Below the pieces are notes generated by a model that worked only from the letters and a program-made list of their open reading frames with translations, had not been told where the DNA came from and did no database searches. Below are positions 1 to 64,000 of a DNA stretch of 64,000 nt, in pieces; positions within the stretch are counted from its first letter, which is position 1; each line of letters starts with the position of its first letter. Location: NCBI GenBank assembly GCA_910575705.1, contig CAJTFG010000004.1, positions 62,001 through 126,000 of the forward strand. Direction: 5' to 3'. Source of the DNA: Erysipelotrichales bacterium (GTDB taxonomy: Bacteria; Bacillota_I; Bacilli_A; Erysipelotrichales; Erysipelotrichaceae). The translations under genes were made by a program, and so were the position numbers.

Positions 1-1
1 A

Positions 2-355
2 GGAAAGACGGTAGGGGTACAAAACGGAACCATTCAGCAGGAAGCCGTAGAAGGAATTGCCGAGGAATATGGATTAACGGTAGAAACACGTAAAGAATAT
101 GCGGATATTGCACAGGAAATATTAAACGGAAATATTGACTTCATGGTATGTGAAAAGGCGATGGCAGAAGGACTGAAAGAAACGTATAAACAGCTGGACA
201 GCTTCTTGCTCGGTGTCGGTGAAGGCTCTGAAGGAAATGCGATCGGATTTAAAAAAGGCTCTGAATACAAAGCTGCATTTGATAAAGCGATCCAGGAGAT
301 GAAGGACAGCGGTGAAATGCAGAAGTTGATCGATAAGTGGTTTAAAGCAGAATAA
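2..355 (+). CDS. Amino-acid-type ABC transporter substrate-binding protein, C-terminal part (partial)
   Basis: The reading frame is open from the window edge to the TAA at 353-355, so the start and signal peptide lie outside. The 117 visible residues match the second lobe of family 3 solute-binding proteins: GKTVGVQNGTIQQ opens the lobe, an acidic segment with FMVCEKAMAEG follows, then a predicted helix ending EMQKLIDKWF, the usual C-terminus of this family. It would capture a polar amino acid or similar small solute outside the membrane and deliver it to an ABC permease. The permease and ATPase genes are not in the window, so the ligand cannot be inferred. A clear terminator follows at once, so this is the last gene of its unit. 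Confidence 0.85.
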   Translation, partial: GKTVGVQNGTIQQEAVEGIAEEYGLTVETRKEYADIAQEILNGNIDFMVCEKAMAEGLKETYKQLDSFLLGVGEGSEGNAIGFKKGSEYKAAFDKAIQEMKDSGEMQKLIDKWFKAE

Positions 356-366
356 ATTATGTAACG

Positions 367-410
367 AAGTGAACCGAAAAAGCAGATGAGCTTATAAGGT
401 TCACTTTTTA
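367..410 (+). terminator. Intrinsic terminator after the binding-protein gene
   Basis: A 9-bp perfect stem (AAGTGAACC at 367-375 with GGTTCACTT at 398-406) is followed by a run of T. Confidence 0.8.
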
Positions 411-471
411 TAAAAGATCATAGAAAGAAAATCAAGAAAAGGGCTGTAGGGACACAGTCGACGTGAACGTA

Positions 472-480
472 TGGTATAAT
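472..480 (+). promoter_or_regulatory. Extended -10 promoter for the ABM-like gene
   Basis: TGGTATAAT is a perfect -10 hexamer with the TGN extension. It lies 30 bp before the ATG at 510. No good -35 is seen, as expected for an extended -10. Confidence 0.6.
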
Positions 481-509
481 GAAAAAAACGATAGAAAGGG
501 AAGCGGTAT

Positions 510-809
510 ATGGCAAAGACAGCATGGATTTTTTCATACAAACTTAAGAAGAACGTAAGTGAAGAAGTGTTCATCGAACGAACGCAAAAACTGCATGATG
601 ACATCATTGCAAAGGCGAAGGGATTTATTTCCTGGGAGCATTATGTCCAAGGTAATGTATGGACGGATTTTGTTCTTTGGGAAAGCGAGGAAGATGCGCA
701 GAATGCGACGACGGTAGGAAAGGGAAAGGCCGTAACGGAAGAGTTTTATGCATGTATTCAGATGACTACGTGCAGAGCGTTGATCTCAAAATTTGTGAAA
801 AAATATTAG
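510..809 (+). CDS. Small dimeric alpha/beta-barrel (ABM-like) protein
   Basis: This 99-residue protein has no signal peptide. It begins with a beta strand (TAWIFSYKLKKNV), then a helix (EEVFIERTQKLHDDIIAK), then the GFISWEHYVQGNVWTDFVLWES segment that is typical of the antibiotic-biosynthesis-monooxygenase/dimeric alpha-beta barrel fold. Members are often heme-degrading or quinone-oxidising enzymes, but many have no known role, and no catalytic residue can be assigned here. The gene stands alone between an extended -10 promoter and a terminator shared with the converging EamA gene. A Shine-Dalgarno-like GAAAGGGAAGCGG precedes the ATG. The fold assignment is fair and the function is unknown. 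Confidence 0.6.
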   Translation: MAKTAWIFSYKLKKNVSEEVFIERTQKLHDDIIAKAKGFISWEHYVQGNVWTDFVLWESEEDAQNATTVGKGKAVTEEFYACIQMTTCRALISKFVKKY

Positions 810-823
810 GTATTTGCGAATCA

Positions 824-852
824 TAAAAAAAGACGGTCAAACGTCTTTTTTT
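824..852. terminator. Bidirectional terminator between converging genes
   Basis: AGACG (831-835) pairs with CGTCT (842-846). The stem is extended by A and T runs on both sides, so it can work in both directions. It overlaps the stop codon of the EamA gene. Confidence 0.75.
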
Positions 853-1700
853 TCACGTGTATATACATACATAAAAACAGCTATGAGAATGATGATGCCA
901 TATCCGATAAGGCTGTAGAGATCCGGTATTTGTTGAAAGAGCAAGAATCCCAGCACCGCTGCGAAAATGACTTGTGAATAGTCAAATACGGAAATTTCTT
1001 TTGCCGGAGCAAACGTATAGGCATAAGTTACAGCGAACTGCCCACCGGCGGCAGCCAGTCCTGCCATCAATAGATATGTTGTCTGTAACGGCGTCATCGG
1101 ATGAAAATCGCAAATGACAAAAGGAAGCACGCTGAGGCAGGAGAACACAGAGAAGAAGAATACGACCTTAGGTCCTTTCAAGCCATGATGGGTCAGGTAG
1201 CGGACGAGAGTATAGGCAACACCTGTGCTCATAGCGCCGATGACGGCGATGATGCTCGGAAAAAGGGAGGCTGCCTCCATGCTCGGTTTGATGACGAGAA
1301 GGCTTCCTGCAAATGCGATGAGAATGGCGCCTATTTGAAAGGGACGTACGGTTTCTTTTAATATGAAGAAGGAAAAGATAACAACGAAGAACGGTCCTAA
1401 TTTTTGCAGCATGGATGCATCGGCTAACAGCAGGTGGTCGACGGCATAGAAATTTGAAAGCAGTCCGATCGTTCCAAACAGCGAACGGATCAGCAAAGGG
1501 GTGATATACCGTTTTTCATAATGGAATCCTTCTTTGCTTTTCCATAAGATGATCCCTGCGAATAGCAAAGCGACCAAATTGCGGAAAAAGCTTTTCTGCA
1601 TGGAAGGGATATCGCCGGATAAGCGGACGAACGCATTCATGAGCGCAAAGAAGAATGCGGATGCGATGATGCATGTGATGCCTTTTTGTCGGTTGTTCAT
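837..1700 (-). CDS. EamA/DMT-family transporter
   Basis: This 287-residue integral membrane protein has about ten hydrophobic segments arranged as two EamA repeats, the normal layout of drug/metabolite transporters. The first repeat starts with TCIIASAFFFALMNAFVRL and the second near FPSIIAVIGAMSTGVAYTLVRYL. Between them lies the typical ETVRPFQIGAILIAFAG motif, where a helix hairpin follows the conserved ET. The C-terminus is basic and cytoplasmic. Substrates range from amino acids to nucleotides, and none can be assigned here. The start is supported by AGGAGG 7 bases upstream. The gene is monocistronic and reads towards the ABM-like gene. Confidence 0.85.
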   Translation of the reverse strand: MNNRQKGITCIIASAFFFALMNAFVRLSGDIPSMQKSFFRNLVALLFAGIILWKSKEGFHYEKRYITPLLIRSLFGTIGLLSNFYAVDHLLLADASMLQKLGPFFVVIFSFFILKETVRPFQIGAILIAFAGSLLVIKPSMEAASLFPSIIAVIGAMSTGVAYTLVRYLTHHGLKGPKVVFFFSVFSCLSVLPFVICDFHPMTPLQTTYLLMAGLAAAGGQFAVTYAYTFAPAKEISVFDYSQVIFAAVLGFLLFQQIPDLYSLIGYGIIILIAVFMYVYTREKKDV

Positions 1701-1817
1701 AAGGTCCTCCTTTATACATAAGCATAAGTATACATAAAAAATACGGTAAAGAAAAGGTGCGTAAAATACTTTTTGTTTGTATACGTATCCGTTATAATAA
1801 ACAATGGAGTTGATAGT

Positions 1818-2426
1818 ATGAAACGCTATATGATCTTACTTGTGATATTAGGATCGGTACTGATGCCGGTTTATGCCAATACGAGGGAAGATGTGTCGTT
1901 GGCACGTTGTACGGATGGCGATACAGCTCATTTCTATATACAGGGTGAGGATGTTACCGTCCGCTTTTTGGCGATCAACGCACCGGAGTATACCAAAGAG
2001 AAAGAGCCTTATGGAAAGGAAGCCAGTGAATACGTATGCAATGCTTTGCGATCCGCTGAAAGCATTGAGCTGGAATATGATGAGGGCAGTACAAAGAGTG
2101 ATAAATACGGAAGGACATTGGCTTGGGTCTTTGTCGATGGAGTGTTGTTACAGGAAGACCTAGTAGAGAAAGGGCTGGCTGAAGTAGCGTATATTTATGG
2201 GGATTATGCGTATACAGATCGTTTGAAAGCGGCGCAGGAGCGGGCAAAAGCGCAAATGCTTTCCATGTGGAGCGATGCATCTTCGAAAGAAGAGCTCCCT
2301 TATTATATGACGATCATGGGCGGAGTGCTGTGTATTGGGGCAGGTCTTCTTTTTTATAAAGGAAGCAAACGCAGAAGACTTGTACGAAAAGGTATCCGGA
2401 GTATCATAAAAAAGAAAGGTGCATGA
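1818..2426 (+). CDS. Membrane-anchored thermonuclease-like (SNase) protein
   Basis: This 202-residue protein starts with a signal peptide (KRYMILLVILGSVLMPVYA) followed by a staphylococcal nuclease domain. Ca and active-site elements are visible: CTDGDT (Asp33, Asp35), VRFLAINAPE (Arg49) and KYGRTLAWV (Arg99), matching the two catalytic arginines of the family, with an acidic segment (EKEP) where the catalytic Glu is expected. After the domain comes a second hydrophobic segment (about residues 162-181) and a very basic tail (KGSKRRRLVRKG), so the nuclease should face outwards, tethered by its C-terminus. It would degrade extracellular DNA or RNA at the cell surface. The ATG at 1818 was chosen because GGAG lies 8 bases upstream. 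A start at 1773 would add residues before the signal peptide. Confidence 0.8.
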   Translation: MKRYMILLVILGSVLMPVYANTREDVSLARCTDGDTAHFYIQGEDVTVRFLAINAPEYTKEKEPYGKEASEYVCNALRSAESIELEYDEGSTKSDKYGRTLAWVFVDGVLLQEDLVEKGLAEVAYIYGDYAYTDRLKAAQERAKAQMLSMWSDASSKEELPYYMTIMGGVLCIGAGLLFYKGSKRRRLVRKGIRSIIKKKGA

Positions 2427-2446
2427 TGCACCTTTATATTTTTTTG
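2415..2446 (+). terminator. Intrinsic terminator of the nuclease gene
   Basis: AAAGGTGCA pairs with TGCACCTTT across a short loop, followed by ATATTTTTTT. It overlaps the last codons. Confidence 0.8.
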
Positions 2447-3633
2447 ATCTCTTTACTCAGCTGAGCGCCTAATTCCATATAGCGGTTTAGATCCTCTTCG
2501 CTCGGTGTATAGTTCTGGGCGAGTATATCCTCGCATAACAGAGGGATGCCGCAGTCTGTAAGACGAGCGTTGATGTCTTTGGTAACGCCGTTAAACCATC
2601 CGTAAGAGCCAAATCCCAGCCCTTTTTTTCCTTTCACTTTGCAGCTTTTCAGTTTTTCCAGAAATCCTGCGATTGCCGGATTCATCGCATTGTTATAGCA
2701 GCCGCTTCCGACGAGTATCGCTTTGGCATCCAGCAGTTCTTTCATAATCAGAGAACTGCTTGTATGCGAATACTGAAACAGCTTGACGCACGTACCGTTT
2801 CTTCCGAATCCTTCGGCCAGTGCTTCCGCCATCATCTGTGTATGATGCCAGACGCTTTCATAAACGATGACGACTTTGTCCTTGGCGGCGAAGGAAGCAA
2901 ATTCCTGATAAGCCTCAAGGATCTGCGCTGTGTATTTCTTCCATATGATGCCGTGTGCGGGGGCGATCATATCGATATGGATATTCATCGCCTGAATATC
3001 TTTAAGCTTTGCCAGGACGCGGTCTCCGTATGGCATGACGATGTTGGCATAGTAGTCTTTTGCTTTATCCAGGCATTTTGAAAGACCGTGTGCTTCATCA
3101 TAGATATCATAGCTGGGGATATGCTGTCCAAAGGCATCGTTAGAAAACAGGATGTCGGCTTCTTTGACATAGGTCATCATATTATCCGGCCAATGGATCA
3201 TCGGCATTTCCATAAAGGTCAGCGTATATTTCCCTGTGCACAGCGTATCGCCGGTTTTTACTTTGCGGTATGCGTAGTCATGGAAATATTGTTTCAGCAT
3301 GATGTTGACGCCGGCATTGGAAGCATATGCATGCGCATCCGGATATTGTTCCATGAATTTCACAAAGCCACCGGAATGATCCGGTTCCGCGTGCTGAACG
3401 ATGACGTTATGGATAGGACGGTCTTGGATCACAGAACGAATGCGTTCCATCATGACATCCATGAATTCCTCTTCCACCGTATCGATCAACGTGATCTCTT
3501 CATCGACGATCAGATAGGCATTGTACGTTGTTCCATCCTCGATAGGAAACAGATCACCATGGAAATGGCGCAGCTGAAAGTCATGCACCCCTACCCAATA
3601 CATATTTTCTTTTATTTGAATTGCCTGCTTCAT
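2434..3633 (-). CDS. Flavodiiron protein (FprA-type oxygen/NO reductase)
   Basis: The 399 residues divide into an N-terminal metallo-beta-lactamase domain and a C-terminal flavodoxin domain. The di-iron ligands are readable: HAEPDH (His81, Glu83, Asp85, His86), IHW (His147), SNDAFG (Asp166) and PAHG. The flavodoxin domain begins near residue 255 with VVIVYESVWHHTQ, the FMN phosphate loop. The enzyme reduces O2 to water, or NO to N2O, in the cytoplasm and protects anaerobes from these gases. Electrons usually come from rubredoxin or ferredoxin; no rubredoxin domain is fused here. The start at 3633 has GGAGG at good spacing, whereas an upstream ATG at 3675 has none. The gene is transcribed alone. 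Confidence 0.93.
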   Translation of the reverse strand: MKQAIQIKENMYWVGVHDFQLRHFHGDLFPIEDGTTYNAYLIVDEEITLIDTVEEEFMDVMMERIRSVIQDRPIHNVIVQHAEPDHSGGFVKFMEQYPDAHAYASNAGVNIMLKQYFHDYAYRKVKTGDTLCTGKYTLTFMEMPMIHWPDNMMTYVKEADILFSNDAFGQHIPSYDIYDEAHGLSKCLDKAKDYYANIVMPYGDRVLAKLKDIQAMNIHIDMIAPAHGIIWKKYTAQILEAYQEFASFAAKDKVVIVYESVWHHTQMMAEALAEGFGRNGTCVKLFQYSHTSSSLIMKELLDAKAILVGSGCYNNAMNPAIAGFLEKLKSCKVKGKKGLGFGSYGWFNGVTKDINARLTDCGIPLLCEDILAQNYTPSEEDLNRYMELGAQLSKEIKKI

Positions 3634-3816
3634 AAATACTACCTCCATACGTAATATAATTATTATTTTATCCATATTGAAAGGAAATATCTACTATTTT
3701 GCCTGAATTTCGTGAATTTTGTCCTATAAAGAGAAGAAGCTCTGTTTTTTCGTAATTCCTTCAAAAATATAGGGTTTTTTAGAGTATAATAAAGCTATAG
3801 ATAAAGGAGGATTCAT

Positions 3817-4956
3817 ATGATCATACAAAGTGAAAGAGTCTGGGTGCTGGGGCAATTTCTGAAAGCGCAGATCGAGATCGCAGACGGAAAGATTGTCCAT
3901 ATTTATCCTTATGGCGCCAAACAGGCGGATAAAGATTATGGAAGCAGGCGGATTGTGCCCGGGTTTATCGACATTCATACGCACGGCGCTTATGGCTGGG
4001 ATACCAATGATGCGACAGAGGAAGGGCTGCGTAAATGGATGAAGCATATTCCTGAGGAAGGGGTAACGGGGATATGTCCGACGACGATTACGCAAAGCGA
4101 AGAAGTTTTGACAAAGGCGGTAGCAAATGTCGCAAAGGTCGTAAGAGATGGCTATGAAGGGGCGGAGATTCTCGGTATTCACTTTGAAGGACCGTACTTG
4201 GATATGGTATATAAGGGGGCTCAGCCCGAGGAGCATATCGTAAAGCCGAATGTGGAGCAGTTTAAACGCTACCAGAAGGCGGCGGACGGACTGATCAAGA
4301 TCATCACGATGGCAACGGAGCAGGACGATGATTTTGCGCTTACGAAATATTGTGCAGAAACGGGCGTAGCTGTCAGCATCGGGCATTCTGCGGCTACTTT
4401 TGAAGATGCCGCTATGGCGATCGCCAATGGCGCAAAATCCATGACGCATATATTTAATGGGATGACGCCGTTCCATCATCGAAAACCGGGATTGGTCGGT
4501 GCCGCTATGCGCTTCCGTGATACGTTTGGAGAAGTGATCGCGGATGGAAATCATTCGGACTTGGCGGCTTTGAACGATCTGTTTACTGCCAAAGGAAGAG
4601 ACTATACGATCATGATTTCCGATGCTCTGATGGTAAAGAGCTTGCCGGTCGGCACAAAGGTGCTGTTCGGCGGCAATGAGATAGAGCTGTATCCGGATGG
4701 CAGTGCGCATCTGACAGGATCCAAAGCCTTGGCAGGTTCTACGCTGAATATCAATCGCGGATTGCAGATTCTTGTGGAAAAGGCGATGGTACCGTTTGAT
4801 GCAGCGATCAATTCCTGCACCCTGAATCCGGCAAGACTGCTTGGCGTAGACGATCGGAAGGGAAAACTGGTAGCGGGATATGATGCCGATATCGTTGTGT
4901 TGAATGACGATTACTCCGTGGAAATGACGTACTGCAAAGGGCAGGAAGCCATATAG
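3817..4956 (+). CDS. nagA: N-acetylglucosamine-6-phosphate deacetylase
   Basis: This 379-residue amidohydrolase removes the acetyl group from GlcNAc-6-phosphate to give glucosamine-6-phosphate, for amino-sugar catabolism and cell-wall recycling. Visible motifs are GFIDIHTHG (residues 49-57), HFEGPYL with metal ligand Glu124, IGHSAA (His190), MTHIFNGM (His211), and ISDA with catalytic Asp269. The length matches the family. AAAGGAGG lies 8 bases before the ATG. The next step, nagB, lies 3.8 kb downstream in the same direction but separated by other genes and terminators, so the two are not one operon here. Confidence 0.95.
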   Translation: MIIQSERVWVLGQFLKAQIEIADGKIVHIYPYGAKQADKDYGSRRIVPGFIDIHTHGAYGWDTNDATEEGLRKWMKHIPEEGVTGICPTTITQSEEVLTKAVANVAKVVRDGYEGAEILGIHFEGPYLDMVYKGAQPEEHIVKPNVEQFKRYQKAADGLIKIITMATEQDDDFALTKYCAETGVAVSIGHSAATFEDAAMAIANGAKSMTHIFNGMTPFHHRKPGLVGAAMRFRDTFGEVIADGNHSDLAALNDLFTAKGRDYTIMISDALMVKSLPVGTKVLFGGNEIELYPDGSAHLTGSKALAGSTLNINRGLQILVEKAMVPFDAAINSCTLNPARLLGVDDRKGKLVAGYDADIVVLNDDYSVEMTYCKGQEAI

Positions 4957-4962
4957 GATAGT

Positions 4963-4994
4963 AAAAGGAGCCTATACCAAAGGCTCTTTTTTTT
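4963..4994 (+). terminator. Intrinsic terminator of nagA
   Basis: GAGCCT (4968-4973) pairs with AGGCTC (4981-4986), followed by eight T. Confidence 0.75.
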
Positions 4995-5020
4995 CATATC
5001 GTAAAGCAGGAGATGAGAAT

Positions 5021-5587
5021 ATGGCAATACGTATCTTTATCGATCAGGGGCATAATCCGGGGTATATCAATGCGGGTGCTTCCGCAAACGGATTGAGTGA
5101 AGCGGATGTGACGTATCATGTGGGAGCTTATCTGGCAGATATGCTGGCGTCTGACAGCCGTTTTGAAGTGCGGACATCCAGAACATATCCGGAAGAAGTA
5201 CTCGGTTACGATACACCTTCCAGTTTGCAAGAGCGGGTATATCAGGCAAATAGCTGGCCGGCTGATTACTTTATCAGCATTCATGCCAACTATAATGAAA
5301 ATCCGGCGATCAACGGCAGTGAGGTTTATGTGTATCAACGATATTCCCGGGCATGGCATTTGGGGGAAGATGTTTTAGACAGCATTGTAGAAGTAGTCGG
5401 TACAAGAGACAACCTAGTTCGTGTAAATCCGTCTTTATATGTGCTTCGTCGAACGACGATGCCGGCTATTCTCGTAGAGCTGGGATATTTGACGAATACA
5501 GCGGATGCGGAAAAGCTCAGAGATGATCAATATGCATTTGCGCAAGGAATTTATTTGGGAATATTGCGTTATTTTGAGCTTGTTTGA
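5021..5587 (+). CDS. N-acetylmuramoyl-L-alanine amidase (Amidase_3), no signal peptide
   Basis: This 188-residue protein is a bare Amidase_3 catalytic domain. The zinc ligands are DQGHNPG (His11), GLSEAD (Glu27) and SIHAN (His88), and the catalytic Glu153 is in LVELGYLTN. It cleaves the bond between N-acetylmuramic acid and L-alanine in peptidoglycan. There is no signal peptide, SH3 or other wall-binding repeat, so it is either released by lysis, exported by a non-classical route, used in the mother cell during sporulation as for CwlC of Bacillus, or takes internalised wall fragments. The sequence does not decide between these. A GGAG-type ribosome site precedes the ATG. The gene follows the nagA terminator directly. 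Confidence 0.88.
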   Translation: MAIRIFIDQGHNPGYINAGASANGLSEADVTYHVGAYLADMLASDSRFEVRTSRTYPEEVLGYDTPSSLQERVYQANSWPADYFISIHANYNENPAINGSEVYVYQRYSRAWHLGEDVLDSIVEVVGTRDNLVRVNPSLYVLRRTTMPAILVELGYLTNTADAEKLRDDQYAFAQGIYLGILRYFELV

Positions 5588-5683
5588 TGATGGTATGCGC
5601 TGTTATCGTTTGCGGAAAATCTGTTTATCGTGGAAATTTTGACGGGAATGCGGTATGATATGCATGGCAGAAAGGGATCATGT

Positions 5684-6469
5684 ATGAATAAAACGATAAA
5701 AGCGATTTTTTTTGATGTCGATGGAACGATGTATTGGCATCCGATCCATGATCTTGTTCCATCTACAAAGGAAACACTTCAGAAGCTTCATAAAAAAGGA
5801 TATAAGATCGGCGTTGCAACCAGCCGCTGTCATGCGGAATTTGATCATGTACCTTCCTTTTTGAGAGAATTTCCTTTTGATGGAATGATCTTTGATGGAG
5901 GGGCGCTGATCCTTGATCGGGATGGAAGTATCCTTTATCAAAACGATATCAAGGAGGAAGATAAACAGGTACTCATAGGATATGCACAAGCGCATGGCTT
6001 GACGGTCCGCTATGCTACGGCAGACGGTAATTATTTTTTGCGGGAAGAAACACCGCAGATACAGGATGAGTTTTTTAAACTGTATTTAACGATACCGACT
6101 GTGAAATCGTATGAAGGGGATATATGCGATAATATTTTGATATGTGCAAATGAACAGCAGCAAAAAGAGATCATCGATCAGCTGTCCGATGTGAATATCA
6201 GCGATCATAAAGAACTGCTGGAGATCACGGCAAAGGGAACCAATAAAGCAAGTGCTGTTGAACGGCTTGCGGCTATGTGGGGGATCGGCATGGATGAGGT
6301 GCTGTGCTTTGGTGATGGTTTCAATGATTTGGAAATGATCGAACAGGCGGGGATCGGTGTTGCGATGGGCAATGGCGAGAATGATTTGAAGAGATTGGCG
6401 GATTACGTTTGCGATCCGATTGACCGGGATGGGATCGCGAATATCGTCAAAGAGCTGGGGCTGCTCTAG
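5684..6469 (+). CDS. Cof-type HAD-family phosphatase
   Basis: This 261-residue cytoplasmic HAD protein has motif I FFDVDGTMY near the N-terminus, motif II in GVATSR, a conserved Lys in TAKGTNKASAV, and motif IV CFGDGFNDLEMIEQAG. The C2B cap places it in the Cof/sugar-phosphatase group, which acts on sugar phosphates, flavin precursors or pyridoxal phosphate. The substrate cannot be read from sequence. The ATG at 5684 was chosen over an upstream in-frame ATG at 5630 because AAAGGG lies just before it and the HAD motif then sits at the usual distance from the start. It probably forms an operon with the mutarotase-like gene 13 bases downstream. Confidence 0.88.
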   Translation: MNKTIKAIFFDVDGTMYWHPIHDLVPSTKETLQKLHKKGYKIGVATSRCHAEFDHVPSFLREFPFDGMIFDGGALILDRDGSILYQNDIKEEDKQVLIGYAQAHGLTVRYATADGNYFLREETPQIQDEFFKLYLTIPTVKSYEGDICDNILICANEQQQKEIIDQLSDVNISDHKELLEITAKGTNKASAVERLAAMWGIGMDEVLCFGDGFNDLEMIEQAGIGVAMGNGENDLKRLADYVCDPIDRDGIANIVKELGLL

Positions 6470-6482
6470 AAAGGAACATTTT

Positions 6483-7349
6483 ATGAAATTGGAAAACGAG
6501 CGTTATGAAGTGACATTTGTGGAAGAAGGCGGAGAGATTTACAGCTTTACGGATAAGCAAACGGGCATTCAGTATATGTGGCAGGGAGATGAGGAACACT
6601 GGGGCGGTAAAAATCCGAGTTTGTTCCCTATCGTCGGTAATACATACAGCGGTACATATGAAATTGACGGCAAGCGATATGCGATGAAGAATCACGGCTT
6701 GATTCGCTATGCGAAATTGACTTGCACAAAACAGGACGAACGGCAAGTCGTGTTTGAACTGCATAGTGATGAGGAGACGAAACGGCAGTATCCGTTTGAT
6801 TTCCATTATGCGATCTCTTATACGCTGGAAAATAATACATTGACGGTCCGCTACGATATCCGCAATGACGGAGATGCGGACATGCCGTTTTCTTTCGGCT
6901 TGCATCCGGGATTTAACTGCCCGTTGACAGCGGATGAGAAGTTTACGGATTATCATCTTCATTTTTCCAATCCGGAGTATTTGCGGCAGATGATCATGGA
7001 CAGAGATAAGATCCGGCCTCCTTATATAGAAACGTCTTCGGAAGCGGTTCAGGATATTCCTTTGACATATGATTGGATCCAGTCTCAGGCAACGATCATC
7101 TACAAGGATATTCGAAGTGCCTATGTATCGTTGATGGGGAAGGAACACGGTGTGCGTGTGTCATTGATCGGTTATCCGCTATTGGCGATCTGGACCGCAA
7201 AAACAGGAGCACCGTTTTTGTGCATCGAGCCTTGGATGGGACATGCGGATTTTCATGATGTGAAGGAAGACTTTTATCATCGAGAAGGGACCATGATATT
7301 GTCTTCGGGAAACAGCTTTACGACTTCTTATACGATCGAAGTGTTTTAG
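6483..7349 (+). CDS. Aldose 1-epimerase family protein (LacX-like)
   Basis: This 288-residue protein has the galactose-mutarotase fold. Visible motifs include PSLFPIVGNTYSG, MKNHGLIRYAK (the conserved His-Gly segment), and SFGLHPGFNCP, where the HPGF histidine corresponds to the catalytic acid of the family. It would interconvert sugar anomers in the cytoplasm; the LacX-like subgroup has no firmly known substrate. AAAGGAAC precedes the ATG and the gap from the HAD gene is 13 bases, so the two are probably co-transcribed and end at the terminator at 7348. Pairing with a sugar phosphatase suggests a shared sugar substrate, which is inference. Confidence 0.85.
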   Translation: MKLENERYEVTFVEEGGEIYSFTDKQTGIQYMWQGDEEHWGGKNPSLFPIVGNTYSGTYEIDGKRYAMKNHGLIRYAKLTCTKQDERQVVFELHSDEETKRQYPFDFHYAISYTLENNTLTVRYDIRNDGDADMPFSFGLHPGFNCPLTADEKFTDYHLHFSNPEYLRQMIMDRDKIRPPYIETSSEAVQDIPLTYDWIQSQATIIYKDIRSAYVSLMGKEHGVRVSLIGYPLLAIWTAKTGAPFLCIEPWMGHADFHDVKEDFYHREGTMILSSGNSFTTSYTIEVF

Positions 7350-7370
7350 ATGGCTCTGCCATCTTTTTTT
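7348..7370 (+). terminator. Intrinsic terminator of the HAD/mutarotase unit
   Basis: AGATGGC (7348-7354) pairs with GCCATCT (7358-7364), followed by T7. The stem begins at the stop codon. Confidence 0.8.
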
Positions 7371-7371
7371 G

Positions 7372-7402
7372 TTGACAATCGTATGATGTGATGATTACTA
7401 TA
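7372..7402 (+). promoter_or_regulatory. Probable promoter of the AI-2E family transporter gene
   Basis: A perfect -35 TTGACA (7372-7377) follows the terminator. The best -10 is TACTAT at 7397-7402, which gives a long 19-base spacer. Confidence 0.45.
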
Positions 7403-7434
7403 TAGGTAATTATAATTAGAAAGAAGTTTTACTT

Positions 7435-8631
7435 ATGAAAAAATGGTTTGTGAAAGAAGATCTGCCGAAAATAAGACCGTGGCTGCTGCTCAGCGTATTG
7501 GTCATCCTCTTTTATCTGGGGGTAAGCAATTTTACGAAGCTGCTGGCTGTTTTCGATTTTCTGCTGGATCTGTTTCAGCCGCTGCTGTTAGCGATCGCGT
7601 TTGCTTATATCTTGAATATTCCCATGATGTTTATAGAGCGAAGGATTCAGAAAAAGGTGAAGCGGGGCGGTGTGATCGACCGTAATATACGCGGTATTTC
7701 TTTGACGCTGACGATCCTTCTGGCGATCGTGTTTATCGTGTTTATCGGCAGCATCGTCGTACCGAGGATCGTTGAGAGCTTTATTCAGCTTTTCAATAAT
7801 ATCGGCATGCTCTTACAAAACATCTTTGATAATATCGATGAGATATTTGCTTTTTTCCATTTGGAATACCGTCTGGAAGATATCCGTCAGATACAGGAGT
7901 TTGTCAATATGCCGTGGAATGAAGTTTTCAAAAATATCATTTCTGTTTTAGGCGACAGCGCAAACGGTATTTGGACCAACGCCATGAGCGTTACATCTAC
8001 CTTCTTTTTATGGTTTATGGCGTTTATGTTTTCGCTGTATCTGTTAAGCGGTAAGGAAACGTTGCTGCGGCAGCTGCGCAGAGCGATCATTGCGCTGTTT
8101 AAAGAAAAAAAAGCAGCGGTACTCTTTGATTACAGCAGGCAGGCCAATGCAGTGTTTAAGAGTTTTATCACCGGTCAATTGATGGAGGCTTGCATCATCG
8201 GTATCCTTTACTATGTTACGATGCGTCTTTTCCGTTTTCCTTATCCGGAACTGATCGCTGTTATGATCGCATTATTTTCGCTGGTACCTGTATTCGGCCC
8301 GATGTGTGCGATGGTCATCGGAGCGTTTCTCATATTATCGGAAAATGTATTATCTGCCGTGTGGTTCATGGTTTATTTCCAACTGCTGTCACAGCTGGAG
8401 GATAATCTGATCTACCCGCGGATCGTAGGAAAGTCCGTAGGTCTTCCCGGTCTTTGGGTCATGCTGTCAATTTTCATTTTAGGCGATCTGTTTGGTATCG
8501 TGGGAATGGTTACTGCGGTTCCGCTTACCGCGTTCTTTTATACCTTATTTGCCGGCTGGGTGCGCAATACGCTGCAAAGGCGTCATGTCTGTGTCGATGA
8601 AGACGGTTATGTGATTGAGAAAGACAAGTAA
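7435..8631 (+). CDS. AI-2E family (PerM-like) transporter
   Basis: This 398-residue membrane protein has seven to eight hydrophobic segments. Two N-terminal helices (LLLSVLVILFYLGVSNF; LLLAIAFAYILNIPMMFI) are followed by a large loop with an amphipathic region at residues 125-170, then the conserved C-terminal block with FSLVPVFGP and QLEDNLIYPRIVGKSVGL, the family signature. Members have been linked to autoinducer-2 export or to Na+/H+ exchange, so the substrate is open. A strong terminator at 8637 shows the gene is transcribed alone. Confidence 0.9.
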   Translation: MKKWFVKEDLPKIRPWLLLSVLVILFYLGVSNFTKLLAVFDFLLDLFQPLLLAIAFAYILNIPMMFIERRIQKKVKRGGVIDRNIRGISLTLTILLAIVFIVFIGSIVVPRIVESFIQLFNNIGMLLQNIFDNIDEIFAFFHLEYRLEDIRQIQEFVNMPWNEVFKNIISVLGDSANGIWTNAMSVTSTFFLWFMAFMFSLYLLSGKETLLRQLRRAIIALFKEKKAAVLFDYSRQANAVFKSFITGQLMEACIIGILYYVTMRLFRFPYPELIAVMIALFSLVPVFGPMCAMVIGAFLILSENVLSAVWFMVYFQLLSQLEDNLIYPRIVGKSVGLPGLWVMLSIFILGDLFGIVGMVTAVPLTAFFYTLFAGWVRNTLQRRHVCVDEDGYVIEKDK

Positions 8632-8636
8632 ACAAG

Positions 8637-8667
8637 CGTCTTGTATCGGATGATACAGGACGTTTTC
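8637..8667 (+). terminator. Intrinsic terminator of the AI-2E transporter gene
   Basis: An 11-bp stem (8637-8647 with 8652-8662, one G-T wobble) is followed by TTTT. Confidence 0.8.
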
Positions 8668-8715
8668 TATGTTATGGACACGAGATAAAAAACATATGAA
8701 AAAGATGTCGGCAGA

Positions 8716-8744
8716 TTGCAAGCAGGTAATGAAAGTGGTATCAT
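8716..8744 (+). promoter_or_regulatory. Promoter of nagB
   Basis: TTGCAA (8716-8721), a 17-base spacer and TATCAT (8739-8744) make a good vegetative promoter ending 29 bases before the nagB ATG. Confidence 0.65.
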
Positions 8745-8773
8745 TATATCGGAAGGTTCAGGAGGAAATAGTA

Positions 8774-9496
8774 ATGAAAGTTATCGTGTTAAAGGATTAT
8801 GATGAAGTTTCTCAAAAAGCTTTTGAAGTTATGAAGGAAGTCATTTCCGCAAAAAAAGATGCTGTGCTGGGCTTGGCTACAGGATCATCTCCGATCGGAT
8901 TGTATCAGAGAATGATCAAGGATCATGAAGAGAACGGCACCAGCTATGCGGCATGTCAGTCTTTCAATTTGGATGAATATGTCGGGCTTTCTCGCGATCA
9001 CGCGGAAAGCTATTATACATTCATGCATGAAAATCTGTTTAAAGGACTTGACATGAAAGAGGAAAACATTCATCTTCCTTATGGAAATACAAAAGAGGAC
9101 TGTGAAGCTTATGAAAAAGCGATGGAACATGTAACGGTGGATATTCAGGTATTGGGAATCGGCGCAAACGGACATATCGGTTTTAATGAACCCGGAACGC
9201 CGTTTACAGAGGAGACGCATATCGTGACTTTGACAGAAAAGACACGTCAGGATAATGCCCGTTTCTTTGATAATGATATTCAGCAAGTTCCGACGCATGC
9301 CATTACGATGGGAATTGCGACGATCATGAAGGCTAAGAAGGTCCTGCTTGTGGCAGCGGGTGCTAATAAAGCAGATGCCGTAAAAGCCATGGTCGATGGA
9401 AAACCGGATGAAAACTGGCCGGCTTCTGTATTGCAGAAACACGATGATGTTATTGTGATCGTGGATGAAGCGGCAGCTTCTAAGCTGAATGCATAA
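8774..9496 (+). CDS. nagB: Glucosamine-6-phosphate deaminase
   Basis: This 240-residue enzyme converts glucosamine-6-phosphate to fructose-6-phosphate and ammonia. Motifs are LGLATGSSPIGLY (phosphate binding), SFNLDEYVGL with Asp67, and IGANGHIGFNEPG with the catalytic His. The length is that of the short, usually non-allosteric Firmicute form. CAGGAGGAA lies ahead of the ATG at 8774; a longer frame from 8669 would start upstream of the promoter and is not used. With nagA it completes entry of GlcNAc-6-P into glycolysis. No nag regulator or GlcNAc PTS gene is in the window. Confidence 0.95.
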   Translation: MKVIVLKDYDEVSQKAFEVMKEVISAKKDAVLGLATGSSPIGLYQRMIKDHEENGTSYAACQSFNLDEYVGLSRDHAESYYTFMHENLFKGLDMKEENIHLPYGNTKEDCEAYEKAMEHVTVDIQVLGIGANGHIGFNEPGTPFTEETHIVTLTEKTRQDNARFFDNDIQQVPTHAITMGIATIMKAKKVLLVAAGANKADAVKAMVDGKPDENWPASVLQKHDDVIVIVDEAAASKLNA

Positions 9497-9500
9497 GAGA

Positions 9501-9526
9501 AAAGACAAACATTCGTTTGTCTTTTT
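9501..9526 (+). terminator. Intrinsic terminator of nagB
   Basis: AAAGACAAAC (9501-9510) pairs perfectly with GTTTGTCTTT (9515-9524), followed by T. Confidence 0.8.
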
Positions 9527-9553
9527 GATTGTAGGATATGAAAGGGTGATGGA

Positions 9554-10405
9554 ATGAGAGTAAAGATGATTGCGATGGATCTTGACGGTACGCTGTTAAA
9601 AGATGACAAGACTATTGATACGATGACGAAAGATCGGCTTATGCGAGCAAAGGAAATGGGGATTATTTTGGTGATTGCTACCGGAAGAGATAAAGGGGGC
9701 GTGGAATATGTGAGTGAAACGCTCCAGCTGGAAGACGGCGGAAATCATTATATGGCGGGAGTAAACGGACAGATCATTTACAGCTATAAGAATAAAGAGG
9801 TGACGCTGGATAAGGTCTTGGATGGACAGGATGCCAAAAACGTCATGAAGATCGCGCAGAAATATCGCTGTGAATGCATATGCTGCTGCGGGTATGATAA
9901 TTATAATTTGATCTCGCCTTCTTTGCGCTTTACAAAAAAGCTGCGCAGTATGCTGATCGGGAAACCGATGGATTACGGTATGAATGCGGGGAAACGCAAT
10001 TTCATAAGAATACGTACGTCGGATCATGAGATAACGCAGGATGTGAATAAGATCATTCTCACACAGAGTGCTTCGCATATAAAAAAATATTTAAAGCATA
10101 TTCGTGAAGAGCTTTCCGATTATGAGATCTTAAGGATTGGCAGCGGTTGGATTGAAGTTATGCCGAAAGGTGTCAGCAAAGGAAGTTCGCTGTTGCATAT
10201 CGCACGTATGAACGGTATTGAAAAAGAAGAAATCTTAGCGTTTGGCGATGCGGAAAACGATCTTTCCATGATGTATGCGATCCCTCATGGCGTCGCTATG
10301 GGAAATGCGATGGATAGCGTAAAGGAGGCTGCCTGGAAAGTTTGTGACAGCAATGAGCGAAGCGGGATTGCCAAGATGTTGGATGCTTGTATCTTTACAA
10401 AATGA
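9554..10405 (+). CDS. Cof-type HAD-family phosphatase
   Basis: This 283-residue HAD protein has motif I AMDLDGTLLKDD, motif II VIATGRDKGG, the Lys in MPKGVSKGSSL and motif IV AFGDAENDLSMM. The C2B cap lies between them. It dephosphorylates a small phosphorylated metabolite in the cytoplasm; the target is unknown. The gene is a single unit with GAAAGGGTG ahead of its ATG, and its last 11 bases overlap the converging ybaK gene. It is closely similar in layout to the HAD genes at 10955 and 48032. Confidence 0.88.
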   Translation: MRVKMIAMDLDGTLLKDDKTIDTMTKDRLMRAKEMGIILVIATGRDKGGVEYVSETLQLEDGGNHYMAGVNGQIIYSYKNKEVTLDKVLDGQDAKNVMKIAQKYRCECICCCGYDNYNLISPSLRFTKKLRSMLIGKPMDYGMNAGKRNFIRIRTSDHEITQDVNKIILTQSASHIKKYLKHIREELSDYEILRIGSGWIEVMPKGVSKGSSLLHIARMNGIEKEEILAFGDAENDLSMMYAIPHGVAMGNAMDSVKEAAWKVCDSNERSGIAKMLDACIFTK

Positions 10406-10871
10406 TATCCGCACATTGCGCTTGTAAAAGATCGACGGCATCTTTTGGTTTCATTTCGATCTGTATTCCGATTTTACCGCCGCTGAATAAGATGGTATCA
10501 AAAAGCATACACGTTTCATGAAAGATCGTCGGATATTGTTTTTTCATTCCGATGGGAGAACAGCCGCCTCGGATATAACCGCTGATACGGATTATATCTT
10601 TCACATGGATCATTTCCATGTTTTTTTCATGGACAGCCTTCGCACATTTTTTCATACTCAGTTCATGACATACGGGAACGACAAAAACGTAGTACTGCTT
10701 TTTATTAGAAACGCATAGAAGCGTTTTAAAAACTTTTTCGGGATCTTCCTTCAGAAGCTGCGCTACATGAAGACCGTCGACCGCTTCTTTTCCATGAGCA
10801 TATGTATGCACCTTATAGGAGAGTTTTTCTTTATCCAGTATTCGCATCGCATTTGTTTTTTCTGTTTTCAT
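10395..10871 (-). CDS. ybaK: Cys-tRNA(Pro)/Cys-tRNA(Cys) deacylase, YbaK/EbsC type
   Basis: This 158-residue protein matches the YbaK/prolyl-tRNA synthetase editing-domain family from end to end: NAMRILDKEKLSYKVHTY at the N-terminus, VFKTLLCVSNKKQYYVFVVP with the essential lysine of the family, GYIRGGCSPIGMKK as the GGxSP motif, and a C-terminal GGKIGIQIEM block. It hydrolyses cysteine mischarged on tRNA-Pro, guarding translation accuracy. It is transcribed towards the HAD gene with an 11-base 3' overlap and no separate terminator visible there. Confidence 0.92.
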   Translation of the reverse strand: MKTEKTNAMRILDKEKLSYKVHTYAHGKEAVDGLHVAQLLKEDPEKVFKTLLCVSNKKQYYVFVVPVCHELSMKKCAKAVHEKNMEMIHVKDIIRISGYIRGGCSPIGMKKQYPTIFHETCMLFDTILFSGGKIGIQIEMKPKDAVDLLQAQCADIIL

Positions 10872-10954
10872 ATACGTACCTCGTGTTCCAAGTATAGCAT
10901 GCTTTCTGTTAATTCGAAAGAAATTGATGTATAATACATCCGGAGGAGCTGCCT

Positions 10955-11827
10955 ATGATAAAGATGATTGTAATGGATATGGATGGTACCTTGTTGCGTG
11001 AGGATAATACGATAGATACGGTAACTAGGGAAGCATTGCTGGATGCACAAAGAAAAGGAATCCGGCTTGTGCTGGCCAGCGGGCGTAGTTATTGCAAGCT
11101 GATGCAGTATGCAAAGGAACTGCAGATGTCTTCTTATGGAGGATATCTGATCGAAATCAACGGCTTGGCGCTTTATGACCTTGCAAGCGGAAAAAGGGAA
11201 GTAAAGACGCGGTTATCGCCGGGAGATATTCGTAAGCTTTATGAATTTGGCCTTCCTTATGAGCTGGAGATGCAGGCAATGTTTGATGACGGCATATATA
11301 TTTATATTCCGGAATCTCTGTTGCCCGGAAAGATCACGTATCGAAAAGAGCATCATCTTCCCGATGATCATCCGCTGACGCGCGGAGCGATGAAATTTTT
11401 GTCCGATAACCGTCAGGGGTATCCGAATCAGATGTATATCCGGCACGTCGATGAGATCACACGGCCATTAAATAAAGTGTGCTTTGCGGCGGATAAGGAT
11501 GCATTGGATGTATTTGCGGAAAAAATTCGCCTTAAGTATCAGGATTTGTTTTGGATCGGTAAGACGACGGAAAGCTGGCTGGAGATCATGCCGAAAGGCA
11601 TTACCAAGGGAAACGCGCTTATGGCTCTTGCCGATAAGCTGCATATCGAAAAAGATGAGATCCTTGCCTTCGGTGACGGTGAAAATGATATCGAGATGAT
11701 TCAGTCCGTAACCTACGGCATTGCCATGGGAAATGCGCTTGCCGCTGTAAAGGAAGTTGCTTATGATATAACGGACGATCATAACCATCAGGGAATCGCC
11801 AAAGTGCTGAAAAAGTATGTTTTTTGA
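10955..11827 (+). CDS. Cof-type HAD-family phosphatase
   Basis: The 290 residues carry motif I VMDMDGTLLRED, motif II VLASGRSYCKL, the lysine in MPKGITKGNAL and motif IV AFGDGENDIEMI, with a C2B cap in between. It is a soluble phosphatase of uncertain substrate. GGAGGAG precedes the ATG, and TATAAT at 10930-10935 gives a short leader. The gene is divergent from ybaK and stands alone. It belongs to the unusually frequent Cof-type genes of this window. Confidence 0.88.
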   Translation: MIKMIVMDMDGTLLREDNTIDTVTREALLDAQRKGIRLVLASGRSYCKLMQYAKELQMSSYGGYLIEINGLALYDLASGKREVKTRLSPGDIRKLYEFGLPYELEMQAMFDDGIYIYIPESLLPGKITYRKEHHLPDDHPLTRGAMKFLSDNRQGYPNQMYIRHVDEITRPLNKVCFAADKDALDVFAEKIRLKYQDLFWIGKTTESWLEIMPKGITKGNALMALADKLHIEKDEILAFGDGENDIEMIQSVTYGIAMGNALAAVKEVAYDITDDHNHQGIAKVLKKYVF

Positions 11828-11859
11828 GCATATCATGCATGGTTTTCATGCGGGGATGT

Positions 11860-11870
11860 TATACTATAAT
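11860..11870 (+). promoter_or_regulatory. Probable -10 region for thioredoxin
   Basis: Overlapping TATACT (11860-11865, with TGT directly upstream) and TATAAT (11865-11870) occur just before the GGAGG. The leader must be very short if these are used. Confidence 0.4.
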
Positions 11871-11887
11871 AAAACGGAGGTATGAAT

Positions 11888-12196
11888 ATGAACGTGGTAA
11901 CATATGAAGAATTTCACGAAACGGTAAAAAGCGGTGTTGTTCTTGTTGATTTTTTTGCAAATTGGTGCGGACCTTGCAAGATGCTGGCTCCTGTTCTTGA
12001 AGAACTGGCAGAAGAATACGCCGGTAAAGCCGTGATCGTCAAAGTGGATGTGGATAAGGAACAGAGGCTGGCGGCTGACTTCGGCGTGATGTCTATTCCG
12101 ACATTGGTATTGTTTAAAAACGGCGAGGCGGTAAAACAGGTTGTCGGTTTTCAGCCGAAACCGCAGCTTTCCGCGCTGTTGGATGCGGCTTTATAA
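11888..12196 (+). CDS. trxA: Thioredoxin
   Basis: This 102-residue protein has the full thioredoxin fold with the redox motif WCGPC at residues 26-30, [20 protein letters not shown] with the cis-proline, and [14 protein letters not shown] near the end. It reduces protein disulfides in the cytoplasm. Two ATGs lie in frame. That at 11888 was chosen because GGAGG (11876-11880) is 7 bases upstream, against 1 base for that at 11882. No thioredoxin reductase is nearby. It ends at a strong terminator. Confidence 0.95.
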
Positions 12197-12207
12197 ATAT
12201 GTATAAT
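12179..12207 (+). promoter_or_regulatory. Possible promoter inside the end of trxA
   Basis: TTGGAT (12179-12184), a 17-base spacer and a perfect TATAAT (12202-12207). A transcript would start near 12214, inside the terminator stem, and so escape it. It could drive the structured stretch at 12269-12328. Confidence 0.35.
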
Positions 12208-12208
12208 G

Positions 12209-12239
12209 AAAAAGACGCTTAGGGGGAGAGCGTCTTTTT
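12209..12239 (+). terminator. Intrinsic terminator of trxA
   Basis: AAAAAGACGCT (12209-12219) pairs perfectly with AGCGTCTTTTT (12229-12239). Confidence 0.85.
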
Positions 12240-12268
12240 CAAATGATTATTATGTTTCAAAAGGGAGA

Positions 12269-12328
12269 AAGTATGAAATTATTTGAGGGAAATAGTCATA
12301 CTTGCAGGAACTCCTTCCTGCTGACTAT
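12269..12328 (+). ncRNA. Candidate structured RNA with mutually exclusive stems
   Basis: AAGTATG (12269-12275) can pair with CATACTT (12297-12303). GCAGGAA (12304-12310) pairs with TTCCTGC (12315-12321) over a 4-base loop. TGACTAT (12322-12328) can pair with ATAGTCA (12292-12298), which overlaps the first stem by two bases. The elements therefore form either a bulged long hairpin or a pseudoknot with coaxial stems. No family is recognised. Confidence 0.35.
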
Positions 12329-12353
12329 ATACTATCAGAGGCTTGTCATTTAA
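12273..12353 (+). CDS. Possible 26-residue small ORF overlapping the structured RNA
   Basis: An ATG at 12273 has GGGAG 5 bases upstream and is open for 26 codons (begins MKLFEGNSHT, ends YYQRLVI). The start codon lies in the arm AAGTATG that can be sequestered by CATACTT downstream. No relatives are recognised and the peptide may not be made; it is listed because of the good ribosome site. Confidence 0.25.
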   Translation: MKLFEGNSHTCRNSFLLTIYYQRLVI

Positions 12354-12401
12354 TTTTGTTTCAATAGTGTTAAATTATGTGATTTGGAAATGATGCGTAA
12401 A

Positions 12402-12430
12402 TTGCCTGTTTCGGGGATATATGTTAGAAT
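12402..12430 (+). promoter_or_regulatory. Promoter of the 125-residue hypothetical gene
   Basis: TTGCCT (12402-12407), 17 bases, then TAGAAT (12425-12430) with the TGT extension just ahead. Confidence 0.55.
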
Positions 12431-12455
12431 GAACATACCGAAAAGGGGTATGAGC

Positions 12456-12833
12456 GTGAAACTGAAAGACTTGCATACAGAAGATATAGAGAAAGCCGCA
12501 AAGCAGAAATGGCCGGATTTTTTTATTCGCGTAGATACGGCGGATCTGTTTTTGGAAGGTGTAGAGGATGGCTGTTATACGGCGGATTTCATAGACGGGG
12601 AATTTTATGTCAGTACCCAATATGCCTATGAGAATATTTTGGTCAACGGCAATAAAACGAGCTATAAGATCTCTGTTTACACCGTGGAACGGCTGAAGGA
12701 TGCATCCCATATAAATTATCGTTGGAATGATTGTTTCTATGCGGTATATGAAGATGAAAACGGGATACAGTTCATGGAGTATCCGAAGTTTCTGAAAGTC
12801 GTGAAAGAGAGAGTACGAGCAAAAAGCACATGA
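12456..12833 (+). CDS. Hypothetical protein, 125 residues
   Basis: This is a soluble acidic protein with no signal peptide or membrane segment. It has a helical start (LKDLHTEDIEKAAKQKW) and a beta-rich middle with many aromatic residues (DFFIRVDTADLFLEG, YAYENILVNGNKTSY). I do not recognise the family. The GTG at 12456 is preferred over the ATG at 12450 because GGGG (12445-12448) is 7 bases ahead of the GTG and only 1 ahead of the ATG. It has its own promoter, and its stop codon lies inside a long palindromic terminator. It sits between trxA and the DEAD-box helicase without an evident link to either. Confidence 0.6.
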   Translation: MKLKDLHTEDIEKAAKQKWPDFFIRVDTADLFLEGVEDGCYTADFIDGEFYVSTQYAYENILVNGNKTSYKISVYTVERLKDASHINYRWNDCFYAVYEDENGIQFMEYPKFLKVVKERVRAKST

Positions 12834-12849
12834 TCATGTGCTTTTTGCT
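12818..12849 (+). terminator. Long palindromic terminator
   Basis: A 32-base perfect palindrome with A5 and T5 arms around GCACATGATCATGTGC overlaps the stop codon at 12831-12833. It should work in both directions. Confidence 0.8.
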
Positions 12850-12868
12850 ATTAGGGGATAGAATGATA

Positions 12869-12957
12869 TTCTCATAGACGTAAATTGGGATAAAAGGGAA
12901 TTTACGTTTACAGCAAGGTTCCTTGCCAATACCAGTATATGACGCCGTCTATGAGAA
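12869..12957 (+). ncRNA. Candidate three-way-junction RNA ahead of the DEAD-box helicase
   Basis: TTCTCATAGACG (12869-12880) is perfectly complementary to CGTCTATGAGAA (12946-12957), 12 bp. Inside lie CGTAAATT (12879-12886) pairing with AATTTACG (12899-12906), and GCAAG (12913-12917) pairing with CTTGC (12922-12926). This is a closed junction of about 89 bases with two internal hairpins. The strand could be either. It matches no riboswitch or structured RNA that I recognise. Confidence 0.45.
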
Positions 12958-13057
12958 AATTGTCGAATCATATGAATTTTTAAAAATATTTTTTGATGTC
13001 TTATCAAACGATCGGCCGCAAGTATAGAAGATGTAAAAACGGTAATAATGAAAATTA

Positions 13058-13086
13058 TTGACGGAATATAGTACCCGTGATAAACT
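13058..13086 (+). promoter_or_regulatory. Probable promoter of the DEAD-box helicase
   Basis: TTGACG (13058-13063), a 17-base spacer and TAAACT (13081-13086), 33 bases before the ATG. Confidence 0.5.
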
Positions 13087-13119
13087 TAACAAGTTATGTA
13101 ACGACAGAAAGAAGGAACT

Positions 13120-14847
13120 ATGACACAATTTAAAGAATTGAATATCAGCAGCGAGATCATGAGAGCTGTTGAAGAGATGGGATATGAGAATGCAACGGAT
13201 ATACAGGCGCAGTCGATCCCCCTTATCATGGAGGGAAAAGATGTTTTAGGTCGTTCCAATACAGGCACGGGTAAGACGGCTGCATTTGGGATACCGGCTA
13301 TTGAGAGTGTGGATATTAATGGAAAACTGCCGCAGATTTTGATTATTTGTCCTACACGAGAGCTGGTAACGCAGGTTGCGACAGAAATGCGAAAATTCGC
13401 GAAATATAAGATGGGGATCAAGATCGTTCCAGTTTACGGCGGTCAGCCGATTGATCGTCAGATTCAGCTGATGAAGAGAGGCTGCAGTATCATCGTAGGA
13501 ACGCCGGGAAGGATCATGGATCATCTGAATCGTCATACATTGAAGCTGAATGATGTGAAGATGGTGATCTTGGATGAAGCGGATGAAATGCTGAACATGG
13601 GATTTAAAGAAGATATCGAAGAGATCCTGAATAAGATGCCGCAAGATAATGAGCATCAGACGGTATTGTTTTCCGCTACGATGCCGCCGGCAATCCTGAA
13701 GATCACAAAAGAGTTTCAGAAAGATCCGGTATCCGTGGAGATTAAAAGTGCCCAGAGAACGATCGATACGGTGGAACAGATCTATTATGATGTTCCGCGC
13801 GGTAAAAAGGTCAACGCTTTGCGGGTATTGCTGAATCACTACGATCCGGATCTATGTATGATCTTCTGCAATACGAAAAAGATGGTTGATGAGCTGTGCG
13901 ATGAACTGAATCGCCACGATATCAAAGCGATCTCCTTGCATGGGGATATGAAGCAGGAATTCAGAAGCAGAGTGATGGAGCAGTTTCGCACCGGGAATTA
14001 TCCGATCTTGATTGCAACGGATGTGGCGGCGAGAGGCATCGATGTAGATAATATAGCATTGGTCGTCAATTTTGATATTCCGCAAGATAATGAATACTAT
14101 ATTCACCGTGTCGGCAGAACAGGCCGTGCGGGGCGCAGCGGAAAAGCGATCACGCTCGTATCCGGCAACAAGCAGCGTGCTTTTATCAAAGATATCATGC
14201 GGTATACGAAGACGAATATCATCAAACATGCGCTGCCGACGCCGATGGAATTGATGCTGGCGAGCAAGGAAGCGTTTATCAACGATGTAAAGGAAGCATG
14301 CAATGAAGGAATTACGGAAGAAAGCATGGAGATCGCCAATGAATTGATGAGCGAAGGGATCGCCCGTGAAAATATTATCAGCGCGTTGGTTTCCATGATT
14401 TACAAACATGAAATCATCGATCTCGAGGATCCGGACAAAGATAAGCATAAACGTCTGCGCAGTGATGATGTGCATACGTTAAAAATTAATCTTGGACGTG
14501 CTGACGGGATGAAACCGAAGCATATCGTATGTGCGATCACAGAGGAAACGGGTTTATCTGCGAAAATGATCGGTCATATCGATTTGCGTTCTAGCTTTAC
14601 ATTGGTAGATATAGAACGCCAGCATGTTACCGCCGTTTTAGAAGGGTTGAATCATTGCCGTATCAAGGGAAAAGAAGCCATTGTTACGATCGATGAAAAA
14701 CCGAAGCGTTCTTCTTCCCGTAAACCGTCCGGACGCTCTTCAAAAAGAAAAGAAGATCGGTATGCACAAAAATCCGGCAGAAAAAAAGAGGATCGTCATT
14801 CCGATCGGTTTAAAGAGAAGAGCCGTAAAAGAAAAAAGGAACGATGA
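13120..14847 (+). CDS. deaD: DEAD-box ATP-dependent RNA helicase with DbpA-type RNA-binding domain
   Basis: This 575-residue protein has a Q-motif (YENATDIQAQSIP), Walker A SNTGTGKT (residues 46-53), PTRELV, GTPGR, DEAD at 152-155, FSATMP, and in the second RecA lobe ARGIDVDN and HRVGRTGRAG. After about residue 445 comes a DbpA-type RNA-binding domain (KINLGRADGMKPKHIV through IEATI-like strands) and a very basic, Arg/Lys/Ser-rich tail of about 50 residues. It unwinds RNA during ribosome assembly, mRNA decay and cold adaptation. GAAGGAAC precedes the ATG. The long leader and the structured stretch at 12869-12957 suggest post-transcriptional control, which is inference. Confidence 0.93.
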   Translation: MTQFKELNISSEIMRAVEEMGYENATDIQAQSIPLIMEGKDVLGRSNTGTGKTAAFGIPAIESVDINGKLPQILIICPTRELVTQVATEMRKFAKYKMGIKIVPVYGGQPIDRQIQLMKRGCSIIVGTPGRIMDHLNRHTLKLNDVKMVILDEADEMLNMGFKEDIEEILNKMPQDNEHQTVLFSATMPPAILKITKEFQKDPVSVEIKSAQRTIDTVEQIYYDVPRGKKVNALRVLLNHYDPDLCMIFCNTKKMVDELCDELNRHDIKAISLHGDMKQEFRSRVMEQFRTGNYPILIATDVAARGIDVDNIALVVNFDIPQDNEYYIHRVGRTGRAGRSGKAITLVSGNKQRAFIKDIMRYTKTNIIKHALPTPMELMLASKEAFINDVKEACNEGITEESMEIANELMSEGIARENIISALVSMIYKHEIIDLEDPDKDKHKRLRSDDVHTLKINLGRADGMKPKHIVCAITEETGLSAKMIGHIDLRSSFTLVDIERQHVTAVLEGLNHCRIKGKEAIVTIDEKPKRSSSRKPSGRSSKRKEDRYAQKSGRKKEDRHSDRFKEKSRKRKKER

Positions 14848-14887
14848 TATACAAGCATCGTCTTATCCCAAGAATAAAGAGACATAG

Positions 14888-14921
14888 AAAACGTACACTT
14901 CATCGTGAAGTGTACGTTTTT
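14888..14921. terminator. Bidirectional terminator
   Basis: A 15-bp perfect stem (14888-14902 with 14906-14920), with A4 and T4 ends, lies between the helicase and the converging mscS gene. Confidence 0.85.
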
Positions 14922-15751
14922 CATGAATGTGTATCCTCTGTTTTTTTCTGTATGATGACGCAGTGCGGATAAGGGATGTCGATGCCTTCGGCATCAAAGC
15001 GTTTTTTGATACGGATGCGCAGATCGGACAGCATAGCGACACCGGTTGGAAAGTCTTTGGAATACACCGTCGTTTTCAAATGTAGGCCGCTGTCTTCAAA
15101 ATCGAGAAGGCGGGTAATTACCGGCTGCGGCTCTTTCGTAGGTGTCATATAATCTTTGTGTTTTCGCACCTCTTCTTCAATGATGCTCATCGCTTTTTTT
15201 AAGTCACTTTCATAGCTGATATAGGTATTTAAAAAGTTTGTTTTGAACGTATCTACAGAAAGGTTTTCTAAGGTAGCGGAATTGATGACGCTGTTGGGGA
15301 TGACGATCCTCGTATTTTCAAAGGTAAGGATGACCGTATGGCGTATGGAGATATCGGCTACCGTTCCCATGTATTCTCCGTTATTCAAACGGATCGTATC
15401 ACCGATCTTGAAAGGCTTGAATGCTGTGATCATCATACCGCTTATGAAGTTGCCCATCGTTTCCTGGGCAGCGAGACCTAAAACGATAGCGACGATACCT
15501 CCGCTTGCCAGCAATGTGCTCATGATGCTGTTAAATGCATGAAACTGTGACAGGATTCCGATACCGGCAATGGTATAGATGACGGTATTTTTGATGCGTA
15601 AAGCAAACGCCGTATTTTCCTTGCAGCGGCGCAGGATGATATTTTTTGCGATATGCGATAAGATCCAGGAAAGGATCAGTATGATCACGATATCGATGCA
15701 TATGATCACCCAATCATTTGATGCTGCTATGCTCTGCCATAATGTGTCCAT
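14921..15751 (-). CDS. mscS: MscS-family mechanosensitive channel
   Basis: The 276-residue protein has three N-terminal membrane segments (DWVIICIDIVIILILSWIL; VIYTIAGIGILSQF; the pore helix ASGGIVAIVLGLAAQETMGN) and the conserved MscS beta domain with FKIGDTIRLNNGEYMGTVADISIRHT and IVIPNSVI. The C-terminal alpha/beta region ends near PYPHCVIIQKK. It opens under membrane tension to release solutes on osmotic downshock. It is transcribed alone, against the helicase gene. Confidence 0.92.
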   Translation of the reverse strand: MDTLWQSIAASNDWVIICIDIVIILILSWILSHIAKNIILRRCKENTAFALRIKNTVIYTIAGIGILSQFHAFNSIMSTLLASGGIVAIVLGLAAQETMGNFISGMMITAFKPFKIGDTIRLNNGEYMGTVADISIRHTVILTFENTRIVIPNSVINSATLENLSVDTFKTNFLNTYISYESDLKKAMSIIEEEVRKHKDYMTPTKEPQPVITRLLDFEDSGLHLKTTVYSKDFPTGVAMLSDLRIRIKKRFDAEGIDIPYPHCVIIQKKTEDTHS

Positions 15752-15824
15752 GTATCATCATCCTTTTCTATCGTCATTTCATTACATAAACCATTTTATA
15801 ATTAAGTGGAATTGTGTGATTAAC

Positions 15825-15852
15825 TTGATATTTATACAAAAGATATTATAAT
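15825..15852 (+). promoter_or_regulatory. Promoter of the 152-residue membrane protein
   Basis: TTGATA (15825-15830), a 16-base spacer and TATAAT (15847-15852). Confidence 0.6.
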
Positions 15853-15877
15853 AAAATCAATAAGAGGGTGCAACCGG

Positions 15878-16336
15878 GTGAACGTAAAAAGCAAGACATT
15901 AAAAATACGGAATCTGCCACAGGGCAAGAAAAGACTGGCTTGTATCAATTCAAAACCATATCTTTTTATTGTGATGTTTTTGTCTTTTGGCGCTTATGCT
16001 ATATGGAAAGGCTATTATGTGGTAGGGGCGATCATTCTTGCCGTTTTTCTGTTTAATTTGTTTTGTATACCGAATAAAGTCGTTACAGAATTTTATGAAG
16101 AGTATGCCGTATATTATTATGAGCAGGAAAAGGATGAATGTTTCATATTATTTTGGGAAGATATCGCATCATGGATATATTATCCGAAGATGAATGATCT
16201 TGATCTGATCGAGATTGAATTGAAGGATCATGCCCGGATTTGTTTTAAATGTCTTTCCAAACACAAGACCATGCAGTATTTTCAGATGTTTGCACCGAAT
16301 AAAGAAAAAACGAAGGCGAAGGTACGTATCTTATAA
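15878..16336 (+). CDS. Hypothetical membrane protein with possible PH-like domain
   Basis: This 152-residue protein has a basic N-terminus, then two adjacent membrane segments (about residues 27-60: PYLFIVMFLSFGAYAIW and VVGAIILAVFLFNLFCI), and a cytoplasmic beta-rich half (VVTEFYEEYAVYYYEQEKD, FILFWEDIASWIYYP). Two helices followed by strands with a conserved Trp resemble small bacterial PH-domain membrane proteins, but the match is by pattern only. The start is a GTG at 15878 with AGAGGG ahead of it. It is followed by the DUF554 gene, which has its own extended -10, so co-transcription is uncertain. Confidence 0.6.
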   Translation: MNVKSKTLKIRNLPQGKKRLACINSKPYLFIVMFLSFGAYAIWKGYYVVGAIILAVFLFNLFCIPNKVVTEFYEEYAVYYYEQEKDECFILFWEDIASWIYYPKMNDLDLIEIELKDHARICFKCLSKHKTMQYFQMFAPNKEKTKAKVRIL

Positions 16337-16361
16337 TGTATTTCGCTTTTTATTTTGTTTA

Positions 16362-16370
16362 TGATATAAT
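16362..16370 (+). promoter_or_regulatory. Extended -10 promoter of the DUF554 operon
   Basis: TGATATAAT, a perfect -10 with TGN, ends 29 bases before the ATG at 16400. Confidence 0.5.
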
Positions 16371-16399
16371 GCCTCTTGTATCAAAGAAGAGGAATGTGT

Positions 16400-17107
16400 A
16401 TGACAGGAACATTGATAAATGCGGTCGCGGTCGCGGCCGGAAGTCTTTTAGGATGGTTTTTGAAAAGATGGATCGGCAAAGATACGGAAACGGCAATCAT
16501 GCGTGCCTTAGGTGCTGTTACCTTGATTATAGGATTGAATGGATTGTTGACGGTCATGCTTTATACGGATGCTTCTGGGGCTATTCATTCACGTTATGAA
16601 CTGCTTCTTTTAGGAAGTCTTTGCATGGGGTTGTTTGTCGGAGACCGCTTGCGTATAGAAGAGCGCATCGATCATCTTGCATCCGGACTGGAAAAGAAAT
16701 TGGCTATGGAACATTTTACGGAAGGATTTGTAGCGTCTACGGCTATTTTCTGTGTTGGGGCGATGACGATCGTCGGTTCGATGAATGACGGTTTATATGG
16801 CGATTCCAGCATGTTGCTGATGAAAAGCGGGATGGATTTCATCGCTTCTATGATCCTTGGTGCTTCTTTGGGGATCAGTGTGATGGCAAGCGCCGTTTCC
16901 GTTTTGATCATACAAGGAGGCATTGCGCTGGCTGCGCCTTTGTTGCAGACATTTTTGACGGCAGAGCTGATGTCGCTTATCAGTATGGTGGGATATGGGA
17001 TCGTGTTTATGATCGGTCTGAATTTTCTCGGAGTAAAAAATATAAAGACGGCTAATCTGCTGCCGGCGCTTATTGTACCAATCGTGTATTATCTGGTAAT
17101 AACATAG
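16400..17107 (+). CDS. DUF554 family membrane protein (YdfK-like)
   Basis: This 235-residue protein has six to seven hydrophobic segments. The family hallmarks are the N-terminal TGTLINAVAVAAGSLLGW, LIGLNGLLT, a VASTAIFCVGAMTIVGSMNDGL block rich in small residues, and the C-terminal FLGVKNIKTANLLPAL. The family is widespread and uncharacterised; a transport role is likely. The ATG at 16400 has AGAGGAA ahead of it and starts exactly where the family starts. A second membrane protein follows after 10 bases with its own AGGAGG, so the two form an operon. Confidence 0.88.
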   Translation: MTGTLINAVAVAAGSLLGWFLKRWIGKDTETAIMRALGAVTLIIGLNGLLTVMLYTDASGAIHSRYELLLLGSLCMGLFVGDRLRIEERIDHLASGLEKKLAMEHFTEGFVASTAIFCVGAMTIVGSMNDGLYGDSSMLLMKSGMDFIASMILGASLGISVMASAVSVLIIQGGIALAAPLLQTFLTAELMSLISMVGYGIVFMIGLNFLGVKNIKTANLLPALIVPIVYYLVIT

Positions 17108-17117
17108 GAGGTATCTG

Positions 17118-17918
17118 ATGGAATATGTAGATGTAAAGAGAAAAGTAAATGAACTGTTGATGAAGAAAAAGGCGGTTCTTACTCTTTTGGTCGCTCTTTC
17201 GCTTTTGTGGGTATATGGTGTTCAGATATTGAACCCTTTATTGGCAACCGGGAATTCTTCGATCGATTTCGCCATGTCGTTTGCTTTTAGTCTGCTCAAT
17301 GTACTTATCAGCAATATCGTCTTTTTCTGTGTATTGAAGCATACGCGTAAAGAGCGATTTGGTATGAATGAGATTCGTTTTTGGTTGCGTCATCTGCCGA
17401 TGCAGATCTTTATGGCGACGCTCTATATGCTGTTTCGGCTTGCTCTCGATACGCTACTCAGGATTTTCGGAATGATCTTGCTGTTTATTTATCTGCCGCT
17501 TACGCTTTGCTTGACGATCCTTTATTTTTCGGCAGAGTGTACGATCGCTTTTTGCATATATGATAACGGTGTCAACGTTATGGAGATCCTACGCGGTGTT
17601 TTACTGTTTATACAAGCTCGCTGGAGGGTTTTGCTGCGCAGCGGATTTCCTTATCTATTAAGTAATTTTGCCTATGCGCTCTGTTTGACGCTCGTTATTA
17701 AAGATTCGCTGCAGATGACAAATAATATGCTGGATATCATGAAGACAGTCGAATATCTCATTTCTGATCCGATGAGCGGTACCTTGTTGTCTATTATCGG
17801 ATTAACGTTCGTGTTTTGGATCGTCTTCGCATATTTTGAACTGTGTATATTTATGACGACGGCAGTCGTGTATGAAGAGGACCGGCCGCTGTATTTCAGC
17901 CGTATAAAAACAAAATAA
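17118..17918 (+). CDS. Hypothetical polytopic membrane protein
   Basis: This 266-residue protein has about six hydrophobic segments (VLTLLVALSLLWVYGVQIL; SFAFSLLNVLISNIVFF; MILLFIYLPLTLCLTILYF; the last near residues 228-250). The layout resembles DUF975-like or glycerophosphodiester-associated membrane proteins, with an amphipathic start and a central cytoplasmic loop, but I cannot name the family. AGGAGG lies 6 bases before the ATG. It is second in the operon with the DUF554 gene and ends at a good terminator. Confidence 0.65.
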   Translation: MEYVDVKRKVNELLMKKKAVLTLLVALSLLWVYGVQILNPLLATGNSSIDFAMSFAFSLLNVLISNIVFFCVLKHTRKERFGMNEIRFWLRHLPMQIFMATLYMLFRLALDTLLRIFGMILLFIYLPLTLCLTILYFSAECTIAFCIYDNGVNVMEILRGVLLFIQARWRVLLRSGFPYLLSNFAYALCLTLVIKDSLQMTNNMLDIMKTVEYLISDPMSGTLLSIIGLTFVFWIVFAYFELCIFMTTAVVYEEDRPLYFSRIKTK

Positions 17919-17931
17919 GGATATGTATCAC

Positions 17932-17960
17932 AAAAATGATGACATTTGCCATCATTTTTT
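17932..17960 (+). terminator. Intrinsic terminator of the DUF554 operon
   Basis: AAAAATGATG (17932-17941) pairs with CATCATTTTT (17950-17959). Confidence 0.8.
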
Positions 17961-17977
17961 GTTTTTCATGATTTTCA

Positions 17978-18007
17978 TTAACCAAAAGGGTACGGGCTCA
18001 TATAATA
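17978..18007 (+). promoter_or_regulatory. Promoter of the giant repeat gene; fits both vegetative and late mother-cell consensus
   Basis: Read as a sigma-A promoter: TTAACC (17978-17983), 17 bases, TATAAT (18001-18006). Read as a sigma-K type promoter: AC (17981-17982), 16 bases, CATATAATA (17999-18007), which fits CATANNNTA exactly. Sequence alone cannot choose. Confidence 0.5.
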
Positions 18008-18052
18008 GAATGTCTTAGAGAAATCATAGGCTTATATATGAGGAGGATGAAA

Positions 18053-21000
18053 ATGAGCAAATGCAACCAAGATGACTTTCATGAAGATGTGAGGATGGAT
18101 ATGGATTGCCCATGTGAACCTTTTCTTCAAGGCTCCATGGATATTATCATTGAAGAACAGCAGGAGGATGGGACTCCTGATCAGCATGAGAACACCAGAT
18201 ATGTGAAGGTTTGCGGTTCTGTGGAGGACTGCCGTGTGTACCCGTTGAAGACAGACGGGGAAACGGGGATCGGTTCGCTTCATCTGGAGGAGATACAATC
18301 GGTAAAAAATGTCCTTGTCTTAGTGGATGAAAACGGCCAGCAGATCATGGATCAGGATGCATACGAGATTTCCTATTACGTGAACGGAGAAGAACAGCAG
18401 GAGGATCATGCCGCTGTTGTTATGTCTTGTGAGGAGCAGGAGCACCATGAGGTTCGCATCGTGATCCGGCATAAACCGATGCTGCGTCTGCATGTGACAA
18501 AGCAGCTGCGCGATGCGTGTATGGAACTGCAGGATCCTGCAGAGGATATGCGTTTTACTTTGCATTTGTGCGGTATGGGGATTTCAGAGACAATCGTGCT
18601 GGATGCGCAGAATGATTTTTCGGTATGCGTAGAGCATCTTTACCCGGGCGTTTATACGCTGGAAGAGGAAGAAGTGTGCGGATACGGCACGGTTTACCGT
18701 TTTGATGATGGCGAGGAGACAGAAACAGCACAGTTTGAATTGATAAGCGGAACGCATGATGTACAAGTCATCAATCAGCAACTGGCCGGCAGCGTTTTGA
18801 CGATCGATAAGTATATTCGCGATGAAGGCGGAGAGCTGATCAAACCGCAGGACGGGGAATGCTTTGAAGTGCGTATCATCGGGGATCAATTCGATGCCGT
18901 TTATACGCTGACATGTGAAAATGACTTTTTCATAGAACTGAGGGATCTGGAACCGGGATTTTATGATGTCAGTGAAACTTCCGGTCAATATGAAACGAGT
19001 TATTTAGTGAATCATCAGATGGAAAGCGGATATGCGCATGTAGAGGTGCGCCGCTGTGAAGCAAGCAGCGTTTTGATCATCAATACGCCGATCGGTTGCA
19101 GCGGCTGTGAGAGCCCGCTGCGTATTTGTAAGTTTATCCGCCGCTGTGACGGTTTGCTGGTACGTCCGGACGATGATGCCTGCTTCAAAGTCATGCTGTG
19201 CGGCTGTGGATTTTATCAGACGTTTAACTTGAATGCCTGCAATAATTTCTGTGTGGATATTGACAATATCTGCTGCGGAGAATATGAGATTCGTGAAATC
19301 GATAATGAATGCTATAAGACAAGCTATATCATAAATGACGGCTGTGAGCGTACAAGCGCCTATGTCTGTTTGCATGAAAATGAATGCAATGTTATCAGCA
19401 TTATCAATGAAGAACGCAACAAGGGCTGTGTCAGCATCTGTAAATTTATCCGCAACGAACGCGGGGATCTTGTGAAACCGATGAAAGGTGATCGCTTCGT
19501 CGTGACACTGAGAAGCTTCTTCTTCCGTGAAACCTTTGTATTGGATGAGCACAATGATTGGTGCATGCATTTCGATCATCTGCGGGAAGGCAGCTATGAG
19601 GTACGGGAGCGCAGTATCGACGGCTATGATACGACGTATATCGTCAATGGATGCAAGGAAAGAAAACGTGCCCGTTTTATCGTAGACGGAGATTGCGGCA
19701 ATGAGGTACGTATCGTTAATACGCCTTGCCGTGATGACTGCGGAACTTTAAAGGTATGCAAATATATGGAACTGCAAAACGGAGAACTCGTAAAGCCGAA
19801 TGCCGATGAAAGCTTTGAATTTTCGCTACAGGGACCATGTACGGATGAATGCTTTACGCTTCATGCCCGCAATCACTGGTGCGTGATACTGGAAGGATTG
19901 AAACGCGGGGATTATACGATAACGGAACAATGTGCCGGTGGTTATGATGTTCGATATTTGGTAAACGGCTGTCCGGCGGAAACCGCAGAAGTATGTATGA
20001 ACAGTGAAAATCAAGAGGTATCGATCATCAATACGAGACCGCGCGGCGGCAATCTTACGATCGAGGCATGGATACGGGATTGTGAAGATGTGATGTGGAA
20101 ACCTTGCGGCAATGCATGTTTTGAAATCTATGTAGAGCATCGAAATGAAACACGAAGCTATACGCTGGATGCCCGCAATCGCTGGCGGATTATGCTGGAT
20201 GATCTGGAACCGGGTAAATATCGCATCATTCAGAAAGACAGCTATGGATATGAGGTAAGCTATGAGATCCAGCATGAAGAGATGGCGCATGGCGCGGTGG
20301 AATTAGACGGTAATGACCAGACCGTGAAGATCGTCAATTCCCTCAGCAACTGCCAGGGAATGGTAACGATCGAGAAAACGATCGTCGATGCGTGCGGAAA
20401 TCGAACGAAACCGTGTCCAAACAGTGAATTTACCTTCTTATTGCGTGCATCCGGACTGAAAAAACGCTTTACGTTAGATGATTCTAATGATTTCTGCGTG
20501 TACTTTGATGATTTAAGAGAAGGCATGTATCATTTGGAAGAAGAGACGGAAGGCTATGAGGTATCCTATATCGTCAATGGTATAGAAGCAGACCGCGGAC
20601 AGTTTGTTTTGGGAAGAGAGGATATTCATATCGAGGTGCGCAATACAGAGAAGCCGCAGCCGGTTTTATGCGTAGAAAAACGCATTCGCAAACAGGGACG
20701 CTTATGTATGCCGGAACCGTGTGAAAGCTATGAATTCGTCCTTACCGGAAAAGATGTTCACGAAGTATATACACTGGATGTATCCAATGACTTTACCGTA
20801 TGCTTATGCGATCTTTGCCGCCAGCATTATGAGATTCGTGAACTTCATGTAGATGGCTGTGTGTCTTATCTCATCGACGACAGTTTGCAGGCTGACGGTT
20901 ACTTCTTATTTGATGACCGGGATATGAATATAACGATCATCAATGAAGAGGGCTGCGATGATCGCGTGCGTATATGCAAGGTGATCGAGGAGAACGATCA

Positions 21001-24000
21001 GCAATTTAAGCCATACCGTTGGGAAAGCTTCGATATTCAGATTGAGGGAAGAAACTATAAGAATCGCTTTACGCTGGATTGTGATAATGGCTGGTGTATC
21101 GATATCGATCATCTGGCGCCGGGAAATTATCAGGTTCGTGAATTAGGCGATTATGACAATTCCTTTATGGTAAACGGAGAGTGCAGTAAAAACGGAAGTT
21201 TCTTTGTAGGAAGTGGTGATACAGAAGTTACGATTATCAATCATGTATGCTGCAGCGGAACACTGCAGATTGCGGCATATGATGTGGATTGCGATGAGCG
21301 GTGTATGCCAACATGCGGTAAATACAGTTTTGTATTATCCACCTGTGATTGGCAACAGACGTATACGCTGAGCCGAGAAAATGATTGGAGCTTATGCTTT
21401 GATGAACTGCCATCCGGAGATTATACTTTGGCGGCATGTGATGATCATGTACGCGTGGAAATTGACGGCGACTCCGGAAAAAAAGTCAGCTTCCATCTGG
21501 AATGCGAGACAAAGGCGGCATCGCTGCTTATCGTGCCGCAGACATGCCGGCATACCCTTGTGATCGATAAAAAGATGCGGGACGCAAACGGGAATGTATG
21601 CAAACCGGAAGAGGGGATGTATCAGATAGAAGTATGCGGCGAGGAAGGTACACAGACATTCTGCTTGCAGGAGAATAATGATTATTGTGTGGAAACGGAG
21701 CTTTCACAAGGAGAAGTGACAGTATCCGAATGCGGATATGAGGATGCTTTGTATCAGTTTAATGGCGGTCCGCTGCATAAAACTGCCCGCTTCCGGCTTT
21801 GCATGGACAGCCGGCTGACGGTTTTCAACCGCTTGTCATGCCGTTCTTCCATCTGTATACAGGGAACCGTGGAAAACTGTGAAAAAGAGATGGTTTCTCC
21901 AAGACGAGACGATTGTTTTCAGATCACGTTAAAAGGCGAATCTTATTGTGATACTATTACCTTAAACCGAAGGAACAGCTGGTGTGCATGTTTTGATGAC
22001 GTACCTGCTGGACGTTATGAGCTTTCCAGTTCATTATCGGGATATGAGAGCGTTTCTTTTGAAAAACAGAGATGCGCTCATCCTACAATATGTGTCGATG
22101 GCGATGATATCGATCTGGATGCCGTTTATAAAATGTCCTGTCATCGGGGAAGCATTGAAATTTTGAAATATCGAAAAGACGGCAGCTGCGGATGCTTTGT
22201 GCGCCCTTGCCAGAATGAAAGCTATGATATTCATGTATGGTCGGATCATTATGATGAAGTGATCGTACTAAACCGTGATAATGCATGGCGCAAGCGTCTG
22301 ACACAGCTTCCGGATGGCACCTACCATGTGGAAGAACTGCATAGTGAGGATGAGGTTTCCTATATCGTTAACGGGGGAAAAGAAAGCGAAACCGCGATCG
22401 TGGAAGTGCATGGGAATACGTCTTATGTGAAGGTACTGAATGCGAAACGAACGCAGGGAAGGGGAAGTATTGAGATCTGCAAGTTTATCAAGGGTGAGGG
22501 CATGCTGGAACGCCCGCAGCCGGATGCTTCTTACACTGTTCTTTTGAAAGGACCGAATGGGACAAAAACGTATGATCTGAATGAAGACAATGATTTTTGC
22601 GTAACGGCATCATCGTTGCCAGAAGGAACGTATGAAGTAGTGGAAGACGGGAATGAGGATAAGGTAAGCTATATCGTAAATAACGGATGTGAGACGAATC
22701 GGGGGATCGTCCATGTCATGCAGAACCATAATTGTGTGCAAGTATTGAATAAGATGCAGAGCAGGGGAAGCCTTCTCATATCCAAATTTGTGAAAGGCGA
22801 AGACGGTAAACTTCATACGCCGGATGAAACGCAGTCTTATCGGGTACACGTATCTAAGGCAAATTTTAATGAGATCATAACGCTGTCGAAAGAAAATGAT
22901 TTCAAAGAGCACCTGCGCGATTTGGATGACGGCTGGTATGTTGTCGATGAGCTGGATCATGAGGACGTGACTTACCGCATCAACGGCGGCAGCGAGGTGG
23001 ATACAGGTGCAGTTCGTATAAGAGGTGATGAACAGGATGTATGGATCATCAATCCGCAGCCATCCGCAACCGGTTCGATTACCGTAACGAAGTATATGCG
23101 TACCGACCAGCATTATCATAAACCGGCAGATACCGATGTGTTCCGCTTTCATATGTCACGGCCCGGATTTAATGAGGTATATACGCTGAACAAGGAGAAT
23201 AATTGGACTCAGGTAGTAGATTATTTGGAAGATGGCAGTTATGTTTTGCAGGAAGTTGACAGTCCTTATGAGGTCAGCTATGTCATTAACGGTGGATCGG
23301 AGACGAACTTCGGTATCGTCGATGTTCGGGGGAACGATAATACCGTATTTATGATCAATACGACACAGAACGTATCAGGAAGTATTCGCATCATGAAATA
23401 CATTCGTGCGGAAAACGGACAGCTGGAACGTCCGACAGGGGATTTCCGCGCACAGATACACGTATCGAGACCGGGATTTAATCAGTTCTATGATCTGACG
23501 AGCGCCAATGACTGGACCGTGAATATCACGGGATTGGAAAACGGACAGTATGTATTGGATGAAGTGGATGCACCGGGAGATGTCACGTATATCATCAACG
23601 GCGGCAGTGAGGTGCAAAACGGTATCGTTCGTGTACAGGATAATGCCAATCAGGTACAGATGATCAACAGTACGACGACGGTTGGAGGCAGTATCCGCGT
23701 CGTGAAGTATATCCGTGCTCAGGACGGACAGCTCATTCGTCCGCAAGCGAACTTTACCGCGCGTCTGCATGTGTCAAGACCGGGGTTCAATCAGTTTTAT
23801 GATCTGACGAGCACCAATGACTGGACTGTAAATATTACGGGATTGGAAAACGGGCAGTATGTATTGGATGAAGCGGATGCATCGGGAGATGTCACGTATA
23901 TCATCAACGGTGGCAGCGAAGTGCAAAACGGCATCGTCCGCGTACAGGATAATGCTAATCAGGTACAGATGATCAATCAGGAAACCGCATCCTCCCGCCT

Positions 24001-24988
24001 GTATTTACAAAAATACAAGAAAGACGGAAACGGCAATATGCTTCCGCCGGATGAAGGAGACGAGTTCCGTGTTCATATAACGTCCTATGATTATGATGAA
24101 ACGGTCGTATTGAATGCACAGAATGAGTTTCAGACGATATTGGAAGGACTTGCGCCGGGTTCTTATGCGGTAGAGGAACTGAACGCAGGAGGCTATCGGA
24201 CGACTTATCGGATCAACGGTGCGCAGGAAACGGAAAATGCCATCATTGAGATCATAGAAGGAAGTACGATTTCTGTAGATATCCTCAATGAGGAAATCAG
24301 CGCAGCCAGCAATTTGGATGTGTACAAATATATTGTGTATCAAAACGGAAACGTTGTGAAACCGAACCGAGATGAGGTTTTCCGTATTCGTATCTTCAAT
24401 AACGATGTTGATGAAACGTATACATTGGATGAAACGAATCGCTGGCATTTGCAGACACAGGATCTGCCGCAAGGTACGTATCAGTTGGAAGAGATTTCGC
24501 AATCCGGATATCGCGTGCAGTATCAGGTAAACGGCGGTGCTTCCAGTGATCAGGCACAGTTTACGGTTTCTCCGGGTGTTGCGAACTTTATCGAAATTAT
24601 GAATACCCGACAGATCGAGCAAGATGGTCTGCTGGAGATGACAAAACGCGTGCGAAGCCAAGACGGAGAACTTGTTATGCCTTCTAGCAACCAATCATTT
24701 GAAATACGTCTGTATAACAATATGGGATATAGCGATACGTTTACGCTGGAATCCAGAAATCGTTTTACGATGCGTGTGGCTTCCTTGACAAGAGGTGTCT
24801 ATCATGTAGAAGAGATGGGCAATACCGTTTACGATGTGACATATATGGTAAACGGCGGTACGGAAACGAGCGATTCGCGCATCGTATTAGATGGACCGGA
24901 TGTACAGACGCTGACGATCATCAACACGCGTACGGAAATGTTTTATAACATGAGCAGCGACAACAATCTCAAGATCGTGATCGAATAA
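18053..24988 (+). CDS. Giant protein of 21 tandem CnaB/prealbumin-like repeats, no export signal
   Basis: This 2,311-residue protein has a non-repeated N-terminal region (residues 1-143) and 21 tandem domains of 98-109 residues. A typical domain reads: (V/I)xKxIR...G.L.(K/R)P...F.V.L, then a tripartite L..(N)(D/N)W/F, L..G.Y.(V/L).E, GY...Y.(V/I)NG, and ends V.(I/M)(I/V)N. Lys in the first strand, Glu in the middle YxVxE and Asn in the last strand correspond to the Lys-Glu-Asn triad that makes intramolecular isopeptide bonds in CnaB/SpaA domains. By my reading the triad is complete in 18 of 21 repeats. There is no signal peptide, LPXTG motif, membrane helix or choline/SLH domain. About 94 cysteines occur up to residue 1571 and none after. 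ATG 18053 was chosen for AGGAGG 6 bases upstream. It is monocistronic. A structural cytoplasmic or spore-surface role is inference. Confidence 0.85.
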   Translation: MSKCNQDDFHEDVRMDMDCPCEPFLQGSMDIIIEEQQEDGTPDQHENTRYVKVCGSVEDCRVYPLKTDGETGIGSLHLEEIQSVKNVLVLVDENGQQIMDQDAYEISYYVNGEEQQEDHAAVVMSCEEQEHHEVRIVIRHKPMLRLHVTKQLRDACMELQDPAEDMRFTLHLCGMGISETIVLDAQNDFSVCVEHLYPGVYTLEEEEVCGYGTVYRFDDGEETETAQFELISGTHDVQVINQQLAGSVLTIDKYIRDEGGELIKPQDGECFEVRIIGDQFDAVYTLTCENDFFIELRDLEPGFYDVSETSGQYETSYLVNHQMESGYAHVEVRRCEASSVLIINTPIGCSGCESPLRICKFIRRCDGLLVRPDDDACFKVMLCGCGFYQTFNLNACNNFCVDIDNICCGEYEIREIDNECYKTSYIINDGCERTSAYVCLHENECNVISIINEERNKGCVSICKFIRNERGDLVKPMKGDRFVVTLRSFFFRETFVLDEHNDWCMHFDHLREGSYEVRERSIDGYDTTYIVNGCKERKRARFIVDGDCGNEVRIVNTPCRDDCGTLKVCKYMELQNGELVKPNADESFEFSLQGPCTDECFTLHARNHWCVILEGLKRGDYTITEQCAGGYDVRYLVNGCPAETAEVCMNSENQEVSIINTRPRGGNLTIEAWIRDCEDVMWKPCGNACFEIYVEHRNETRSYTLDARNRWRIMLDDLEPGKYRIIQKDSYGYEVSYEIQHEEMAHGAVELDGNDQTVKIVNSLSNCQGMVTIEKTIVDACGNRTKPCPNSEFTFLLRASGLKKRFTLDDSNDFCVYFDDLREGMYHLEEETEGYEVSYIVNGIEADRGQFVLGREDIHIEVRNTEKPQPVLCVEKRIRKQGRLCMPEPCESYEFVLTGKDVHEVYTLDVSNDFTVCLCDLCRQHYEIRELHVDGCVSYLIDDSLQADGYFLFDDRDMNITIINEEGCDDRVRICKVIEENDQQFKPYRWESFDIQIEGRNYKNRFTLDCDNGWCIDIDHLAPGNYQVRELGDYDNSFMVNGECSKNGSFFVGSGDTEVTIINHVCCSGTLQIAAYDVDCDERCMPTCGKYSFVLSTCDWQQTYTLSRENDWSLCFDELPSGDYTLAACDDHVRVEIDGDSGKKVSFHLECETKAASLLIVPQTCRHTLVIDKKMRDANGNVCKPEEGMYQIEVCGEEGTQTFCLQENNDYCVETELSQGEVTVSECGYEDALYQFNGGPLHKTARFRLCMDSRLTVFNRLSCRSSICIQGTVENCEKEMVSPRRDDCFQITLKGESYCDTITLNRRNSWCACFDDVPAGRYELSSSLSGYESVSFEKQRCAHPTICVDGDDIDLDAVYKMSCHRGSIEILKYRKDGSCGCFVRPCQNESYDIHVWSDHYDEVIVLNRDNAWRKRLTQLPDGTYHVEELHSEDEVSYIVNGGKESETAIVEVHGNTSYVKVLNAKRTQGRGSIEICKFIKGEGMLERPQPDASYTVLLKGPNGTKTYDLNEDNDFCVTASSLPEGTYEVVEDGNEDKVSYIVNNGCETNRGIVHVMQNHNCVQVLNKMQSRGSLLISKFVKGEDGKLHTPDETQSYRVHVSKANFNEIITLSKENDFKEHLRDLDDGWYVVDELDHEDVTYRINGGSEVDTGAVRIRGDEQDVWIINPQPSATGSITVTKYMRTDQHYHKPADTDVFRFHMSRPGFNEVYTLNKENNWTQVVDYLEDGSYVLQEVDSPYEVSYVINGGSETNFGIVDVRGNDNTVFMINTTQNVSGSIRIMKYIRAENGQLERPTGDFRAQIHVSRPGFNQFYDLTSANDWTVNITGLENGQYVLDEVDAPGDVTYIINGGSEVQNGIVRVQDNANQVQMINSTTTVGGSIRVVKYIRAQDGQLIRPQANFTARLHVSRPGFNQFYDLTSTNDWTVNITGLENGQYVLDEADASGDVTYIINGGSEVQNGIVRVQDNANQVQMINQETASSRLYLQKYKKDGNGNMLPPDEGDEFRVHITSYDYDETVVLNAQNEFQTILEGLAPGSYAVEELNAGGYRTTYRINGAQETENAIIEIIEGSTISVDILNEEISAASNLDVYKYIVYQNGNVVKPNRDEVFRIRIFNNDVDETYTLDETNRWHLQTQDLPQGTYQLEEISQSGYRVQYQVNGGASSDQAQFTVSPGVANFIEIMNTRQIEQDGLLEMTKRVRSQDGELVMPSSNQSFEIRLYNNMGYSDTFTLESRNRFTMRVASLTRGVYHVEEMGNTVYDVTYMVNGGTETSDSRIVLDGPDVQTLTIINTRTEMFYNMSSDNNLKIVIE
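18482..24985 (+). repeat. Tandem coding repeats R1-R21 of the giant gene
   Basis: Repeat starts read from the sequence: 18482, 18791, 19118, 19427, 19739, 20048, 20357, 20663, 20963, 21257, 21551, 21845, 22148, 22463, 22766, 23072, 23378, 23687, 23996, 24308, 24623. R21 is followed by a short tail. Units diverge strongly except R17 and R18. Confidence 0.85.
23378..23995 (+). repeat. Near-identical tandem pair R17-R18 (309-bp unit)
   Basis: The halves starting at 23378 and 23687 encode almost the same protein from RPGFNQFYDLTS to the closing QVQMIN, including the same NITGLENGQYVLDE block, with mostly synonymous DNA differences. This indicates a recent duplication inside an old array. Confidence 0.85.
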
Positions 24989-25014
24989 GGAAAGCACTCG
25001 CTTTCCTTATTTTT
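24985..25014 (+). terminator. Intrinsic terminator of the giant gene
   Basis: ATAAGGAAAGC (24985-24995) pairs with GCTTTCCTTAT (25000-25010), then T5. The stem overlaps the stop codon. Confidence 0.85.
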
Positions 25015-25177
25015 AATGAGGTGAAAATGATGCTGCGTCTTCGATAAAAAGAAAGAGAGCAGCCGATTTTTGTGAATTTGCGTACGGGTATTTATACAGA
25101 AGGCGAAGAAAGCGTGAAATTTACTTTGATTTAAGAAAAATACGTGAAAAATCCTTTTAAAAAAAGTGCTTTCGTTC

Positions 25178-25183
25178 TATAAT
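25178..25183 (+). promoter_or_regulatory. Probable -10 of nifJ
   Basis: A perfect TATAAT 35 bases before the ATG. The region opposite a -35 position (TTTTAA) is weak. Between 25015 and 25150 I see no gene. Confidence 0.4.
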
Positions 25184-25217
25184 AGATAAGTAATGTTATA
25201 CAAGGAGGAATACATAC

Positions 25218-28200
25218 ATGACAAAGACGTTTATGTCAATGGATGGTAATACCGCTACTGCACATTGTGCCTATGCGTTTACCGAATTGTCTGCGATTTA
25301 TCCTATCACGCCTTCCTCACCTATGGCCGAGGTTGTCGATGTGTGGGCAAATCAGGGACGCAAGAATATTTTTGATAGCGTAGTTAAAGTAGCTGAGCTT
25401 CAGTCTGAAGGTGGAGCAGCCGGTGCTGTTCACGGTGCTTTGCAGGCAGGAACGCTGGCGACTACGTTTACGGCATCTCAGGGTCTGCTGCTGATGATTC
25501 CGAATATTTATAAGATGGTCGGCGAACTGCTTCCAGGCGTTCTGCATGTATCCGCTCGTGCTTTGGCAACCAGAGCATTGAATATCTTCGGTGATCATGA
25601 AGATATTTACGCTTGCCGTCAGACAGGGATCTGCATGCTGGCATCTCATTCCGTACAGGAAGCGATGGATCTTGCCGGAGTGGCGCATCTGTCTGCTATT
25701 AAAGCGAGTGTTCCGTTTATGCATTTCTTTGATGGATTTCGTACATCTCATGAAATTCAGAAAGTAGAAGTATTTGATACGGAAAAATTCAAAGATCTGA
25801 TTGATATGGATGCTTTGAACGCATGGCGTAAAAAAGCATTGAATCCGCATACGAATCCGGTTACCCGTGGTGGTGCGGAAAATGACGATATCTTCTTCCA
25901 GGGAGTGGAAGCACGCAATGAACATTTTGCGAAAGTTCCGGATATCGTAGCCGATTATATGAAGGAAATTTCCAAGATCACAGGGCGTGAATACGCACCG
26001 TTTACATATTATGGAGCTGCTGATGCGGAACGTATCATCGTTGCAATGGGTTCTATCACGGAAGCAGCGAAAGAGACGATCGATGCATTGACTGCAACCG
26101 GAGAAAAGGTAGGTATGATCAAAGTACATCTGTACCGTCCGTTCTCTGTTAAATATTTGACTGCGGTTCTTCCTTCTACGGTTAAGAAGATCGCGGTTCT
26201 GGATCGTACGAAAGAAACCGGCGCTATGGGCGAGCCTCTGTATCTGGATGTGCTTGCGGCGTTGAAAGATAAAGATATTGAGATTATCGGAGGACGCTAT
26301 GGTCTGGGATCTAAAGATACGCAGCCATATCATGTAAAAGCCGTATTCGATCATTTGAAGGGCGATAAGCTGATGCATAGCTTTACGATCGGCATTCATG
26401 ATGATGTTACGCATCTGAGCTTGCCATGTGATGAAAGCTTCACGACGGAAAACGATTATACATCATGTCTGTTCTGGGGTCTGGGATCTGATGGTACGGT
26501 TTCTGCGAATAAGTCAACCGTTAAGATCATCGGTGATAACACGGATCAATATGCACAGGCATATTTCGCATATGATTCTAAGAAAGCCGGCGGTGTAACG
26601 CGTTCTCACCTGCGTTTCGGAAATTCTCCGATCCGTTCTACGTACTATATCAACAATGCGGATTTCATTTCCTGCTCATTGGATGCTTATATGTTTAAGT
26701 ATGATATGGTAAGAAATATCAAAGAAGGCGGTACATTCTTGTTGAATACGACATTCTCTAAGGATGAGATCGTGGAACATATGCCGAATCGTATGAAAGC
26801 GCAGCTGGCGAAAAAACATGCGAAATTCTATATCATCAACGCTACGAAGATCGCTGCGGAGATCGGTATGGGACGCAGAACGAATACGATCCTGCAGTCT
26901 GCATTCTTCGCATTGAACGAACAGATCATGCCGTATGATACAGCAGTTGATCTCATGAAGGCGGCAGCGAAAAAATCTTACAGCAAGAAAGGCGATGCTG
27001 TCGTACAGCTGAACTATAAAGCAATCGATGCCGGAAAAGACGGAATCGTTGAAATTTCAGTAGATCCTTCTTGGGCAGATCTGCCATATAATGCAGACCG
27101 TACATTGATCGGTGACGAATACTTTGATAATCACGTGGCTGTCATCAATGGGTTGGAAGGATATGATATGCCGGTATCCGCATTTGCCGGAGACTTCCTG
27201 TTGGATGGTTCTATCCGCAACAATGTATCCTTTAATGAAAAACGTACAATCGCCGTACAGGTTCCTACATGGAAGCCGGAAAACTGTATCCAGTGCGGAT
27301 TCTGTAGCTTTGTATGTCCGCATGCTACGATCCGTCCGTTCCTGTTAACGGATGAGGAAATCAAGAATGCGCCGATGGAATTTAAAACGATCCAGGCTAT
27401 GGGCAAGGGCGTTGAGAATTTGAAATATCGTATTCAGGTCACACCTGCAAACTGCGTAGGCTGCGGTCTGTGCGCGGTTGAGTGTCCGGGTAAGGGCGGA
27501 CAGAAGGCTCTGGAAATGGTCGATATCAACGAAAAATTGGATCAGGAGCCATTGGCAGATTACCTGTTCAAACAAGTGGAATACAAGACGGAATACTTCC
27601 CGACGACGACCGTAAAGGGTTCTCAGTTCCTGATGCCTTACTTCGAGGTTTCCGGTTCTTGTCCGGGATGCGGAGAAACTCCTTACTATAAGCTGATCTC
27701 TCAGCTGTTCGGTAGAGATATGCTCGTTGCCAATGCGACAGGCTGCTCTATGATCTACTGTAGTTCTACACCGTCAACACCATTTGTAAATGATAAGAAC
27801 GGTGAAGGTGTCGCTTGGGCAAACTCTCTGTTTGAAGATAATGCGGAATTCGGTTACGGTATGGCATTGTCTCAGAACTACAAAGAAGCACGCATTTTGA
27901 AGATCATGGAAGATAACATGGATCAGGTAGAGCCGGAATTGAAAGATGCATTTGCGAAATATCTGGAAATTCACGGTGATCGCGAAGCAGAACGTGCGAT
28001 CGCTCCTACGATCAAAGAGTTGGCGGAAAAATCAGCGAATGCAGCTGTAAAAGAACTGGCCTCTGAAGATCTTATCAGTAAATCTGTATGGATCATCGGC
28101 GGTGACGGATGGGCATATGATATCGGTTACGGCGGATTGGATCACGTTCTTGCGAATAACCTGAATGTCAACGTTCTCGTATTGGATACGGAAGTATATT

Positions 28201-28727
28201 CTAATACCGGAGGACAGTCATCAAAATCAAGTCAGGCAGCTTCCATTGCGAAGTTTGCGGCCGGCGGTAAGACGACGGCGAAGAAAGACCTGGGACAGAT
28301 CGCTATGGCATACGGTCATGTATATGTTGCGCAGATCTCCATGGGTGCTGACAAGAATCAGACATTGAAAGCGATCCGTGAAGCGGAAAGCTATGATGGA
28401 CCATCTTTGATCATCGCTTATTCTCCTTGTGCAGAGCATGGTATCAAGGGCGGATTGGCAAATCATCAGATCACGCAGAAAAAAGCAGTAGAATGCGGTT
28501 ATCTTGATTTGTACCGTTATGATCCGAGAAATGAAAATAAACCTTTGACGATCGATTCCAAAGAACCGGATTTCGATAAGATGGTAGATTTCATGATGAC
28601 GGAAACTCGTTTCTCTCAGCTGCCGAAGCTGAAAGGAGAAACGGCTTATGAAATGTTTGAGAAAACAAAAGCAGATGCGATGCGCCGTCATAAGAGATTA
28701 GTAAAACTGGCTGAAGAAAATATGTAA
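25218..28727 (+). CDS. nifJ: Pyruvate:ferredoxin (flavodoxin) oxidoreductase
   Basis: This 1,169-residue single-chain enzyme oxidatively decarboxylates pyruvate to acetyl-CoA and CO2, passing electrons to ferredoxin or flavodoxin, the central fermentative step of anaerobes. It has the N-terminal pyrimidine domain (YPITPSSPMAE), the domain II transketolase-C-like part, two [4Fe-4S] motifs near residues 689 and 746 (CIQCGFCSFVCP and CVGCGLCAVECP), a cysteine-bearing GSCPGCGETPYY, and the thiamine-diphosphate motif GDGWAYDIGYGG ... NTGGQSSKSS. AAGGAGG precedes the ATG. It is transcribed alone and ends at a strong terminator. Its codon use looks like that of a highly expressed gene. Confidence 0.97.
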   Translation: MTKTFMSMDGNTATAHCAYAFTELSAIYPITPSSPMAEVVDVWANQGRKNIFDSVVKVAELQSEGGAAGAVHGALQAGTLATTFTASQGLLLMIPNIYKMVGELLPGVLHVSARALATRALNIFGDHEDIYACRQTGICMLASHSVQEAMDLAGVAHLSAIKASVPFMHFFDGFRTSHEIQKVEVFDTEKFKDLIDMDALNAWRKKALNPHTNPVTRGGAENDDIFFQGVEARNEHFAKVPDIVADYMKEISKITGREYAPFTYYGAADAERIIVAMGSITEAAKETIDALTATGEKVGMIKVHLYRPFSVKYLTAVLPSTVKKIAVLDRTKETGAMGEPLYLDVLAALKDKDIEIIGGRYGLGSKDTQPYHVKAVFDHLKGDKLMHSFTIGIHDDVTHLSLPCDESFTTENDYTSCLFWGLGSDGTVSANKSTVKIIGDNTDQYAQAYFAYDSKKAGGVTRSHLRFGNSPIRSTYYINNADFISCSLDAYMFKYDMVRNIKEGGTFLLNTTFSKDEIVEHMPNRMKAQLAKKHAKFYIINATKIAAEIGMGRRTNTILQSAFFALNEQIMPYDTAVDLMKAAAKKSYSKKGDAVVQLNYKAIDAGKDGIVEISVDPSWADLPYNADRTLIGDEYFDNHVAVINGLEGYDMPVSAFAGDFLLDGSIRNNVSFNEKRTIAVQVPTWKPENCIQCGFCSFVCPHATIRPFLLTDEEIKNAPMEFKTIQAMGKGVENLKYRIQVTPANCVGCGLCAVECPGKGGQKALEMVDINEKLDQEPLADYLFKQVEYKTEYFPTTTVKGSQFLMPYFEVSGSCPGCGETPYYKLISQLFGRDMLVANATGCSMIYCSSTPSTPFVNDKNGEGVAWANSLFEDNAEFGYGMALSQNYKEARILKIMEDNMDQVEPELKDAFAKYLEIHGDREAERAIAPTIKELAEKSANAAVKELASEDLISKSVWIIGGDGWAYDIGYGGLDHVLANNLNVNVLVLDTEVYSNTGGQSSKSSQAASIAKFAAGGKTTAKKDLGQIAMAYGHVYVAQISMGADKNQTLKAIREAESYDGPSLIIAYSPCAEHGIKGGLANHQITQKKAVECGYLDLYRYDPRNENKPLTIDSKEPDFDKMVDFMMTETRFSQLPKLKGETAYEMFEKTKADAMRRHKRLVKLAEENM

Positions 28728-28738
28728 TGAATGCCATT

Positions 28739-28774
28739 AAAGCTCCTCGTGGATAAGCCTGAGGAGCTTTTTTC
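28739..28774 (+). terminator. Intrinsic terminator of nifJ
   Basis: AAAGCTCCTC (28739-28748) pairs perfectly with GAGGAGCTTT (28761-28770), then T. Confidence 0.85.
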
Positions 28775-28802
28775 TGAAAAATAGAAAAACAGGGAGTTTA
28801 TT

Positions 28803-29492
28803 ATGAACTATAAAACATTGCTGCTGGATGCTGACGGCACCTTGCTTGATTTTCACAAAAGTGAACAGATGGCGTTGCGAGATACTTTTGCACATTATCA
28901 TATCCCTTTAAATGATGAAGTGTTGGAGCGTTATGAACATATCAATCATGATTTGTGGAGACGTTTTGAAGTGGGAAAAATCAATAAGAAAACAGTACTG
29001 TATTCCCGTTTTGTCATGCTCTTTGAAGAACTGCACATAAAAGAAGACGGAGTGCAGTTTGAAGATGCATATCAAAAGGCATTAGGAGAAGGTGCTTATC
29101 TGATAGAAGGCGCTTATGAAGTAATGGAGGAGTTACACAGGTGCTGCGATCTTTATATCGTCACAAACGGTGTTTCGGCTACCCAGTACAGCCGTTTGAA
29201 AAAAACGGGTCTATATGATTTGGTGCGCGATGTATTTGTATCGGAAGATATCGGATATCAAAAGCCGCAGAGAGAATATTTTGATCATGTTTTTTCCAAG
29301 ATACCTTCATTGGAAAAGAAAAGGACACTGATGATCGGGGATTCGCTGAGTTCGGATATAAAAGGAGGCATCTGTGCGGGCATTGATACTTGTTGGTATC
29401 ATCAAGACATCACACAAAAGCCGGCAGATATGCCGATTACCTATGAGATCCATGATCTGCATGACCTATTGCCGATCATAAGAGGAAGCTAG
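28803..29492 (+). CDS. YjjG-type HAD nucleotidase
   Basis: This 229-residue HAD protein has motif I LLLDADGTLLDF, motif II IVTNGVSATQYSRL and motif III/IV in VSEDIGYQKPQREYFD and LMIGDSLSSDIKGG. The alpha-helical C1 cap and the TNG...RL.K..L pattern match the YjjG/noncanonical pyrimidine nucleotidase group, which removes phosphate from unusual nucleotides such as those carrying halogenated or oxidised pyrimidines. It differs from the Cof-type genes elsewhere in the window in its cap. It is a single gene after the nifJ terminator, and its last four bases overlap the converging glycosyltransferase gene. Confidence 0.85.
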   Translation: MNYKTLLLDADGTLLDFHKSEQMALRDTFAHYHIPLNDEVLERYEHINHDLWRRFEVGKINKKTVLYSRFVMLFEELHIKEDGVQFEDAYQKALGEGAYLIEGAYEVMEELHRCCDLYIVTNGVSATQYSRLKKTGLYDLVRDVFVSEDIGYQKPQREYFDHVFSKIPSLEKKRTLMIGDSLSSDIKGGICAGIDTCWYHQDITQKPADMPITYEIHDLHDLLPIIRGS

Positions 29493-29508
29493 AGAGCGGC
29501 CTCTTTTT
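29479..29508 (+). terminator. Weak terminator after the YjjG-type gene
   Basis: AAGAGG and CCTCTT flank an imperfect loop, followed by T6. The stem is short. Confidence 0.35.
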
Positions 29509-30562
29509 TCTTTAAATATTTGCGATTTTGTAAATATTGTTCATCTCCGGGTTTCAGATATCCCGCCAGCTCATTATAGTAAATCGCTTTTTGCAGGTCT
29601 TGCAATTGATCGTAGCATACACTGAGCTGAAGATAGGGAATAAAATCGTAGCAATCGGTCTCTATGGGAATGCCGGTAATTTTTTTAGGTGTTTGCCGAG
29701 CGGCTAGTTCATACCAGAAGATCGCTTCTTTTGTTTGTTTTTCCATAAAAAAGTGATGGGCGATGTCACAGAGGATCTCGCTTTTTGGAATACCGTAATA
29801 GAAACTCTCTATAAAGGAAGTAAAGGCTTCTTTTTCTTTCTGGATGGCAAGATAGCAGTGGCCCAGCATATGACATGCGTCGATTTTGTATTCTTTCTGT
29901 CCATCTGCTGCTTTTAAAAGACAGGAAAACTCTTCGATTGCTTCATGGTATCTTTTTTGGATATACAGTTCTTTGGCATAGTGATACTGTTCTTTGAAAG
30001 AAAGTCCATAGCGGATCTTCTGAAGTTTTAAGATCTTCAGTTTCTGCATATTTTTTCGTGCTTTCTGCGGACAGTGCGTGATAGCCGCATCCTCATATAG
30101 TACAAGTCCGTGTAAGGGGATGGATTCGTTTACGATCCCTTCAAATTGACAATGTTCATCCCGGCGGATGATGCGCTCTCTGTAATATTCGTTTATCGGT
30201 TTTTCTGCTGCATCGCATTTCGTATGATATTTCATTATCAGCATATCAAACTTTTTTTCTTCTTCCAAAAGCCGTTTCAGCTTCTGATAATCTTCTTTAC
30301 TGAGGATATCGTCGGCATTCATCCACATGCAGTACGGACATGTCGCTTTTGAAAAAGCAAAATTTCGCGCTTTGGAATAATTGCCGCACCATGGAAAATC
30401 ATATACGTGATCCGTGTATTGAAGAGCGATATCTTTTGTGTGATCCCGGCTGCCGGTATCTACGATAATGATCTCTGCCATCAGATCATGAATGCTTGAA
30501 AGACATCGGTTTAAATGTTTTTCTTCGTCTTTAACGATCATGCATAGGCTGACTTGTATCAT
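29489..30562 (-). CDS. Family 2 glycosyltransferase with TPR-like C-terminus
   Basis: This 357-residue soluble protein begins with a GT-A domain: VSLCMIVKDEEKHLNRCLSSI, EIIIVDTGSRDHTKDIA, and a metal-binding-like WMNADDIL in place of DxD. From about residue 195 it continues with tetratricopeptide-like helices (YHYAKELYIQKRYHEAIEEFSCLL, IFWYELAARQ). This architecture, SPBc2-type GT2 plus TPR, is common in Firmicutes and transfers sugars to surface polymers or peptides; the acceptor is unknown. The ATG at 30562 has AGGA ahead of it, and a longer frame would add residues lacking the domain. The gene is alone. Confidence 0.82.
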   Translation of the reverse strand: MIQVSLCMIVKDEEKHLNRCLSSIHDLMAEIIIVDTGSRDHTKDIALQYTDHVYDFPWCGNYSKARNFAFSKATCPYCMWMNADDILSKEDYQKLKRLLEEEKKFDMLIMKYHTKCDAAEKPINEYYRERIIRRDEHCQFEGIVNESIPLHGLVLYEDAAITHCPQKARKNMQKLKILKLQKIRYGLSFKEQYHYAKELYIQKRYHEAIEEFSCLLKAADGQKEYKIDACHMLGHCYLAIQKEKEAFTSFIESFYYGIPKSEILCDIAHHFFMEKQTKEAIFWYELAARQTPKKITGIPIETDCYDFIPYLQLSVCYDQLQDLQKAIYYNELAGYLKPGDEQYLQNRKYLKKKEAAL

Positions 30563-30838
30563 GTTATCACATCCTAATCTATCATATGTGACAGATTTTA
30601 AAATTGACATGCAAATCGGATTTTTGTAACCGATGCTTGGGAAATTGTATATTGTATTTTTGTGGCTTATGATCAATATATCGTTTAATAGATATATATG
30701 AGAATAGGAGATCCTATGGAAGCATAAGAATTGATAAAATGTATGAATGAAAGAATAAAAGAGGTGTTATAATAAAAAAGAATAAATTTTTTACGCCTTT
30801 TCCTATTTGGAAAAAAGATGTAAGAGGAGAATATGGGT

Positions 30839-31178
30839 ATGGATATTGAAGTGTTAACAACCCAAATGATCTATTTTGCTGTTGCTTATCCTTTGCGGAT
30901 ATGCGTGTAGGAAAGTCGAAAACAGGCCAGCTATGCTGTTTGATTTGGTATTGCCGATTGTTTATTGGATGATCCTTTCTCTGCTTCCAATACCGGGGTT
31001 CATCAGTAATTTTCTTATTTTGATGATGGCTATGTCGGTATCATCTACGGCTTATGTGTATGCCAGCATCTATGATAGAAACACATCTCTTGCTTTGCAG
31101 GTATCCATATTAACAAATATTCTCTGTGTGGTAACGGCATATGACGGGACTATGGCTTTAAAAACGGATATATTATAA
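30839..31178 (+). pseudogene. Remnant of an AEC-family permease (internal deletion and frameshift)
   Basis: From the ATG at 30839 the frame reads MDIEVLTTQMIYF and then goes out of frame. In another frame, from about 30876, it continues LLLILCGYACRKVENRP, the start of an auxin-efflux-carrier-type permease. One extra T in TTTT at 30874-30877 would explain the shift. Immediately after, the sequence jumps to a C-terminal-like membrane block (AMLFDLVLPIVYWMILSLL to SILTNILCVVTA). About two thirds of a roughly 310-residue protein is missing. A ribosome site (AGAGGAGA) remains. The reading of the family is by pattern and is fair only. Confidence 0.55.
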
Positions 31179-31218
31179 TGAAAAATGCGTCATCCTGTGT
31201 AAAGTTTTTCAATTTCTA

Positions 31219-31247
31219 CTTACAAAGGTATGAATATCATGTATAAT
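31219..31247 (+). promoter_or_regulatory. Promoter of the DUF4272 gene
   Basis: CTTACA (31219-31224), 17 bases, and TATAAT (31242-31247). Confidence 0.5.
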
Positions 31248-31283
31248 ATGGTATAGAATTATAGTAGATAAGGAGGTTATAAT

Positions 31284-32495
31284 ATGGCAATATGTACAGA
31301 AACATTGACTTTTTATACCCCTTATAGCGATCTGAATAAAATGATCGGCGCATTGAAGAAAGTTTTTCATCTAGAGATTAAAAATCTGTTTCATAAAAAT
31401 AATGAATTGGAAATTTATTTGATGAATAATGACCGCATCATGGTAACGTATTCTACTACGGATATGCAGGATCTGTTAAACAGTCAGCTGGAAGAGCTGT
31501 ATCAGGCGGTCGTTGTTCGGGATGCTGTTCCGATCGCGTTGCAGGTAAAGGAAAATCTGTTGATCCAGATCGAATTGGTACATGGCATTTATAAGGTTGA
31601 GTTTGAATACGATGAGGAATCACGCAATGAAAGGATCGTTTCTTTGATGGAAGTGGCGGATAATCTGACGGCGCTGATCCTTTGGGAGACCGGGGACATA
31701 TCCAATAGTTATGGGGACATCATTCTTTCTTCGCAGGGAGAAAGCGAGGTAGCTATTTTTAATCCGATCGACGAGGCATCTTTGATGATCGATCGCTATC
31801 ATATTGATGATAAGCAGAGGACCCGTTTGCAGAGATCTACGCAGATCTTGCGCTATAAAGGGATCTTTGCGCCATCTGATCTGGAGATTCCGGATGAGGT
31901 TCGCTACTATACGTGTCTTGATAAAACGGATATTGCCAAAAGAGCCGTTGCCTGTATGATCCTGGCTATTTATGCCGGGTTGATTCAAGATATGGAATGG
32001 TCAAGTGATCAGGCGTTTTCCTATGTGGAACAGATGATCGATATGTACAGTGCTACCGGTTATTTTACGATGGATGAAATCGACTTTTTGAATGAGGCGC
32101 AGCCTTCTAAGGAACTTTGTGACCGTTATCAGATGTATTATGAATACAGCAATGTCCTGTTATGGTCTTTAGGTTATTTCAAGGAGCTCTCTTTTCCGGA
32201 TGCGGCATGTAATTCTTCATTGATCGTTCAGACGATTTTTAATTACAGTACGGTGGATGAAATCGCAAAGCACGGCCGTTTGCAGGAAGCAAGCGATATG
32301 CTGGATGCCTTGGATCTGATCCAGCGTTATGAATGGGCATGTCATCATGCGATAAGAAAGCAGTTTTCTATGCCGGCACATTTGGATCCGACGATTACGG
32401 TATATCGGCATCATGCATTGAAATGGCTGATCAGCGATTCCGAGGAAATATGGAATAAAGTGGATATGAAAATCAAAGTGATGAACCGTACATGA
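31284..32495 (+). CDS. DUF4272-type protein
   Basis: This 403-residue soluble protein has an alpha/beta N-terminal half (residues 1-150) and an all-helical C-terminal half. In the second half the block DKTDIAKRAVACMILAIYAG and the later VLLWSLGYFKELSFPDAACN fit the DUF4272 pattern. No catalytic motif is visible, and the family is uncharacterised. AAGGAGG lies ahead of the ATG, and a terminator closes the unit, so it is transcribed alone. The gene is complete. Confidence 0.6.
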   Translation: MAICTETLTFYTPYSDLNKMIGALKKVFHLEIKNLFHKNNELEIYLMNNDRIMVTYSTTDMQDLLNSQLEELYQAVVVRDAVPIALQVKENLLIQIELVHGIYKVEFEYDEESRNERIVSLMEVADNLTALILWETGDISNSYGDIILSSQGESEVAIFNPIDEASLMIDRYHIDDKQRTRLQRSTQILRYKGIFAPSDLEIPDEVRYYTCLDKTDIAKRAVACMILAIYAGLIQDMEWSSDQAFSYVEQMIDMYSATGYFTMDEIDFLNEAQPSKELCDRYQMYYEYSNVLLWSLGYFKELSFPDAACNSSLIVQTIFNYSTVDEIAKHGRLQEASDMLDALDLIQRYEWACHHAIRKQFSMPAHLDPTITVYRHHALKWLISDSEEIWNKVDMKIKVMNRT

Positions 32496-32516
32496 GCTCT
32501 TATACAGAGCTTTTTA
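32493..32516 (+). terminator. Intrinsic terminator of the DUF4272 gene
   Basis: AGCTCT (32495-32500) pairs with AGAGCT (32506-32511), then T5. Confidence 0.7.
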
Positions 32517-32572
32517 TGTTTTTTATTTTATTTATGAGAAATATAGTATAATAATAGTAAGGATGTGATGGT

Positions 32573-33277
32573 ATGCCTTCTTATATTGAATTTCAGAATG
32601 TAAAAAAGATATATCACATGGGAGAAGTGGATATTGAAGCTTTATCCGGTGTTGATTTTTCTATAGATAAAGGAGAGTTTGTCGTTATTGCCGGCGCCAG
32701 CGGTGCGGGAAAGAGTACGATTTTGAATATATTAGGAGGTATGGACTCTGTCAGCAGCGGCAAGATTTATGTGGACGGCAATGAGATCAGCAGTTATAAT
32801 GCTCGTCAGCTTACGACATATCGCCGTTATGATATCGGTTTCGTATTTCAGTTTTATAATCTTGTGCAAAATTTGACTGTTCAGGAAAATGTAGAGCTTG
32901 CGACGCAAATATGCAAGGATCCTCTTGATATCGTGGAAACGATTCGCGCAGTCGGATTGGAAGACAGAATGCATAATTTTCCCGCACAGCTGTCCGGAGG
33001 AGAACAGCAGCGTGTGGCGATCGCCCGTGCAATTGCGAAAAACCCGAAGATCCTGTTATGTGATGAGCCGACGGGGGCATTAGATTATCATACGGGGAAA
33101 GCGGTATTGAAACTGTTACAGGATACTTGCCGAAATCAAGGGGTCAGCGTCATTGTGATTACGCATAACCTTGCATTGACGGCTATGGGAGATAAAGTCA
33201 TTAAAGTCAGAAATGGAAAAATAGAAAGTGTGACTGTCAATGAAGATCCATTACCGGTAGAAAGGATTGAATATTAG
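32573..33277 (+). CDS. ABC transporter ATP-binding protein (MacB/LolD type)
   Basis: This 234-residue ATPase has Walker [10 protein letters not shown] (residues 41-49), a Q-loop FVFQFYNL, signature LSGGEQQR, Walker [12 protein letters not shown] and the H-loop ITHN. MacB/LolD-type ATPases pair with FtsX-like permeases, and exactly such a gene begins 2 bases after this one. The complex would use ATP to drive conformational work on extracellular substrates such as peptides, lipids or antibiotics, rather than classical transport. GGATGTGATGGT precedes the ATG. A TATAAT at 32547-32552 lies upstream. Confidence 0.92.
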
Positions 33278-33278
33278 G

Positions 33279-36200
33279 ATGCCATCTTCTCTTTGGAAAG
33301 ATACCTTACGTGAAATAAAGAAAACATTGGGAAGGTTCTTCTCCATTTTTGCGATTGTCGCAATCGGAGTTGCTTTTTTTGCCGGTGTAAAGGCCAGTGT
33401 TCCGGATATGAAGTATACGGCAGATGCTTATTTTGATGAATATAATCTGCTGGATTTTCGCATTGTATCTACCGTTGGCTTTACAAAAGAAGATGTACAG
33501 GCAATTCGTGAAGTGAAAGGCGTGGAAGGCGTGGATGCGACGTATACCATGGAAGCGTTGACTATGGTAGGACCTCAGCAGCTCACATTAAAGGTCCATG
33601 CGCTTCCTGAGGCGGATCCGCGAGCGGATGATCCCGACTATATCAATCAGGCTAATCTTCAGGAAGGACGTATGCCGAGGACATCCGGCGAATGCCTTAT
33701 TGAAAAAAACGATATCGGAGACAGCGGTTTAAAGATCGGCGATACGATCGTTTTGAGTTCCGGAACAAATACGGATATATCCGAAAGTTTGAAAACAAAA
33801 GAATATACGATCGTGGGTACGACGTTTAATCCTAACTACCTCTCTTATGAGAAAGGTTCCTCTTCCATCGGCAGCGGGAAGATCGATAACTATATCATGA
33901 TATTGAAGGATGACTTTAAAAGCGAGTATTATACGGAAGTCAATGTTACGGTAAAAGGAGCCAAGGATTACAATTCTTATGAAGAAGCGTATTTCGAGAT
34001 CACGGATAAAGTGAAGACGGCATTGGAAGACGTCGGAGCGGATCGCAGTGAATTCCGCTTTGAAGAGATCAAAAAGCTGGCAAATGAGAAGTATGAAGAA
34101 GGATTAGCGGAATATGAAGACGGCAAAAAGCTATACGAGGAAGAGATAACCAAGGCGAAAGATGCCTTGGAAGATGCTAAGATCAAGCTTGCTGTCGGAG
34201 AGAACACATTACAGATAGAAAAGAAAAACTATGAGGTAAAGATGGCGGAAGGGAAGCAACAGTTGGAAACAGCCAAAGCGCAGTTAGCTTCCGGTCAGCA
34301 GATATATCAGAATATAAAAAAGGAATTTGACGAGCGAAAACCACAGTTGGAAGAACAACTGACAAAGCTGGAAGGACAGCTGGATACGATCAAGGAACAA
34401 GTCCAGCGCATTGACGAACAGATCGCTCAGACAAAACAGCAGCTGGAACAGCCGGGGCTTACCGACCTGGAAAAAGAGTTATTGAATCAGCGCCTCACAT
34501 CGCTACAGCAGCAGAAAGATGTTGCGGAAGCAGCGCTTCCTATGATAGAGCCTACCATAAGCGCTATTCGCTCACAATTGGAGAATACGCAGTCACAGCT
34601 GCAGATGATGGAGGAGTATCTGCGTATTTTGCAGCAGCAGATCGATGAAGGGGAAAGAGAATTAGAAGAGGGAAAGAAAACCGCAGAACTTCAGTTCGCC
34701 TTGGCCGAGCAGGAACTGATCGACGGACGAGCTTCCCTTATCAGCGGTCAAATGGAATTGGCGAAACAGGAAAAGAAGGGGCTTGAAGAACTGGAACTTG
34801 CGGAAGAAAAACTGGAAAAGGCAAAACGTGACATCGAAGAACTGCCGCAGCCGCAGTGGTATGTGTTGGATCGTCATTCGCATTATTCGTATATGGATTA
34901 CGGCAGCGTAGCGGATCGCATGGATGGGATTTCCAAGGTGTTTCCTTTATTTTTCTTTTTAGTAGCTGCGCTTGTTTGTCTGACGACGATGACGCGCATG
35001 GTAGAAGAACAGCGAAGTATGATCGGAACGATGAAAGCGTTGGGCTATGGTAAAGCGGCGATCGCTTTCAAATATGTTTTCTATGCATTTGTCGCCAGCG
35101 TATTAGGCAGCATCGTCGGCTGTGCTATCGGTATGACGCTGTTTCCTACGGTGATCTTTAATGCATGGGCATTGATGTATACGATCCCGCATATAAAATT
35201 TGTCATGCAGCCTGTCCTTGCGTTTACGGCTAGTTTTATCGTTATCGGTATAACGATGGCCGCTGCATATGCCGCGGTTTATAAAGAACTTATGGAAGTA
35301 CCGTCTCAGCTTATGCGGCCGAAAGCGCCGAAGGTGGGAAAGAAGATCCTCTTGGAGAGGATCACCGTTTTATGGAGTCGCTTCTCTTTTATCCAAAAGG
35401 TAACGGCACGAAATATCTTCCGTTATAAAAAGCGCTTCCTTATGACAGTGATCGGTATTTCCGGATGTACGGCGCTGCTTGTGGCCGGTTTTGGTATTCA
35501 GGACAGCATCGGTGAGGTCGTTTCCAGACAGTATGGCGATATCATGCAGTATGATCTCTCCGTAATGTTTGACAAAGACGCAAGCCTGTCACAAAAAGAA
35601 GAGATCATGGACGCATTGGCGAAAGATGGGCGTTTTGAGGCTCTTATGGGAGTAGGACAGTATAATGGAAATGCATATGATGGAAGTGAGACGGAAGCGA
35701 TAACGATCGTTGTACCGAGTGATATAGAAGCGTTTAAGCAGTTTGTTTCCCTGCATACCAGAATAGGACAGAAAGAGCAGGAATTGTCCGGTGACAGTGT
35801 TTTGATTTCAGAGAAGTTGTCTATGAATTTGAATGTTTCCAAGGGAGATACCATGATAATCGACGATGGTGACGGTATTCAGCGGGAAGTCAAGGTCGGC
35901 GGTATCGTAGAAAACTATATCGGTCACTATGTATATATGGCTCCTGGCTATTATAAGGATATTTTCCATGTCAGGCAGGTCGATACGGCATTGCTTGCAA
36001 AGCTGAATGATGCTGCACCGGAGGTAGAAGTAACCTTGGGAAATGAATTGATGAAGGATGAGCAAATCACTTCCGTTACGTTTTATTCAGGTATAGCGGA
36101 GAGTTTCCAAGATACGATCGCTTCCCTGAGCTTTGTTGTTGTCGTATTGATCATTGCGGCAGGAATGCTGGCATTCGTAGTATTGTATAATTTGACGAAT

Positions 36201-36527
36201 GTCAATATCTCAGAGCGCGTTCGGGAAATAGCGACGATCAAGGTCCTCGGTTTTTATGATAAGGAAGTCTCTGCTTATGTTTATCGAGAAAATATATTTC
36301 TTACGATGATCGGCGCCTTCTGCGGTTTATTCCTCGGTATCGGACTGCATCAGCTGATCATGAATCTAGCGGAATTGGAGTCGGTGATGTTCGGAAGAAA
36401 TATCGCACTTTTATCCTTTGTTTTATCTTTCCTTATCACAATGCTGTTTTCGATCATTGTCAATCTTGTTATGTATCGTAAATTGAAAGAAGTTCCGATG
36501 GTCGAATCTTTAAAATCTGTAGAATAG
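33279..36527 (+). CDS. FtsX-like ABC permease with large extracellular coiled coil
   Basis: This 1,082-residue permease has an N-terminal membrane helix (residues 17-38), then an extracellular region of about 500 residues. The stretch near residues 260-525 is a long Glu/Gln/Lys-rich coiled coil (many EEQLTKLEGQL-like heptads). Three more helices follow (from about residue 550), forming the first FtsX core (SMIGTMKALGYG), then a second extracellular domain, and a final FtsX core of three helices with REIATIKVLGFYDKEVSAYVYRE. It works with the preceding ATPase. The ATG at 33279 is 1 base after the ATPase stop, and an in-frame TTG at 33267 lacks a ribosome site. The coiled coil may reach into the cell wall. 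Confidence 0.9.
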   Translation: MPSSLWKDTLREIKKTLGRFFSIFAIVAIGVAFFAGVKASVPDMKYTADAYFDEYNLLDFRIVSTVGFTKEDVQAIREVKGVEGVDATYTMEALTMVGPQQLTLKVHALPEADPRADDPDYINQANLQEGRMPRTSGECLIEKNDIGDSGLKIGDTIVLSSGTNTDISESLKTKEYTIVGTTFNPNYLSYEKGSSSIGSGKIDNYIMILKDDFKSEYYTEVNVTVKGAKDYNSYEEAYFEITDKVKTALEDVGADRSEFRFEEIKKLANEKYEEGLAEYEDGKKLYEEEITKAKDALEDAKIKLAVGENTLQIEKKNYEVKMAEGKQQLETAKAQLASGQQIYQNIKKEFDERKPQLEEQLTKLEGQLDTIKEQVQRIDEQIAQTKQQLEQPGLTDLEKELLNQRLTSLQQQKDVAEAALPMIEPTISAIRSQLENTQSQLQMMEEYLRILQQQIDEGERELEEGKKTAELQFALAEQELIDGRASLISGQMELAKQEKKGLEELELAEEKLEKAKRDIEELPQPQWYVLDRHSHYSYMDYGSVADRMDGISKVFPLFFFLVAALVCLTTMTRMVEEQRSMIGTMKALGYGKAAIAFKYVFYAFVASVLGSIVGCAIGMTLFPTVIFNAWALMYTIPHIKFVMQPVLAFTASFIVIGITMAAAYAAVYKELMEVPSQLMRPKAPKVGKKILLERITVLWSRFSFIQKVTARNIFRYKKRFLMTVIGISGCTALLVAGFGIQDSIGEVVSRQYGDIMQYDLSVMFDKDASLSQKEEIMDALAKDGRFEALMGVGQYNGNAYDGSETEAITIVVPSDIEAFKQFVSLHTRIGQKEQELSGDSVLISEKLSMNLNVSKGDTMIIDDGDGIQREVKVGGIVENYIGHYVYMAPGYYKDIFHVRQVDTALLAKLNDAAPEVEVTLGNELMKDEQITSVTFYSGIAESFQDTIASLSFVVVVLIIAAGMLAFVVLYNLTNVNISERVREIATIKVLGFYDKEVSAYVYRENIFLTMIGAFCGLFLGIGLHQLIMNLAELESVMFGRNIALLSFVLSFLITMLFSIIVNLVMYRKLKEVPMVESLKSVE

Positions 36528-36587
36528 GTCTTGAAATTTTTAAAAAATAATGTATTATATATAAGTGCCTATATATGGCATTTATAT

Positions 36588-36673
36588 GCAGAAGTGGTGG
36601 AACGGCAGACACGCTGTCTTCAGGCGGCAGTGCGAGCAATCGCGTGAGAGTTCAAATCTCTTCTTCTGCACCA
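36588..36673 (+). tRNA. tRNA-Leu (anticodon CAG)
   Basis: The 86-base class II tRNA has acceptor GCAGAAG pairing with CTTCTGC, a long variable arm, anticodon CAG in the loop TTCAGGC and T-arm GTTCAAATC. CCA is encoded (36671-36673). Confidence 0.95.
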
Positions 36674-36683
36674 TATTGCAAAC

Positions 36684-36709
36684 AGCCGCTCATGTGGAGC
36701 GGTTTTTAT
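36684..36709 (+). terminator. Intrinsic terminator of tRNA-Leu(CAG)
   Basis: CCGCTC (36686-36691) pairs with GAGCGG (36697-36702), then TTTTTATTTT. Confidence 0.85.
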
Positions 36710-36869
36710 TTTATTATCCCACTTATTAGTTATTTATTATAATCAAACAATCGGTAGATCAGGATGAAGTAAGCAAAAAACAGTTCGATTTTTATGAAAA
36801 ATCTCGGATGTCAAATACTTTTGACAGACAAAAATATCATTTTATATAAAATAATAATAGAGGTGCAAA

Positions 36870-37451
36870 ATGGATATTGGAACACGTATTAAAAAATATA
36901 GGGAATATCAAAATATTTCGCAAAATGAATTAGCATTAAAAGTCTTCGTATCGAGACAGACTATTTCAAATTGGGAAACTAATAAAAGCTACCCCGATAT
37001 AAAAAGTTTAATGATGTTAAGCAATATCTTTCATGTATCCTTAGATGATTTTATAAAAGAAGATGTGGAGGAGATGCGAAGCGTAATCGATAAAGGAAAA
37101 GTTAAACAGTTTAACGTAATGAGTTATATTTTTCTGGCAGAAATGTTAATTGTAATCATCAGCGCTTATCCGTTATGTGAACTTTATGGTTATACTGGGA
37201 TTTTTGTTTGGCTGTTATTTTATGCAATAGCCTTCGGAACTGCGGCTATCATTGAAAAATTCAAAAAAAATAATGATATTCAAACTTATAAAGAAATCAT
37301 TTCATTCATTGATGGAAAACGATTAACATATGAAGAAACGCAACGGGAGATAGGAAAAAGAATGTATCAGAAGATCCTATTTGCGATCTTAGCGGGGATC
37401 ATAACGCTTATTACGAATTTGATCATCATATGGATTATTAATAGCATTTAG
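36870..37451 (+). CDS. XRE-type regulator fused to a membrane domain
   Basis: This 193-residue protein has an N-terminal HTH_3 domain (residues 5-60; ISQNELALKVFVSRQTISNWET and PDIKSLMMLSNIFHVSLDDF) and three to four hydrophobic segments in the C-terminal half (VMSYIFLAEMLIVIISAY, IFVWLLFYAIAFGTAA, ILFAILAGIITLITNLIIIW). It is thus a membrane-bound DNA-binding protein, a layout seen in Firmicute regulators that sense membrane stress. GAGGTGC precedes the ATG. A 32-residue membrane peptide gene follows after 29 bases and is likely co-transcribed. It lies just after the tRNA-Leu terminator, at the left edge of the accessory stretch. Confidence 0.8.
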   Translation: MDIGTRIKKYREYQNISQNELALKVFVSRQTISNWETNKSYPDIKSLMMLSNIFHVSLDDFIKEDVEEMRSVIDKGKVKQFNVMSYIFLAEMLIVIISAYPLCELYGYTGIFVWLLFYAIAFGTAAIIEKFKKNNDIQTYKEIISFIDGKRLTYEETQREIGKRMYQKILFAILAGIITLITNLIIIWIINSI

Positions 37452-37480
37452 AAAAACGGAGAAATCATGGGAGGAAAATT

Positions 37481-37579
37481 ATGGAGTTTTGGATAATTAT
37501 GATCGTATTTATATGCATGGGCGGAAGCTGTTCACTGGCCGGTACTTGGTGGAGTAAAAAGAAAAAAGAAGAGGAATGA
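37481..37579 (+). CDS. Small membrane peptide, 32 residues
   Basis: An ATG with GGGAGG 6 bases upstream opens 32 codons: a hydrophobic stretch (FWIIMIVFICMGGSCSLAG) followed by TWWSKKKKEEE, a charged cytoplasmic end. The composition is that of a single-pass small membrane protein. It follows the membrane-bound XRE regulator and may be a partner or target of it. I recognise no family. Confidence 0.6.
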   Translation: MEFWIIMIVFICMGGSCSLAGTWWSKKKKEEE

Positions 37580-37643
37580 CAAATTTATCGTCCTGCTTTA
37601 TATAAGAATGCAAGGCAGCTTCTGTAAATACGTCAGATGAGGA

Positions 37644-37671
37644 TCAGCTCCGAGAAAGGAGTTGATTTTTT
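37644..37671 (+). terminator. Intrinsic terminator of the XRE/small peptide unit
   Basis: TCAGCTCC (37644-37651) pairs with GGAGTTGA (37658-37665), then T6. Confidence 0.75.
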
Positions 37672-37851
37672 AATGGTGATATTAAAAGAATTAGTGTGTT
37701 TGACAAGGGCATAATAACACGATACCTAAAGAATGGAGCCAACCTACACCTGACCGCCGCTATTGGGGAAAACTCAAAGCGGCGGTTTCTGCGCGATATG
37801 TCCTGCGCCCTATTCGTTCCACAAATGCTAACATGTGGCGAGGTGCACTTC

Positions 37852-37870
37852 GGGACATTTTGTCCCAAAG
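37852..37870 (+). repeat. 19-base repeat, copy 1
   Basis: GGGACATTTTGTCCCAAAG, itself an inverted repeat (GGGACA and TGTCCC). It is identical to 38810-38828. Confidence 0.85.
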
Positions 37871-37909
37871 GTACAAGGCCAATCGTCTCCCTTAATAAGA
37901 AAAATCTTT

Positions 37910-37975
37910 GTAAAGGAACCTTGACAAAACCGCCCTATGCTGCTATAATGCAAGTGTAAAGGAACCTTGTCAAAA
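37910..37975 (+). promoter_or_regulatory. Consensus promoter between twin operators
   Basis: TTGACA (37921-37926), 17 bases, TATAAT (37944-37949): a perfect vegetative promoter. Two 20-base direct repeats with one mismatch, starting GTAAAGGAACCTTG, lie at 37910-37929 (over the -35) and 37956-37975 (just after the start site). Each has dyad symmetry around AAGGAACCTT. They are likely binding sites of the XRE protein encoded next. Confidence 0.7.
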
Positions 37976-37991
37976 TGGGAGGTGACATTAT

Positions 37992-38207
37992 TTGGAAAAC
38001 AGGGTTGAAGAATTACGAAAAAGGTTAGGCATGAATCAAGAAGATTTTGCAAAAGCACTTAAAGTTTCAAGACAAACTGTCAGTTCAATAGAAACGGGGA
38101 AATATAATCCCTCTTTAGAATTAGCTTTTACAATATCAGATTTTTTCGGTAAGCAAATTGAAGATATTTTTATCCATGAAAGGAGTTGCAAAGATGAAAA
38201 AAGGTAA
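37992..38207 (+). CDS. Small XRE-type repressor-like regulator
   Basis: This 71-residue protein is one HTH_3 domain (LRKRLGMNQEDFAKALKVSRQTVSSIET, then NPSLELAFTISDFFGKQIEDIF), like many short Firmicute regulators. The start is a TTG with GGGAGGTG about 7 bases upstream. It is the first gene behind the perfect promoter and twin operators, so autorepression is likely. The downstream membrane-protein gene overlaps its end by 14 bases, which couples their translation. It sits inside the serine-recombinase element and may control the cargo rather than excision. Confidence 0.82.
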   Translation: MENRVEELRKRLGMNQEDFAKALKVSRQTVSSIETGKYNPSLELAFTISDFFGKQIEDIFIHERSCKDEKR

Positions 38208-38640
38208 TTTATTAGAGGGTATTTTGTTTGCTTTGACAGGCATTATTCTTTTGGTTGTAGCACTTCTGACTGATAGTGTGCTGGACAGTTTGCTTATTGG
38301 TTTTGCTGCCGCAACTATCTCTTCTGGTATTTTTATGACTTGTAAATACTTCTATTGGAGTACATCTAAAAACAAAGAGCGTTATCAAGAAAAAATAGAA
38401 AATGAAAAAATTGAACTTCACGATGAATTAAAATCAAAATTAAGAGATAAATCCGGTCGCTATGCATATGCCATCGGGCTTATGACAGTTAGTATTTCAA
38501 TAATCATTTTCTCCATATTGGGAAAACTTGAAATCATTGATAATTCACGCTTAATAGTGCTATATCTGGGCGGCTATTTAATATTTCAAATTGTAATAGG
38601 TATCATAATATTTAAGCAGGTGCTAAAAAAGTATGAATAG
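38194..38640 (+). CDS. Four-helix membrane protein (cargo)
   Basis: This 148-residue protein has two N-terminal membrane segments (LLEGILFALTGIILLVVALL, LDSLLIGFAAATISSGIFM), a charged central helix of about 40 residues (KNKERYQEKIENEKIELHDELKSK) and two C-terminal segments (AIGLMTVSISIIIFSILG, LIVLYLGGYLIFQIVIGIII). Pairs of small XRE regulator and such a membrane protein recur in Firmicute elements, and a role in stress or immunity is possible but unproven. AAAGGAG lies 9 bases before the ATG at 38194. I do not recognise a named family. Confidence 0.7.
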   Translation: MKKGNLLEGILFALTGIILLVVALLTDSVLDSLLIGFAAATISSGIFMTCKYFYWSTSKNKERYQEKIENEKIELHDELKSKLRDKSGRYAYAIGLMTVSISIIIFSILGKLEIIDNSRLIVLYLGGYLIFQIVIGIIIFKQVLKKYE

Positions 38641-38809
38641 CAAACCCGACCGATCCAGTCAACGACAAGTAAATGGGTTTCACTTCTCCCACCGTTGACA
38701 GCCCCGTTTGTCTTTGCTGTTCGGTAATCAAGGGGCAACAGCCTAAAGTGTTGCTATCTTATTCATAAGGAACAGACGCGATAGCGGCGGTGACGCAGCC
38801 AACCTCTTT

Positions 38810-38828
38810 GGGACATTTTGTCCCAAAG
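38810..38828 (+). repeat. 19-base repeat, copy 2
   Basis: Identical to 37852-37870. The preceding bases CTTT make it a longer palindrome than copy 1. Confidence 0.85.
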
Positions 38829-38840
38829 TAGGGGCAGGCC

Positions 38841-38874
38841 AAAGGGCGACACTGTAAAAGGTGCCGCCCTTTTC
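38841..38874 (+). terminator. Terminator between cargo and recombinase genes
   Basis: AAAGGGCG...CAC (38841-38852) pairs with GTG...CGCCCTTT (38861-38872) with one mismatch, then T. Confidence 0.7.
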
Positions 38875-38908
38875 TGCTGTCAAAAATTTTTGAAATGGGA
38901 GGGAGTTC

Positions 38909-39085
38909 ATGCAAACACAGCCAAAGTATCAAAGCGAAGTCACAACCGTTGTTATGGGAGAGCGGACAATCACCATCAAAAATCTCACCCCTATTCTCCC
39001 CCCAACAGAACGGGAAAAACGCAAACGCGAGGTAGAGCAAAAGCTGTTTGACGTGTTCAGTAAGTACGCCGGACAGCGCGTGTAA
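38909..39085 (+). CDS. Small protein preceding the recombinase, 58 residues
   Basis: GGAGGGAG lies 5 bases before the ATG. The peptide (starts MQTQPKYQSEVTTVVMGERT, ends DVFSKYAGQRV) has a short beta-rich N-terminal half and a basic helix TEREKRKREVEQKLF. Small proteins of this position and size, such as TnpW of Tn4451-type elements, accompany serine recombinases in Clostridia. The similarity here is of context, not a firm sequence match. Its base composition agrees with the recombinase, not the host. Confidence 0.6.
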   Translation: MQTQPKYQSEVTTVVMGERTITIKNLTPILPPTEREKRKREVEQKLFDVFSKYAGQRV

Positions 39086-39169
39086 CCCATCGACATCCTT
39101 GTGATATGGGGCCGCCCGAGGTATAATATAATTGTAGGTTGGCTCCCGTTTAACGGAAGGGAGCTAATT

Positions 39170-40651
39170 ATGGATAGTAGAATAGATGCAATTTATGGGC
39201 GGCAGTCGATTGACAAAAAGGACAGCATCAGCATTGAAAGTCAATTTGAATTTTGCCGTTACGAGCTAAAAGGCGGTGAGGCGAAAGAATACAAGGACAA
39301 AGGGTACTCCGGCAAAAACATTGAACGGCCCGATTTCCAGCGGCTTTTGAAAGACATCAGAACCGGGCTTATCCGGCGAGTGATTGTCTACCGTCTGGAC
39401 AGGATCAGCCGCTCCATTGTGGATTTCGCAAAGCTGATGGAGCTGTTTAAGCAGTTCAAGGTGGAATTTGTTTCCTGCACCGAAAAATTTGATACGTCAA
39501 CCCCGATGGGCCGGGCGATGCTCAATATCTGCATCGTGTTCGCCCAACTGGAACGGGAAAGCATCCAGATGCGCGTAACGGACGCCTTTTACTCCCGGTG
39601 TGCCAAGGGCTACTATATGCGGGGCCGCGCTCCATACGGTATTGATACGGAGCCCATCGTGATGGACGGTATCAAAACAAAACGGCTGATTGAAACCGCT
39701 GAGATGGAATATGCCGAATTGATGTATGAAATGTACGCGGAGCCCGAAACCTCCTACGGCGATATTACCCGGTATTTCACCGAGAATGAAATTCAAGTGT
39801 ACGGGAAAACGCTGAAACGGGGATTTGTGGCGCAGCTCCTGCGGAACCCGGTTTACGTCCAGGCCGACATGGACATTTACGAACACTTCAAGGTACAGGG
39901 CGCGAAAATCGAAAGCCCCCCGGAATTGTTCACGGGCGATTATAGCTGTTACTTATACCAGGGCCGAGAGGGGGAGGAAAACATTCTGGTGATTGCGCCC
40001 CACAAGGGCCGTATCCCCTCGGCGCTCTGGCTGAACGTCCAGCACAAGCTATCCCAAAACACCACGTTCCAGAATGGCCGGAAATGCCACAATACGTGGC
40101 TGGCCGGGAAAATCAAGTGTGGGTGCTGCGGATATGCGTTAGTGGGGCTGAACGCCGCAAACGGGGTGACGTACATGAGATGCAGACAGCGCGTAGAAAA
40201 CAAAAGCTGTCCGGGGCCCGGAACGCTGACACGGCATGAACTGGAAAAATCGGTGTATGATGAAATGGTAAAAAAGATGCGGGAATTTCAGACGCTGAGG
40301 GGCAGCAAGGCGGAGGGGTATAATCCAAAGCTGACCGCCGCCCGCGCCAAACTTGTCAAAATCGAAAGCGAGATTGAAAAGCTGATTGATACGCTGACCG
40401 GGGCAAACCCTCTCTTGTTGCAGTACGCCAACAGCCGGATTGAAGAATTGGACACGGAGCGGCAAAAGCAATTAAAGCTGGTGGCCGACCTCACCGCTAA
40501 TTCTGTTTCAAGTTCTCAGATTGATAGTATAACGGGCTATCTCCAAAATTGGGATGAGGTTAGTTTTGACGACAAACAGCGCGTTGTGGATACGCTGATT
40601 TCTAAAATCGAGGCCACCAGCATCGAGCGCGTGATACACTGGAAAATCTAA
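39170..40651 (+). CDS. Large serine recombinase
   Basis: This 493-residue recombinase has an N-terminal resolvase domain with the catalytic serine in IYGRQSIDKKD and arginines in YRLDRISRS, then a recombinase domain (PYGIDTEP, NPVYVQADMD), a zinc ribbon (KCGCCGYALVG ... CRQR ... SCPG) and a C-terminal coiled coil (LVKIESEIEKLIDTL). It should cut and rejoin att sites to integrate and excise the element, as for TnpX-like proteins. The ATG at 39170 has AAGGGAG ahead of it; TATAAT upstream at 39123-39128 may be its promoter. The gene is intact, so the element could still be active. Confidence 0.92.
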   Translation: MDSRIDAIYGRQSIDKKDSISIESQFEFCRYELKGGEAKEYKDKGYSGKNIERPDFQRLLKDIRTGLIRRVIVYRLDRISRSIVDFAKLMELFKQFKVEFVSCTEKFDTSTPMGRAMLNICIVFAQLERESIQMRVTDAFYSRCAKGYYMRGRAPYGIDTEPIVMDGIKTKRLIETAEMEYAELMYEMYAEPETSYGDITRYFTENEIQVYGKTLKRGFVAQLLRNPVYVQADMDIYEHFKVQGAKIESPPELFTGDYSCYLYQGREGEENILVIAPHKGRIPSALWLNVQHKLSQNTTFQNGRKCHNTWLAGKIKCGCCGYALVGLNAANGVTYMRCRQRVENKSCPGPGTLTRHELEKSVYDEMVKKMREFQTLRGSKAEGYNPKLTAARAKLVKIESEIEKLIDTLTGANPLLLQYANSRIEELDTERQKQLKLVADLTANSVSSSQIDSITGYLQNWDEVSFDDKQRVVDTLISKIEATSIERVIHWKI

Positions 40652-40666
40652 AAATTTTTACTTCGC

Positions 40667-40683
40667 ATTATACCATTGTCAAA
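40667..40683 (-). repeat. Right terminal inverted repeat of the element
   Basis: The reverse strand reads TTTGACAATGGTATAAT. It matches the left end at 37699-37715 in 15 of 17 positions. Confidence 0.6.
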
Positions 40684-40737
40684 GACGTTTTGCCATTTTG
40701 TGATATATTAAAAATATAAGGGATTGGAGGAGCTAAT

Positions 40738-41079
40738 ATGAAAAAGACAATATTTGAAGTAAAAGATGGCGAGCAGTTGTTTGCGGCTAAAGTTTCTGGC
40801 GACTGTTGGAAAATGCCGAAAACGACTATTCGGAAGCAAGTGCCGGGGAAATATTATTTTACCGATAAACGCATAGTTTTTTTAGCATCCGGACTGATCG
40901 GTACAGAAAGCGTAAGTTGGGAAATTGAAATGAAAGATATTGATACAGTAAAAACATGTACAACACCGCCTTTCTTTCCATTCGGTATTTTGATTACGAT
41001 GAAAAACGGAGATAAGTACAAATTATCTATTTTGAAACGTAAAAAATACTTTGAGTGGATTTCTCAATATGTATCTTAG
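40738..41079 (+). CDS. PH/GRAM-like domain protein
   Basis: This 113-residue soluble protein is nearly all beta strand with a final helix. The strand pattern (GKYYFTDKRIVFLASG, WEIEMKDIDTVKTC, FGILITMKNGDKYKL, FEWISQYV) fits the bacterial PH/GRAM-like fold, in which YFTDKRIVF is a characteristic strand. Such proteins bind membranes or partner proteins; the function is unknown. GGAGGAG precedes the ATG. It lies just outside the right end of the serine-recombinase element and may have been next to the 37481 gene before insertion. Confidence 0.65.
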   Translation: MKKTIFEVKDGEQLFAAKVSGDCWKMPKTTIRKQVPGKYYFTDKRIVFLASGLIGTESVSWEIEMKDIDTVKTCTTPPFFPFGILITMKNGDKYKLSILKRKKYFEWISQYVS

Positions 41080-41144
41080 TTTATGCATTGAGAATTTATG
41101 AATACGGTATATGAAAGAATATACTATTTCATAGATGCTTTCGC

Positions 41145-41170
41145 AAGGTCAATGATATTGGCCTTTTTTT
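41145..41170 (+). terminator. Terminator of the PH-like gene
   Basis: AAGGTCAAT (41145-41153) pairs with ATTGGCCTT (41157-41165, one wobble), then T. Confidence 0.75.
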
Positions 41171-41327
41171 ATAACGATATGAAGGAATAGGAAGATGTCA
41201 GGATATACTGGTGTGGTAACTCTGGCTTCTTTTTTTATCTTTAACATCCGCAGATGATCGAAGTTTTTTCATTTATGTGTATGAGTATATAAAGCTTAAC
41301 AAAAACTTGATAATGATACTGAAAATT

Positions 41328-41370
41328 AAATGGGAGATAACAAGAAGTATTTGTAAATCTCCCATTTTTT
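41328..41370. terminator. Hairpin downstream of the MerR gene
   Basis: AAATGGGAGAT (41328-41338) pairs perfectly with ATCTCCCATTT (41357-41367) across an 18-base loop, with T6 on the + strand. On the - strand it could end the merR transcript. Confidence 0.55.
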
Positions 41371-41427
41371 GAAATATAAACATATATGGTCTATTTTTAC
41401 TTTAGTAAACTGTCTGAGAAATGATTA

Positions 41428-42237
41428 TCAACGTGAACTTTCAATCCGTATGGAAATTTTAGTAACATAATTTTCCTCTCTTGATAAAGCAAATTCATTC
41501 ATTCCTATCTCATAAGCGTAACCAGTCATTTTTAAATTATTCTTCTTCGTAAATTCGATTATTTGTTGATAAGCATGAGGAAGTGTATCCCATGCTCCTC
41601 TATGGTAATAAATGATATATGTACCTTTGGGCTTATGAAAAATATTTTTTTCTGAGGTATGGTGCAATGCAGGTGTGTAAATACCGTCATATTTTGAAAA
41701 ATCGTTTTGTAATACTTTTTCAATAGAAATCATTCCGCCTACTCCCATGCGAATTTGTTCTATACTCCATGATTCTGCCATATAGGAAAAGGAGTTTGAA
41801 ATATCATCATCGAAATCGTAGGGCAAGATAAGCAATTTTTCTTCTTTACATTCAATTACTTCAATTTTCGATTTTTCTAATGACCGGCACAGTTCTATTT
41901 GATTTTTCTTTTCATGAATTGTTTTTTTTATGAGTTTAAGTCGTTTTATCTGATTATTTATTTCAAGTTCCTTTGCCGTTGCAAGATTGCTGAATTTTTC
42001 TTCTGTCGGTCTTTTAACATATTCTTCAATTTCATCAATACCCATATTCAATTCTCTTAGCATAAGAATATATTCAAATTCGATGCTCTGTGATAAATCA
42101 TAATATCTATATCCGTTTTTACCTTTTGTATTTGGAGAAAAAAGTCCGATGTTATCATAGTAGTGAAGTGTTCTTTTATTGATGTTATGGAGTTTTGCGA
42201 ATTGCGCAATTGTTAATTTAATGTTGCTTTTTTTCAT
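41428..42237 (-). CDS. MerR-family regulator with effector-binding domain
   Basis: This 269-residue protein has an N-terminal winged helix-turn-helix (LTIAQFAKLHNINKRTLHYYDNIGL, NGYRYYDLSQ), a dimerising coiled coil near residues 75-120, and a C-terminal GyrI/BmrR-like ligand domain (KGTYIIYYHRGAWDT, MTGYAYEIG). It activates transcription when a small, often cationic or aromatic, ligand is bound. It diverges from an acetyltransferase gene whose promoter has the MerR-type 19-base spacer with a dyad in it, so that gene is the probable target. The region is AT-richer than the flanking chromosome. Confidence 0.88.
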   Translation of the reverse strand: MKKSNIKLTIAQFAKLHNINKRTLHYYDNIGLFSPNTKGKNGYRYYDLSQSIEFEYILMLRELNMGIDEIEEYVKRPTEEKFSNLATAKELEINNQIKRLKLIKKTIHEKKNQIELCRSLEKSKIEVIECKEEKLLILPYDFDDDISNSFSYMAESWSIEQIRMGVGGMISIEKVLQNDFSKYDGIYTPALHHTSEKNIFHKPKGTYIIYYHRGAWDTLPHAYQQIIEFTKKNNLKMTGYAYEIGMNEFALSREENYVTKISIRIESSR

Positions 42238-42249
42238 GTTTTTCTCCTA

Positions 42250-42280
42250 TTGACTTTACACTTACTGTATAGTTTATTAT
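42250..42280 (+). promoter_or_regulatory. MerR-type promoter and operator
   Basis: TTGACT (42250-42255), a 19-base spacer and TATTAT (42275-42280). In the spacer lies the dyad ACTTTACA (42253-42260) and TGTATAGT (42266-42273), one mismatch. A long spacer with a central dyad is diagnostic of MerR-activated promoters. Confidence 0.75.
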
Positions 42281-42316
42281 ATGAAATGTACAAACAAATA
42301 ACAAGGAGAAATTGAT

Positions 42317-42937
42317 ATGAACATTATATTGCGAGAGTATAGAAAAGGAGATTTTAGTGCATTGCAGGATATTATCAGAAAGACATGGCATTATGATGAT
42401 TTTAGTAGTCCTAAGACTGCTCAAAAATTGGCAAGAGTTTTTTTAAGCAGCTGCCTAACAAATTATACCTATTCCCGTGTAGCTCTTGATAATGGAAAAC
42501 CCGTAGGAATCATACTTTTAAACAATAAGGCGAGACATAAATGTCCATTCGGTTTAAGGATTCAACAAGTAAGATCGATTATATCGCTATATTTATCTAA
42601 AGAGGGACGAGAGGTATCTAAAATATTTGAAAATGTAAGTGGTATTGATAAAGAACTTCTAAAAGAATGTGAGATAGAATATCCGGCTGAACTTGCTTTG
42701 TTTGCGGTAGATTCATCTTGCCGTGGCAAAGGAATAGGCAAACAGTTATTTCAATCAGTCTTTGAATATATGAAAGAACAGAAGTTAAATACTTTTTATT
42801 TATTTACAGATACAAGCTGTAACTATGGATTTTATGAACATCAAGGCATGATACGAAAAGGCGAAAAAAACTATACATTTAATATGAACGGACAGTCTGC
42901 TGAGATGAATTTCTTTATTTATGATTATGTGATATAG
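42317..42937 (+). CDS. GNAT-family acetyltransferase
   Basis: This 206-residue enzyme has the GNAT core: RKGDFSALQDIIRKTW at the start, LALFAVDSSCRGKGIGKQLF as the acetyl-CoA pyrophosphate loop (Q/RxxGxG/A type), and CNYGFYEHQGM near the end. It transfers acetyl from acetyl-CoA to an amine of unknown identity. Control by the adjacent MerR/BmrR-like regulator suggests detoxification of a small toxic molecule, which is inference. AAGGAG lies ahead of the ATG. The gene is intact. Confidence 0.85.
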   Translation: MNIILREYRKGDFSALQDIIRKTWHYDDFSSPKTAQKLARVFLSSCLTNYTYSRVALDNGKPVGIILLNNKARHKCPFGLRIQQVRSIISLYLSKEGREVSKIFENVSGIDKELLKECEIEYPAELALFAVDSSCRGKGIGKQLFQSVFEYMKEQKLNTFYLFTDTSCNYGFYEHQGMIRKGEKNYTFNMNGQSAEMNFFIYDYVI

Positions 42938-43008
42938 ATTTTTTTTTGCGTTAATATTGTTTATATATTTATTTTATTTGATTTTTACACCAAATTGCTT
43001 CTATAGAT

Positions 43009-43040
43009 TAAAAAAGCTCCCTGTTTAAAGGAGTTTTTAG
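43009..43040 (-). terminator. Terminator of tRNA-Leu(GAG)
   Basis: On the - strand, AAACTCC pairs with GGAGCTT across TTTAAACAG, followed by T. Confidence 0.7.
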
Positions 43041-43044
43041 CATA

Positions 43045-43130
43045 TGGTGCAAGAGAAGGGACTTGAACCCTCACGAGATTGCTCCCACTACCCCCTCAAA
43101 GTAGCGTGTCTGCCATTCCACCACTCTTGC
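43045..43130 (-). tRNA. tRNA-Leu (anticodon GAG)
   Basis: An 86-base class II tRNA on the - strand: acceptor GCAAGAG pairs with CTCTTGC, long variable arm, anticodon GAG in the loop TTGAGGG, CCA encoded. Confidence 0.95.
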
Positions 43131-43184
43131 ATTGCCTTATTATAATACTATAAAAATATGTATTTGGCAAAGCTTTTTCATGAT

Positions 43185-43700
43185 CTAATGTATTTTCTTT
43201 TTTTGATAATGCATATGTAAGATCATGAGAAGTCCTGCGATATGCAGAGCGAGCAGTAAAAAGAAAACTGTATAATAAGAGGAACTGAAGTCATATACAT
43301 ACCCTAATACAGAGGTAGATAATGCATTTGAAATCCCGCCGACCAATGATATGATGGGGAAATAATGATTATATTCATGATCAGAATAGAATTCTTTTGA
43401 CAGCAGGGTGAGACATACCGTAATGACAGAATACATCATTCCATACATAAGAGAAGAAATTTCCAATAGGATATAACTTTTGACAGAGAAGATTGTTAAG
43501 AGGGATATGAGATTGATGACTACCATTATCAAGGTTGCCTTTATAGCTCCCCAGATGTCCGCAATGAGGCCGGAGAAGAGCTTGGAAATAACATTGCCGA
43601 GCATGCTCATCGACAGCATAACAGAACCGATCAAACTGCCGAATCCGATACTGGATGCCAGACTGGGAAAATGCTGTACAAAGCCAAGAATAATAACGAA
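43185..43700 (-). pseudogene. Truncated MFS permease (C-terminal half)
   Basis: About 170 residues with six hydrophobic segments match the second half of a 12-helix major facilitator (SIGFGSLIGSVMLSMSMLGNV, KLFSGLIADIWGAIKATL with the conserved loop motif, LVGGISNALSTSVLGYVYD). The N-terminal half is missing. The only available start is a GTG lying inside the terminator stem of the upstream ulaD gene, so it is not a real start. The block probably was left by a deletion. It resembles OFA/monocarboxylate-type transporters. Confidence 0.65.
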
Positions 43701-43701
43701 T

Positions 43702-43730
43702 AAAAAGAGAAAACTCACTTTTCTCTTTTT
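43702..43730 (-). terminator. Terminator of the ulaG-ulaE-ulaD operon
   Basis: AAAAAGAGAAAA (43702-43713) pairs perfectly with TTTTCTCTTTTT (43719-43730). Confidence 0.75.
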
Positions 43731-43810
43731 ATATTGTTTTATAAGTATCTGTTATATGAGTTATATCAAATATTCGCATAGGATTAAACCGCTGCGAGAT
43801 TAGTAATTAA

Positions 43811-44461
43811 TTAACCCCAGATCTCGTCGATTTTAGCTTTAATCTTTAATGCTTCAGCCTTTGGATCCTTAGCGCATCGGATTGCCCTGCCAAAGATAAA
43901 GCAGGAAACCGGTATACCGCGGAACAATTCCAGATCATCATATCCGATACTTCCGGTAGCGGCAACATCCATTCCATATTCACAAAGCTTCTTTAATGTT
44001 TCGATTTCTTCAGGTGTCCATCCTCCGGGTTTATCTCCGGAATGCTGAAGAGTCAACTGGCTTACTCCTAATTCCTTCCACATTTTTACATCATCGAATG
44101 ACCAATGACCATATAATTCGATTTGAATCTTTGTATCAAGATTACGCTTTTTTGCTTCTTCCTGAACTGCTTTAATAGTACCAGGTTCACATGCGCATAA
44201 TACAGTAGTGAAATCCGGTCTGCCATCAAGCAGCATGCCGCCTATTTTATTGCCGGCATCAACGATTTTAAGATCCGCTAACAGCGGTTTGTCCGGATAA
44301 ATCTCCCGGAATACCTTAACGACTCTTGCTCCTTCAGCGGCAATCAGTGAATAACCGCACTCTAAGATATCGACGGCATCGACAACGCCAGTAGAGCAGT
44401 CGCGTATAGCTTCTTCCATACTGGAACAGTCCAGTGCTAATTGTAATGTTGGTTTTTTCAT
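43811..44461 (-). CDS. ulaD: 3-keto-L-gulonate-6-phosphate decarboxylase
   Basis: This 216-residue (beta/alpha)8 enzyme of the orotidine-decarboxylase superfamily decarboxylates 3-keto-L-gulonate-6-phosphate to L-xylulose-5-phosphate. Motifs are LQLALDCSS, LLADLKIVDAG (the DxKxxD active-site signature), IQIELYGHW, and the phosphate site near VAATGSIGYDD and FGRAIRCAKDP. The length fits UlaD. The ATG at 44461 overlaps the ulaE stop as ATGA, with AGAGGAG 5 bases upstream. A terminator follows. Confidence 0.93.
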   Translation of the reverse strand: MKKPTLQLALDCSSMEEAIRDCSTGVVDAVDILECGYSLIAAEGARVVKVFREIYPDKPLLADLKIVDAGNKIGGMLLDGRPDFTTVLCACEPGTIKAVQEEAKKRNLDTKIQIELYGHWSFDDVKMWKELGVSQLTLQHSGDKPGGWTPEEIETLKKLCEYGMDVAATGSIGYDDLELFRGIPVSCFIFGRAIRCAKDPKAEALKIKAKIDEIWG

Positions 44462-45306
44462 AAACACTCCTCTTTCATTTTGCTGCGGATAAAAATTGCA
44501 ACATCTTTCAGATAAGGAAGGAAATGCATATCTTCATCACTCCATACCTCTGCTACAAAATATCCGCTGTAATTCTTTTTTGCAAATACATTCATGCAGG
44601 CATTAAAGTCAACGATGCCTTTTCCATATGGAACATTGCGGCAATTTCCAATAAGAGCATCTTTTATGTGACAGGCGACGATCCTATCTTTATCGTAAGT
44701 CAAATCCAGCTGTGGGTTTACATCGATAGAGGCAACATTACCTGTATCCGCATACAAGGCAATATCATTATTTCCCCAATTCTGTAATACCTCAGTTGCT
44801 TTTTGTATGGTGGAAAAGAACGGAACATCCTCCAGAACCTCCACCGCCAAGGTTATTCCTTTTTCTTTTGCGATATCTGTTAAAAGGTTCATTGAAGTTA
44901 AAAAATTATGAATCGTTTCTTGTGTGCTTTCTTTTCCATTCACATCGTAAGCGGCTATTTGAATGATACTGATACCCAGAATTTCTGCGACACGTATTGC
45001 TTTTTTTACGATTTCCCGTCCCTGTTTTCTTAGATGCTCATCGCAATCACCTAACGGATAGTAACGATTGGCTGTTAATGCCATGGTGTGAAACGGCATC
45101 TTAAATTCTTCAGCAGTCTGCCTGATTTGTAAAAGTTCTTTTTTTGGCATGTCTAAGCGCAGAATCCTTGGCTTTAGTCCATCAATACTGAATTCTATAA
45201 AATCAAAACCTGCTTCTTTAGCTACTTTGAATTTATCATGCCAACTTAAAGAAAGCGGAATTCCTTTTTCATAAATCCCCAGTTGAATGCTGTTTTCTTT
45301 TTTCAT
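44458..45306 (-). CDS. ulaE: L-xylulose-5-phosphate 3-epimerase (UlaE), copy 1
   Basis: This 282-residue TIM-barrel protein converts L-xylulose-5-phosphate to L-ribulose-5-phosphate. The AP-endonuclease-2-like fold is seen in LGIYEKGIPLSLSWHDKFKVAKEAGFDFIEFSID, the metal/active-site region TLAVEVLEDVPF, YADTGNVASID, and ACHIKDALIGN near the C-terminus. It is the middle gene of the ulaG-ulaE-ulaD operon; ulaD overlaps its stop. A second copy with clearly different sequence lies at 56754. Confidence 0.92.
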   Translation of the reverse strand: MKKENSIQLGIYEKGIPLSLSWHDKFKVAKEAGFDFIEFSIDGLKPRILRLDMPKKELLQIRQTAEEFKMPFHTMALTANRYYPLGDCDEHLRKQGREIVKKAIRVAEILGISIIQIAAYDVNGKESTQETIHNFLTSMNLLTDIAKEKGITLAVEVLEDVPFFSTIQKATEVLQNWGNNDIALYADTGNVASIDVNPQLDLTYDKDRIVACHIKDALIGNCRNVPYGKGIVDFNACMNVFAKKNYSGYFVAEVWSDEDMHFLPYLKDVAIFIRSKMKEECL

Positions 45307-45331
45307 ATGATATCCTTTTTTATGTAAAGAG

Positions 45332-45358
45332 ATGATCCCTCCCTCTGGGAAGGATCAT
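45332..45358 (-). other. Intercistronic stem-loop between ulaG and ulaE
   Basis: ATGATCC (45332-45338) pairs with GGATCAT (45352-45358), continued after one mismatch by TCCC and GGGA, with a 3-base loop. There is no T-run on the - strand. It looks like an mRNA stabiliser or a partial terminator. Confidence 0.55.
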
Positions 45359-45374
45359 TTTTACTTACTTCTTA

Positions 45375-46454
45375 TTATAGGAAGCTCTTATATGGCAAGT
45401 TGATAGGATGTGTAAAGATGTCGTCAAATCCTCTAGGATATTGATACTGAAGATTATCCTTATCATTTGGATATACGAATTTTCCGCCTACTTCCCAAAT
45501 GAAAGGTTTAAACTTGTACTGCAGGCGGTTTTTACGCATGTGCCAGAGTACCAGAATTTCATTTGTATCAGCTTTGAAGTTTGTCCATAAATCATGATGG
45601 TAAGGAATCATTACCTTACAGTTCAAAGCTTCACCCATTCTTAAAATGTCACAAGCAGTCATCTTATCGGTGATACCGCGAGGGTTTTCACCATAAGAAC
45701 CGAATGCTACATCAATATCGTATTCATTTCCATGTTTAGCATACATATTTCCGTAATGAGAATCACCACTGTGATAAATTGTTCCTGCCGGTGTTTTAAT
45801 AACGTAGCTTACAGCACGATCATCCATATCATCTGTTAAACGTCCGGTAACATCACCTTCCGGTGGATTAGTAATCAAAATAGTACGATCTACAGATTCT
45901 ACTGCATGAATTTCAATATCCTTTACTTTTACTATATCGCCAGGACGAACTGTGATAAGACGTTCTTCAGGTACGCCCCAGCTGCGCCATAAGTCAGTTG
46001 CGAATTTTGAACCGATAAATGGTACAGGTTCTTTCACATTGTTTAAAACGGCGGCAGCTAAATTGATATCGATATGATCAGTGTGTGTATGAGAAGCTAA
46101 TACAGCATCGATTTTGTTTACTGCAAATGGATCCAAAACTGCCGGTACGGCACGTAGGTTAGGCTGTAAATTACGTGCTCCGCTCATTCTTGCCATCTGA
46201 TGATCAGGGCTCATCATTTTACGGTTTCCATTTTCATCATAGTGGCTGCGTTTACCGGAACCGCACCAGTAATCAATTGCAATATTTGTATCGTTTTCTG
46301 TTTTGATCCATAGACCGGTACAGCCGAGCCACCACATTGCAAAAGTACCTTTTTCTACTTTTGTTTCAGCAATTTCTTCATTTAACCATGTACCCCATTC
46401 AGGAAAGGTATTAAGAACCCATTGTTCTCTTGTTACATCTTTTACATTAGCCAT
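45375..46454 (-). CDS. ulaG: L-ascorbate-6-phosphate lactonase
   Basis: This 359-residue metallo-beta-lactamase-fold enzyme opens the lactone of L-ascorbate-6-phosphate to give 3-keto-L-gulonate-6-phosphate. The metal motif is SHTHTDHID, with [13 protein letters not shown] before it and [12 protein letters not shown] and [12 protein letters not shown] after it, all typical of UlaG. The length matches the family. It is the first gene of the - strand operon, read from the shared regulatory region with the SgcE-like gene. GGAG-type sites precede the ATG. Confidence 0.95.
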
Positions 46455-46529
46455 GTCTTTAATTCCTCCTTTTTGTATTTCTAATGACCATTTTCATTTT
46501 ATACTATCACTTTTATTTATGCTATACGT

Positions 46530-46558
46530 TTTTATGATTGCTTTTATGATTTTATGAA
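46530..46558. promoter_or_regulatory. Cluster of TTTTATGA repeats in the ulaG/SgcE-like divergent region
   Basis: TTTTATGAT at 46530-46538 and 46542-46550, then TTTTATGAA at 46550-46558. They lie between divergent genes of the ascorbate locus. Related copies occur near 48893, 48964, 49003 and 51829. They are candidate sites of the DeoR regulator at 49781. Confidence 0.4.
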
Positions 46559-46654
46559 GATTTTAATAACCTTTCTGGATAAACATCTTATTTTGTATTA
46601 GATTGTAAAGAAAAGAGTAGTATAATGGTTATGGAAACAGAGAGGAGAGGAATG

Positions 46655-47296
46655 ATGGTACGAATTTTACCTTCGATTGCTTCAGCGGATCAGCTGGCAA
46701 TATTAGAAGAAATGAAAAGAATTGAGGGTACTCCTTATCTTCATATTGATGTGGAGGATGGGAATTTTCTGCCCAATATTACATTTGGAATGAAAACGGT
46801 TCAAGCTATCGTTAAGCAGAATGCATTTTCATACGATGTTCATTTGTTGTGCAACGAACCTATGAAATATATAGAAGAATTAAAGGATGACAGTATAAAG
46901 GAAATAGCTTTTCATATCGAGTCATCCATGTATCCGCTGCAGGAATTGAACAGAATACATAAATACGGAAAAAAAGCCGGTTTGGCATTTAATTTTAAAA
47001 CACCGATTCAGGAAGCTATTCCTTTTTTGGATGCTATTGATTATATTATTATTATGACTTCGGAGCCGGATGATGAGGGGAATGCTTTTACTTCGTCCAT
47101 ACTTGATAAGATCAAAGAGGCAAGAAGGTTATTGCCTTCTGAAATATCTATTTGGGTAGATGGCGGTATATCAGAAAAAGAGCTTCCTAAAGTTGTAGAA
47201 GCAGGCGCAGACTGTGTAGTAATGGGAAGAGCGGTATTTAAAAATGAAAATCCGAAAAAGGCAATAAAAAAGTACTCGGGAGAAGTGGTATGCTGA
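46655..47296 (+). CDS. sgcE: SgcE-like phosphoketose 3-epimerase
   Basis: This 213-residue TIM barrel belongs to the ribulose-phosphate 3-epimerase family. The active-site segment LHIDVEDGNFLPNITFGMKT, the later IIIMTSEPDDEG, and VDGGISEKEL match SgcE rather than housekeeping Rpe, which has HxDxMDGxFVPN and a different loop. It would epimerise a ketose 5- or 6-phosphate. The ATG at 46655 was chosen because AGGAGAGG lies just upstream; the ATG at 46625 overlaps the -10 box TATAAT (46621-46626). A HAD gene overlaps its end by 7 bases. Confidence 0.82.
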   Translation: MVRILPSIASADQLAILEEMKRIEGTPYLHIDVEDGNFLPNITFGMKTVQAIVKQNAFSYDVHLLCNEPMKYIEELKDDSIKEIAFHIESSMYPLQELNRIHKYGKKAGLAFNFKTPIQEAIPFLDAIDYIIIMTSEPDDEGNAFTSSILDKIKEARRLLPSEISIWVDGGISEKELPKVVEAGADCVVMGRAVFKNENPKKAIKKYSGEVVC

Positions 47297-47943
47297 AGCT
47301 TGCAATTTTCGATATGGACGGTTTGATACTGGACTCTGAACGCATTTATCTGGAAGAAGCAAAAAAAGTATCAGATACTTATCATTATCATATTCCGAAA
47401 GAGGCTATTTTGGCGACAATGGGTTTAAATTCAGCAGCGTCGCATCAAAAGATCATAGACTATATGGGGAAGGACTTCCCTATAGATGAATATTTGGAGC
47501 ACTTACGCAAGGGATTTGAATATCGTCTGATGCATCGCGAGGTAGCAAAGAAGAAAGGTCTTATGGAATTGCTACAGTATCTGGATGAGCATCATATTTT
47601 GAAAGCAGTTGCCACATCTACAAAAAGGATAAGAGCAGAGGCAATGCTAAAAAACGCAAACATTTATGATCGTTTTGACTGCATTGTTTGCGGGAATGAA
47701 ATCGCAAACAGCAAACCTGCACCCGATATTTATCAAAAGGTATTGAAAAATATGGGAATCAGCTGCCGGGAAGCAGTCGTTTTTGAAGATTCACGTAATG
47801 GTCTGTTATCCGCTTGTAATGCAGATATTCCGTGCATTCTTGTGCCTGATCTGGCAATAGTAGAAGAAGAGCTTCAAAAAAGAGCACTCGCAGTAGTAAA
47901 AGATCTTTCAAAAGCTATCGATATTTTAGATGACATATATTGA
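47290..47943 (+). CDS. HAD hydrolase of the phosphoglucomutase/sugar phosphatase type
   Basis: This 217-residue protein has motif I IFDMDGLILDSERIY, a helical C1 cap, motif II VATSTKRIRAEAML and motif IV VFEDSRNGLLSACN. The pattern is that of beta-phosphoglucomutase-like phosphatases and GS1-like sugar phosphatases. It probably removes phosphate from a sugar phosphate in the same pathway as the SgcE-like epimerase, with which it overlaps by 7 bases and is translationally coupled. Two genes form the whole operon. Confidence 0.85.
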   Translation: MLKLAIFDMDGLILDSERIYLEEAKKVSDTYHYHIPKEAILATMGLNSAASHQKIIDYMGKDFPIDEYLEHLRKGFEYRLMHREVAKKKGLMELLQYLDEHHILKAVATSTKRIRAEAMLKNANIYDRFDCIVCGNEIANSKPAPDIYQKVLKNMGISCREAVVFEDSRNGLLSACNADIPCILVPDLAIVEEELQKRALAVVKDLSKAIDILDDIY

Positions 47944-47970
47944 TTTATTCAAAACATCGTTTATTATAAT

Positions 47971-48006
47971 AAAACAGGGATTATCTTTATGATATCCCTG
48001 TTTTTA
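47971..48006. terminator. Bidirectional terminator
   Basis: AAACAGGGAT (47972-47981) pairs perfectly with ATCCCTGTTT (47994-48003) with T5 and A-runs. Confidence 0.8.
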
Positions 48007-48031
48007 ATAGTCATCTTCATGATAATATAAC

Positions 48032-48832
48032 TCAGTCAAGAAAATGATGGATAGCATTGGCAATGCCATCGTCGGTTACCTCAGTTGTAATATAATCAGC
48101 TTCTTTTTTCAAAGCCTCTGATGCATTTCCCATTGCGACACCGATGGCAGCCTTCTGCAGCATTTCAATATCGTTATCTGCGTCTCCAAAAGCCATACAG
48201 TTATCCCAGGAAAGGTTCATAAGTTTTAGGACTTCCTCTATACCGGTAGATTTATTATAATCGCGGTGATAGCTCTCTACTGCTCCCGGATAGGCTCTGG
48301 CAGAAGAAATCGTATCATATTTTTTTATGATCGACCATATAACGGATTCTTCACCAATCATAAAGATTGCCATGGGTGCGCCATGATGGATATGATAATT
48401 TCTTTCTGCTGACTTATCTACGACAACGGCCTTGTTCGGTTCATCCTTCAAATAGATGCGACAGTAATCATCGAATCTGTTATAACACATAATCGCTTCA
48501 TCATATTTTAAAGAAAAGGCTATTTTGTTATCAATGCAATCTTGTATGATAGCTTTAGCTGTATCTTCCTCTATATGATGCTCGTTTAAGATTCGGCAGT
48601 TTTTATCTAAGATACATTGTCCGTTTACCGTCACATAAAAATCGCTTTGTAAAGACTTTTTAATATCTTCATGCATAAAGTAAATCGTTCTGCCTGTCGC
48701 AATCAATGTCTTTATACCGCGTGCCTCCTGTTCTTTAATTGCCTGTAAAGCAGATGGTTCTATTACGCGGGAACCGCGGGGAATCAATGTGCCGTCGATA
48801 TCAAATATAAGCAGTTTAATTTCATTTTTCAT
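48032..48832 (-). CDS. Cof-type HAD-family phosphatase
   Basis: This 266-residue protein has motif I LLIFDIDGTLIPRGS, motif II TLIATGRTIYFM, a lysine in DYNKSTGIEEVL and motif IV AFGDADNDIEMLQKA with the C2B cap between. It is the sixth HAD phosphatase in the window. The ATG at 48832 has GGAAG upstream, and an extended frame adds residues without a ribosome site. It converges on the SgcE/HAD operon and diverges from the TPR gene, with candidate operators in its upstream region. A role in the sugar locus is likely by position only. Confidence 0.85.
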   Translation of the reverse strand: MKNEIKLLIFDIDGTLIPRGSRVIEPSALQAIKEQEARGIKTLIATGRTIYFMHEDIKKSLQSDFYVTVNGQCILDKNCRILNEHHIEEDTAKAIIQDCIDNKIAFSLKYDEAIMCYNRFDDYCRIYLKDEPNKAVVVDKSAERNYHIHHGAPMAIFMIGEESVIWSIIKKYDTISSARAYPGAVESYHRDYNKSTGIEEVLKLMNLSWDNCMAFGDADNDIEMLQKAAIGVAMGNASEALKKEADYITTEVTDDGIANAIHHFLD

Positions 48833-48892
48833 GCTTCCATTATAAATCCTATGGTAAATGTAAAGCAAATGGATTTATGATTTCTTTTCTTT

Positions 48893-49011
48893 TTTTATGA
48901 ATTCTATATAGGCGATCGTACAGGCATAAACAAAAAAACAAGCCATCAGCTAAGTTTTAATGGTTCATAAAATAAAATAAATGCGTAGATTAAGATAAAA
49001 AATTCATAAAA
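48893..49011. promoter_or_regulatory. Candidate operators upstream of the TPR/DeoR operon
   Basis: TTTTATGAA at 48893-48901, and on the other strand TTCATAAAA at 48964-48972 and 49003-49011, all between the divergent HAD and TPR genes. The stretch is very AT-rich, so chance matches are possible. Confidence 0.35.
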
Positions 49012-49059
49012 AAAGAAATATGAATTGAAATAAGTCCATAAATACCCTATAATTTAATT

Positions 49060-49794
49060 ATGAAATACTATAATAAAAAAGAACTTGGTAAAATCTTTGT
49101 GCGCTTCTTATTCTATATTCTGTTCATTATTCTCTTGGTAAACATTGCGGTACGTACGGAAAGCAGCTGGCAAAAATGGTTTTTAATCGTTTTCGGAGTG
49201 ATTGCCCTTGTTGTTACAGGACTTTCCGAATATTTGAAGTATCTTTATAATCAGGCGCTTTATGCATTGAATTTTGAACTGAATCCAGAAAAAGCAATCG
49301 TTTTTTTTGACAAGATAGACGCACATGATATCTTTAAAGGATACCGTAAAACGCGATATGTTTTTGATGTGCAAGTCAGTATTGAGCAGAATAGAGCAGA
49401 GGATGCATTGGATATTATAGAAAAGCAGTATGATTATTTTAACTCATCCGTTGAACTCAAAATGATTCAATATTATTATCAGCTCCGTGCGTATTGTATG
49501 TTAAACCGCCACAATAAGCTAAAAGCAACATATGAAAATATCAATCGGCTGCGTCGTTTAAAAAAGCCGCCGAGAATTTTCAGTTTTGATGAAATAGACG
49601 GCATATATTACCTTGGAATGAAGGATTACCGAAAGGCATATCGCTCTTTTCAAAAGGTAGATATGAAATATATGAATCCCAAAGAGTGTTGCTTTATTTT
49701 GAAGCAGCTATGTCTGCTTTCAAAAGATGGAAAAAACCAGAAATATAAAAAAGAGTATGATGAACTGGTGGGAGAAATATATGAAAGTAAATAA
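49060..49794 (+). CDS. Membrane-anchored TPR-like protein, translationally coupled to DeoR
   Basis: This 244-residue protein has two N-terminal membrane segments (IFVRFLFYILFIILLVNIAV; WFLIVFGVIALVVTGLSEYL) and a cytoplasmic part of helix pairs that look like degenerate tetratricopeptide repeats (ALYALNFELNPEKAIVFFDKI; MKDYRKAYRSFQKVDMK). I do not recognise a family. The last 14 bases overlap the DeoR gene, a coupling that suggests a shared role, perhaps sensing at the membrane. It is inside the ascorbate locus but its link to the pathway is unproven. Confidence 0.65.
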   Translation: MKYYNKKELGKIFVRFLFYILFIILLVNIAVRTESSWQKWFLIVFGVIALVVTGLSEYLKYLYNQALYALNFELNPEKAIVFFDKIDAHDIFKGYRKTRYVFDVQVSIEQNRAEDALDIIEKQYDYFNSSVELKMIQYYYQLRAYCMLNRHNKLKATYENINRLRRLKKPPRIFSFDEIDGIYYLGMKDYRKAYRSFQKVDMKYMNPKECCFILKQLCLLSKDGKNQKYKKEYDELVGEIYESK

Positions 49795-50590
49795 AAAAAT
49801 AGTAGATAAAAGAAGAAACGACATCATGAAGATCATCCAGACGGAAAATAAGGTGGATGTTTTAAAGCTTGCTGAACAGTTTCATGTTTCACCTCTTACG
49901 ATCCGTAGGGATCTGCAGTATTGGGAGAGCCTGGGGGCTATCGTTCGTAATTACGGCGGTGCCAGTCTGATTCAGGATTTTGTAGAAAATGATGATTATG
50001 ATAAACAGCGGTATATGCATGCGATTGCAAAAAGGGCGGCTTCTTTTGTGGAGAACGATGACGTTATTTTTATTAATTCTTCACAAACAGCGTTGATGGT
50101 ATTGGAGTTTATCAAAAATAAGAGAGTAACGGTAATTACCAATAATGCGAAAGCGATAAATTATACGCCGGACTCTCTAGTAACGGTTGTATTTACCGGA
50201 GGAGAAGTGCGTTTTCCCAAGAATTCGATGACTGGTGATTTCGCATTGAGCATGCTGAATAATATTACTGCTGACAAGTGCTTTATCGGTTGCAGCGGAT
50301 TGGATGAAGAAGGGATCTCTACCGAATTGATGAAAGAGATGCTGATTAATCAGACAATGCTTAAAAGAACGAAAAATACGCGCTTTGTCTTATGTGATCA
50401 TCATAAATTCGGGCTTAATTATTCATTCCGTTATTCTTCTTTTGATAGTATTCATGTTCTTATCACGGATGTCCAGGCCCAAAGTGCTATCGTTGAAGCA
50501 ATTGAACAGAAATATATGACGCAGATCATTCGGGTAGAGCCTGTGATCAATTTGAATCAAGAACAGATTCAGGGAGAAAAGCTGATGTAG
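49781..50590 (+). CDS. DeoR-family transcriptional regulator (probable UlaR/SgcR)
   Basis: This 269-residue protein has an N-terminal DeoR helix-turn-helix (VLKLAEQFHVSPLTIRRDLQYWESLGAIVRNYGGA) and a C-terminal phosphosugar-binding DeoRC domain (FINSSQTALMVLEF, VVFTGGEVRFPKNSMTG, FIGCSGLDEEGIST, VLCDHHKFG). UlaR and SgcR of Escherichia coli belong to this family and repress these pathways until a sugar phosphate binds. Position makes it the likely repressor of the whole locus. The ATG at 49781 has GGGAG upstream and lies within the end of the TPR gene. Confidence 0.9.
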   Translation: MKVNKKIVDKRRNDIMKIIQTENKVDVLKLAEQFHVSPLTIRRDLQYWESLGAIVRNYGGASLIQDFVENDDYDKQRYMHAIAKRAASFVENDDVIFINSSQTALMVLEFIKNKRVTVITNNAKAINYTPDSLVTVVFTGGEVRFPKNSMTGDFALSMLNNITADKCFIGCSGLDEEGISTELMKEMLINQTMLKRTKNTRFVLCDHHKFGLNYSFRYSSFDSIHVLITDVQAQSAIVEAIEQKYMTQIIRVEPVINLNQEQIQGEKLM

Positions 50591-50622
50591 GCTCCAGTAT
50601 AAAAATAATATATGAAAAAGAT

Positions 50623-50659
50623 AAGACTATCGGCATATGGGAGCGGATAGTCTTTTTAT
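50623..50659 (+). terminator. Terminator of the TPR/DeoR operon
   Basis: AAGACTATC (50623-50631) pairs with GATAGTCTT (50646-50654), then T. Confidence 0.8.
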
Positions 50660-50692
50660 ATACTGTGTGCATGTACTTTGCAACGTCATTAT

Positions 50693-50731
50693 AAAAAGGA
50701 GGCTTTAGCGTCGGGGAGAGCCTCCTTTTTT
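50693..50731. terminator. Bidirectional terminator
   Basis: AAAAAGGAGGCT (50693-50704) pairs perfectly with AGCCTCCTTTTT (50719-50730). On the - strand it would end the sgcQ transcript. Confidence 0.8.
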
Positions 50732-50804
50732 GAACAAGCAGCGCATATTTCAATGCTAAAATATACGAATACGACGGGTCATATATGAGGAGAAATGTTA
50801 TATA

Positions 50805-51620
50805 TTATAAAGTCTTTCTGAATTCTTTTACTACATTCATGAATTCTTCAACGCGTTTCTGATCTACAGCATTTTCAAAAATGCCATCAATTTTAAACGT
50901 CGTTGCACAAACAGCGCCGTCTGCAACAGACAATTGGCGAGCAATGTTGTCTTTATTAGTACCGGTATTGCAAAGAACCGGGGTTCTTTTTACTGCAGTT
51001 TTAACGACGTTTAATACCTGCGTATCAGTTTCGGCACCGGCAGTTAGACCGGAAACACAAAGTGCATCTGGTTTATTATTGAATTCTGTAGAGCGTGCAA
51101 TTTCTGCGATATTTCTATCTGCCAGATATTTTGCAGCTTCCGGCACGATATTATATAGCATTTTTACATTGTCAGCTCCGATAGCCATTTTGTGACGTAC
51201 CGTTTTTCCAACATTGGTATTCCATAATCCAAAGTCACTAGCATATACACCGGAAATGATTTCACGTATGAATTTTGCATCTACGGCAACAGCGAGATCC
51301 AAGGAAGCAATCGGATCCCATAAGCAGTTGACGCCATAAGGAACCGTTATCTCATTTTTCAGTTCACCAATGACATTTGCCATAGCTGCGATTGTTACGG
51401 GTTCTACCTTTGTAAGATAAGGAAGACTGAATTCATTTGAAAACATTACGGCATCAACGCCGCCATCCTGTAATGCATGCAGATCTTTTCTTGCACAATC
51501 GAGCACCTTCTTCATACCGCCTGCCTTATCAAAATAAGGATCACCAGGTAACGGCTGTAGATGACACATCGCAATAATCGGTTTTTTTACACCAAATAGT
51601 TCTTCTAACCAAGTATTCAT
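50805..51620 (-). CDS. sgcQ: BtpA/SgcQ family protein
   Basis: This 271-residue TIM-barrel protein matches SgcQ along its length: IAMCHLQPLPGDPYFD, GGVDAVMFSNEFSLPYLTKV, VPYGVNCLWDPIASLDLA, FIREIISGVYASDFGLWNTN, and DALCVSGLTAGAETD. The reaction is not established. In enteric bacteria sgcQ sits in the sgc sugar PTS operon with sgcE, and both occur here. The ATG at 51620 has AGAGGGA upstream. It diverges from the PTS operon, sharing the regulatory region 51621-51904. Confidence 0.9.
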   Translation of the reverse strand: MNTWLEELFGVKKPIIAMCHLQPLPGDPYFDKAGGMKKVLDCARKDLHALQDGGVDAVMFSNEFSLPYLTKVEPVTIAAMANVIGELKNEITVPYGVNCLWDPIASLDLAVAVDAKFIREIISGVYASDFGLWNTNVGKTVRHKMAIGADNVKMLYNIVPEAAKYLADRNIAEIARSTEFNNKPDALCVSGLTAGAETDTQVLNVVKTAVKRTPVLCNTGTNKDNIARQLSVADGAVCATTFKIDGIFENAVDQKRVEEFMNVVKEFRKTL

Positions 51621-51828
51621 AAATGTTATCCCTCTCTTTCGCTCATATGATAGCATACTTTTTTATTTCAGCAATCAAACACACTGAAATGCCCATAAAA
51701 ACAACTAATTGTTCGTAAAAATGGACTTGATTATGAGAAGTATACATAAAAGTTATATATATAAAAAAGGAAAATGATGGATATTGCAGCTTTTGATGAT
51801 AAAAACAATTCGTATAATGGTATAATGG

Positions 51829-51862
51829 TTCATAAAAGCTTATTGACAGTATAATTTTATGG
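51829..51862. promoter_or_regulatory. Candidate operator and promoter of the PTS operon
   Basis: TTCATAAAA (51829-51837) and TTTTATGG (51855-51862) flank TTGACA (51843-51848). Further CATAAAA-type words lie at 51693 and 51744. The region between sgcQ and the aldolase gene is otherwise gene-free. Confidence 0.4.
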
Positions 51863-51904
51863 CTTCTATAATTTAAATAAATAGATACAATCAGGAGGTA
51901 TTCT

Positions 51905-52540
51905 ATGTTTGAAAAAGAGAAAAAACAGATGATTGAAGCAGCTTTGAAAATGAAGGAATATCATTTAATTTCCTTAACTGGAGGGAATGTCAGCATGCGT
52001 GTTGCAGAAGATAAATACCTGGTAACTCCCTCAGGCATGTATTATGAAACCATGAAGCCGGAGGATATCGTATTGATTAACGGCCGGTGTGAAGTTTTGG
52101 AAGGAAAGAGAAAGCCGTCTTCTGACGCCAGTGCTCTAGTTTATATTTTTGAGCATAAAAAGGAAGTCGGCGCCATTGTTCACACACATCAGCCGTATGC
52201 TACGGCAATAGGCTTAAATAACGACAAATTGCCTGCCTGTCTGGTAACAATTATCGACGCTAACCATGCAGATGTACCAGTTGCGCCGTGGACGCCTTCT
52301 CAGGATGTCGGTATGGGCAAACTTTGCGTAGAATATGCAACGGATGCCAATGCAGTAATCATGAAGAATCATGGTGTTATTGCGTTCGGTGCAGATCTGG
52401 AGGAAGCACTGTTTGGGGTTGTATATTTGGAAGAGGCCGCAAAGACTTATGTATTGGCAAGAATCATGGGAGAGGTTGAAGAACTTCCGCCGGAAGAAAT
52501 AGCTAAAGAAAGAAGCGGCTGGGTAAATTACGGACAATAG
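51905..52540 (+). CDS. Class II aldolase/adducin family protein
   Basis: This 211-residue enzyme has the zinc-dependent aldolase/epimerase fold: SLTGGNVSMRV, LVTPSGMYYETMKPEDIV, KPSSDAS, IVHTHQPYA (metal His residues), and KNHGVIAFG. Relatives include L-fuculose-phosphate aldolase and L-ribulose-5-phosphate 4-epimerase. As a distinct UlaF gene lies downstream, this one may be an aldolase for another intermediate. AGGAGG lies 8 bases ahead of the ATG. It is the first gene of the + strand operon with the PTS genes. Confidence 0.85.
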   Translation: MFEKEKKQMIEAALKMKEYHLISLTGGNVSMRVAEDKYLVTPSGMYYETMKPEDIVLINGRCEVLEGKRKPSSDASALVYIFEHKKEVGAIVHTHQPYATAIGLNNDKLPACLVTIIDANHADVPVAPWTPSQDVGMGKLCVEYATDANAVIMKNHGVIAFGADLEEALFGVVYLEEAAKTYVLARIMGEVEELPPEEIAKERSGWVNYGQ

Positions 52541-52665
52541 TTAATATCAATCATTCATATAATTAATGAATTGATCGTATGGTTCTATTGTTTAAAGGAA
52601 CGAAAGCCTTTACAATGAAATTGAGCTAGTTTTGAAGTAGTTTGCAAATGGAAGGAGGATTTCAT

Positions 52666-53127
52666 ATGCTGAAAACATTTGTAGAAAAAAATCATTACTC
52701 ATTTCATCAATCCTTTAATAATTGGCATGACGCTATTTATTATGGCGCAGAGCCGCTGTTAAAGGATGGAACGATTGATGAAGAGTACATTGAACAGATC
52801 ATACAAAATGTTGAAACATATGGTCCTTATATCATTATTGATCCAGGGCGCGTCGCAATGCCGCATTCGACACTAGGAGGAAAAGGTGTTCATAATACGG
52901 CAATCTGCTTTATGAAGGTGGAAGAGCCTGTTGTTTTTGATCCAGAAGACCACAGCAAAGATGCCAGGCTGTTTTTCACCCTTGCGGCAGTAAATCCAGA
53001 TGAGCACTTGACAAACATGATGGCACTGGCAAATATGCTGTCTACTGAGGGGCTGATTGATGATTTGCTTGAAGTGCAAAATCCGGAAGATTTGTTAAAG
53101 CTACATGAGAAGTACTTCAAAATTTAG
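52666..53127 (+). CDS. ulaC: PTS EIIA component, ascorbate type
   Basis: This 153-residue protein is a mannitol/fructose-type EIIA of the UlaC group. It has WHDAIYYGAEPLLKDGTI at the start, IIIDPGRVAMPHSTLGG with the phosphorylated histidine in MPHS, and FFTLAAVNPDEHLTNMMALANML in the second half. It takes phosphate from HPr and gives it to EIIB. The ATG at 52666 has AAGGAGG upstream. It is followed after 24 bases by the EIIC gene. Confidence 0.9.
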   Translation: MLKTFVEKNHYSFHQSFNNWHDAIYYGAEPLLKDGTIDEEYIEQIIQNVETYGPYIIIDPGRVAMPHSTLGGKGVHNTAICFMKVEEPVVFDPEDHSKDARLFFTLAAVNPDEHLTNMMALANMLSTEGLIDDLLEVQNPEDLLKLHEKYFKI

Positions 53128-53151
53128 TACCCAATAAAGGAGGGAAAGGTT

Positions 53152-54648
53152 ATGGATTTTTTAGTCTCTATTTGGAGTTATTTTGTTAATAATTTCTTAA
53201 CACAGCCTGCTTATTTTATCGGTTTGATAGTATTTGTAGGTTATGTTCTTTTAAGAAAACCATTCTACGAATGTTTTTCTGGATTTATTAAAGCAACTGT
53301 CGGTTACATGATCCTTGCTGTAGGATCCGGAGGATTGTCTTCTTCCTTTAAACCGATCATCGCAGCTTTGCAGAATCGTTTTGATTTGACGGCAATGGTG
53401 CTGGACACTTATCAGGGTCAGACGGCAGCACAGTCAGCGATGGAGGCATGCGGTAAATCGTTCTCTCAGGCGATGCTATTGCTGCTGTTTGCATTCATCT
53501 TTAATATATTGCTTGTACGTTTCCAAAAATATACAAAGATGAGAGCGGTATTTACAACTGGTCACATTCAGACACAGCAAGCAACGATTGCATTCTGGAT
53601 CATCTTTACTTGCTTCCCGCAGCTGGGTAATTTACCATTGCTTGTTATCATGTCTTTATTGCTGGGACTTTACTGGGCGACAGGTTCCAACCTGACAGTG
53701 GATTTGGCACAGGAATTGACCGATGGTGCAGGCTTCTGCGTGGCTCATCAGCAAATGTTCGGTATCGCTATCTGGTCTGCGATTGGTAAAAAATTATTCA
53801 GCAGCAAGGGTGGAAAGGCAAAACGTCTGGAAGATTACGAGCTTCCTGGATGGCTTTCTATCTTCAATGAAAACATTGTTGCTACATCCGTTTTGATGAC
53901 GCTGTTCTTCTCTGTTATTTTATTGGTATTAGGAAAAGATTATCTGATAGCATCTGGAATGCTGAAAGAAGGAAGTAGCTTCTTATTCTATATCTTAACG
54001 ACTTCACTGAACTTTGCGGTTTATCTGTCTATCCTGCAGCTTGGAGTTCGTACGTTCGTTGGTGAATTGACAAATTCATTCCAGGGTATTCAGCAGAAAT
54101 TGCTTCCCGGTTCTATGCCTGGTATCGACTGTGCTGCATCTTACGGTTTTGCGCCTGCGAATGCAGTTACCTTCGGTTTCATCTTCGGTGCAGCAGGACA
54201 GTTCCTTGTTATCATTGCATTGGTAATGATGAAATCTCCGGTTCTTGCAATTGCAGGATTCGTACCTGTATTCTTCGATAATGCAACGATCTCCGTATAT
54301 GTAAACTCTCATGCAGGTGCTAAGGCTGCTATGTTATGTTCATTCTTATCTGGTATTTTACAGGTAGTTTGCTCAGTATTGGCTGCACAGTTCTTCGTAT
54401 ACAACGGTGTAGGCGTATTAACAACAGATGCTCCGGGATGGATGGCTATGTTCGACTGGGCTGTTATCTGGCCGGGATTCGGTGCGGTAATGCACTATCT
54501 GAGCTATATCGGTGTTGCAATTGTAGCAATCGTATTAATTGCTATTCCTCAGCTGCAGTATCGCAAGAATCCAGAAGGTTACTTCCTGTGTGTAAATGAT
54601 TGGGAAGCATACAAGAAACTTCGTGAAGAAAAAGCTTCAAATGCATAA
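53152..54648 (+). CDS. ulaA: PTS EIIC component, L-ascorbate permease
   Basis: This 498-residue membrane protein matches the UlaA/SgaT permease family. It has about eleven hydrophobic segments, and typical blocks such as GYMILAVGSGGLSSSFKPII, TGHIQTQQATIAFWIIF, FCVAHQQMFGIAIW, GIDCAASYGFAPANAVTFGF and GFVPVFFDNATISVYVN. It transports and phosphorylates L-ascorbate, or a related sugar acid, with UlaB and UlaC. AAGGAGGGAAAGG precedes the ATG. It is the third gene of the operon. Confidence 0.95.
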   Translation: MDFLVSIWSYFVNNFLTQPAYFIGLIVFVGYVLLRKPFYECFSGFIKATVGYMILAVGSGGLSSSFKPIIAALQNRFDLTAMVLDTYQGQTAAQSAMEACGKSFSQAMLLLLFAFIFNILLVRFQKYTKMRAVFTTGHIQTQQATIAFWIIFTCFPQLGNLPLLVIMSLLLGLYWATGSNLTVDLAQELTDGAGFCVAHQQMFGIAIWSAIGKKLFSSKGGKAKRLEDYELPGWLSIFNENIVATSVLMTLFFSVILLVLGKDYLIASGMLKEGSSFLFYILTTSLNFAVYLSILQLGVRTFVGELTNSFQGIQQKLLPGSMPGIDCAASYGFAPANAVTFGFIFGAAGQFLVIIALVMMKSPVLAIAGFVPVFFDNATISVYVNSHAGAKAAMLCSFLSGILQVVCSVLAAQFFVYNGVGVLTTDAPGWMAMFDWAVIWPGFGAVMHYLSYIGVAIVAIVLIAIPQLQYRKNPEGYFLCVNDWEAYKKLREEKASNA

Positions 54649-54682
54649 ATATAAATAATAATTTAAAGAAGGAGATAATTCC

Positions 54683-54973
54683 ATGATTAAAATTCTTATT
54701 TGCTGCGCCAGTGGATCTGGGACAAGTATGTTGATGAAATTGACTGTTGAGAAAGCTTGTAAAGCAAGCGGCTTGGATGCAAAGGTGACACATTCTCCGA
54801 TTGCTGAGGGAAAATCAGCTGCTACTCAATATGATCTTGTATTTACTTCGCCTAATTTCTTAAATATGTTTGATAGCGCAAAAGCGGCAGGTATAAAAGT
54901 TTGTCCGCTGAAGAACCCATTATCTGATGCTGAAGTTAAACAGCATTTGCAGGAGTGCGGATTTGTAAAATAA
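54683..54973 (+). CDS. ulaB: PTS EIIB component, ascorbate type
   Basis: This 96-residue protein has the EIIB_2 fold with the phosphorylated cysteine in the loop LICCASGSGTSMLM (two adjacent cysteines, the P-loop one followed by ASGSGTS). It passes phosphate from UlaC to the incoming substrate on UlaA. AAGAAGGAG precedes the ATG. The order IIA-IIC-IIB in this operon differs from the ulaA-B-C order of Escherichia coli. A hairpin with a T-run follows, so downstream genes may be expressed at a lower level. Confidence 0.92.
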   Translation: MIKILICCASGSGTSMLMKLTVEKACKASGLDAKVTHSPIAEGKSAATQYDLVFTSPNFLNMFDSAKAAGIKVCPLKNPLSDAEVKQHLQECGFVK

Positions 54974-54978
54974 GAAAA

Positions 54979-55007
54979 GCCAGGCTTCTAAACGGGAGCC
55001 TGGTTTT
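54979..55007 (+). terminator. Terminator or attenuator inside the ula operon
   Basis: CCAGGCT (54980-54986 region) pairs with AGCCTGG (54997-55003), followed by TTTT. As the genes beyond are on the same strand and pathway, it is probably leaky. Confidence 0.55.
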
Positions 55008-55034
55008 AACGATAATACATAATAGGAGATGTTT

Positions 55035-56069
55035 ATGAAAGCAGAGAAAAGAAAAGTTGCTGATTTAAAAAGAGCGTATGCTACCAATACGCTGGTGTTT
55101 AATGACAAACCTTATGTTTTGTATGCTTCGGAAGCAAGTGTTGACGAACCCGGATATGCCTATGCTGTTCCTATGGATAATTTAGATCAAAAAGAAATCA
55201 TTTGGGATAATGCCGGAGGATGCATGTCTATCCTGCAGCATCCGTATCATAACAATATGTTTATTGCTGTGCAGGAGTTTTATTTAAAGCAGACGCCATC
55301 GAAAGCAAAACTGGTAACCGGTCTTAGAAAGGATGACGGAAGCTGGGAAATCAAAGATTTGCTGCATCTTCCGTTTCTGCATCGCTTTGGTATTCTGAAG
55401 GACGATGATAAAGTTTATTTGGTAGCCTGTACTATTGCACAGGATAAAAAAGATAAAGAAGATTGGTCAAGACCGGGTGAAGTATGGGTAGGAGAACTGC
55501 CAGAAGATAATAGTGAAGTAAAGCTATCTTTATTGAAAACAGGGTTGTACCGAAATCACGGCTTCTATTCAAATAAAGAAAATGGTAGGGATGTTATTTA
55601 TATAGGAAGTGACAGCGGAATTCATCGTATATTTTGTGATAACGGACAATTGCATCTTGAAAAGGTACTCGATGGAAAAATCGGTGAAGTAGCGTTGCAG
55701 GATATTGATATGGATGGAAAACTGGAAATGATGACAATTGAACCGTTCCATGGAAATCAGATCTGCATTTATCATTTGGATGAGAATAATGTATATCAGA
55801 AGGTCTGGACATATGAAAATCAAATTGATTTTGCTCATACGCTGAGCGGAGATACCTTATTAGGAAAGCCTTGTTTCGTTGCCGGTGTAAGAAGGATGGC
55901 TGCCGAATGCTTTGCTGTGACATATGAATACGGACAGTATGCAGTTACCGTGCTGGATACGGAAGGCGGACCGGCAAATCTCTGTGTCATTCATTATGAA
56001 AACGAAGATTATATATCATGCGCAAATCATACAAAAAACGAATGCGCTTTATATAAGATAGGAGAATGA
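55035..56069 (+). CDS. Uncharacterised propeller-like protein of the ascorbate operon
   Basis: This 344-residue soluble protein has no signal peptide. It is beta-rich with repeated blade-like segments, for instance GGCMSILQHPYHNNMFIAVQ, HRFGILKDDDKVYLVAC, GLYRNHGFYSNKENGRDVIYIGSD, and LQDIDMDGKLEMMTIEPFHGNQI, the last like an FG-GAP/VCBS blade (DxDxDG). The pattern suggests a beta-propeller of six or seven blades, possibly an enzyme or sugar-binding protein in the cytoplasm. I do not recognise a named family. The ATG at 55035 has AGGAG 7 bases upstream. It lies between ulaB and ulaF on the same strand. Confidence 0.7.
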   Translation: MKAEKRKVADLKRAYATNTLVFNDKPYVLYASEASVDEPGYAYAVPMDNLDQKEIIWDNAGGCMSILQHPYHNNMFIAVQEFYLKQTPSKAKLVTGLRKDDGSWEIKDLLHLPFLHRFGILKDDDKVYLVACTIAQDKKDKEDWSRPGEVWVGELPEDNSEVKLSLLKTGLYRNHGFYSNKENGRDVIYIGSDSGIHRIFCDNGQLHLEKVLDGKIGEVALQDIDMDGKLEMMTIEPFHGNQICIYHLDENNVYQKVWTYENQIDFAHTLSGDTLLGKPCFVAGVRRMAAECFAVTYEYGQYAVTVLDTEGGPANLCVIHYENEDYISCANHTKNECALYKIGE

Positions 56070-56071
56070 TT

Positions 56072-56764
56072 ATGCTGGAAATTCTAAAGAAAACCGTATG
56101 TGAAGCAAATTTGGAACTGGTTAAATACGGACTGGTTACATTTACCTGGGGGAATGTTTCAGGTATAGATGAAAGCGGACAATATGTTGTCATCAAGCCC
56201 AGCGGCGTAGAATATGATCGTATGAAACCGGAAGATATGGTTGTGACGGATTTAAACGGAACGGTTATAGAAGGAAAATTAAAGCCCTCCAGCGATCTTA
56301 TGACACATCTTGTTATGTATAAAAATTTTCATGGGATTAAAGGTATCGTTCATACGCATTCACGTAATGCTACATCTTTTGCTCAAAGCCTAAAAGATAT
56401 TCAGCCGTATGGAACGACGCACGGTGATTATTTTCATGGGGTTATTCCATGTACTCGTTTAATGAAAAAAGAAGAAATTGAAGGCGACTATGAATTAGAA
56501 ACAGGGAAGGTCATAGTAGAGACATTGAAAATCAGAGATATTGATCCTCTCGCTGTTCCAGCTGTGCTTGTTGCTTCTCATGGCCCGTTCGCATGGGGAA
56601 CAGATCCGAAAAATGCAGTGCATAATGCCGTGGTATTGGAAGAGCTTGCCTATATGGCACATATGACAGAAAATATTAATCCGGAAACTTCACCGATGCA
56701 GAAAGATCTTTTAGATAAACATTTTTTTCGGAAACATGGGGAGCATGCCTATTATGGACAGTAA
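56072..56764 (+). CDS. ulaF: L-ribulose-5-phosphate 4-epimerase
   Basis: This 230-residue enzyme converts L-ribulose-5-phosphate to D-xylulose-5-phosphate. It has the class II aldolase fold with TFTWGNVSGID, VVIKPSGVEYDRMKPEDMVV, KPSSDLMTHL, IVHTHSRNATSFAQ (metal histidines), THGDYFHG, and ASHGPFAWG, and ends HGEHAYYGQ as in AraD/UlaF. The length is that of UlaF. The ATG at 56072 was chosen for AGGAGA about 8 bases upstream. The second ulaE overlaps its end by 11 bases. Confidence 0.94.
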   Translation: MLEILKKTVCEANLELVKYGLVTFTWGNVSGIDESGQYVVIKPSGVEYDRMKPEDMVVTDLNGTVIEGKLKPSSDLMTHLVMYKNFHGIKGIVHTHSRNATSFAQSLKDIQPYGTTHGDYFHGVIPCTRLMKKEEIEGDYELETGKVIVETLKIRDIDPLAVPAVLVASHGPFAWGTDPKNAVHNAVVLEELAYMAHMTENINPETSPMQKDLLDKHFFRKHGEHAYYGQ

Positions 56765-57602
56765 CTATCGTTTAGGACTTTACGAGAAAGCAATGCCGAA
56801 TTTTCTTAGTATTGCTGAAAAGCTAACATATGCGAAGAAATTTGGGTTTGATTATTTGGAATTAAGCATTGATGAGAGCGATGAAAAGCTGAAGCGTCTG
56901 GATATGCCATGGATAGAGAGAAAGAAAATAATAGATGCCATGCATGAGAACGGAATATCCATTGATTCTATCTGTTTAAGCGGTCATAGAAAATATCCGA
57001 TGGGTTCCTTGCAGGAATCCGTTGTGAAACGCTCTATGGAAATCATGGAAAAAGCAATCCTATTGGCAAAAGATCTCGGCATACGTATGATTCAGCTGGC
57101 AGGATATGATGTTTATTATGAACAGGGTAATGACAGAACAAAACAATTCTTTCAACAAAATTTGAAGAAAGCGGTAAGCATGGCAAGCAGATATGGCTTG
57201 CTGCTAGGTTTTGAAACGATGGAAACACCTTTTATGGATACGGTTGAAAAAGCTATGACATATGTAACTCAGGTCGATAGTTCGTATTTGCATGTATATC
57301 CGGATATTGGAAATCTAACCAATGCTGCAAAGCTGTACGGGCATGATGTCAATGAAGATATCAGGAAAGGAAAAGGTCATATAATTGCGGCCCATTTAAA
57401 GGAAACTCTGCCGGGCAAATATCGTGAAATTCCTTATGGAACAGGACATACACAATTTGTCAGCAATATTAGACAATTGGCTGAGCTTGGCGTTTTTATG
57501 TTTGTCGGAGAGTTTTGGTATGTCGGACAGGAAGACTGGCAGGAAGATATAAGAAAGGCAAATGTATTTTTACGCAGTCATTTAGATAGAGTATTTGTAT
57601 AG
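56754..57602 (+). CDS. ulaE: L-xylulose-5-phosphate 3-epimerase (UlaE), copy 2
   Basis: This 282-residue TIM-barrel protein is the second UlaE-type epimerase. Shared features with copy 1 are RLGLYEKAMPNFLSIAEKLTYAKKFGFDYLELSID, LRLDMP, MIQLAGYDVYYE, LLGFETMETPFM, YPDIGNLTNAA, and AAHLKETLPGKYREIPYG. It should interconvert L-xylulose- and L-ribulose-5-phosphate. The ATG at 56754 with GGGGAG upstream starts within the end of ulaF. Having two paralogues on opposite strands of one locus may allow different phosphoketose substrates. Confidence 0.88.
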   Translation: MDSNYRLGLYEKAMPNFLSIAEKLTYAKKFGFDYLELSIDESDEKLKRLDMPWIERKKIIDAMHENGISIDSICLSGHRKYPMGSLQESVVKRSMEIMEKAILLAKDLGIRMIQLAGYDVYYEQGNDRTKQFFQQNLKKAVSMASRYGLLLGFETMETPFMDTVEKAMTYVTQVDSSYLHVYPDIGNLTNAAKLYGHDVNEDIRKGKGHIIAAHLKETLPGKYREIPYGTGHTQFVSNIRQLAELGVFMFVGEFWYVGQEDWQEDIRKANVFLRSHLDRVFV

Positions 57603-57620
57603 CAGAAAGGAGAGAGGAAC

Positions 57621-58436
57621 ATGCAGAAGGAAGTATTACAAAAGCACGCATGCAATATTCGTCGTAATATCATACAGATGGTTTATGACGCTCAAAGCGG
57701 CCATCCGGGAGGTTCTCTAGGAGCAGTAGACATTCTGACATATTTGTATTTTGAAGAAATGGATGTGGATAAGAGCAATGTAGCTTCTCTTGAACGCGAC
57801 CGTTTCGTTTTATCAAAGGGACATACCAGTCCTGCGTTATATGCTGTACTATATGAAGCAGGTTTGCTGCAGGAAGATCTTTCTACATTTCGACAGATAA
57901 ATTCGAAACTGCAGGGACATCCGAATATGAATTACGTAGCTGGCGTCGATATGTCAACAGGTTCTTTAGGGCAGGGAATCAGTACGGCTGTCGGAATGGC
58001 ACTGGCAAACCGTCTGGATCAGAGCAGCCATCGCGTTTATGTGCTTGTAGGAGATGGAGAAAGCGAAGAGGGTCTCGTATGGGAAGCGATGATGGCGGCC
58101 GGTCATTATCAATTGGATAATTTATGTGTGATATTCGATGTTAATCATTTGCAGATTGACGGAAAGATAGAGGATGTCTTAAATCCTATGCCGCTGGATA
58201 AAAAAGCGGAAGCATTTCAATTTCATGTCATCTGCTGTGACGGACATGATTTTGATGATTTGCAAAGAGCGTTCGATGAAGCCGGAAAAACAAAAGGAAA
58301 GCCGACGGCAATTATTGCTAATACGATAAAGGGTAAAGGTGTCTCTTTTATGGAAAATAACTATGCTTGGCATGGAAGTGCACCGAATGAGGAGCAATAT
58401 CTTCAGGCAATGGAAGAATTAAAGGAGGGAATCTAG
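57621..58436 (+). CDS. Transketolase, N-terminal subunit
   Basis: This 271-residue protein carries the thiamine-diphosphate pyrimidine/pyrophosphate binding half of transketolase: QSGHPGGSLGAVDILTYLYF, RDRFVLSKGHTSPALYAVL, GHPNMNYVAGVDMSTGSLGQGIS, the GDG motif VLVGDGESEEGLVWEA, and the metal site near VNHLQIDGK. The C-terminal subunit starts 1 base after its stop. Together they transfer two-carbon units between sugar phosphates and link xylulose-5-phosphate to the pentose phosphate pathway. AAAGGAGAG precedes the ATG. Confidence 0.94.
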   Translation: MQKEVLQKHACNIRRNIIQMVYDAQSGHPGGSLGAVDILTYLYFEEMDVDKSNVASLERDRFVLSKGHTSPALYAVLYEAGLLQEDLSTFRQINSKLQGHPNMNYVAGVDMSTGSLGQGISTAVGMALANRLDQSSHRVYVLVGDGESEEGLVWEAMMAAGHYQLDNLCVIFDVNHLQIDGKIEDVLNPMPLDKKAEAFQFHVICCDGHDFDDLQRAFDEAGKTKGKPTAIIANTIKGKGVSFMENNYAWHGSAPNEEQYLQAMEELKEGI

Positions 58437-58437
58437 C

Positions 58438-59370
58438 ATGGCACAGGAAACGAGAAATGCTTATGGTGAAGAACTCGCTAGATTGATTCAAAAGGATTCT
58501 AATATTGTTGTATTAGATGCAGATTTGACGAAATCGACAAAAACGATTGAAGCAAAGAAAGCATGTGAGGAACGCCATTTCAATGCCGGTATTGCTGAAT
58601 GCAATATGATGGGGATGGCAGCTGGTTTGGCTGCCAGCGGCAAGACGGTTTTTGCCAGCAGTTTTGCAATTTTTGCGGCAGGAAGGGCTTTTGAAATTAT
58701 CCGTAATTCCATCTGCTATCCTAAGTTAAATGTTAAGGTGTGTGCTACGCATGCAGGACTTAGTGTAGGAGAAGACGGAGCGTCTCATCAATCCGTAGAA
58801 GATGTTGCTATTATGCGCAGCATTCCGAATATGCAGGTTTATGTTCCCTGCGATCAATATGAAACCAAGGCGATCATACGTCATGTAGCCAAGGAAAAAG
58901 GCCCCTGCTATGTAAGACTGGGAAGAGGAAAGGCAGAAGACGTTTATCGGGAAGATACTGATTTCAAGATTGGCAGAGTGAATGTTCTGACAGAAGGAAA
59001 AGATGTTTGCTTGTTTGCCATGGGGCTGATGGTACAGGAGGCTCTTCAGGCAAAGGAACTTCTGAAGAAAGAAGAAATTGATGCTGAAGTTGTCAATGTA
59101 TCCTGTATCAAACCCATTGACGAACAGGGCATTATAGATTCTGTCAAGGGTCATAAGCTGGCCTTTGCTTTGGAAGAGCACAGTGTTATAGGAGGGCTTT
59201 ACTCTGCTGTTGCGGAAGTGCTTATCAAGACAACCGGAACCAGACTGCTTCCTATTGGCGTTAATGATACCTTTGGCGAAAGCGGCAAGGCAAAGGATGT
59301 GCTAGAAAAATACGGATTGACAGCGGAGCATATCGTTTCAGCTGTAAAAGAAGAGCTTTTAAAGAAATAA
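58438..59370 (+). CDS. Transketolase, C-terminal subunit
   Basis: This 310-residue protein has the pyrimidine-binding and C-terminal domains of transketolase: VVLDADLTKST, FNAGIAECNMMGMAAGLAASG with the catalytic Glu, THAGLSVGEDGASHQSVEDVAIMR, and a C-terminal Rossmann-like lobe with FAMGLMVQEALQAKELLKKE. It needs the upstream subunit. Split transketolases are usual in Clostridia and relatives. It ends the ascorbate operon, and a terminator with T9 follows. Confidence 0.94.
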   Translation: MAQETRNAYGEELARLIQKDSNIVVLDADLTKSTKTIEAKKACEERHFNAGIAECNMMGMAAGLAASGKTVFASSFAIFAAGRAFEIIRNSICYPKLNVKVCATHAGLSVGEDGASHQSVEDVAIMRSIPNMQVYVPCDQYETKAIIRHVAKEKGPCYVRLGRGKAEDVYREDTDFKIGRVNVLTEGKDVCLFAMGLMVQEALQAKELLKKEEIDAEVVNVSCIKPIDEQGIIDSVKGHKLAFALEEHSVIGGLYSAVAEVLIKTTGTRLLPIGVNDTFGESGKAKDVLEKYGLTAEHIVSAVKEELLKK

Positions 59371-59388
59371 TATGTATAGTTGTGATTG

Positions 59389-59425
59389 AGATCTGTTAGC
59401 TTTATCGGCGCAGATCTTTTTTTTT
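59389..59425 (+). terminator. Terminator of the ascorbate PTS operon
   Basis: AGATCTG (59389-59395) pairs with CAGATCT (59411-59417), then a long T-run. Confidence 0.85.
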
Positions 59426-59442
59426 CGGATAAACGAAGATAC

Positions 59443-59473
59443 AAAAAAACGTCGAGTCATGTGAGATTCGACG
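59443..59473 (-). terminator. Terminator of the tRNA-Arg pair
   Basis: On the - strand, CGTCGA (59468-59473) pairs with TCGACG (59450-59455), then T7. Confidence 0.8.
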
Positions 59474-59480
59474 AAATTAT

Positions 59481-59556
59481 TGGCATCCCCTGCAGGAATC
59501 GAACCTGCACTTAGTCCTTAGGAGGGACCCGTAATATCCATTTTACTAAGGGGATC
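59481..59556 (-). tRNA. tRNA-Arg (anticodon CCT)
   Basis: Acceptor ATCCCCT pairs with AGGGGAT, anticodon CCT in the loop CTCCTAA, T-arm GTTCGATTC, CCA encoded. It lies 12 bases from the next tRNA-Arg and is co-transcribed. Confidence 0.9.
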
Positions 59557-59568
59557 TTTATAAAAAAT

Positions 59569-59645
59569 GGCGCGCCCAACAGGATTTGAACCTGTAACCT
59601 TCTGAATCGGAATCAGATGCTCTATCCAATTGGAGCTATGGGCGC
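59569..59645 (-). tRNA. tRNA-Arg (anticodon CCG)
   Basis: Acceptor GCGCCCA pairs with TGGGCGC, anticodon CCG in the loop TTCCGAT, T-arm GTTCAAATC, CCA encoded. Confidence 0.95.
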
Positions 59646-59769
59646 TGCTATGAAACTGCCCATATATCATACCATACTTCTATTTTTAAATAAAGTTTTA
59701 TCAAGCAAATTTATGTTTCATTTTAGGGAATATGCTATAATAATGAAGTCTTAAGAGGAGAAGGTGTCT

Positions 59770-61557
59770 ATGCGATTTATGAAGAAAATAATAATAGCCG
59801 GTATAGGGATCCTGTTTTCTCTTTCATGCTGTCTGCATCCGCTGTATGCGCAAGAGGAAGCGGTCCCTTATATGATAAGTTCTTATAAGATCCGTATGAA
59901 TATCAAAGATAACGGTCTTATTCAGGTACATGAACAAATTGACATCAGCAACTGTGAAGATCTGATGTTGGCTCGGGTAATTCCTACTGTTTATAAAGTA
60001 GCGCAAAACGATGTAATATTTGAACAGGATTGTTCTTTGACGAATGTTTCCGTCCCGAATCATGATTATACGATTACCGAAGAAGATATCACATCGAAGA
60101 TCAATATCGTTCTATCGAAAAAGACGGAGACGATCGATCTCTCTTATAATCTCCAGCTGGATGATTTTCAATTGGAAAATCAGCAGCTTCTGTATTATAC
60201 GCTGTTTACCGGATTTCAAGGTTCTATCTTGTCTTTTGAGGCAGAGATCACGTTTCCTGAAATCGTGAATTTTCCTATTCAGCTGATTAATGAACAAGGC
60301 CAGCTCGTCAGTGATTATCAGATGACGTCAGAAGAAAACAAGGTTTTCATCACTACACGTAAGAGTATTTCTTTCGGTTCCCACCTGGCCATACAGGCGA
60401 TTTTGCCGGCTGAGTATTTTACCTTCGGATTCACCGTGGATTATCAGCTTCTCAGCGCTTTGTTGTCTGTACTGTTAGTTTGCGGATCTTTCTTGGTTTA
60501 TATGGGGAAAGGAAGGACAGGCAGAAAGAAACGATATCTTTCTCATCCGCCGAAAGGTGTGCCGACTGTTCTTTATGGATATATCGCAGATGGTTATATG
60601 AGCGATAAGGATTTTTTTCCATTGCTTGTCGAATGGGCAAATAAGGGATATATATGGATAGAGGAGAGCAGTCAGAATATTCATATCCTGTTGCGCAAGG
60701 AGCTTCCCGCATCTTCCCCCGCTTATGAAAAGCTGTTTTTTGATGCTATCTTCGGTAAAAAGACGGATGTTGATTTGTATGACTTAGAAAATAAGGATTT
60801 TACTCTTATTTTCGATGAGTTAAAAGAAATGGTCTATGATATGTTATGTCGTCATTCCAAGCAGGGTATCTATCGCATGAATCATATCTATCATCAGGTC
60901 AGCTGCTGTCTGTTGGCTGGGTTGCCCATGTTTTTTGCGGTATTGGCGGCTTATTATACAGAATCTTTACAACTGTTTCAAGCATTGCTTCCTGCTTGCG
61001 CAGCGTGTATCGGCGTTTCTCTGACTTGTATTCCATGGGTATATCTCGTCATTAAATATCCGGTATTATCGCAAAAGAGCCGAAAAGGGATCTTTACGAT
61101 GATCGCGGTCATACAATCATCTGTTTTATTTGTGATAAGTTATAGTTTATTGAATCACCACATGAATTTTCTGTATATCATCATTCATGTATTGATGACG
61201 ATCTTGTTTATGCTTGATTTGTTTGCTCTTGACCGTCGTACAAAAAAGGGAAGCCGTTATTATAGACAGATTCAAGCTTTGGATAATTTTGTTCATCAGT
61301 CGCGTGTAGCGCAGATTGATGAGTTGGTATATCGAGAGCCGAATTATTATTATAATATGCTACCTTACGCTGTTGCTTTGGATGTCTTACAGATCTGGTC
61401 CGGCAAATTTGCCGCGCTCATGATTGAAAAACCGTTTTGGTTCTTAACGCCTCGTTCTTCCGCGCAATCCATGTATTGGGTAGAACCGCTCGTTTATGCT
61501 GTAGAGGATATTGCGACTGCGATATTGCAGCATCCTTCTCATGCCAGAACATATTAA
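59770..61557 (+). CDS. DUF2207-type membrane protein
   Basis: This 595-residue protein has a signal peptide (KKIIIAGIGILFSLSCCLHPLYA), an extracellular beta-rich domain of about 200 residues that fits DUF2207 (SYKIRMNIKDNGLIQVHEQIDI), a membrane helix near residues 224-244 (LLSALLSVLLVCGSFLVYM), a cytoplasmic winged-helix-like segment (GVPTVLYGYIADGYMSDKDFFPLLVEWANKGY) and two more pairs of membrane helices. The family is uncharacterised. ATG 59770 was chosen because AGGAGAAGG lies just ahead of it. It is transcribed alone. Confidence 0.85.
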   Translation: MRFMKKIIIAGIGILFSLSCCLHPLYAQEEAVPYMISSYKIRMNIKDNGLIQVHEQIDISNCEDLMLARVIPTVYKVAQNDVIFEQDCSLTNVSVPNHDYTITEEDITSKINIVLSKKTETIDLSYNLQLDDFQLENQQLLYYTLFTGFQGSILSFEAEITFPEIVNFPIQLINEQGQLVSDYQMTSEENKVFITTRKSISFGSHLAIQAILPAEYFTFGFTVDYQLLSALLSVLLVCGSFLVYMGKGRTGRKKRYLSHPPKGVPTVLYGYIADGYMSDKDFFPLLVEWANKGYIWIEESSQNIHILLRKELPASSPAYEKLFFDAIFGKKTDVDLYDLENKDFTLIFDELKEMVYDMLCRHSKQGIYRMNHIYHQVSCCLLAGLPMFFAVLAAYYTESLQLFQALLPACAACIGVSLTCIPWVYLVIKYPVLSQKSRKGIFTMIAVIQSSVLFVISYSLLNHHMNFLYIIIHVLMTILFMLDLFALDRRTKKGSRYYRQIQALDNFVHQSRVAQIDELVYREPNYYYNMLPYAVALDVLQIWSGKFAALMIEKPFWFLTPRSSAQSMYWVEPLVYAVEDIATAILQHPSHARTY

Positions 61558-61588
61558 AAGGTTCACTGTAATTTACAGTGAACCTTTT
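61557..61588. terminator. Bidirectional terminator
   Basis: AAAAGGTTCACTGTA (61557-61570 region) pairs with TACAGTGAACCTTTT (61574-61588). Confidence 0.85.
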
Positions 61589-62564
61589 ACATGAATTCGA
61601 TATGACAAGGCTGCGGTACATTTATTTCGCTGCATTGTTCGCAGATCAATCCCGATGTATCCAGCCGGAAGCTGACGATATTATGGGAATATCGGTTTGC
61701 TACAAGGAGAAAACCGGCGGTAGGATCTAATTTCATCTCGCGGGGATGGTCACCTCCGCATTCGATAAACTGTACCGGCTTTAAAAGACCGCGTTCTATT
61801 TCAAAAACAGTGATGATGTTGCTGCCGCGCGTCGTTGTATACAGATGCCGTCCATCCTTGTGGATACAGATGGCGGCGCTTGCATTTTCTTTTTTTGCAT
61901 CGAAGGGAAGTACTGTATTGATCTGGACGCCTTGATAATTCGTATTCTTAACATTGCGAAAGGTAAAGACTTCATTGCTGAGTTCGCTTAAAACATATAA
62001 GAAGGTACCTGTTCGGTCGTGTACTGCTTGTCGGGGTCCCGTTCCTTTTGGGAATCGAATGGTATCGATCTCTTGGAAACCCGCGTTTTCATCTAAGATC
62101 TTAATTTCATCGAGTCCCAGACAAACAACGAATAGATAGTTCTTATGAAAGAACACCTGATGACATTTCGCATGCTCGCCATAGGAAAACGTATGCCTTA
62201 ACTCCAATGCTCCTTTTGTGAATTCATAGATATGTACGGTTCCTTCGTGATAACCGGCGCTTACGATGATATTGTCTTTTCTCGTTATATAACAAGCGGT
62301 CTTTTTATCGTGATAAACACAATCACGACAGACGATCAGCGGCTGTGTCATATTGATATCCAGCAAGGTGATTCCCGCAGTATCGTCTTTGCGTATCGTA
62401 GAGAGGATCTGGCCTTTCTGATAAACGAGAAATTTCGGTTCCTCTATTTCGTAAAACAGATTGGGAATGCCGATACTTCCATCGTGAGGATAGAACATGG
62501 CTCTGTGAATACCGAGACTTTCCGTATCTGTATATGTACCGATTAAAAAGGGTATCTGTCGCAT
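61587..62564 (-). CDS. Lactonase family beta-propeller protein (6-phosphogluconolactonase type)
   Basis: This 325-residue cytoplasmic seven-bladed propeller matches the Pgl/YkgB lactonase family: FLIGTYTDTESLGIHRAMF at the start, VFFHKNYLFVVCLGLDEIKI, RFPKGTGPRQAVHDRTG, ASAAICIHKDGRHLYTTTRGSN and HPREMKLDPTAGFLLVANRYSHNI. Such enzymes open sugar-acid lactones, classically 6-phosphogluconolactone. Because the ascorbate locus lies just upstream, a related lactone is possible, but the gene is on its own. An oxidoreductase gene lies 53 bases upstream on the same strand. Confidence 0.88.
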   Translation of the reverse strand: MRQIPFLIGTYTDTESLGIHRAMFYPHDGSIGIPNLFYEIEEPKFLVYQKGQILSTIRKDDTAGITLLDINMTQPLIVCRDCVYHDKKTACYITRKDNIIVSAGYHEGTVHIYEFTKGALELRHTFSYGEHAKCHQVFFHKNYLFVVCLGLDEIKILDENAGFQEIDTIRFPKGTGPRQAVHDRTGTFLYVLSELSNEVFTFRNVKNTNYQGVQINTVLPFDAKKENASAAICIHKDGRHLYTTTRGSNIITVFEIERGLLKPVQFIECGGDHPREMKLDPTAGFLLVANRYSHNIVSFRLDTSGLICEQCSEINVPQPCHIEFM

Positions 62565-62617
62565 AGTATCACTTCCTATCGCTTACATTGTAGCAGAAAA
62601 CACAAGAAGAAAGAAAA

Positions 62618-63475
62618 TTATTTTTCATAATACTTGATCAGAGCTTGTGTTCCGTCATTTTCATGACTGTTTTTCTGCAGTTCTTCATACATGCCGCAAA
62701 CGGTATCCAGCATCAAAAGATGCTCATGATGCTCTTCCATGACGTTTTGAATGATTTTCATATCTTTGATGAAATGTTTGATGTAGAAGCCCGGTTGAAA
62801 ATCGTTTTTCAATACTTTCGGAGCTGTGTGAAGCAATTGCCAGCTTCCCGCTGCACCATTGGCGATAACCTTTAGAGCCTCTTCTTCTGCAAGATGGTTC
62901 ATACGCATGTAATGAATGGCTTCGCTCATAGCTGCGACGGCTCCGGCAACGGCGATTTGGTTCGCTGCCTTGGCGTGTTGTCCGCATCCCGCTTTTCCCA
63001 TATGATGAATCTCTTTTCCCATGCAGCAAAACAAAGGATAGGCCTTTTGATAATCGTCTTCATCTCCGCCTGCCATGATGGACAAGGTGCCGTTGATCGC
63101 ACCGCTGTCTCCTCCGGAAACCGGGGCATCCAGCATATGTAAGCCATATGTTTTGGCTTCCTCATATAATCTTGCGGCCAGTTGTGGAGAGGAAGTCGTC
63201 ATATCGATCAGAAGCGCTCCTTTTTTTGCATGAGCGAAAATTCCGTTTTGTGTGTACACTTCTTCTACGTCATTTGGATAGCCTACCATCGTAAAGATGG
63301 CATCGCAATCCTTAACGCATTCACCGATACTTGAAAATGCCGTTACTCCATTTTGTTCAAGCTGCCTGGCTTTTTCTTCTGTTCGGTTATAAAGATGAAG
63401 CTGATGCCCCGCTTCGTGTAGATGCGATAACATTGCCGTCCCCATGATCCCTGTACCGATCCATGCTATGTTCAT
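62618..63475 (-). CDS. NAD(P)-dependent beta-hydroxyacid dehydrogenase
   Basis: This 285-residue enzyme has an N-terminal Rossmann domain (IAWIGTGIMGTAMLSHLHEAGH, YNRTEEKARQL), the conserved DAPVSGGDSGAINGTLSIMAGG substrate-binding loop, a catalytic lysine in GCGQHAKAANQI and a helical C-terminal domain. It belongs to the 3-hydroxyisobutyrate/tartronate semialdehyde/6-phosphogluconate dehydrogenase superfamily and resembles GarR-type reductases. The ATG at 63475 has AGAGGGA upstream; a longer frame lacks the domain's first strand at its start. It may form an operon with the lactonase gene. Confidence 0.88.
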   Translation of the reverse strand: MNIAWIGTGIMGTAMLSHLHEAGHQLHLYNRTEEKARQLEQNGVTAFSSIGECVKDCDAIFTMVGYPNDVEEVYTQNGIFAHAKKGALLIDMTTSSPQLAARLYEEAKTYGLHMLDAPVSGGDSGAINGTLSIMAGGDEDDYQKAYPLFCCMGKEIHHMGKAGCGQHAKAANQIAVAGAVAAMSEAIHYMRMNHLAEEEALKVIANGAAGSWQLLHTAPKVLKNDFQPGFYIKHFIKDMKIIQNVMEEHHEHLLMLDTVCGMYEELQKNSHENDGTQALIKYYEK

Positions 63476-63708
63476 AATATGATCCCTCTTTTCTTTTGTA
63501 GTCATTATAATAGATAAATCATAGATCATCAACACGATGCATACGATAAAAAAAGTGGTGTAAATTTTTATATTTTCTGTTACAATAATATCGTTATTGT
63601 AAAAAATCACTGCATTTTATCTGAAAATTATGTGAATATGATTTGATAACATTGTCATCACATAATTATATCGGATAATATCTGCGTTTGAGGAAGAAAG
63701 GAACGATT

Positions 63709-64000
63709 ATGAAAAAAGAACAAAAACCAACGGTTACAGCTATTATCTTTTATGTATTTGCCGTATTGTTTCTGGCATATACCGCTTTTATGATCTTTAC
63801 GGCTTATGAGTATGTAAGCGGATATATCGAGCAGGGAACCATCTCTTATGGAAGTGATTTTAAAGATATCCTTTCATTGTATGTACAGCAGGCAGGTCCT
63901 TATTTGGTGTATGCTTTATTGCTGTATGGAATGGGGTATCTGGTAGACGTTGCCGCAAAAGTCAAAGAAAGCAAAGAGAGCGATCATGCGGGAAAAGAAA
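63709..64000 (+). CDS. Membrane protein, N-terminal part (runs off the window)
   Basis: AGAAAGGAAC lies ahead of the ATG at 63709, and the frame is open to the window end, 97 codons. There are two hydrophobic segments (AIIFYVFAVLFLAYTAFMIF and YLVYALLLYGMGYLVDV) with an extracellular loop of about 35 residues and a Lys/Glu-rich cytoplasmic part. I do not recognise a family and the C-terminus is unknown. Confidence 0.6.
   Translation, partial: MKKEQKPTVTAIIFYVFAVLFLAYTAFMIFTAYEYVSGYIEQGTISYGSDFKDILSLYVQQAGPYLVYALLLYGMGYLVDVAAKVKESKESDHAGKE

Follow-up and report, generated by a model that had tools for sequence, protein, structure and literature searches.

The window, the whole stretch of 64,000 nucleotides analysed here, encodes a giant protein of CnaB-type repeats that we judge likely to serve a structural role in the spore envelope, whether in the coat, in the exosporium, or as a hair; it would be made late in the mother cell and is probably built as a tough rod into the outer layers of the spore. 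The protein has 2,311 amino acids (262.9 kDa, pI 4.6). A short N-terminal segment and a degenerate beta domain precede its 21 tandem repeats, after which comes a short conserved tail. The gene and its immediate surroundings are arranged as follows.

17981..18007 (+), putative sigma-K-type promoter: AC, 16 nt, CATATAATA
18041..18046 (+), ribosome-binding site AGGAGG, 6 nt 5′ of the ATG at 18053, read from the sequence; orthologues are arranged alike
18053..24988 (+), giant CnaB-repeat gene, 2,311 amino acids plus stop (ATG 18053, TAA 24988)
18053..22735 (+), cysteine-bearing part, residues 1-1561, which contain all 94 Cys
18131..18481 (+), N-terminal beta domain, CnaB-like, without the Lys/Glu/Asn triad
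18482..24928 (+), 21 tandem CnaB-type repeats of ~95-108 amino acids each, with the triad in 18
20036..20341 (+), repeat 6, triad lost (A/Q/N), a loss shared at this position by almost every long orthologue
21245..21538 (+), repeat 10, triad lost (A/A/P), a loss shared at this position by almost every long orthologue
21833..22153 (+), repeat 12, triad lost (G/S/Y), as at this position in most long orthologues
22736..24985 (+), cysteine-free part, the last 750 residues
24929..24985 (+), C-terminal tail ending NNLKIVIE (relatives' consensus DDLRIVIE), modelled with low confidence
24989..25014 (+), hairpin GGAAAGC-ACTC-GCTTTCC followed by TTATTTTT, a likely terminator read from the sequence

A sequence-only reading had described this frame as an almost unbroken series of CnaB/prealbumin-like domains with no export signal. 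That observation is confirmed as a whole: the frame at 18053-24988 is open, and the count of 21 repeats and the coordinates are correct. A mechanical start at 18038 would lengthen the protein by five residues; the ATG at 18053 is preferred because it agrees with the conserved MSK/MNK start of the relatives. An earlier start codon supplies no leader, as an in-frame stop lies just upstream with the putative -10 box in between. Selection on the relatives is purifying (dN/dS ~0.07 between close species), so the frame is neither a chance opening nor a pseudogene.

The family assignment, which had been made by pattern, holds at the level of the predicted fold. The whole protein matches Pfam SpaA with 59.3 bits (cut-off 23.1); profile searches with 32 single repeats are mostly negative, giving one SpaA and one Cna_B match, both weak. 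AlphaFold models were made of two parts, with nine orthologues each (shallow alignments): residues 1-661 (mean pLDDT 83.0, pTM 0.32) and the last 335 residues (mean pLDDT 83.9, pTM 0.41), in which single domains are well predicted and their relative orientation poorly. The models are of CnaB/transthyretin-like beta sandwiches, and the top solved structures found by Foldseek are mostly CnaB-containing (PitA, CNA B1B2, B. anthracis TIE, BcpA, and SpaC), with E values that reach the order of 1e-14 (3.5e-14 at best). In a second structure comparison, the CnaB2 domain of 8bdw gave a Z score of 9.7 (rmsd 2.9 over 90 residues), but beta domains of UGGT score as high; Z alone is therefore unspecific, and much of the assignment rests on the sequence triad. 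PDB sequence searches returned no convincing match.

The isopeptide triad expected of the CnaB-type domain family comprises Lys in the first strand, Glu, and Asn/Asp in the last strand. It can be recognized, as Lys, Glu, and an Asn at the end of the last strand, in 18 of the 21 repeats; in repeats 6, 10, and 12 Lys and Glu are both missing. Among 260 scorable domains of 15 related proteins, 191 have both Lys and Glu, 56 have neither, and 13 are discordant (6 + 7); these counts come from kindred, non-independent sequences, so a nominal p is no true probability. In Spy0128 and other CnaB domains the bond closes upon folding, with no partner enzyme. Each competent repeat would form its own Lys-Asn isopeptide bond, aided by the conserved Glu, to give up to 18 bonds in a 22-domain rod that is perhaps ~100 nm long when extended. 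A rival to this chemistry, though not to the location, is that the fold carries no isopeptide bonds in the cell and that the triad is structural. Genus g55 and G075 of genus g67 have shed most triads and kept the protein, as that reading would have it; we nevertheless consider it quite unlikely, since loss of Lys goes with loss of Glu, E often giving way to Q where K has become A, V, I, or T, as if the pair acts in bonding, and since CnaB bonds arise without help from another enzyme.

Repeats 17 and 18 (23363-23980, + strand) share 81% DNA identity, far above other repeat pairs, and both match one and the same repeat in other genera; we read this likeness as a local duplication or gene conversion. 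Repeat 3 (19091-19414, + strand) is the most conserved, and its Cys of GCG and first Cys of ICCG are invariant in nine orthologues, which suggests that these cysteines may have a special role.

The absence of a signal peptide, LPXTG motif, and membrane segment, claimed earlier for this protein, is borne out by a hydropathy and motif scan that extends to all orthologues. The best 19-residue Kyte-Doolittle mean in the giant protein is 0.94, and no orthologue has a membrane window; no N-terminus resembles a signal peptide (the strongest hydrophobicity window starting in the first 60 residues reaches 0.47), and the last 80 residues of the orthologues contain no LPXTG sorting signal. Sortase (PF04203) has no match in the source genome, which is 100% complete, so the giant gene is maintained there without any sortase; matches to PF04203 were found in all ten of the relatives tested that carry the giant gene. 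The protein thus does not appear to be a sortase-anchored pilin or MSCRAMM, which would combine a signal peptide, LPXTG with a C-terminal transmembrane segment, and a sortase in the genome. As the domains would close their own bonds on folding, no export would be needed: the protein could fold in the cytoplasm of the mother cell, where an export signal is unnecessary. CnaB repeats are a usual component of exported stalks (survey PMC12617251), and the protein might be a vegetative surface adhesin that leaves the cell by an unrecognized route; given orthologues devoid of signal peptide, transmembrane segment, and LPXTG, and a source genome devoid of sortase, this is very unlikely.

If the protein served growing or sporulating cells as a cytoplasmic scaffold or ruler and never reached the surface, it would likewise need no export signal, and the near-constant number of 21 repeats in several genera would suit this role. 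The number is not fixed, however (~16 in g55, 17 in G075, and 22 in G066), and bonded, protease-resistant rods with many cysteines are ill-suited to a reducing cytoplasm that is discarded; of the readings considered we find this one the least probable.

The distribution of the gene was followed with a repeat profile in 196 genomes of one taxonomic family, a sample and not a census. The profile matches in 18 of these genomes, and the giant is present in 16; the other two matches are a 507-residue relative (G012) and a single repeat (G026). The giant gene is old and single-copy, encodes 1,749-2,436 amino acids, usually with 21 repeats, and occurs in 7 genera of the family; named carriers include Longicatena caecimuris DSM 29481 and Amedibacillus dolichus DSM 3991. 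Profile searches of a class sample (395 genomes) and a phylum sample (392 genomes) revealed no giant relatives outside the family. In a contig search, the single protein as query found no relatives, and an alignment of orthologues found 11. Fourteen complete copies and the short G012 form were inspected in full. The source protein and that of G014 are colinear end to end at 33% identity, for many repeats the best match in other genera is the repeat at the corresponding position, and a pyruvate:ferredoxin oxidoreductase gene lies 3′ of the giant in many genomes, but not in most of genus g65.

The G012 relative (L012 5658-7181) lacks the triad, lies just 5′ of the pyruvate:ferredoxin oxidoreductase gene, in the same place as the giant, and follows a short frame of its own that shows repeat-like residues. 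No SpoIVA match is present in G012, but sigma-E/K-like genes are, and for this reason gene decay after loss of sporulation was rejected as an explanation. In G026 one weak repeat match falls in a different large frame; this genome gives no match to SpoIVA, nor any sigma-E/K-like gene above 71 bits, a point in favor of the vegetative adhesin. A search for divergent giants in other SpoIVA-positive genera gave only weak single-repeat matches, and a likeness between orthologue N-termini (SFLETI..P) and a neighbor protein in g65 was dropped, as the neighbor is an FHA/DUF6382 protein.

The giant gene is associated with sporulation. Of the 16 genomes that carry the giant, 14 have SpoIVA, while among all 196 genomes 35 do; the two giant-bearing genomes without SpoIVA are 86% and 66% complete. 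Counted by genus, SpoIVA is found in 7/7 giant-bearing genera versus 17/60 sampled (p = 5e-5, the genera being kindred and non-independent). The family of proteins appears to occur in spore formers, with the short relative in G012 as the exception, and the confinement of the giant to SpoIVA-positive genera argues against the adhesin. Ten SpoIVA-positive genera of the family have no giant, so it is dispensable for sporulation; it would be either a lineage-specific addition or a gene lost in those ten genera. The source genome has a sigma-K-like gene scoring 286 bits, just under the curated cut-off of 299 bits, and a sigma-E-like gene of 250 bits. L. caecimuris, which has a giant orthologue, was recovered from faeces treated with ethanol and is regarded as spore-forming (PMC8340488).

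The promoter region points in the same direction. Each of the 14 complete orthologues has the motif CATATA(A/C)T 25-58 nt 5′ of its frame, and AC stands 16 nt further upstream in five of the seven genera and is missing in two. In C. difficile, sigma-E and sigma-K promoters have similar -10 boxes and differ at -35 (ATA versus AC); in the sigma-K promoter of sigK these elements read CATATAAT and AC, which the motif and AC of the giant resemble (PMC3789822). The AC-16 spacing is one base below the consensus spacing quoted in PMC5749712. The motif is found once in the window, against 2.2 expected by chance, and the source promoter can also be read as sigma-70 (TTAACC-17-TATAAT), a reading in favor of the adhesin, although other orthologues fit this poorly; the case for sigma-K therefore rests on conservation. 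Searches for a regulon in the source genome gave one other match to the extended motif with one mismatch, and six matches to AC-N16-CATATAMTA versus two in the control; besides the site of the giant itself, the remaining five do not lie clearly 5′ of genes, and no regulon could be drawn. RNA polymerase with sigma-K or, less likely, sigma-E would transcribe the giant gene at a late stage in the mother cell.

The hairpin and T run past the stop (24989..25014), which are missing from the output of a mechanical scan, and the promoter-like site that the next gene has of its own indicate that the giant is probably monocistronic. Two small genes precede it, at 15878-16336 (+, 152 amino acids) and 17118-17918 (+, 266 amino acids, membrane-like); neither has a Pfam match, and likely counterparts precede the giant in other genera too.

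The 94 cysteines amount to 4.1% of the residues, and full-length orthologues have 55-97, mostly N-terminal, a skew common to most relatives. So many cysteines speak against an adhesin. The cysteine-rich N-terminal two-thirds may be cross-linked by disulfides into the layers of the spore surface, and the C-terminal 750 residues, free of cysteine, may project outward. Together with SpoIVA co-occurrence and the sigma-K-like promoter, the richness in cysteine lends indirect support to the idea of a mother-cell product. Such a product could also lie outside the spore layers, freed at lysis of the mother cell to form an inter-spore mesh of fibres, comparable to the cross-linked ones reported around spores of Bacillus thuringiensis. 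The same promoter and SpoIVA evidence would fit, spore-associated extrasporal fibres exist (PMC11952670), and the title of a 2025 paper cited in PMC12617251 speaks of auto-crosslinking sporesilk fibres; but the conserved cysteine-rich part is better suited to covalent incorporation into a layer, and no assembly motif or polymerizing partner gene was recognized beside the giant gene, so an inter-spore matrix seems unlikely.

An envelope protein of this kind has relatives in chemistry among known systems. With the CnaB/SpaA domains of sortase-assembled pilins and MSCRAMM stalks (PF17802 and PF05738) the giant shares the predicted fold, the Lys/Glu/Asn positions, and the tandem repeats; it differs in having no signal peptide, LPXTG, or genomic sortase, in its 94 cysteines, in its occurrence with SpoIVA, and in single repeats that barely match Pfam. 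To our knowledge, CnaB repeats do not occur in CdeC or CsxA, two cysteine-rich exosporium proteins of the spore surface in Clostridia. These self-assemble into layers or lattices, and resemble the giant in their high cysteine content (PMC6101409; PMC7333573).

Closer parallels are spore proteins with isopeptide-type beta repeats (DUF11), such as the appendage proteins of Clostridium taeniosporum and CrdA-C of Bacillus cereus (PMC5749712); sigma-K-like promoters have been reported for the C. taeniosporum appendage genes (PMC5749712). Those proteins are short and have collagen-like partners, and their DUF11 domain is CnaA-like (PMC12617251), whereas the giant is CnaB-like and a single protein. 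F-Anchor-3 of F-ENA fibres (DUF4183-DUF11-CsxA-like) also has tandem isopeptide-type domains and is a proposed link between fibre and exosporium (PMC11952670); it carries zero to four DUF11 domains and recognizable anchor domains, and Pfam found no anchor domains in the giant. Nor does the giant appear to be a DUF11/CLIPPER repeat protein, as a Pfam scan to E = 1 contains no DUF11 and the catalytic position is Glu, versus Asp in DUF11.

The earlier suggestion that such a rod would be a new use of the fold stands only in part: CnaA-like DUF11 repeats are already present in spore appendage and anchor proteins (PMC5749712; PMC11952670), though we found no description of CnaB rods there. A search of a literature consisting mostly of papers available without subscription gave no account of spore proteins with CnaB repeats, and of the three papers it yielded on the spore surface of gut Erysipelotrichaceae none, by title and abstract, deals with such a protein. 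The giant could tentatively represent the first CnaB-based spore layer, a possibility to which we give somewhat less than even weight in its full form: a 22-domain mother-cell rod with at most 18 isopeptide bonds, a disulfide-linked cysteine-rich base, a cysteine-free projecting end, and a conserved pattern of bonded and unbonded repeats (6, 10, and 12 unbonded) by which the length or stiffness of a spore hair might be determined. If so, a conserved CnaB rod made in the cytoplasm would extend isopeptide chemistry to the inside-out assembly of spores. The giant would then also be a concrete candidate for a component of the spore surface in gut Erysipelotrichaceae, and the idea is directly testable in cultured L. 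caecimuris and A. dolichus.

Elsewhere in the window, a gene at 5021-5587 (+) encodes a 188-residue N-acetylmuramoyl-L-alanine amidase whose relationship to CwlD scores 79 bits, under the cut-off; it shows no obvious signal peptide and may act in the mother cell or in lysis. A large serine recombinase resembling XisF/Ccr (39101-40651, +) is located near a GC-poor stretch at ~40-50 kb, which suggests that an integrated element may lie nearby.

Follow-up and report, generated by a model that had tools for sequence, protein, structure and literature searches.

Isopeptide domains of the CnaB type, such as those of the Cna B repeats (1D2O/1D2P), RrgB, PitA and Spy0128, are known from exported pili and adhesins. 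In 1D2O, the bond lysine is Lys633 and the catalytic glutamate is Glu694 (Table 1, PMC12617251). A Lys-Glu-Asn triad alone is no proof of a bond, as domain D1 of RrgB possesses the triad and the same topology but, according to PMC3132780, not the bond. The same article describes D1 of Corynebacterium SpaA as a CnaB domain that lacks the triad and stands next to intact ones. Covalently stabilised proteins on endospores have been described for the Bacillus cereus group, namely the Ena fibres, which contain disulphides in a helical fibre (PMC8619143), and sporesilk (as cited in PMC12617251). In the passages considered, neither is described as a CnaB array. Within the part of the literature covered, on intramolecular isopeptide bonds combined with spore coat, sporulation, mother cell or endospore appendage fibers, nothing similar to the locus described below was found.

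We analysed a CnaB repeat protein gene in a window of 64,000 nucleotides from an Erysipelotrichales bacterium (GCA_910575705.1, contig CAJTFG010000004.1, positions 62,001 to 126,000). The encoded array shares with CnaB-type domains the fold, the strand placement, the order Lys...Glu...Asn and the arrangement as a tandem stalk. Unlike CnaB-type pilins and adhesins, it lacks a signal peptide, a sortase motif and any hydrophobic segment; its 22 domains, the cysteine-rich N-terminal two thirds and a putative spore-type promoter element set it apart as well. Like SpaA D1, some of its domains lack the triad next to intact ones; however, SpaA D1 has a pilin motif, whereas the triad-less repeats of the array are internal or N-terminal, lie at fixed positions and often have Gln in place of Glu. 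The domain class is known, and what is unusual is its occurrence in a long, apparently unexported array behind a putative spore-type promoter.

The gene lies on the forward strand at 18038..24985, with the stop codon extending to 24988, and is open throughout (2316 aa). The ATG at 18038 precedes an AGGAGG at 18041-18046, whereas the alternative ATG at 18053 follows it by 6 bases and gives MSKCNQ; orthologues likewise begin with MSK or MNK. Judged from these letters, 18053 is the likelier start. Cutting at strand A divided the protein into 21 tandem repeats of 98-107 aa, the first from 18482; the starts in the initial annotation sit 3 bases upstream of ours, which is a matter of definition only. 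The Lys column lies in strand A, the Glu column within Y-x-[ILV]-x-E and the Asn column in the last strand. All three residues are intact in R1-R5 (18482..20050), R7-R9 (20360..21259), R11 (21554..21847) and R13-R21 (22151..24928). The columns read A-Q-N in R6 (20051..20359), A-A-I in R10 (21260..21553) and G-S-Y in R12 (21848..22150), the last being A-Q-N in most orthologues. A C-terminal tail (24929..24985, +), ending in LKIVIE, closes with a short beta-like peptide that is IVIE, VVIE or ITIE in most orthologues. Cysteines are confined to the first two thirds of the protein, with 3-13 in each of R1-R14 and none in R15-R21. Most orthologues have a similar cysteine slope, and the maximum among 14 proteins is 97 cysteines in one protein.

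A 22nd repeat, R0 (18137..18481, +; aa ~34-148), had been overlooked by the initial annotation. It is a degenerate, CnaB-like N-terminal repeat with neither Lys nor Glu in the respective triad columns. In a profile comparison, 11 orthologous N-termini matched the repeats with 94% and an E value of 1.2e-7. The AlphaFold model of R0 has pLDDT values mostly of 81-97 from residue 31 onward, and among solved structures it comes closest to CnaB domains of pilins (Z up to 10.2 over 100 residues, 7% identity). Read by eye from the alignment, its Glu column holds V in the window protein and Q in most orthologues. With R0 counted in, the triad is present in 18 of 22 domains; R0 was omitted from every triad count given below. 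Residues 1-25 of the window protein are predicted to be disordered (pLDDT <50). The stretch ahead of R0 and its HxSFLET motif are common to the orthologues (L023-L028) and weak in the window protein (18053-18136).

For the fold, we used an AlphaFold (AF2) model of R4 and a profile alignment built from 91 of 105 repeats of five genomes, from which weak or mis-cut repeats, some of them triad-less, were excluded. R4 was modelled as a CnaB-like sandwich (pLDDT 95.7, pTM 0.87), with the three triad residues in strands 2-9, 55-61 and 92-100 and the Asn in a regular last strand. Judged by strand placement, the refuting outcome named in the initial annotation, a structural model with the three residues far apart, did not occur. 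The best structural neighbours were PitA, GAS and GBS pilins, RrgB and Cna (Z 8.2 to 10.8). Since unrelated glucosyltransferase domains of like shape reach Z 9.4 against R4, the fold by itself is no proof of the CnaB class. The repeat profile matched Cna B repeats in the PDB with an E value of 3e-5, and 1d2o with 0.0099. In the 1d2o alignment, which ends before the Asn of 1d2o, the Lys column falls on chain residue 99 and the Glu column on 160. This spacing of 61 residues is the same as that between Lys633 and Glu694, which fixes the numbering offset and places the two columns on the Cna bond lysine and the catalytic glutamate. In Pfam, the whole protein scored 59.3 bits for SpaA (PF17802; cut-off 23.1) and 19.4 bits for Cna_B (PF05738), below the cut-off of 22.3 for the latter; most repeats taken singly score below the Pfam models. 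A search of NCBIfam gave no match, nor did a search of a viral structure library at E <= 0.001. By fold, Lys and Glu positions, last-strand Asn and the Pfam cut-off, the repeats are of the CnaB-type class; a covalent Lys-Asn bond, with a mass loss of about 17 Da, is predicted. Fold, alignment and the co-variation described next make it highly probable that most repeats with all three residues (KEN) carry a bond-competent triad.

Within the window protein, Lys is present in 18/21, Glu in 18/21 and Asn in 19/21 of R1-R21, and all three in 18/21. Our segmentation agrees with the initial annotation that the triad is missing in R6, R10 and R12, and recovered all motif strings quoted there; R10 and R12 replace the Asn, which R6 retains, also as stated. 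The three Lys and three Glu losses coincide exactly (Fisher p = 0.00075 within the window protein), so the claim of joint loss stands, although not as three recent events: R6, R10 and R12 are non-KEN in 7/7 same-numbered proteins, and these old losses, common to orthologues, are not three independent draws in the window genome. For the comparison among homologues, 262 repeats were cut from 14 homologous proteins and then aligned, with the partial first repeat of L039 dropped and a gap at a triad column scored as loss. All three residues occur in 178 repeats and none in 39; 23 have N only, 10 K only, 7 K+E, 4 E only and 1 E+N, and K+N without E does not occur. Glu is thus present in 178/178 repeats having Lys and Asn as compared with 12/84 of the others, and independent variation of the three columns in homologues, the other refuting outcome named in the initial annotation, was not observed. 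Lys without Glu was found in 10/262 repeats and Glu without Lys in 5/262. Asn is present in 202/262 and was retained in 23/262 after Lys and Glu had both gone.

As a control for general decay, every pair of conserved columns was compared. The triad pairs ranked 1-3 of 190 pairs, with phi of 0.85 for K-E, 0.66 for E-N and 0.58 for K-N, followed by 0.41 for the next pair (262 repeats). They kept ranks 1-3 of 171 pairs in 183 repeats of <60% identity, 1-3 of 153 in 139 repeats of <45% identity, and again 1-3 of 171 in a smaller set drawn from five genomes (105 repeats). On a repeat tree built with the triad columns masked, which is midpoint-rooted and poorly resolved, Lys and Glu were lost jointly on 7 branches, Lys alone on 11 and Glu alone on 9. 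For shared change branches, E-N, K-E and K-N ranked 1, 2 and 5 of 190 pairs. Lineage-specific joint changes were seen for R19 in four proteins, for R7 of G014, for R2 of L039/L043 and for R14 of G039. R19 reads A-Q-N in the four proteins, and their nearest other relatives are KEN; conversely, R6 of G014 is KEN though neither Lys nor Glu is present in its relatives. The shared losses at R6, R10 and R12 together with the exceptions at R19 and G014 R6 indicate that some positions lost the triad long ago and others recently, and certain repeat positions seem to be kept bond-free. We also considered that loss of the triad marks a collapsed repeat, which we rejected, as R10 and R12 score at full length (74.8 and 87.5 bits) and R0 models as CnaB-like.

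The Glu column holds Gln in 29 repeats, 25 of which are without Lys, and 23 of these retain Asn. In the other four (R9 and R14 of L039 and L043), Lys is kept and Asn is missing. A buried Glu that has lost its Lys would carry a charge with no partner, and Gln is a plausible neutral stand-in in such a case. As far as residue patterns can tell, the change from Glu to Gln is the usual first compromise when the bond is given up.

By hydropathy and pattern, a hydrophobic N-terminal segment, an LPXTG-like motif and a membrane-like segment are absent from all 14 proteins; the LPXTG-like search covered the last 120 residues, and L039 is an incomplete fragment. Over the first 60 residues, the highest hydropathy of any 19-residue stretch was 0.47 for the window protein and 0.19-1.48 across the 14. 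Upstream of the gene lies a putative mother-cell promoter, made up of AC at -35 (17981), 16 bases, and CATATAATA as the -10 element at 17999-18007 (site 17981..18007, +; G000:C4:79981-80007 in contig coordinates, from which the window coordinates follow by subtracting 62000). We take the spacing between AC and the -10 element to suit sigma-K. A CATATAMT element occurs upstream of 12/12 full-length genes, 28-60 bases ahead of the start, where each would be expected by chance at ~0.4-3%. AC stands 16 bases before it in 5/12 genes, the window included, and the AC -35 is missing in 7/12. The element appears to resemble the -10 of sigma-K and sigma-E promoters. PMC3789822 gives AC at -35 and CATATAAT at -10 for the C. 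difficile sigK P2 promoter and assigns similar -10 elements to sigma-E and sigma-K, the -35 being ATA or AC. The window -10 reads exactly CATATAAT.

Genome-wide, the 27-base promoter pattern was not enriched (11 hits as against 26 for the reversed control), and among the 11 sites only that upstream of the array gene fronts a long ORF. A CATA-type site was found upstream of spoIVA at 4/6 loci; G014 had none, and at the window genome (G000) the wrong ORF had been taken. YabG (PF05582), used as a second sigma-K marker, was absent from 5/5 genomes searched. SpoIVA is present in 7/7 genomes with long arrays and in 53/117 overall (hypergeometric p = 0.003, kinship not corrected), and Spo0A in 7/7 and 58/117, respectively. 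Twelve spoIVA-bearing genomes of the family are without the array. The missing export and sortase signals, the conserved mother-cell-like promoter element and the co-occurrence with spore genes led us to the reading that the array protein is probably a spore-surface protein made by the mother cell. As side observations, the window genome has seven matches to the Spo0A_C domain, several in paired short ORFs (C1:8911-9765, C3:175398-176226), and in G014 a 135-aa ORF with this domain (C126:12992-13303) is located directly upstream of the array gene.

Taken as a whole, the explanation that we favour, and hold to be rather likely, is a self-locking CnaB array produced in the mother cell for the coat or exosporium. 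The protein would consist of 22 CnaB-type (SpaA/Cna_B) beta-sandwich domains in a row. In 18 of these, Lys of strand A and Asn of the last strand would, with the help of the buried Glu, form a spontaneous intramolecular isopeptide bond and release NH3. Once one triad partner is gone, selection on the others would end. The usual course might be replacement of Lys by a small or hydrophobic residue and of Glu by Gln, with Asn often kept, while in older cases all three would drift. The triad-less R0, R6, R10 and R12 would retain fold and position and might serve as softer links or as modules with a purpose of their own. Late in sporulation, the mother cell would synthesise the protein under a sigma factor suggested by the promoter element and deposit it on the forespore as part of the coat or exosporium. 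A wider proposal stands at about even chances: that a family of Erysipelotrichaceae makes its spore surface out of one giant cytosolic chain of ~20 self-locking CnaB domains, produced in the mother cell without secretion or sortase, with the bond deliberately omitted at a few fixed modules (small residue for Lys, Gln for Glu, Asn retained) and with disulphide cross-linking through the cysteine-rich N-terminal part.

It is unlikely, by comparison, that the array is the stalk of an ordinary surface fibrillar adhesin that leaves the cell by non-classical export and is linked to spores by accident. Isopeptide domains in tandem are a typical feature of fibrillar adhesins and pilins (section 2.2 of PMC12617251), and other CnaB proteins of related genomes (L031, L032) have signal peptides and LPXTG-like ends. 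It is these very features, signal peptide, LPXTG-like motif and hydrophobic segment, that are absent in 14/14 array proteins, and an accidental link to spores would have to accommodate SpoIVA and Spo0A in all seven array genomes, the conserved CATATAMT element and as many as 97 cysteines per protein.

Two further alternatives accept the domain class and question the bond or the coupling. Lys, Glu and Asn might merely build a buried hydrogen-bond or salt-bridge cluster that serves folding, with no covalent bond in most repeats, as in RrgB D1 with its unbonded triad in the same topology (PMC3132780); any interacting cluster would be expected to co-vary. We regard this as improbable, because the columns align to the Cna bond Lys and catalytic Glu, and because strand G of RrgB D1 leaves strand A owing to the pilin motif, as PMC3132780 explains, whereas the Asn of the R4 model lies in a regular last strand. 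Still less credible, and to our minds very improbable, is that joint loss reflects nothing but shared ancestry or general decay of repeats without functional coupling. The losses at R6, R10 and R12 are indeed old and common to orthologues, and in G039, G051 and G012, the proteins that diverge most, the majority of repeats no longer have the triad. Against this, other equally conserved columns do not co-vary (0.41 for the next pair versus 0.58-0.85), the co-variation persists at <45% identity, joint losses arose in single lineages in repeats whose nearest relatives are KEN, and Gln at the Glu column accompanies the loss of Lys in 25/29 cases. We thus retain the bond-forming triad as the predicted basis of the joint loss, as the initial annotation had suggested when it deemed coincidence unlikely; fold, Cna alignment and co-variation in homologues all back it.

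If the favoured explanation is true, isopeptide chemistry known from exported pili and adhesins would also operate in the cytosol of the mother cell and on the surface of the spore, and the array would help to explain why the spores of a little-studied gut family are tough. The repeats also serve as a natural experiment, in that 262 of them reveal which residues change when a self-forming bond is abandoned.

A whole-protein search returned matches in 11/117 genomes at E <= 0.001, and the domain profile located long arrays of 14 to 22 repeats in 7/117 (G000, G042, G049, G053, G014, G051, G039). A scan of named genomes yielded six further proteins, plus four that represent the same loci, with Longicatena caecimuris DSM 29481 and Amedibacillus dolichus DSM 3991 among the genomes. 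Such relatives point to an Erysipelotrichaceae-like bacterium as the bearer of the window. In the most divergent arrays, L027 (G039) and L028 (G051), the triad is kept in 3/16 and 4/17 repeats, respectively, and both genomes have spoIVA; the isopeptide bond may be dispensable in these two. G012 has a 507-aa copy (L029 6658-8178) with five repeats, none of them KEN, and four domain-profile matches. It has the same neighbour gene and neither the CATATAMT element nor the AC ahead of it, and its genome has Spo0A and no SpoIVA match; possibly it is a decaying copy. With no functional link apparent, the pyruvate:ferredoxin oxidoreductase gene (25218-28727 in the window) adjoins the array or its short form at 8/13 loci, which are the window, L024, L025, L026, L027, L028, L029 and L034.
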